Virus record (IMG/VR): IMGVR_UViG_3300042691_037807 | Span: 1-21,903 of that record | Length of the DNA stretch: 21,903 bases | Direction: 5' to 3' (one strand) | Source of the DNA: a virus | Part shown: positions 1-21,903 of the stretch, piece after piece | Layout of the letters: the number at the start of each line of letters is the position of its first letter | How positions within the stretch are numbered: position 1 is the stretch's first letter | Made by a program: the position numbers and the translations under genes | The notes under the pieces: model-generated | What the model saw: the letters and a program-made list of their open reading frames with translations, nothing else | The model's database searches: none | What the model was told of the DNA's origin: nothing

Positions 1-5665: not shown

Positions 5666-5998
5666 TTAGCTTAATTTATTTGCTTTTAAAGCTTCCAATT
5701 TATCCGCATCCAAAGCATCTAAAGTTTTAGCCGCTTCCAGATAAGTAGCCATCGCTTTTTTGAAATCTTTTTGAGGATCTCCTGTGACATCTCCCGTTAA
5801 AAAGTTTAAAGCATTAGCTAATAGCGCCTCTCGAACGATTGCCATTCTTTGATCTGATTGCAGTTTTTGCAGTTGAACAAGCAGAGTAGTAGTCTGTTCA
5901 TTTTGAACAGTAAGAGTTTGTTGGTAAAGTTCTAGCTCTTGAGCTTTAAGCTTTAATTCCTCTCTTCTTTCCTTGATAGTAGGTCTTTGTGTAGTCAC
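5666..5998 (-). CDS. Coiled-coil protein, unknown
   Basis: This 110-aa protein starts at GTG 5998 behind a good ribosome binding site (GAGGGGGAG, which overlaps the stop of the upstream 59-aa gene). Residues 6-60 form a strong coiled coil (KERREELKLKAQELELYQQ, then QNEQTTTLLVQLQKLQS). Residues 62-110 are helical and alanine-rich (FLTGDVTGDPQKDFKKAMATYLEAAKTLDALDADK). There is no membrane segment or Cys. It sits between the 59-aa gene and the RebB-like gene, 34 bases from the latter. It may be a partner or chaperone of the RebB-like protein. I do not recognise the family. Confidence 0.65.
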   Translation of the reverse strand: MTTQRPTIKERREELKLKAQELELYQQTLTVQNEQTTTLLVQLQKLQSDQRMAIVREALLANALNFLTGDVTGDPQKDFKKAMATYLEAAKTLDALDADKLEALKANKLS

Positions 5999-6000
5999 GA

Positions 6001-6180
6001 TTACTCCCCCTCATTACCTAATTTTTCAAAAACTTTTACTTGCTGGGCGGTGTTTCTAAGGAACACTACCCAATCCTCCCCAACTGGAAATATGCTATCA
6101 ATTAAATACAGCTTACCTTCATCGTCTTTAAGGTAAATCTTGTATGGTGTTTTTGCCCTCAATACTGAATCTAGTGACAT
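6001..6180 (-). CDS. Small protein, unknown, coupled to 269-aa gene
   Basis: A 59-aa frame, MSLDSVLRAKTPYKIYLKDD..., starts at ATG 6180 and ends at TAA 6001-6003. It has a strong ribosome binding site (GGAGGGG, three bases before ATG) inside the end of the preceding gene, and overlaps that gene by 10 bases. Its middle has a beta-like pattern (KIYLKDDEGKLYLIDSIFPVGEDWVVFLR), consistent with a small barrel or SH3/KOW-like fold, and the upstream neighbour also seems to carry a KOW-like part. No catalytic residues stand out. Confidence 0.65.
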   Translation of the reverse strand: MSLDSVLRAKTPYKIYLKDDEGKLYLIDSIFPVGEDWVVFLRNTAQQVKVFEKLGNEGE

Positions 6181-6980
6181 AACCCCTCCAGTGTTTTGAG
6201 TATTGTTTCTTCACTTTCTACCAACGACCCGCGCATGATTTTAGAAAATGGTTTAAGAGTTTTTTGGACAAAACTATCGGCATTAGGAGAATTATAGATT
6301 ATCTCCATCCTTGCTAAAAGCACCTGATAAAAGCCTAATTGTTCCTGAGTGTAGTCGAGGGGAAAACAGGACTTATCCGATATTCTGATACTTTCCTGCC
6401 CCGTGTAGTCAACCACGGTTATATGTTCAGCCCCTACCACTGTCACGATTGCCCATGATCCGTTTTTACTGGGAACGTCGGTTATCTTGACCACATCTCC
6501 CTCTTGGTACTGATAGTTTTCGGCGGGTTTGATGGCTGATATAACCAGTCGACTAACTACTGATGCGGTGGGGGAATCGTCAGTATCAGCCAGTGCTAAA
6601 CCCCATACTTTTGCCATTTTGTCCTTTACTTTTTTGAGCTTTGCCAATGGTCTGCACAAGGAAGCGTTCTGGGGCAATTTTTTACCATCAAATCCTGAAT
6701 CTTGAAGAATATCAATTACTTCCGAGGCTTTGATATATTCACGGATTACCTGATAGCAAATCCGATATTTAGAGTTATTGGCTTGACAAAAAGCCTGAAA
6801 ACTTAGGTACTGCTCCTTGTAGAGCTCCTCATCTCGGATGATTTTAAATGCCAGCCCGATCTCATAAAAGCCTAAACTAATAGCCTCTAAATGGGTTTCT
6901 ATTTTGGACTCCAAAGCCCGCAATCGGGCAATTTTTTCTAATCCTTCTCGTGTGGCATTAGTTGGTACGGTAGCAATCAT
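6171..6980 (-). CDS. Helical phage protein with KOW/SH3-like segment, possible DNA-binding or regulatory
   Basis: Residues 18-95 are helical and include IGLAFKIIRDEELYKEQYLSF and 'FCQANNSKYRICYQVIREYI'. This pattern (Glu/Ile helix, then a 'LY...Y.SF..FC' turn, then an R...Q helix) is common in phage proteins with a helix-turn-helix-like N-terminus that are often linked to regulators. Residues 157-208 (EGDVVKITDVPSKNGSWAIVTVVG) look like a KOW/SH3-like barrel. The C-terminal part is helical. It overlaps the XRE gene by 4 bases and the 59-aa gene by 10. The predicted role is nucleic-acid or protein binding in the operon; the family is not certain. Confidence 0.65.
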   Translation of the reverse strand: MIATVPTNATREGLEKIARLRALESKIETHLEAISLGFYEIGLAFKIIRDEELYKEQYLSFQAFCQANNSKYRICYQVIREYIKASEVIDILQDSGFDGKKLPQNASLCRPLAKLKKVKDKMAKVWGLALADTDDSPTASVVSRLVISAIKPAENYQYQEGDVVKITDVPSKNGSWAIVTVVGAEHITVVDYTGQESIRISDKSCFPLDYTQEQLGFYQVLLARMEIIYNSPNADSFVQKTLKPFSKIMRGSLVESEETILKTLEGLCH

Positions 6981-7291
6981 GGTGTTTTTCCTGCAATAGA
7001 AAGAATATCTTGAACTAAGGAATCTCTGTCGACTAAAGTGATTTTTAGGGCAGATTCAAGCAAAGGAACATGATGAAGCCCAATCGTTCGGTAGCCAGTT
7101 TCTATCTGCCAGATCCATTCCGTAGCAGTGTTTATCATCTTGGATAGCTCAGTAGATGATAAGCCTAGCTTTTCACGCTCGGATCTGATTTTTGCCCCTA
7201 ATCCTGATATTCTTATTTGATATGCTAGGGGTACATTTTTGTCCTTTCGAGATGTGGGAACTCGTGCTTGGTAGGATAGAGATGTTGCCAT
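6977..7291 (-). CDS. XRE/Cro-family transcriptional regulator
   Basis: The 104-aa protein has a classic helix-turn-helix at about residues 30-86: LGAKIRSEREKLGLSSTELSKMI, then TEWIWQIETGYRTIG as recognition helix, then a leucine-rich third helix (VPLLESALKI). This is the small Cro/CI-type single-domain form, without a cleavable C-terminal repressor domain. It heads the five-gene minus-strand unit, overlaps the next gene by 4 bases, and is divergent from the tail-fibre gene at 7365. Its start (ATG 7291) follows about 20 bases after a possible extended -10. A 5-3-5 palindrome in the shared intergenic region overlaps that -10, so it may repress itself and perhaps the fibre promoter. Confidence 0.8.
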   Translation of the reverse strand: MATSLSYQARVPTSRKDKNVPLAYQIRISGLGAKIRSEREKLGLSSTELSKMINTATEWIWQIETGYRTIGLHHVPLLESALKITLVDRDSLVQDILSIAGKTP

Positions 7292-7309
7292 GATGGATTT
7301 AGTGATTGA

Positions 7310-7346
7310 TGCTCTAATTGTAGCAATTTATCTAAGTTAATGTACT
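7310..7346. promoter_or_regulatory. Divergent promoter region with candidate operator
   Basis: The minus strand has TGC-TACAAT (-10 at 7322-7317 with an extended TGn element), fitting a start near 7310 and the XRE ATG at 7291. The plus strand has TTGTAG (7318-7323), 17 bases, then TGTACT (7341-7346), a weaker fit for the fibre gene. AATTG-TAG-CAATT (7316-7328) is a perfect 5-bp inverted repeat with 3-base spacer lying across both elements and is a candidate XRE operator. All assignments are by eye. Confidence 0.35.
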
Positions 7347-7364
7347 ACCTTTATAAAAAAATTT

Positions 7365-10300
7365 ATGGCTTTATCTACTTTTGCCTCTTTAAGAAATAAA
7401 TACTCTACTTCTGATATAACGATAACGGTGGGAAGTGGTGGATCTACAACTTCGGCTTACAGCCTAGGCTTAAGGGTTTTTGGGGTGTCACGAGCGGGCA
7501 AAAATATTAATAGCGACAGGATAGCGGTGTCTGTATCAGCAGGACAGCAAGTCACCATTACGTTAAATAGTACGTTAAGAGCAAGTGGCGAGGATATATA
7601 CAGAATAGGAATAGCAGGAGAAACGACAGGAAATGATGCAGATAGCTATATTTTGGCTGAATTTGAAGCAAAACAGATAAATCAGCAATCAGACATTGTT
7701 TTTTCTCCCATTGTACTTTCTAGAGATCAACATTTTGCCCTCAATGGTGCGGTGGCAAATTATGCAAGTTTACCCTCTAATCCAATTAATGGTACAGCTA
7801 GATTTGTAACGGGAGAAAACAAATACTACCTATACAGATTGGGGGCTTGGGTAGAAGTAAATGGGTTAAGCACTTATACCGTACTAACTACTGAGAAAAG
7901 AACGGCAGGCAAATTATACGGCGGCTGTGATCTCCCTATAATATCGTTAGATACAGGGGAATTTATCCCTATTCCTGCGTATGATGCCACGATAGGAGGA
8001 AATAGCTACGCGCTAAAACTTTGGCTCTTAAACGGAACTGAGGAAGTAGGTGGTGCGGTAATTCCAGTAGGAAATTTTATAGATTTAGAGTTGCTGCTAA
8101 ATGGCACTGCTGGGGACGCTGCGGTACTGTCAGGAAGAGTAACAGTAACAGCATTAGGAAAAATCCGTAAGTTGACAGGAATTTCTACAAATACCAATAT
8201 CACAAGTACGTCAGCCATTTGGGAATACAATAACAGCAACCTATTTGTAGTTCCAGAAAATATTGATGCGGGTTATGCGCTTGCCTTTTCTGTTGTTTTT
8301 AATTTTACAGAGTTATCAAATGGGGATAATCTCAGTTTCAGAATTTACGACAAAGGCTTATTTGCAATACCTGAATCAGCATTAGGGATAATTTTTGGAA
8401 ATGGCATCTTCCCCGTTGCTCCTTATTGTCGAATCGTTCCTAGCCTATCAGGAATCCGTCGATTAGCCGGAGAAGGATTGATTGAAAGAAACAGATTTGA
8501 AACTAGAAGCTCTTACGATACGGAATTGGGGCTTATAACTGACAACACCGCGCAAAAAGTAGTTATTAGTGGTGTTTTAGTCGGGCAAGTTAGAGTTAGG
8601 GCAGGAGGGGAAGCCCTACTAAGCACTGAGGCGGTAAGAGCCATAATCTCTACAGAGCCTGGTATTGCACCTGCTTCTAATTGGTCTGCTCCTGTCAGTT
8701 TATTAGCAGGACAACAAATATCAGTAGTTGTTAGCTACCCTTGCAATAATCTAGGGATAGGCACAATTAGATCGGACTATCCTGATGTAATCGCGGGTAA
8801 TTCTGCGGGTGATTTTACCCCAGTTCGGTTAAGGGTAGAAGTCAGAAGATCAGGAACTATATATCAGCAAAGCAATGTCACAATAATTCCTAATACTACT
8901 CAAACTTTTATAATTAGCTCTCTTGGAACTGCGGGAAGTTCCCCATCTACAAATAGCAGGCTATCATTTAATCTTTGGGGATATTCAGGGATATCAGCCA
9001 GTGCGATCGCGGGGACTTCTAGCCTATCGGCAGGTAGTTATGAGGTTAGAGTTTATTACGAATATCCATCGCCTAATCGCGTTGTTACGGAAATAACTCA
9101 CTCTGTTTTAAACGGCTGCATTTCTGAACTATTGGGCAATTATTCAGATGTGATCAATACTGCTTTTTATTCGGGATTAGTTTCTAGTGGAGACACAACT
9201 AGAAACTATTTGATCAATAAATTTGTGGCTGGATCTGGGATTACGCTAGAGCGGTTATTCGTAGGAGGAAACGAACAAGTTAGGGTATCATCAATAGCAG
9301 GAACTGGAAATGTTTCTAGTGTCGGGCTGTCTTTACCTAATATTTTTAGTGTAAGCAATTCTCCTGTAACGGGATCTGGAATTATAACCGCAACTCTTGC
9401 CAATCAATCGGCTAATTCTTTCTTGGCTGCTCCTAGCGGAGCAACAGGAATTCCTAGCTTTAGAGCCATAAATGCTGTTGATATTCCTAGCTTGCCTGCC
9501 TCTAAAATTGCTACTGGGGTTTTTTCTATCAGCAGGTTAGCAACTGGAACACCCGACGGAACTAAATTTATTAGGGATGATGGGGTTTTAGCAGTTCCGT
9601 CAGGGACTGGGGGCGGGGGCGGTGGGCACTTAATAACGGAGTCGGGCGTTCCCTTTACCCAAAGAAGCAAGCTAGATTTTCGTGGCGTGGCGGTGGATGT
9701 TCGAGATGACCTTGTCAATGACACTACGATTATTGATATTTCTCAAGTGGCAGGAAGCGCGGCGACAATAGCAATCGGGGCGGTGACTACGGGAGCGTTA
9801 GGGAGTGCTGTAACTGTTACCAATACTGGCACGTCTTCTAATGCAGTTCTCGCTTTTTCACTTCCTAGCGGTGCTACAGGGTCCGTGTCCGACGTAAATT
9901 TTCCCCCTCAAATTACAAAAACAACGTCTAGCGGAGTTATTTCTGCTACTTGGTCGTCCCAATCAGCTAATCTGTTTTTGGCTTCTCCTAGCGGTGCAAC
10001 GGGAGTGCCTGATTTTAGGATTATCTCATCAGCAGATATTCCTAGTTTGCCTGCCTCTAAGATTACTTCGGGAGTGTTTTCGATTGCAAGGCTTGCCAGT
10101 GGAACGCCCGACGGGACTAAATTTATTAGGGATGATGGATTTTTAGCATCTTTTATTGTTGAGTTTCCCGTTGTTTTTGCGGCTCCCACGGTGGGAACTT
10201 ATACGCTATTACTTTCTACGATTAAAGCAAAAACTTTAAACGCTATCAGGGTAAAAACCGATAGTGGTACTGCAACTTTTAACCTTAAAATAAATTCTAC

Positions 10301-10457
10301 TAATATAACAGGTGTTAGCTCTATTACTGCTACTACCTCAAAAACAGCCTATAATGCAACGGCTGCTAATGTAATGGTAGTTGACGATGATCTTAAAATA
10401 GAGATTACATCTGTATCTAGTGCCATCAATCTTAGTCTTCTTTTGATTTTTTCATGA
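7365..10457 (+). CDS. Large tail fibre / receptor-binding protein (1030 aa)
   Basis: The protein starts MALSTFASLRNKYSTSD, with no Shine-Dalgarno sequence upstream. Residues 1-170 are a beta-rich anchor or adaptor. The middle (about 170-650) is a succession of beta domains. Residues 650-1030 carry repeats typical of phage tail fibres: GNVSSVGLSLPNIFSVSNSPVTGSG, then two copies of SANxFLAxPSGATGxPxFR...IPSLPASKI...TPDGTKFIRDDG (DNA 9408-9584 and 9963-10139), separated by a poly-glycine hinge. The end is a small Thr/Ser-rich beta domain. It probably trimerises and binds a host surface sugar or protein. It is followed by a 4-base overlap with the lectin protein, so the two are co-expressed. Confidence 0.85.
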   Translation: MALSTFASLRNKYSTSDITITVGSGGSTTSAYSLGLRVFGVSRAGKNINSDRIAVSVSAGQQVTITLNSTLRASGEDIYRIGIAGETTGNDADSYILAEFEAKQINQQSDIVFSPIVLSRDQHFALNGAVANYASLPSNPINGTARFVTGENKYYLYRLGAWVEVNGLSTYTVLTTEKRTAGKLYGGCDLPIISLDTGEFIPIPAYDATIGGNSYALKLWLLNGTEEVGGAVIPVGNFIDLELLLNGTAGDAAVLSGRVTVTALGKIRKLTGISTNTNITSTSAIWEYNNSNLFVVPENIDAGYALAFSVVFNFTELSNGDNLSFRIYDKGLFAIPESALGIIFGNGIFPVAPYCRIVPSLSGIRRLAGEGLIERNRFETRSSYDTELGLITDNTAQKVVISGVLVGQVRVRAGGEALLSTEAVRAIISTEPGIAPASNWSAPVSLLAGQQISVVVSYPCNNLGIGTIRSDYPDVIAGNSAGDFTPVRLRVEVRRSGTIYQQSNVTIIPNTTQTFIISSLGTAGSSPSTNSRLSFNLWGYSGISASAIAGTSSLSAGSYEVRVYYEYPSPNRVVTEITHSVLNGCISELLGNYSDVINTAFYSGLVSSGDTTRNYLINKFVAGSGITLERLFVGGNEQVRVSSIAGTGNVSSVGLSLPNIFSVSNSPVTGSGIITATLANQSANSFLAAPSGATGIPSFRAINAVDIPSLPASKIATGVFSISRLATGTPDGTKFIRDDGVLAVPSGTGGGGGGHLITESGVPFTQRSKLDFRGVAVDVRDDLVNDTTIIDISQVAGSAATIAIGAVTTGALGSAVTVTNTGTSSNAVLAFSLPSGATGSVSDVNFPPQITKTTSSGVISATWSSQSANLFLASPSGATGVPDFRIISSADIPSLPASKITSGVFSIARLASGTPDGTKFIRDDGFLASFIVEFPVVFAAPTVGTYTLLLSTIKAKTLNAIRVKTDSGTATFNLKINSTNITGVSSITATTSKTAYNATAANVMVVDDDLKIEITSVSSAINLSLLLIFS
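9003..9010. other. HIP1 octamer GCGATCGC
   Basis: Single copy of the palindrome that is highly repeated in many cyanobacterial genomes. I see no other copy in the window. Confidence 0.85.
9408..10139 (+). repeat. Two 177-base direct repeats within the tail fibre gene
   Basis: The units at 9408-9584 and 9963-10139 encode 59 residues each in the same frame, both containing FLAxPSGATG, DIPSLPASKI and GTPDGTKFIRDDG. They differ by scattered changes, many silent or conservative. The 378 bases between them carry a poly-Gly hinge and an unrelated beta segment. Confidence 0.8.
9603..9626 (+). other. Canonical G-quadruplex motif in fibre gene
   Basis: G3-N3-G5-N1-G5-N4-G3 on the coding strand, within the poly-glycine hinge of the fibre. 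Fits the G3+N1-7 pattern with four runs. Confidence 0.65.
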
Positions 10458-11173
10458 GTACAATACTTCCCTTGTTATTTTTCTCTAGCAGTGCACCACC
10501 GCCCCCGCCCCCGCCCCCGCCTTCTGATCCTTTTTGGAATGATGTGGTGCTTTTAATGCCTTTAAATTCTTCGGCAGGATATTCTTGCCTTAAAGGTCGA
10601 ACTACTTCAACTGGAACAACGCTAAACATTCAAACAGTAGGAGGGTTTGAATGCTCTAACACATGGGGGTTTGTATCTGATAATTCGTTGTTTGATTTAG
10701 GAACTAGCGATTTTACTATTGAATGTTATGCTAGATTTTCGGCACTTAGCACTCGTAGCGTTGTGTTTCAAATGAATGATGGTCCATCAGGATCAGATCC
10801 GTATTTTCGATTTTTTATGTTCACCAATGATCGGTTTTTCCTTGATTTTTCGCAATCAGGAAATGGGTACGGGTTTGTCGGAACAGATCCCGCTTTTACC
10901 TTTTCAATTAATACTTGGTATCATATCGCTGCGACTAGGCAAGGGAGTAATTGGAGCATTTGGGTTGACGGAATACAAAGGGGGACAACTACAGACAGCA
11001 GAAGTATTAATTCAGTTGGACTAATAAGGATACTGCATGGTGATGTACCAGATAGCCCAGCATCTGATCCCGTGTTTCCTTTTGATGGATATATTCACAG
11101 TATTAGGCTTACTAGAAGCTGTCGCTATACTGCAAGTTTTACCCCTCCTAGCATTCCTTTACCTAGTAGCTAG
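10454..11173 (+). CDS. LamG/ConA-like lectin domain protein with polyproline hinge
   Basis: The 239-aa protein overlaps the fibre gene by 4 bases (ATGA). It begins MSTILPLLFFSSSA, then nine prolines (15-23), then SDPFWNDVVLLMPL, a start typical of LamG/laminin-G-3-type (concanavalin-like) domains in phage tails. Residues 80-235 have the rest of that fold: FTIECYARFS, 'WYHIAATRQGSNWSIWVDGIQRGTT' (about 156-180) and 'FDGYIHSIRLTRSCRYT' near the end. Such domains bind sugars. It probably hangs on the tip of the preceding fibre or on the baseplate. The N-terminal hydrophobic run is short and probably not a signal peptide. Predicted role: adhesion to the host envelope. Confidence 0.8.
   Translation: MSTILPLLFFSSSAPPPPPPPPPSDPFWNDVVLLMPLNSSAGYSCLKGRTTSTGTTLNIQTVGGFECSNTWGFVSDNSLFDLGTSDFTIECYARFSALSTRSVVFQMNDGPSGSDPYFRFFMFTNDRFFLDFSQSGNGYGFVGTDPAFTFSINTWYHIAATRQGSNWSIWVDGIQRGTTTDSRSINSVGLIRILHGDVPDSPASDPVFPFDGYIHSIRLTRSCRYTASFTPPSIPLPSS
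10496..10522. repeat. (CCCCCG)n hexanucleotide repeat encoding polyproline
   Basis: Three runs of CCCCC separated by single G (10502-10518) with flanking CC. Each 6-base unit adds two prolines and keeps the frame. The minus strand is G-rich. Confidence 0.75.
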
Positions 11174-11184
11174 AAATAGAATAA

Positions 11185-13377
11185 TTAATTAAAATAGCAA
11201 CTCATGCTGTGAATTGTCGCATCCTGAACCGATGGTATGGAGGATATGCTTTTAACAGGAAATCTTTTAATTTTAGAGCCATTTGGAATTGTTGCATTTC
11301 CATCCTCTATGATAATACTGTAGGTTTTAACGTCTAACTTTATATTAGTTTGCTTTAAAGTTTCTCCGTCTTGTTCCGACCAAGCAACTCGGCTTATTTT
11401 GTCGTTTTCTAAAATATCTTCTGCGTTAAAAAGAGGAGTAAGTCTAAAAGTTGAATAATTAATAATAGGTCCAGTATTTATTTCTTGTCGTTGAGGCATG
11501 TCAAGATAAAAGCCTGTTACAGCCCTAAAATCTTGATTGGTTGTAGTTAGTGGATACTTAAATCCATCTTTATAGTAAAAGCTTTCCTCTAAAAGGCTAG
11601 GAGGTATTGTAAAAAAGACAGTTTGTGTAAATGAGCCTATTGAGTCAGCATACCATTCATAGTCTATTTTGTGAATAATTGCACTATTGTCTAATCCTCT
11701 TTGCTTAATTGCTTCTCCGTGTCCACTGTAAACCCAATACCTGTCAGTAAAAAAAGGAGCCTCTACTGCAAAAATAGTTTTTCTTATATCAACATCAAAA
11801 GTTACTCCCATCATTTGCATATTTCCAGAAGCAGATACTTTTTTGACTGAAGATACAAATTCGTCTTCTAGTATTTCGCTGCTGTCGTAGGATCGCCTGT
11901 AATCAATAGAAGTTAGATCGTAAGGAATTGGTAGCCTTTCAATTCCCGACGGGCTAACTATTACATAGTTAAATGTCCCTGTTGAGATTGTACTTTTAGG
12001 AATAAAAGAATATTCTGTAAAAGCAGTGGCAAAAAAAGCACTAGAACGTAATCGCGCTTCCTCTTCAGTGTAAATGAGCTTAGAGCCATAAATGCCAATA
12101 GAGCCCCTAGTGGCGGTAGTTTTTGCGCTAAAGAAAAAACCAAATTCAATATCATAAACGGTTTGGACAAGATTTAATGTCCGTAATAACTCAGCAGAAA
12201 AAGCTTGGTTTTTAGATCCTGTTAGGTCAAATTCCGCTAGATAGTCTGAAATAACAAAATTTGTCCCCTCAATAGACAGTCCTCCAGCCATGATTGAGCC
12301 ATGAAAATTTGGGCAAAACACATTTAACAAAGCAGTTATTTCTGGTGGGGATAAAAATTCAATTTCATCCCAATACAAAGGGAAAAATGCTGTATCGGCA
12401 CTAAGTGAAGGAACATAAAGATTAGATATAAATATGCTTGATTCGGCGGAAAAGTCAACATTAGGAACATCGTATATTGTATCTAGATAGCCAAAACTAG
12501 AAGAGGTTCCTATTTGTGGGTATAAACCTAACCGCACAACATTCCGATCAAAAAGAGGAATGTAATCGTATAGCCATAATTCTGCGAGGCTGGTCGTGGT
12601 TAGTCCCTGAAAAGCTTCAGTATTCAGCCATGGACGGGATGGTGTTAACAGTGGTGAATTTACCGCTAGGTCATCTGTGCTACCACTTCGGCTTAATTCT
12701 AATAAATATTCCCTATAATTTTCTCCTGTCTTGAGATCGGCTTGATCGTTGAAAAAATACCAGATATAAGGATCTCTTGGAGCAAAAAACCCATTTCCGA
12801 CAGGATCACAGCCATTAGCTCCAACGTGAATTGTTGGGGCTAAATTTGGGCGTAAAATAACAGATGCTTCCAAGATATCTGAATTGGTAAACGTCTGCCC
12901 ATCAGGAGCGGTAATGACAAGATCGGGGCTTGAATACTGAATCATTACAATCCAATCGTTAGGCTTGTTCCCAGTGCTGTTTATCGCGGCTGATATTATC
13001 TTGGTTCTACTAAAAAGAATATTTCCGGTTTCATCTAAAACGTTAATTTTTGTCAATTCCCCTATTTTAATAGGAACATTGCGATCTCCCCCTATATAAA
13101 ACTCAAACTTATTGTCTGATTCAATGCTAAATAAAACTTTAATAGGATAGATTTCAGGAGTAGCTTGTCTTGGTCTTCTGTTAATAACTTGAGTTGATAC
13201 GGTTTTAGTCTCTCCCTGAGAAGAAAAGGCAAACCATCCTGATTGAGTTTTGCTAATCAGTACGGTTGTCGAGTTTAGATCATTTCCTGCCTTAGCTGAT
13301 ATAGTTTTGCCGTTAGGGAGCCTAACTGATACCATTTCCCCTGCTTTAGCCAATCGGTTTATTCTGCCAATCTTCAT
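11185..13377 (-). CDS. Large virion/tail protein, unknown (730 aa)
   Basis: The frame starts MKIGRINRLAKAGEMVSVRL with AAAGGG a few bases upstream. The whole protein is beta-rich with alternating hydrophobic residues. Residues 1-65 look like a small OB/SH3-like barrel. The middle (about 180-420) has many Phe/Tyr/Trp and Ser/Thr strands, and the C-terminal half is a chain of beta sheets with few charged helices. There is no coiled-coil (so it is not a tape measure), no transmembrane segment and no catalytic motif that I recognise. It lies convergent to the LamG gene, with 11 bases between stops, and downstream of tail-type small genes. A tail-tip, baseplate or second adhesin role is plausible. 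No family assigned. Confidence 0.7.
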   Translation of the reverse strand: MKIGRINRLAKAGEMVSVRLPNGKTISAKAGNDLNSTTVLISKTQSGWFAFSSQGETKTVSTQVINRRPRQATPEIYPIKVLFSIESDNKFEFYIGGDRNVPIKIGELTKINVLDETGNILFSRTKIISAAINSTGNKPNDWIVMIQYSSPDLVITAPDGQTFTNSDILEASVILRPNLAPTIHVGANGCDPVGNGFFAPRDPYIWYFFNDQADLKTGENYREYLLELSRSGSTDDLAVNSPLLTPSRPWLNTEAFQGLTTTSLAELWLYDYIPLFDRNVVRLGLYPQIGTSSSFGYLDTIYDVPNVDFSAESSIFISNLYVPSLSADTAFFPLYWDEIEFLSPPEITALLNVFCPNFHGSIMAGGLSIEGTNFVISDYLAEFDLTGSKNQAFSAELLRTLNLVQTVYDIEFGFFFSAKTTATRGSIGIYGSKLIYTEEEARLRSSAFFATAFTEYSFIPKSTISTGTFNYVIVSPSGIERLPIPYDLTSIDYRRSYDSSEILEDEFVSSVKKVSASGNMQMMGVTFDVDIRKTIFAVEAPFFTDRYWVYSGHGEAIKQRGLDNSAIIHKIDYEWYADSIGSFTQTVFFTIPPSLLEESFYYKDGFKYPLTTTNQDFRAVTGFYLDMPQRQEINTGPIINYSTFRLTPLFNAEDILENDKISRVAWSEQDGETLKQTNIKLDVKTYSIIIEDGNATIPNGSKIKRFPVKSISSIPSVQDATIHSMSCYFN

Positions 13378-13438
13378 AAAAATAACCCTTTGTGAGGGCT
13401 AGTAATTTCCATCAATTAGGAGAAACAATGCGAGTTGC

Positions 13439-14074
13439 TCACTTTGATTCTACCACTACCGATCCTTTCCAAGGATAAAATGGCTTGGCTGACTCAAATA
13501 ACTCTTGTGGTGATATTAGGTTATAAGGGACTTTGGTATCAAAAAGGCAAGTGTCAATTAGCACTCGTGCCACTAATCCACTACAAATAAATCCGTGATC
13601 AAAATGCCCTAATAGCGGTTTAAACAGTGATATCAAAGCCATTCTTATCGAGTCACGAGATATCCCAACTAAACCAAGAATCGCAGGCAGTGTTTTGTTG
13701 CCATAAAGAGACTGAATCAATATAGCAAAATAGTTATATTTATATCCCCTATAGGCTTTAGCAGCAAGGGATAAAACCTCTCCCGTTAGTTTAGGACTTT
13801 TTATTCTAGGCTTTCTAAAAAATACTTGTACATTCGGGTCGTTAAAGTATTTAGAAATTGTATCCTTTTTTACTCCTTCTTTTGCGGCTGCTTCTATTAA
13901 TTCATTTTCTCCTGTCACAATAAAACAGTGGGAAACCTTAATGTCTGACATTCTAATCCAATCGGTAAAATAAGCAATCCCAATAGAAGTTAAATCAGAT
14001 TTATTGTAAGTAAATCCGATATAACCTACGTCATAGTTTTCTTTAAATCTTGGCTGAATAGAGTTAATTTTCAT
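13439..14074 (-). CDS. Papain-like (YiiX / permuted NlpC-P60-like) cysteine hydrolase
   Basis: With ATG 14074 (MKINSIQPRFKEN) the protein is 211 aa. An upstream extension in the same frame exists, with a possible ATG at 14161 after an AGGA, but it runs through the overlapping 55-aa gene, so I prefer 14074. The features of the family are 'YDVGYIGFTYNK' near the N-terminus, His49 in VSHCFIV, a run of 'LIEAAAKEGV', and Cys164 in FICSGLVARV. The Cys comes after the His, as in permuted papain-like folds. Such enzymes cleave peptide or ester bonds, often in cell-wall peptides or lipids. It may be a second lysis or entry enzyme. The catalytic pair is inferred from the motif. Confidence 0.6.
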   Translation of the reverse strand: MKINSIQPRFKENYDVGYIGFTYNKSDLTSIGIAYFTDWIRMSDIKVSHCFIVTGENELIEAAAKEGVKKDTISKYFNDPNVQVFFRKPRIKSPKLTGEVLSLAAKAYRGYKYNYFAILIQSLYGNKTLPAILGLVGISRDSIRMALISLFKPLLGHFDHGFICSGLVARVLIDTCLFDTKVPYNLISPQELFESAKPFYPWKGSVVVESK

Positions 14075-14231
14075 GGCAGTATTTAGCCTGTTTGATAGTA
14101 ATTTTATAATCTTTTTGATGGGAAACAAAACGGGAAAAATGATGGTCAAAAGAAATAGCATATGGCAATCCTGTGAAGATGCCAATAAGAATCAGGTTAA
14201 TTGTCAGTAATTCCCATGCAATATTTGCCAT
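14064..14231 (-). CDS. Small membrane protein (55 aa), holin-like
   Basis: A frame of 55 codons, MANIAWELLTINLILIGI..., opens at ATG 14231 behind GGGA (7 bases upstream) and stops at TAA 14064-14066. Residues 4-26 form one hydrophobic segment. The remainder is charged and His/Lys rich (FDHHFSRFVSHQKDYKITIKQAKY). Its last 11 bases overlap the ATG of the papain-like gene (14074), a coupling arrangement typical of phage lysis genes. A holin or other small membrane factor is a reasonable guess; it could also be a leader that sets expression of the enzyme. Confidence 0.55.
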   Translation of the reverse strand: MANIAWELLTINLILIGIFTGLPYAISFDHHFSRFVSHQKDYKITIKQAKYCHEN

Positions 14232-14263
14232 CACAAGTCCCAAGAAAAAGCCTTGATTCCATA

Positions 14264-14557
14264 CTAACTAACTTCTGCAAACATTGCGCCGTCTCTTTGA
14301 GCCTCTATTTTTGCTCTAATCAAATCATCGTAAAAAGCAATAGTTACCCCTACTCCTCTTGTGTCAATAGTTGCTAGGGTTTTTTCTACTATGTAATAAG
14401 GTTTTTTAGTGTAAATGTAAAGCCGTGGATTATCTGCATCTTTAGCGTAGGCTATCGCGTCGATAGTGTCTTGCCTAAGTTCTCTAATATCGTTAGCATC
14501 CACAGCCCTAAAATGCTCTGCTCCTGCTTGTATTAGCTCTAATTCATGTTTATCCAT
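14264..14557 (-). CDS. Small phage protein, unknown
   Basis: The 97-aa protein begins MDKHELELIQAGAEHF and overlaps the stop of the upstream gene by one base (TAATG), so translation is coupled. It has an acidic helical N-terminal half (to about 45), then a beta-like segment (PRLYIYTKKPYYIVEKT, ATIDTRGVGVTIAFY) and a final helix (DLIRAKIEAQRDGAMF). There is no Cys, membrane segment or known motif. It stands in the tail-side minus-strand cluster, so a small virion or tail assembly protein is the likeliest role. Confidence 0.65.
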   Translation of the reverse strand: MDKHELELIQAGAEHFRAVDANDIRELRQDTIDAIAYAKDADNPRLYIYTKKPYYIVEKTLATIDTRGVGVTIAFYDDLIRAKIEAQRDGAMFAEVS

Positions 14558-15171
14558 TAGCTTATTCCTGGGTACTTATTAGACCAATTTAGATTATCCC
14601 ATTTGCCGCTATTTTTAAGTTCCATTAATTGAGAAACTGCAATATTTTTGTTATACTTCTCTTCTAGCTCTTGCCTTCTAGATTGAAATTGAAGCCTTTT
14701 TAGAACTAGCTGAATAGTCACAAAGTCTAGTGTACTATAAATTTGTAATGCTGACTGAACATCAAAGATTGATATTAAGTCCGCTATCAAGTCTCCTTCA
14801 CTATCCCCACACGATGGCAATATAAACCCTTCGGATGTATCTGGGACTATGGATGGCTCAACGTCCATGTTCTCGATAATCTTTAAAATCTCAAGAGTTG
14901 AGTCTTTATCCAAGCTACTAATATCCTTTTCATTTAGCCCCCATTCACCTAGATAAATTGCTATAGTTTCTGCTTGTCCTTTAGCGTTGTTGACAGCTAA
15001 AAAGTCTATAGGGCTTTTCCCTAGGGGAATAGATAAAGAATCTAGCCAACCTGATATCAGCAGGCAAATCATTTTAGTCTCTCGCCTCTTGAATGCGGAA
15101 ACGGGGCGCAAAACGATAACCTTGCCATTGGGTAATTGATAGGGAAAAACTTTCACTAATCTTTTCGCCAA
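14557..15171 (-). CDS. Phage protein of tail module, possible assembly chaperone
   Basis: The 204-aa protein starts MAKRLVKVFPYQLPNGKVIVLRPVSAFKRRE. This 'strand - linker - basic helix' opening is also seen in some tail assembly chaperones and in head-tail proteins. The remainder is mostly helical and acidic (WGLNEKDISSLDKDSTLEILKIIENM), with one Cys near residue 144. Its end is a Lys/Asn-rich tail. It overlaps the upstream gene by 16 bases and the next gene by one. I find no slippery site at the junction with 14557, so the usual frameshifted G/GT pair is not evident. Function stays open. Confidence 0.65.
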   Translation of the reverse strand: MAKRLVKVFPYQLPNGKVIVLRPVSAFKRRETKMICLLISGWLDSLSIPLGKSPIDFLAVNNAKGQAETIAIYLGEWGLNEKDISSLDKDSTLEILKIIENMDVEPSIVPDTSEGFILPSCGDSEGDLIADLISIFDVQSALQIYSTLDFVTIQLVLKRLQFQSRRQELEEKYNKNIAVSQLMELKNSGKWDNLNWSNKYPGIS

Positions 15172-15629
15172 GATAATTTAGTTGAAATTATTCCCTGAAA
15201 GCCATTATCTTGATTAGTGTTCAGAGATATAGTGACCATATTTAGATCGCATCCTATAAATGCTGCTTTAAGTGCTTTTTGTCGATATGTTCCAGTTAGC
15301 CCATTAGCTCTTAGGTCGTTTAATCTTTGGGCTAACCATGACTGCCAATCAGCTAAAACCAAAAAATTAGAAATTGATTCCTCTGTAAAGCTGACTATTA
15401 ATCTAATCGAGAAGCTTATGTCTAGGCTTGTCTGAGGATCTAACATTCCAGTCGGATCTAAGTCAATTGAGTTAAGAAAAACTGCTCCCTGTGGAGATTG
15501 ATTTGGCGTGTGAATATCCGAAAAGTAAGAAAATTTAATGGGTTTAGATGCTTCCGATAGTCCCACAGCTTTTGATTCAAGGTATAATATTAATGCTTGC
15601 CATAGGGCTGAGTTATAGGAATAATCCAT
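15156..15629 (-). CDS. Phage tail-module protein, unknown
   Basis: The 157-aa protein starts MDYSYNSALWQALILYLES. An N-terminal helix is followed by strands (AVFLNSIDLDPTG, SLDISFSIRLIVSF) and a Trp/Leu-rich helix (LADWQSWLAQRLNDLRANG), and it ends in a strand (ISTKLSWRKD). This mixed alpha/beta pattern with a W-Q-S-W helix is compatible with tail terminator or head-tail connector proteins, but I make no firm assignment. The start (15629-15627) shares CATG with the plus-strand ATG at 15628. It is first of the minus-strand cluster, so a promoter would have to lie in the coding part of the plus-strand gene. Confidence 0.65.
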   Translation of the reverse strand: MDYSYNSALWQALILYLESKAVGLSEASKPIKFSYFSDIHTPNQSPQGAVFLNSIDLDPTGMLDPQTSLDISFSIRLIVSFTEESISNFLVLADWQSWLAQRLNDLRANGLTGTYRQKALKAAFIGCDLNMVTISLNTNQDNGFQGIISTKLSWRKD

Positions 15630-16170
15630 GCTTTCTAAGTCTAGAGTTCAAGATTTTTTAAATACTGCTTATAGCAATATACCTAATAAATTTAAACTTT
15701 GGGTAATAGTTGATGGCGTTCCTAGAAAAGTTTTAAATTCTGATGGCTCTGAACCGTTTTTAAGAACAATAAACGTAAATACTAATAAAGAATTAGCTTT
15801 ATTAGATGGCTATAGCTTTGATGCTACTATTTACCGCGCCACGGTAATAGGGGCGATTACTTCAGGCACTCCCCATCTGGTTTCTGGGCTTCCTAGCAGG
15901 ATCAGGACATTTAGCGGGGAAATTAATTCAGGACTTCCGACTGCTAATGATTCTTGGTTCATGACCGAAGACAGCGGAGCTATTAGTTCGGCTCGATTTA
16001 TTGCCCTAAAGCACCTAAAAAGAGAATTAAAATTAGATAGTTTTGATTCAATTTATTTAATCAGAGAACCTGGCTATGTAGTCGTTGAACAACTGTCGTC
16101 TACTAGGGTCACTCAGAATGGAAACCGTAGGGTAACTAGAAATGGTAATATTAGGGTAAGTGTGGCTTGA
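15628..16170 (+). CDS. Virion-associated protein with C-terminal repeat, unknown
   Basis: The 180-aa protein starts at ATG 15628 with AGGA eight bases upstream, inside the start of the divergent gene. It has an N-terminal mixed alpha/beta part (1-95), a middle with SGLPSRIRTFSGEI, and a C-terminal tail of three related short units, TRVTQNGNR, RVTRNGNI and RVSVA. Such TRxTQxG-type tails are found in structural phage proteins close to fibres. It lies 12 bases from the giant fibre gene, whose ribosome binding site (GAGGAG) overlaps its stop region, so they form one operon. It may be a fibre adaptor or connector. The exact role is not known. Confidence 0.65.
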   Translation: MLSKSRVQDFLNTAYSNIPNKFKLWVIVDGVPRKVLNSDGSEPFLRTINVNTNKELALLDGYSFDATIYRATVIGAITSGTPHLVSGLPSRIRTFSGEINSGLPTANDSWFMTEDSGAISSARFIALKHLKRELKLDSFDSIYLIREPGYVVVEQLSSTRVTQNGNRRVTRNGNIRVSVA

Positions 16171-16182
16171 GGAGCCGAACAA

Positions 16183-19100
16183 ATGGCAGACGTAAGAATT
16201 ATTGACTTAGACCTTGGATCGGTGAATGACAATCACCTATTCGAGTCTGACGATGGAAGCTCTTCCTTTAAAATAACTGCCATTGATTTACGTGCTTACT
16301 GCCAGAATGGTCTGACTCCTCAATCAATCGGAATTGCTGCGGGTGTAACGATTGCAGAGTTGGGATATCTAGATGGGGTTACATCATTAATTCAAGCGCA
16401 AATTGACGCTAAAGCTCCTGCCAATAATCCTACTTTTACTGGTACAGTTTCAGGGATTACCAAGGGAATGGTAGGGCTAAACCTAGTAGATAATACAAGT
16501 GATGCTGATAAGCCTATTTCGACACTTCAACAAACAGCTTTAGATGGAAAGGCATCAACATCTGTCACTATTAATACGGCTTCAGGATTGACTGGCGGAG
16601 GTTCTCTCGCCTTAAATAGAACTATATCTTTAGACGTTCCAAGCCTTGCAAATAAAGCTACCCCATCAAGTTCTGATCAGGTTTTAATCTATGATCCTGT
16701 TAGTTCAAGCCACAAAAAGACTACCGTATCTGGGATAACTTCTGGGCTTTCTGGCGGCGGGGGCGGTGTAACCGCTCATGGTGCTTTAACAGGATTAAAT
16801 GCCGATGATCATCCTCAATACTCTCTTGCTGACGGCACTAGATGGACTGTTACCCCAACTGCTAACAAGGTAGTTATTTCCACCGCGTCAGGAGTGCTTG
16901 CCTCTTCTAGTATTTCAACAACTGAATTGGGTTACTTAAGCGGTGTCACGTCATTAATTCAAGGACAATTAAATAATAAAACCGATTCGGGGCATACTCA
17001 TTCAATTGCGAATATTGCCAATCTTCAAACCGATTTAAACGCTAGAGTTTTAACCTCTAGAGTTATCGCTACGGCTTCGGGATTAACAGGAGGAGGTGAC
17101 TTATCGGCAGATAGAACAATAGGGTTAAACATTCCTGGGTTAGCCACAAAAACAACCCCGTCTATTTTGGATGAGGTTTTGATTTATGATGTTTCAACTT
17201 CAACCCACCGACGGACTACCGTATCAGGAATAACGAGCTATTCTGGCGGCGGGGGCGGTGTAACTGCTCACAGCGCATTAACAGGATTAAGTAATGATGA
17301 TCACCCTCAATATTCCCTTGCTAATGGTACTAGATGGACTGTTACCCCAACTGCTAACAGGGTAGTTATTTCAACCGCATCAGGAGTGTTATCCTCTTCT
17401 AGCATCTCAACATCTGAATTAGGTTATTTAAGCGGTGTCACGTCACTAATTCAAGCACAAATAAATAATAAAACCGATTCAGGACATACTCATACAATTG
17501 CCGATATTAACAACCTTCAAGCCGATTTAAACACTAGGGCTGTAACCTCTAGGGTTATTGCTACGGCTTCGGGACTGACTGGCGGTGGAGATTTATCAGA
17601 CAATAGAACAATAGCCCTAAATATTTCTGCACTTCAATCTAAAACTACCCCATCTATTTTGGATGAGGTTTTGATTTATGACGTTTCGACTTCAACTCAT
17701 CGACGGACTACCGTATCAGGAATAACGGGCTATTCTGGCGGCGGTGGTGGGGTAACTGACCATAATGCGTTAACAGGACTAACTGGAGATGATCACCCTC
17801 AATATTCCCTTGCTGACGGCACTAGATGGGCTGCCGATCAAACAGCTAATAGAGTAGTTATTTCCACCGCGTCGGGAGTGCTTGCCTCTTCTAGCATTTC
17901 AACAACTGAGTTAGGTTACTTAAGTGGTGTTACGTCATTAATTCAAGGACAAATAGACCTAAAAGCTCCTATCAATAATCCTGTCTTTACAGGTACGGTA
18001 TCTGGTATTACCAAGGCAATGGTAGGACTGTCCAATGTAGATAATACGAGTGATATAAATAAGCCCATTTCAACTCTTCAACAGGCAGGTTTGGATCTAA
18101 AAGTTTCTAACTCTAGAGTTATTGCTACGGCTTCAGGACTGACAGGCGGGGGAGATTTATCGGCTGATAGGACTATCGCTCTAAATATCTCAGGGCTTCA
18201 AGCTAAAACAAATCCCTCTATTTTAGATGAGGTTTTAATTTATGACGTTTCGACTTCAACTCATCGACGGACTACCGTATCGGGAATAACGGGCTATTCT
18301 GGCGGCGGAGGCGGGGTAACTGCTCATAACGCACTAACAGGACTAAATGCCGATGACCACCCTCAATATTCCCTTGCCAATGGTACTAGATGGGCTGCCG
18401 ATCAAACAGCTAATAGAGTAGCGATTTCCACCGCGTCAGGACACTTATCAGCATCTTCTATAACAACAACTGAATTAAGTTACTTAAGTGGTGTTACGTC
18501 ACTAATTCAAGGACAAATTGACAACAAAACGGCATCTGGACATACCCATTCGATTGCTGATATTAACAACCTTCAAACCAATTTAGATTCTAGGGTTTTA
18601 AGCTCTAGAGTTATTGCTACGGCTTCAGGATTAACAGGAGGAGGTGACTTATCAGCAGACAGAACAATAGGATTAAATATCCAAGCACTACAATCTAAAA
18701 CAGTTCCTGCCAATGTAGATCAGGTTTTAATCTACGGAATATCAGAATCAGCCCATCGGGTCACAACCGTATCCGGACTAACTTCGGGACTACAGCCATT
18801 GTTAGTTAGTGAAGTAACCATAAAAACGATTAACAATCAATCTGTACTCGGCTCTGGAAATCTAACAATTACTGGCGGTGGTGGCGGTTCCCCAACAATA
18901 ACAACTTTGACCGACGCTGCTACTGTCACCCCTAACGTAGATACAACTACAATAGGAATATTAAATTCTTTGTCGCAAAATGCGACAATAGCTAACCCTA
19001 CGGGTACTCCTGTAAATTATCAGGAATTAGTATTAAGAATTACTTCGGCTTCTATAAGGCGAATAGTTTGGGGTTCTGCTTACGCTGGATTATTACCTAA

Positions 19101-19251
19101 CACAACTTCTGGGGGAGGCATTGAAGATTATTTCTATTTTAGATTTAATTCCCTAGACAATAAATTTGATTTAGTGTCTAGTAATCAACCCTCCGACGAA
19201 GTTGAACTATCTTATCTAGTTTCTACTTTAATTCTTACAGGTAATTTATGA
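16183..19251 (+). CDS. Giant repeat-built tail fibre (1022 aa)
   Basis: The start has a strong ribosome binding site (GAGGAG). Residues 1-60 look like an attachment region. Residues 60-880 are a series of modules seen in phage fibres: TASGLTGGGDLSADRTI (five copies), a DEVLIYDVSTSTHRRTTVSGIT block, a poly-Gly linker, the 'HxALTGLxxDDHPQY' block (four copies), and 'ASSSISTTELGYLSGVTSLIQ'. Between them sit one of two alternative linkers, NNPxFTGTVSGIT...PISTLQQ or SGHTHxIAxI. HxH motifs of this kind bind iron in trimeric fibres. Near the C-terminus, TIKTINNQSVLGSGNLTI is a common fibre element, followed by a poly-Gly hinge and a C-terminal knob (about 905-1022). Expected role: trimeric receptor-binding fibre. 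Confidence 0.88.
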   Translation: MADVRIIDLDLGSVNDNHLFESDDGSSSFKITAIDLRAYCQNGLTPQSIGIAAGVTIAELGYLDGVTSLIQAQIDAKAPANNPTFTGTVSGITKGMVGLNLVDNTSDADKPISTLQQTALDGKASTSVTINTASGLTGGGSLALNRTISLDVPSLANKATPSSSDQVLIYDPVSSSHKKTTVSGITSGLSGGGGGVTAHGALTGLNADDHPQYSLADGTRWTVTPTANKVVISTASGVLASSSISTTELGYLSGVTSLIQGQLNNKTDSGHTHSIANIANLQTDLNARVLTSRVIATASGLTGGGDLSADRTIGLNIPGLATKTTPSILDEVLIYDVSTSTHRRTTVSGITSYSGGGGGVTAHSALTGLSNDDHPQYSLANGTRWTVTPTANRVVISTASGVLSSSSISTSELGYLSGVTSLIQAQINNKTDSGHTHTIADINNLQADLNTRAVTSRVIATASGLTGGGDLSDNRTIALNISALQSKTTPSILDEVLIYDVSTSTHRRTTVSGITGYSGGGGGVTDHNALTGLTGDDHPQYSLADGTRWAADQTANRVVISTASGVLASSSISTTELGYLSGVTSLIQGQIDLKAPINNPVFTGTVSGITKAMVGLSNVDNTSDINKPISTLQQAGLDLKVSNSRVIATASGLTGGGDLSADRTIALNISGLQAKTNPSILDEVLIYDVSTSTHRRTTVSGITGYSGGGGGVTAHNALTGLNADDHPQYSLANGTRWAADQTANRVAISTASGHLSASSITTTELSYLSGVTSLIQGQIDNKTASGHTHSIADINNLQTNLDSRVLSSRVIATASGLTGGGDLSADRTIGLNIQALQSKTVPANVDQVLIYGISESAHRVTTVSGLTSGLQPLLVSEVTIKTINNQSVLGSGNLTITGGGGGSPTITTLTDAATVTPNVDTTTIGILNSLSQNATIANPTGTPVNYQELVLRITSASIRRIVWGSAYAGLLPNTTSGGGIEDYFYFRFNSLDNKFDLVSSNQPSDEVELSYLVSTLILTGNL
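16574..18700 (+). repeat. Long degenerate tandem repeats in the fibre gene
   Basis: The DDHPQY block recurs at 16804, 17296, 17788 and 18352. Spacings are 492, 492 and 564 bases (164, 164 and 188 codons). The first, second and third copies have the short GHTH linker between them; the longer spacing before the fourth copy comes from the NNPxFTGT linker in place of the GHTH one. Confidence 0.85.
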
Positions 19252-19622
19252 TTGAAATTCCCACAGGAACCGAACTAAAATACGTCAATTTGACATTAAA
19301 CAATGTCTCATTGCAGAATAGATTCTCGGCGGCTATTACAATAGTTGCCACCGCTATCTTGCAAGATAGCAATAGCTCATCTCAGCTAATAAAACTGGCT
19401 AAAAACGTTGCTAATGATTCTAGTGCAATGCAAATTTTAGTACAGCAATCAATTAAATTTGCTATTTCGGAGGGATTAATTATTACCTCTTCTGCTACGG
19501 TACTTGATAACAAAGACGGGACGTTTGACGACAACACCGTTACAGACTCCTCGATTTTGGGAATTGTTCAGGGACTAGCAGCCAACTCTTCATTACTCAC
19601 AATTTTAGGATACGAAAATTAA
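19248..19622 (+). CDS. Small virion-type protein, unknown
   Basis: The 124-aa protein overlaps the fibre stop by 4 bases (ATGA), so it is translated together with it. It starts MIEIPTGTELKYVNLTLNN. An alanine/serine-rich middle (SAAITIVATAILQDSNSSSQLIKLAKNVA) and a C-terminal end rich in Ser, Leu and Gly (VTDSSILGIVQGLAANSSLL) suggest mixed helix and strand. No Cys, membrane segment or known catalytic motif. Because it is tied to the fibre, a fibre assembly factor or accessory virion protein is plausible. Confidence 0.65.
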   Translation: MIEIPTGTELKYVNLTLNNVSLQNRFSAAITIVATAILQDSNSSSQLIKLAKNVANDSSAMQILVQQSIKFAISEGLIITSSATVLDNKDGTFDDNTVTDSSILGIVQGLAANSSLLTILGYEN

Positions 19623-19624
19623 TT

Positions 19625-20104
19625 ATGGCACTTAACCCAGATACACAGAGTCCAAAGTACGCTATCAATCAAAATACTTTTAAAGGACTTTTAACAGGCA
19701 CAACAATCGGAGCCTTGAACTCTGATACTAACGGAGTTATTGTTTCTCCTGCTACTACTTTTGGGGGTAGAGTTGTTTCCTTAGTTGGCATGACAAACGA
19801 TACTGTAACAGTCAACGTTTTTCTTTACGGATTTACAGCTAGTGGGCATGTACAGGGGTCAAACTTTGTTCGTCCTATCGGACTCGTTAATATTCCCCTG
19901 TCTGCTGGTAATACTTTCGCTGCTAGGGTTAACACTGATTTGTTAGCTTTTGCTAATTTACCTGGATTACAAGTTGATGCAGTCGGAAGAAAACCTTACA
20001 TTTTGTTGGGAAGGAATGAAGATTTGAAAGCGTCAACGTTGGCAAATTTAACCGCCAGTACAATATGCGTCCTTAGTGGTGAAAGATTTGATTACCTAGG
20101 ATAA
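19625..20104 (+). CDS. Beta-rich virion protein, unknown
   Basis: The 159-aa protein begins MALNPDTQSPKYAINQNTFKGL, without a clear ribosome binding site. It is dominated by strands and Gly/Thr/Asn turns (VIVSPATTFGGRVVSLVG, then TVTVNVFLYGFTASGH) and ends in LTASTICVLSGERFDYLG. There is no hydrophobic anchor or Cys cluster (one Cys near the end). Composition and position between small virion and lectin genes suggest a small structural protein such as a decoration or adhesin component. Not recognised. Confidence 0.65.
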   Translation: MALNPDTQSPKYAINQNTFKGLLTGTTIGALNSDTNGVIVSPATTFGGRVVSLVGMTNDTVTVNVFLYGFTASGHVQGSNFVRPIGLVNIPLSAGNTFAARVNTDLLAFANLPGLQVDAVGRKPYILLGRNEDLKASTLANLTASTICVLSGERFDYLG

Positions 20105-20109
20105 AAACC

Positions 20110-20898
20110 ATGTCTCACACTGGGAATGCTAACGGGAATTTTGGGGTAGAAGGATTAAGGCAGACTAGAGTTTTGACTCCCGTAATGGCAGCGCAAAACC
20201 TTAGAAAAGTGCTGCATTGCTGGTACAATGCAGACTTTCTAAATGTGGATGCTAACGGGCTGGTTTCTGGCGCCTCGGACTTGACTGGAAAAGGAAACGA
20301 CGGGATACAAGCAACCGAGAGCAGGAGATTAACGCATTTCCCTAGCGATTTGCAGTTTAAAGGCAAGCCTTCCTTTGGAAGCCTTACCACTACTGGCAGC
20401 CGACGTTTGGAGGTAAGCGGTGGCAGCATTTCCCTGTCAACAGAAGCAAGAATAATCCTTTCTTGTTTCTATTCTGATGGCTTGGCGTCTGGTTTTAGTA
20501 GTGTAAACGGATTGGTCCATGGGGGAAGTACAACTTCCGATCCTCGTGTCTTTGGGAATGGAGGTTCATGGGGATCGCTATTATTAACTGGGTCGTACAG
20601 CAAAAATGGGGGGGCGTACTTTACCCAGGCAACATCCCCGTTGCCACTTCCTGCCTCTACTCTAGCTCTACGTCCAGGGACAAACACCGCCAATCTTCCT
20701 TGGAGCTTTGGCGCCGAACTTTCTTCCATTAACAGGACTTGGGTCGGCGGATTCCGAAATATAATAATCACTAATTCCTCAATTACTAATCTAGATATTT
20801 CGCTGATTGAAGGTGTAATAGCTTGGGATGGTGATCATCAAAATCGGCTTGCCGCCAATCATCCTTATCGTTTTATTCCCCCATTAGTTAGAGATTAA
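20110..20898 (+). CDS. ConA/LamG-like adhesin domain protein
   Basis: The 262-aa protein starts MSHTGNANGNFGVEGLRQTR, with AGGA eight bases before ATG. From about residue 35 it follows the pattern of phage lectin-fold domains: 'HCWYNADFLNVDANGLVSG' and 'DLTGKGNDGIQATES', then a beta core (SRRLEVSGGS, EARIILSCFYS), ending with 'LIEGVIAWDGDHQNRLAANHPYRFIPP'. That ending is characteristic of this lectin-fold group (the '...EG..AW...L.ANHPY...PP' tail). It is the second ConA-like protein in the window. Expected role: binding of host surface glycan, possibly as a tail-attached adhesin. It precedes the portal gene by four bases. Confidence 0.75.
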   Translation: MSHTGNANGNFGVEGLRQTRVLTPVMAAQNLRKVLHCWYNADFLNVDANGLVSGASDLTGKGNDGIQATESRRLTHFPSDLQFKGKPSFGSLTTTGSRRLEVSGGSISLSTEARIILSCFYSDGLASGFSSVNGLVHGGSTTSDPRVFGNGGSWGSLLLTGSYSKNGGAYFTQATSPLPLPASTLALRPGTNTANLPWSFGAELSSINRTWVGGFRNIIITNSSITNLDISLIEGVIAWDGDHQNRLAANHPYRFIPPLVRD

Positions 20899-20902
20899 AA
20901 CC

Positions 20903-21903
20903 ATGCCCATTGATTCTAAGCATCCGCAATACGAACAATTTGAATCGCTCTTAAGGTTTCTAACTGCTTCCTATGAAGGAAAACAGGCATGGTATCCTTA
21001 CGAGCAATACAGCGACAACGGAATAGCTAATTTAGGATTAGTGAATAGCGATCCTAATGAGTATTACGCTTCAATTAGAAATATTTTTATTCCAATACAG
21101 ACAAGAGAGTCACCTGAAAAATATTATGGAAGATTAAAAAGAAGTCGCTATAAAAAACTATTTGAAAAAACAGTTAATAATTTTGCAGGATTATTAAGTC
21201 AATTTAGCATCAAGCCAGATACATTAAGCTGGTATTCTCAAGAGCAAAGAGAAGCAATTTTAAATAATATTGACTTGCATGGAACAAGCTTGCAACAGTT
21301 CTTAGTGGATGCTGATGTATCGGCTTTATCTAAGGGTTTTTGCGCGATTATTGTAGATTATAGTCGTAGCAGTGATAATTCAAAAAAAAGACCGTTTTTG
21401 ACCAGAGTTGACAGGGAAGATATCATGAACTGGTCAATAAGTTATGGCTTGGACGGGGTTTCGATTACTGATAGATTGGTCATAAAAAGAAGTTACTACA
21501 AGCAAGATAATTCAGATGATTACATCGTAAAATTAACTGATCAATTTGTCGAGTTTAAAGCTGGATCTTTTCAGGTATGGGAAAAAGTTAATGGGACTTT
21601 GTCGATTGTCGATGAAGGAGAAACGTCTTTACCCATAATTCCTGTGGTTTTTTACCCCAATAATTGCAATAATCCATTTGAGATAGAACCGCCTTTACTG
21701 GGCATTGCAGAAGCTAATTTAAGCCACTATCAACTACATACTGACTATTTAGAGTCTTTGCACTACCAAGCCCCTTTATACGTCAGGACTGGGGTAGCAA
21801 GCACATCTGATGATAAAGTATTGACTCCTCTACTAATATCACCCCATACCGTAGTTGATTTGGCTGCGGATCAGACGCTTCAAATATTAGAAACAACTGG
21901 TAA
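20903..21903 (+). CDS. Phage portal protein, DUF4055 type, 3' end beyond window
   Basis: The frame opens at ATG 20903-20905 (MPIDSKHPQYEQFESLLRF) and stays open for 333 codons plus two bases to the right edge. It matches the DUF4055 portal family order: 'KLFEKTVNNFAGLLSQFSIKPD' (about 85-106), 'NIDLHGTSLQQFLVDADVSA', 'GFCAIIVDYS' and 'RPFLTRVDREDIMNW' (about 145-177), 'YIVKLTDQFVEF' and 'EETSLPIIPVVFYPNN'-like strands, then 'PPLLGIAEANLSHYQLHTDY' near residue 273-292. The portal is the dodecameric DNA gate at the capsid vertex. It belongs to the right-hand plus-strand operon, whereas the capsid and scaffold lie on the minus strand at the left. Confidence 0.85.
   Translation, partial: MPIDSKHPQYEQFESLLRFLTASYEGKQAWYPYEQYSDNGIANLGLVNSDPNEYYASIRNIFIPIQTRESPEKYYGRLKRSRYKKLFEKTVNNFAGLLSQFSIKPDTLSWYSQEQREAILNNIDLHGTSLQQFLVDADVSALSKGFCAIIVDYSRSSDNSKKRPFLTRVDREDIMNWSISYGLDGVSITDRLVIKRSYYKQDNSDDYIVKLTDQFVEFKAGSFQVWEKVNGTLSIVDEGETSLPIIPVVFYPNNCNNPFEIEPPLLGIAEANLSHYQLHTDYLESLHYQAPLYVRTGVASTSDDKVLTPLLISPHTVVDLAADQTLQILETTG

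Follow-up and report, generated by a model that had tools for sequence, protein, structure and literature searches.

How does a long, repetitive phage fibre gene come to differ in length from those of its close relatives, and can the segments of its shaft replace one another? The question is raised by a gene in a viral stretch of 21,903 nt (IMG/VR record IMGVR_UViG_3300042691_037807), hereafter called the window, whose positions serve as coordinates throughout. The fibre ORF lies at 16183-19251 on the + strand and its product counts 1022 aa. A sequence-only reading had proposed that this product contains two interchangeable linkers, A and B, and that it grew by recombination of ready-made modules. 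The present analysis makes it probable that the gene encodes a tiled-cassette fibre, in which recombination between repeats swaps, adds or removes cassettes while both ends are kept.

Long stretches of the fibre gene are present in two to five copies. A segment of 300 nt at 16749-17048 shares 86% identity with the sequence lying 492 nt downstream of it, whereas 1000 codon shuffles averaged 28% at this shift and never exceeded 36%. The repeat array thus lies beyond chance, and Tandem Repeats Finder recovered it independently (period 492, score 1717). The protein can be read as a string composed of an N-terminus, five successions of joint, cassette and core C, each separated from the next by a core D, and a unique C-terminus (Table 1). 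This amounts to five linkers, five 'TASGLTGGG' cores (C) and four 'DDHPQY' cores (D). The linker order A-B-B-A-B was recovered as claimed (NNPxFTGT at residues 81 and 598; SGHTH at residues 269, 433 and 785), and so were the DDHPQY spacings of 492, 492 and 564 bases (starts at 16804, 17296, 17788 and 18352). Both linkers exist, but at other sizes than the approximately 50 aa and 27 aa proposed for them: measured from joint to joint, A comprises 46 aa and B 22 aa. The difference of 24 aa equals the 72-base step in the DDHPQY spacing, which is indeed set by the type of linker. A length of A exactly double that of B was considered and discarded, as the joints lie 46 and 23 aa apart from start to start and 46 and 22 aa from end to end.

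Every cassette in the window is bordered on both sides by a joint motif, L(I)Qxx[LI][DN]x[KR], which occurs in 10 copies (two per slot at five slots) and in 1000 shuffled proteins on average 0.012 times, at most once; as the motif was defined after the alignment had been read, its count in the window is descriptive. The pattern as written misses two joints of relative L006 and one of relative L005. Because the cassettes share the same ends, A, B or two As can occupy one slot. 'Shaft cassette with shared joint' is therefore a better term than 'linker', since A can directly follow A and since A and B adjoin without cores between them in other phages.

Table 1. Layout of the fibre gene, in window coordinates
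Feature	Position	Strand	Remarks
N-terminal part before first joint	16183..16386	+	presumed virion attachment end
Cassette 1, type A, 46 aa	16414..16551	+	joint-to-joint coordinates; A-unit HMM 7e-31 (HMM built partly from the window's own units)
Core C1 (TASGLTGGG...VLIYD...TTVSGITS)	16576..16743	+	
Core D1 (H.ALTGL..DDHPQY...ELGYL..VTSLIQ.Q)	16768..16968	+	
Cassette 2, type B, 22 aa, SGHTH	16981..17046	+	Pfam PTR PF12789
Core C2	17071..17238	+	
Core D2	17260..17460	+	
Cassette 3, type B, 22 aa	17473..17538	+	
Core C3	17563..17730	+	contains 89-nt exact match to L006 core after AA
Core D3	17752..17952	+	
Cassette 4, type A, 46 aa	17965..18102	+	doubled in L002 (exactly +138 bp)
Core C4	18127..18294	+	
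Core D4	18316..18516	+	
Cassette 5, type B, 22 aa	18529..18594	+	L006 has A in the equivalent slot
Core C5, terminal core	18619..18786	+	clade with terminal cores of L005, L006 and L007, 100/100
Unique C-terminal domain and stop	18787..19251	+	presumed tip

Relatives were collected by a search of viral_contigs, in which 13 loci matched, seven of them close (L002-L008) and six distant. Three close loci (L003, L004 and L008) match the window at 100% identity across the aligned length. The fibre of L005 reads A-B-B (671 aa), that of L006 A-B-AA-A (927 aa) and that of L002 A-B-B-AA-B, with a damaged start of the gene, while L007 is partial and ends in B-B. In L005 and L006 the stretches on either side of the fibre gene align with the window in conserved order; hence, the fibre differs inside a conserved neighbourhood. 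Copy number, which the sequence-only reading had proposed to check, is not invariant (A-B-B, A-B-AA-A, A-B-B-A-B and A-B-B-AA-B), and the number of slots is three in L005, four in L006 and five in the window. Conserved ends around a repeated shaft, the criterion for a modular phage fibre, are present in these proteins of 671, 927 and 1022 aa: the N-terminal part (59 residues compared) is 93% identical to that of L005 and 69% to that of L006, and the C-terminal domain is 83-89% identical in all six pairs of the four phages, while the shaft varies. The independent lineages compared are thus four, namely window/L002, L005, L006 and the partial L007. More distant loci (L009-L021 and L033-L037) were excluded from the module comparison, and L031, L032, L038, L039 and L040 were dropped as re-fetched copies of the same contigs. 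Scans of viral_contigs with alignment A1 and with the L006 protein yielded no further close relatives, and neither did two scans of genome_contigs or a megablast of the whole window against phages.

Whether the modules descended together or were exchanged was assessed with a tree of 14 C cores and a recombination test on 10 units. Both analyses left out L003, L004 and L008 (window-identical, as above) and L002, which is identical to the window except for its extra A and its deletions. An account by old duplication and loss alone, deriving all strings from an ancestral string with neither A/B swaps nor exchange between lineages, can point to the first-slot and terminal cores, which track position across phages as vertical descent predicts; core C1, for instance, forms a group with its first-slot counterparts in L005 and L006 (support 100/100). 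We nevertheless hold this account to be very unlikely. The terminal C cores of the four phages form one clade (100/100), yet the cassette in front of them is B in the window, B in L005, A in L006 and B in L007. Nearest neighbours are mosaic along the units, and in a PHI-type test with the linkers omitted, none of 1000 permutations reached so low a value, whichever of the three window sizes was used. Window and L006 match exactly over at most 89 nt, and this stretch lies in unlike linker contexts, in a core that follows B in the former and AA in the latter. Simple vertical descent, the outcome named in advance as speaking against modular growth, is contradicted by the core tree as well: the after-A cores are rejected as a clade (AU p 1.3e-5 when all are forced together; 3.7e-5 without first-slot cores). 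The label of the linker is mildly clustered on this tree, with 34-36 of 500 shuffles scoring as low, an effect owed mainly to the first slot, which holds A in each of the three phages where it is seen. Core tree, recombination test and terminal-slot swap support growth by recombination of modules.

The terminal A of L006 shares 93% DNA identity with its own A2 and 90% with its own A3, against at most 88% with the As of other phages, and therefore looks copied within the gene. Between A slots and B slots, the DNA of the flanks is approximately 91% alike immediately within the upstream border, and this likeness drops to 66-69% beside the cassette on both sides. A separate observation concerns core D (window 16768-18516), which occurs in two subtypes, TVTPTAN and AADQTAN; their mixture across phages implies that exchange extends beyond the linkers.

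A difference of one cassette is found between the window and L002, whose fibre genes show no mismatches over 2943 aligned bases and are separated by an insertion of 138 bp in L002, exactly one additional A. The two As of L002 (A2 and A3) have 6 variable sites among their 138 and an identical run of 100 nt. One of these sites lies to the left of the run, where the single A of the window carries the A2 base; the other five lie to the right, and there it carries the A3 bases throughout. Such an A would be the product expected of a crossover between the copies, and equally of a collapse by a short-read (de Bruijn) assembler. Contig breaks also fall in cassette 4, with L003 ending at 17980 and L004 starting at 18009, and would fit what a repeat or a mixture causes. 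L002 further differs from the window by two deletions whose lengths are not multiples of three, one of 76 bp near the fibre start (16230-16305) and one of 44 bp in the next gene (19499-19542). Its assembly or genome is thus not clean, which calls for caution on the step between A and AA.

That the phage has AA, and that the assembler of the window skipped one turn of the repeat, falls somewhat short of an even chance. The 100-nt identity, the switch from A2 to A3 bases across it and the breaks within cassette 4 of two contigs that are window-identical where aligned all agree with this explanation, but a genuine crossover deletion yields the same sequence, the middle junction of AA is found in only one viral contig (L002), and the AA copies of L006, at 90% identity, are too diverged to have been created or lost by collapse. 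If the explanation applies, exchange between lineages would remain and stepwise change within a strain would lack its demonstration; a strain that seems polymorphic for A and AA may thus not be so. The earlier suggestion of a fibre length that changes in steps accordingly stands in so far as cassette number differs among relatives, while the within-strain step (A versus AA) is provisional, given the possible collapse. At the other extreme, cassette 4 could act as a reversible length switch in natural populations, with one strain always carrying fibres of two lengths, a view that we regard as speculative and unlikely. The identical run of 100 nt would then promote frequent loss of one A from AA, and its regain through unequal crossover, and the breaks of L003 and L004 would be a trace of mixed populations. 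Such a switch, if true, would matter for reaching receptors through variable capsule or mucilage.

Leaving the length switch aside, the reading that we prefer is that of a cassette-built shaft, and it starts from the anatomy, swaps, number differences and conflict with tree-like descent observed above. The product would be a long phage fibre of repetitive build, in all likelihood a homotrimer as judged from relatives, with a shaft repeat that runs from a joint through a cassette (A of 46 aa or B of 22 aa), core C and core D to the next joint. A, B or two As in a slot would keep the reading frame and, presumably, the fold. Homologous recombination between similar repeats, both within the gene and between related phages, would swap cassettes and would gain or lose single A cassettes (138 bp) or whole core units (492 or 564 bp), while the tip and the attachment end remain largely constant. 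A likely consequence is a stepwise change in the reach and stiffness of the fibre. The repeats could also be neutral filler with a structural role only, such that differences in number have no effect on infection, which is possible but in our opinion rather doubtful. The N- and C-termini are kept regardless of the shaft, as neutral filler would allow, and nothing speaks directly against it: identity between copies at third positions clearly exceeds chance (A2 and A3 of L002, for instance, reach 93%), but this points to recent copying and is compatible with neutral length.

Where the fibre sits on the virion bears on what its cassettes might do. They may determine how far a whisker near the portal extends, in a collar or neck fibre rather than a receptor-binding fibre at the tail tip, an alternative to which we give slightly less than even weight. 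On the same strand, 1.65 kb and three small genes separate the fibre gene from the portal gene downstream of it, and Rhodococcus phage Weasels2 likewise has two A-unit genes slightly upstream of its portal gene. Among solved chains, a profile of B plus core C matched 9d93_La (E 2.2e-8), a relative that bears the name 'Tail collar fibers, gp4'; the match covers a B-like SSHTHSIANVTGLQDALDEK as well as a GLTGGGDLSANRT stretch. Depositors, on the other hand, label many A-bearing genes 'minor tail protein' or 'tail fiber', and gene position alone does not fix placement on the virion. Searches of solved chains returned no match at E 0.01 for the whole fibre protein, nothing useful for the cassette A profile (best E 0.95, a chelatase) and no match for the core D profile. 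An AlphaFold2 monomer of unit D3-A-C4, based on an alignment of this unit with three other units (four window sequences), gave a meaningless model (pLDDT 31, pTM 0.20). The portal itself matched Synechococcus phages at 27-30% identity by best E-value among the matches listed, which is no evidence on the host.

Several further features were seen in the window. A second long fibre-like ORF at 7365-10457 (1030 aa) has a repeated block of its own (9405-9593 and 9960-10148, spacing 555, 78-82% alike) and is followed by a gene for a Laminin_G_3/concanavalin-like protein at 10454-11173. Short repeats occur at 5175-5219 (10-base unit AATTACCATA, 4.5 copies, 97% matches) and at 16104-16159, where 2.3 copies of a 24-base repeat code for the end, ...TRVTQNGNRRVTRNGNIRV, of the small protein that immediately precedes the fibre.

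The window and its relatives provide a natural series of phages in which the tip is nearly constant and the shaft differs by whole cassettes. Such a series allows asking whether shaft length and composition are under selection apart from the specificity of the tip. As two widespread and mostly unnamed fibre repeats share a joint and can replace each other, the finding would help the annotation of phage fibres. It also implies that short-read assemblies of such fibre genes may give a wrong number of cassettes.

Both cassettes occur well beyond the window. Of 50,697 phage records, 533 contain a match to linker A at E<=1e-3, and these belong mainly to Mycobacterium and Gordonia phages. Cassette B belongs to the Pfam family PTR (PF12789), which matched the whole fibre in three stretches (1.3e-25, 89.7 bits, gathering cut-off 27) and a single B cassette with flanks, including the upstream joint, at 8.4e-10 (39 bits); unlike PTR, B is here one of two alternatives for a slot. 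Against Pfam, cassette A alone had no match, with no PTR up to E 1, and core D had none either. A Pfam Pro_Al_protease hit (1.1e-6) was rejected, as its score is summed over repeats and no single stretch passes, and so was membership of NCBIfam Bgr_08870, which scored 45 bits where its cut-off is 150.

Seven Arthrobacter phages (Beagle, Pureglobe5, Pointis, Odyssey395, MellowYellow, Ranunculus and BruhMoment) combine A and B in one minor tail protein. Profiles placed them in the order A-A-B-A-A in all seven, with B weak (2e-5 to 1e-3), and an H-T-H or H-S-H motif is visible in the three proteins inspected by sequence. Judged by eye, these cassettes end in a joint similar to that of the window, but they stand head to tail without C and D cores, and their number is constant, unlike in the relatives of the window. 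In Rhodococcus phage Weasels2 and Arthrobacter phage Qui (L029/L030), profiles detect A and not B. There the VGLxNVDNTSDxxKP half of A stands on a different front half that carries a QYxRGDKTW motif, and this combination may represent a third type of cassette.

Chain La of PDB 9d93, the collar fibre gp4, presumably of mycobacteriophage Bxb1, resembles the window fibre in the two stretches named above; it has 356 aa against 1022 aa, and the A profile detects an A cassette neither in it nor in any other solved chain. The H-T-H found in all eight B cassettes listed may be likened, on our assumption, to the HxH metal-binding motif of the T4 gp37 type. In the long tail fibre gp37 of T4, Tetart and colleagues are said to have reported in 1996 that duplications of a small domain expand host range, the duplication reportedly lying at the adhesin tip. 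There too recombination alters the number of a small repeated fibre domain, whereas in the window fibre the shaft varies and the tip is kept. PTR repeats also occur in fibres of polinton-like viruses, according to PMC12220804. As described in PMC9437275, the adhesion devices of streptococcal phages follow a 'LEGO-like' assembly in which, as in the window fibre, similar modules of variable number are joined by linkers, but these are carbohydrate-binding modules with collagen-like linkers and other folds. A literature search of open-licence papers found no description of cassettes A and B as interchangeable. Other phage fibres are already known to be built on this principle; what the present case contributes is a set of natural relatives that differ by swaps slot by slot.
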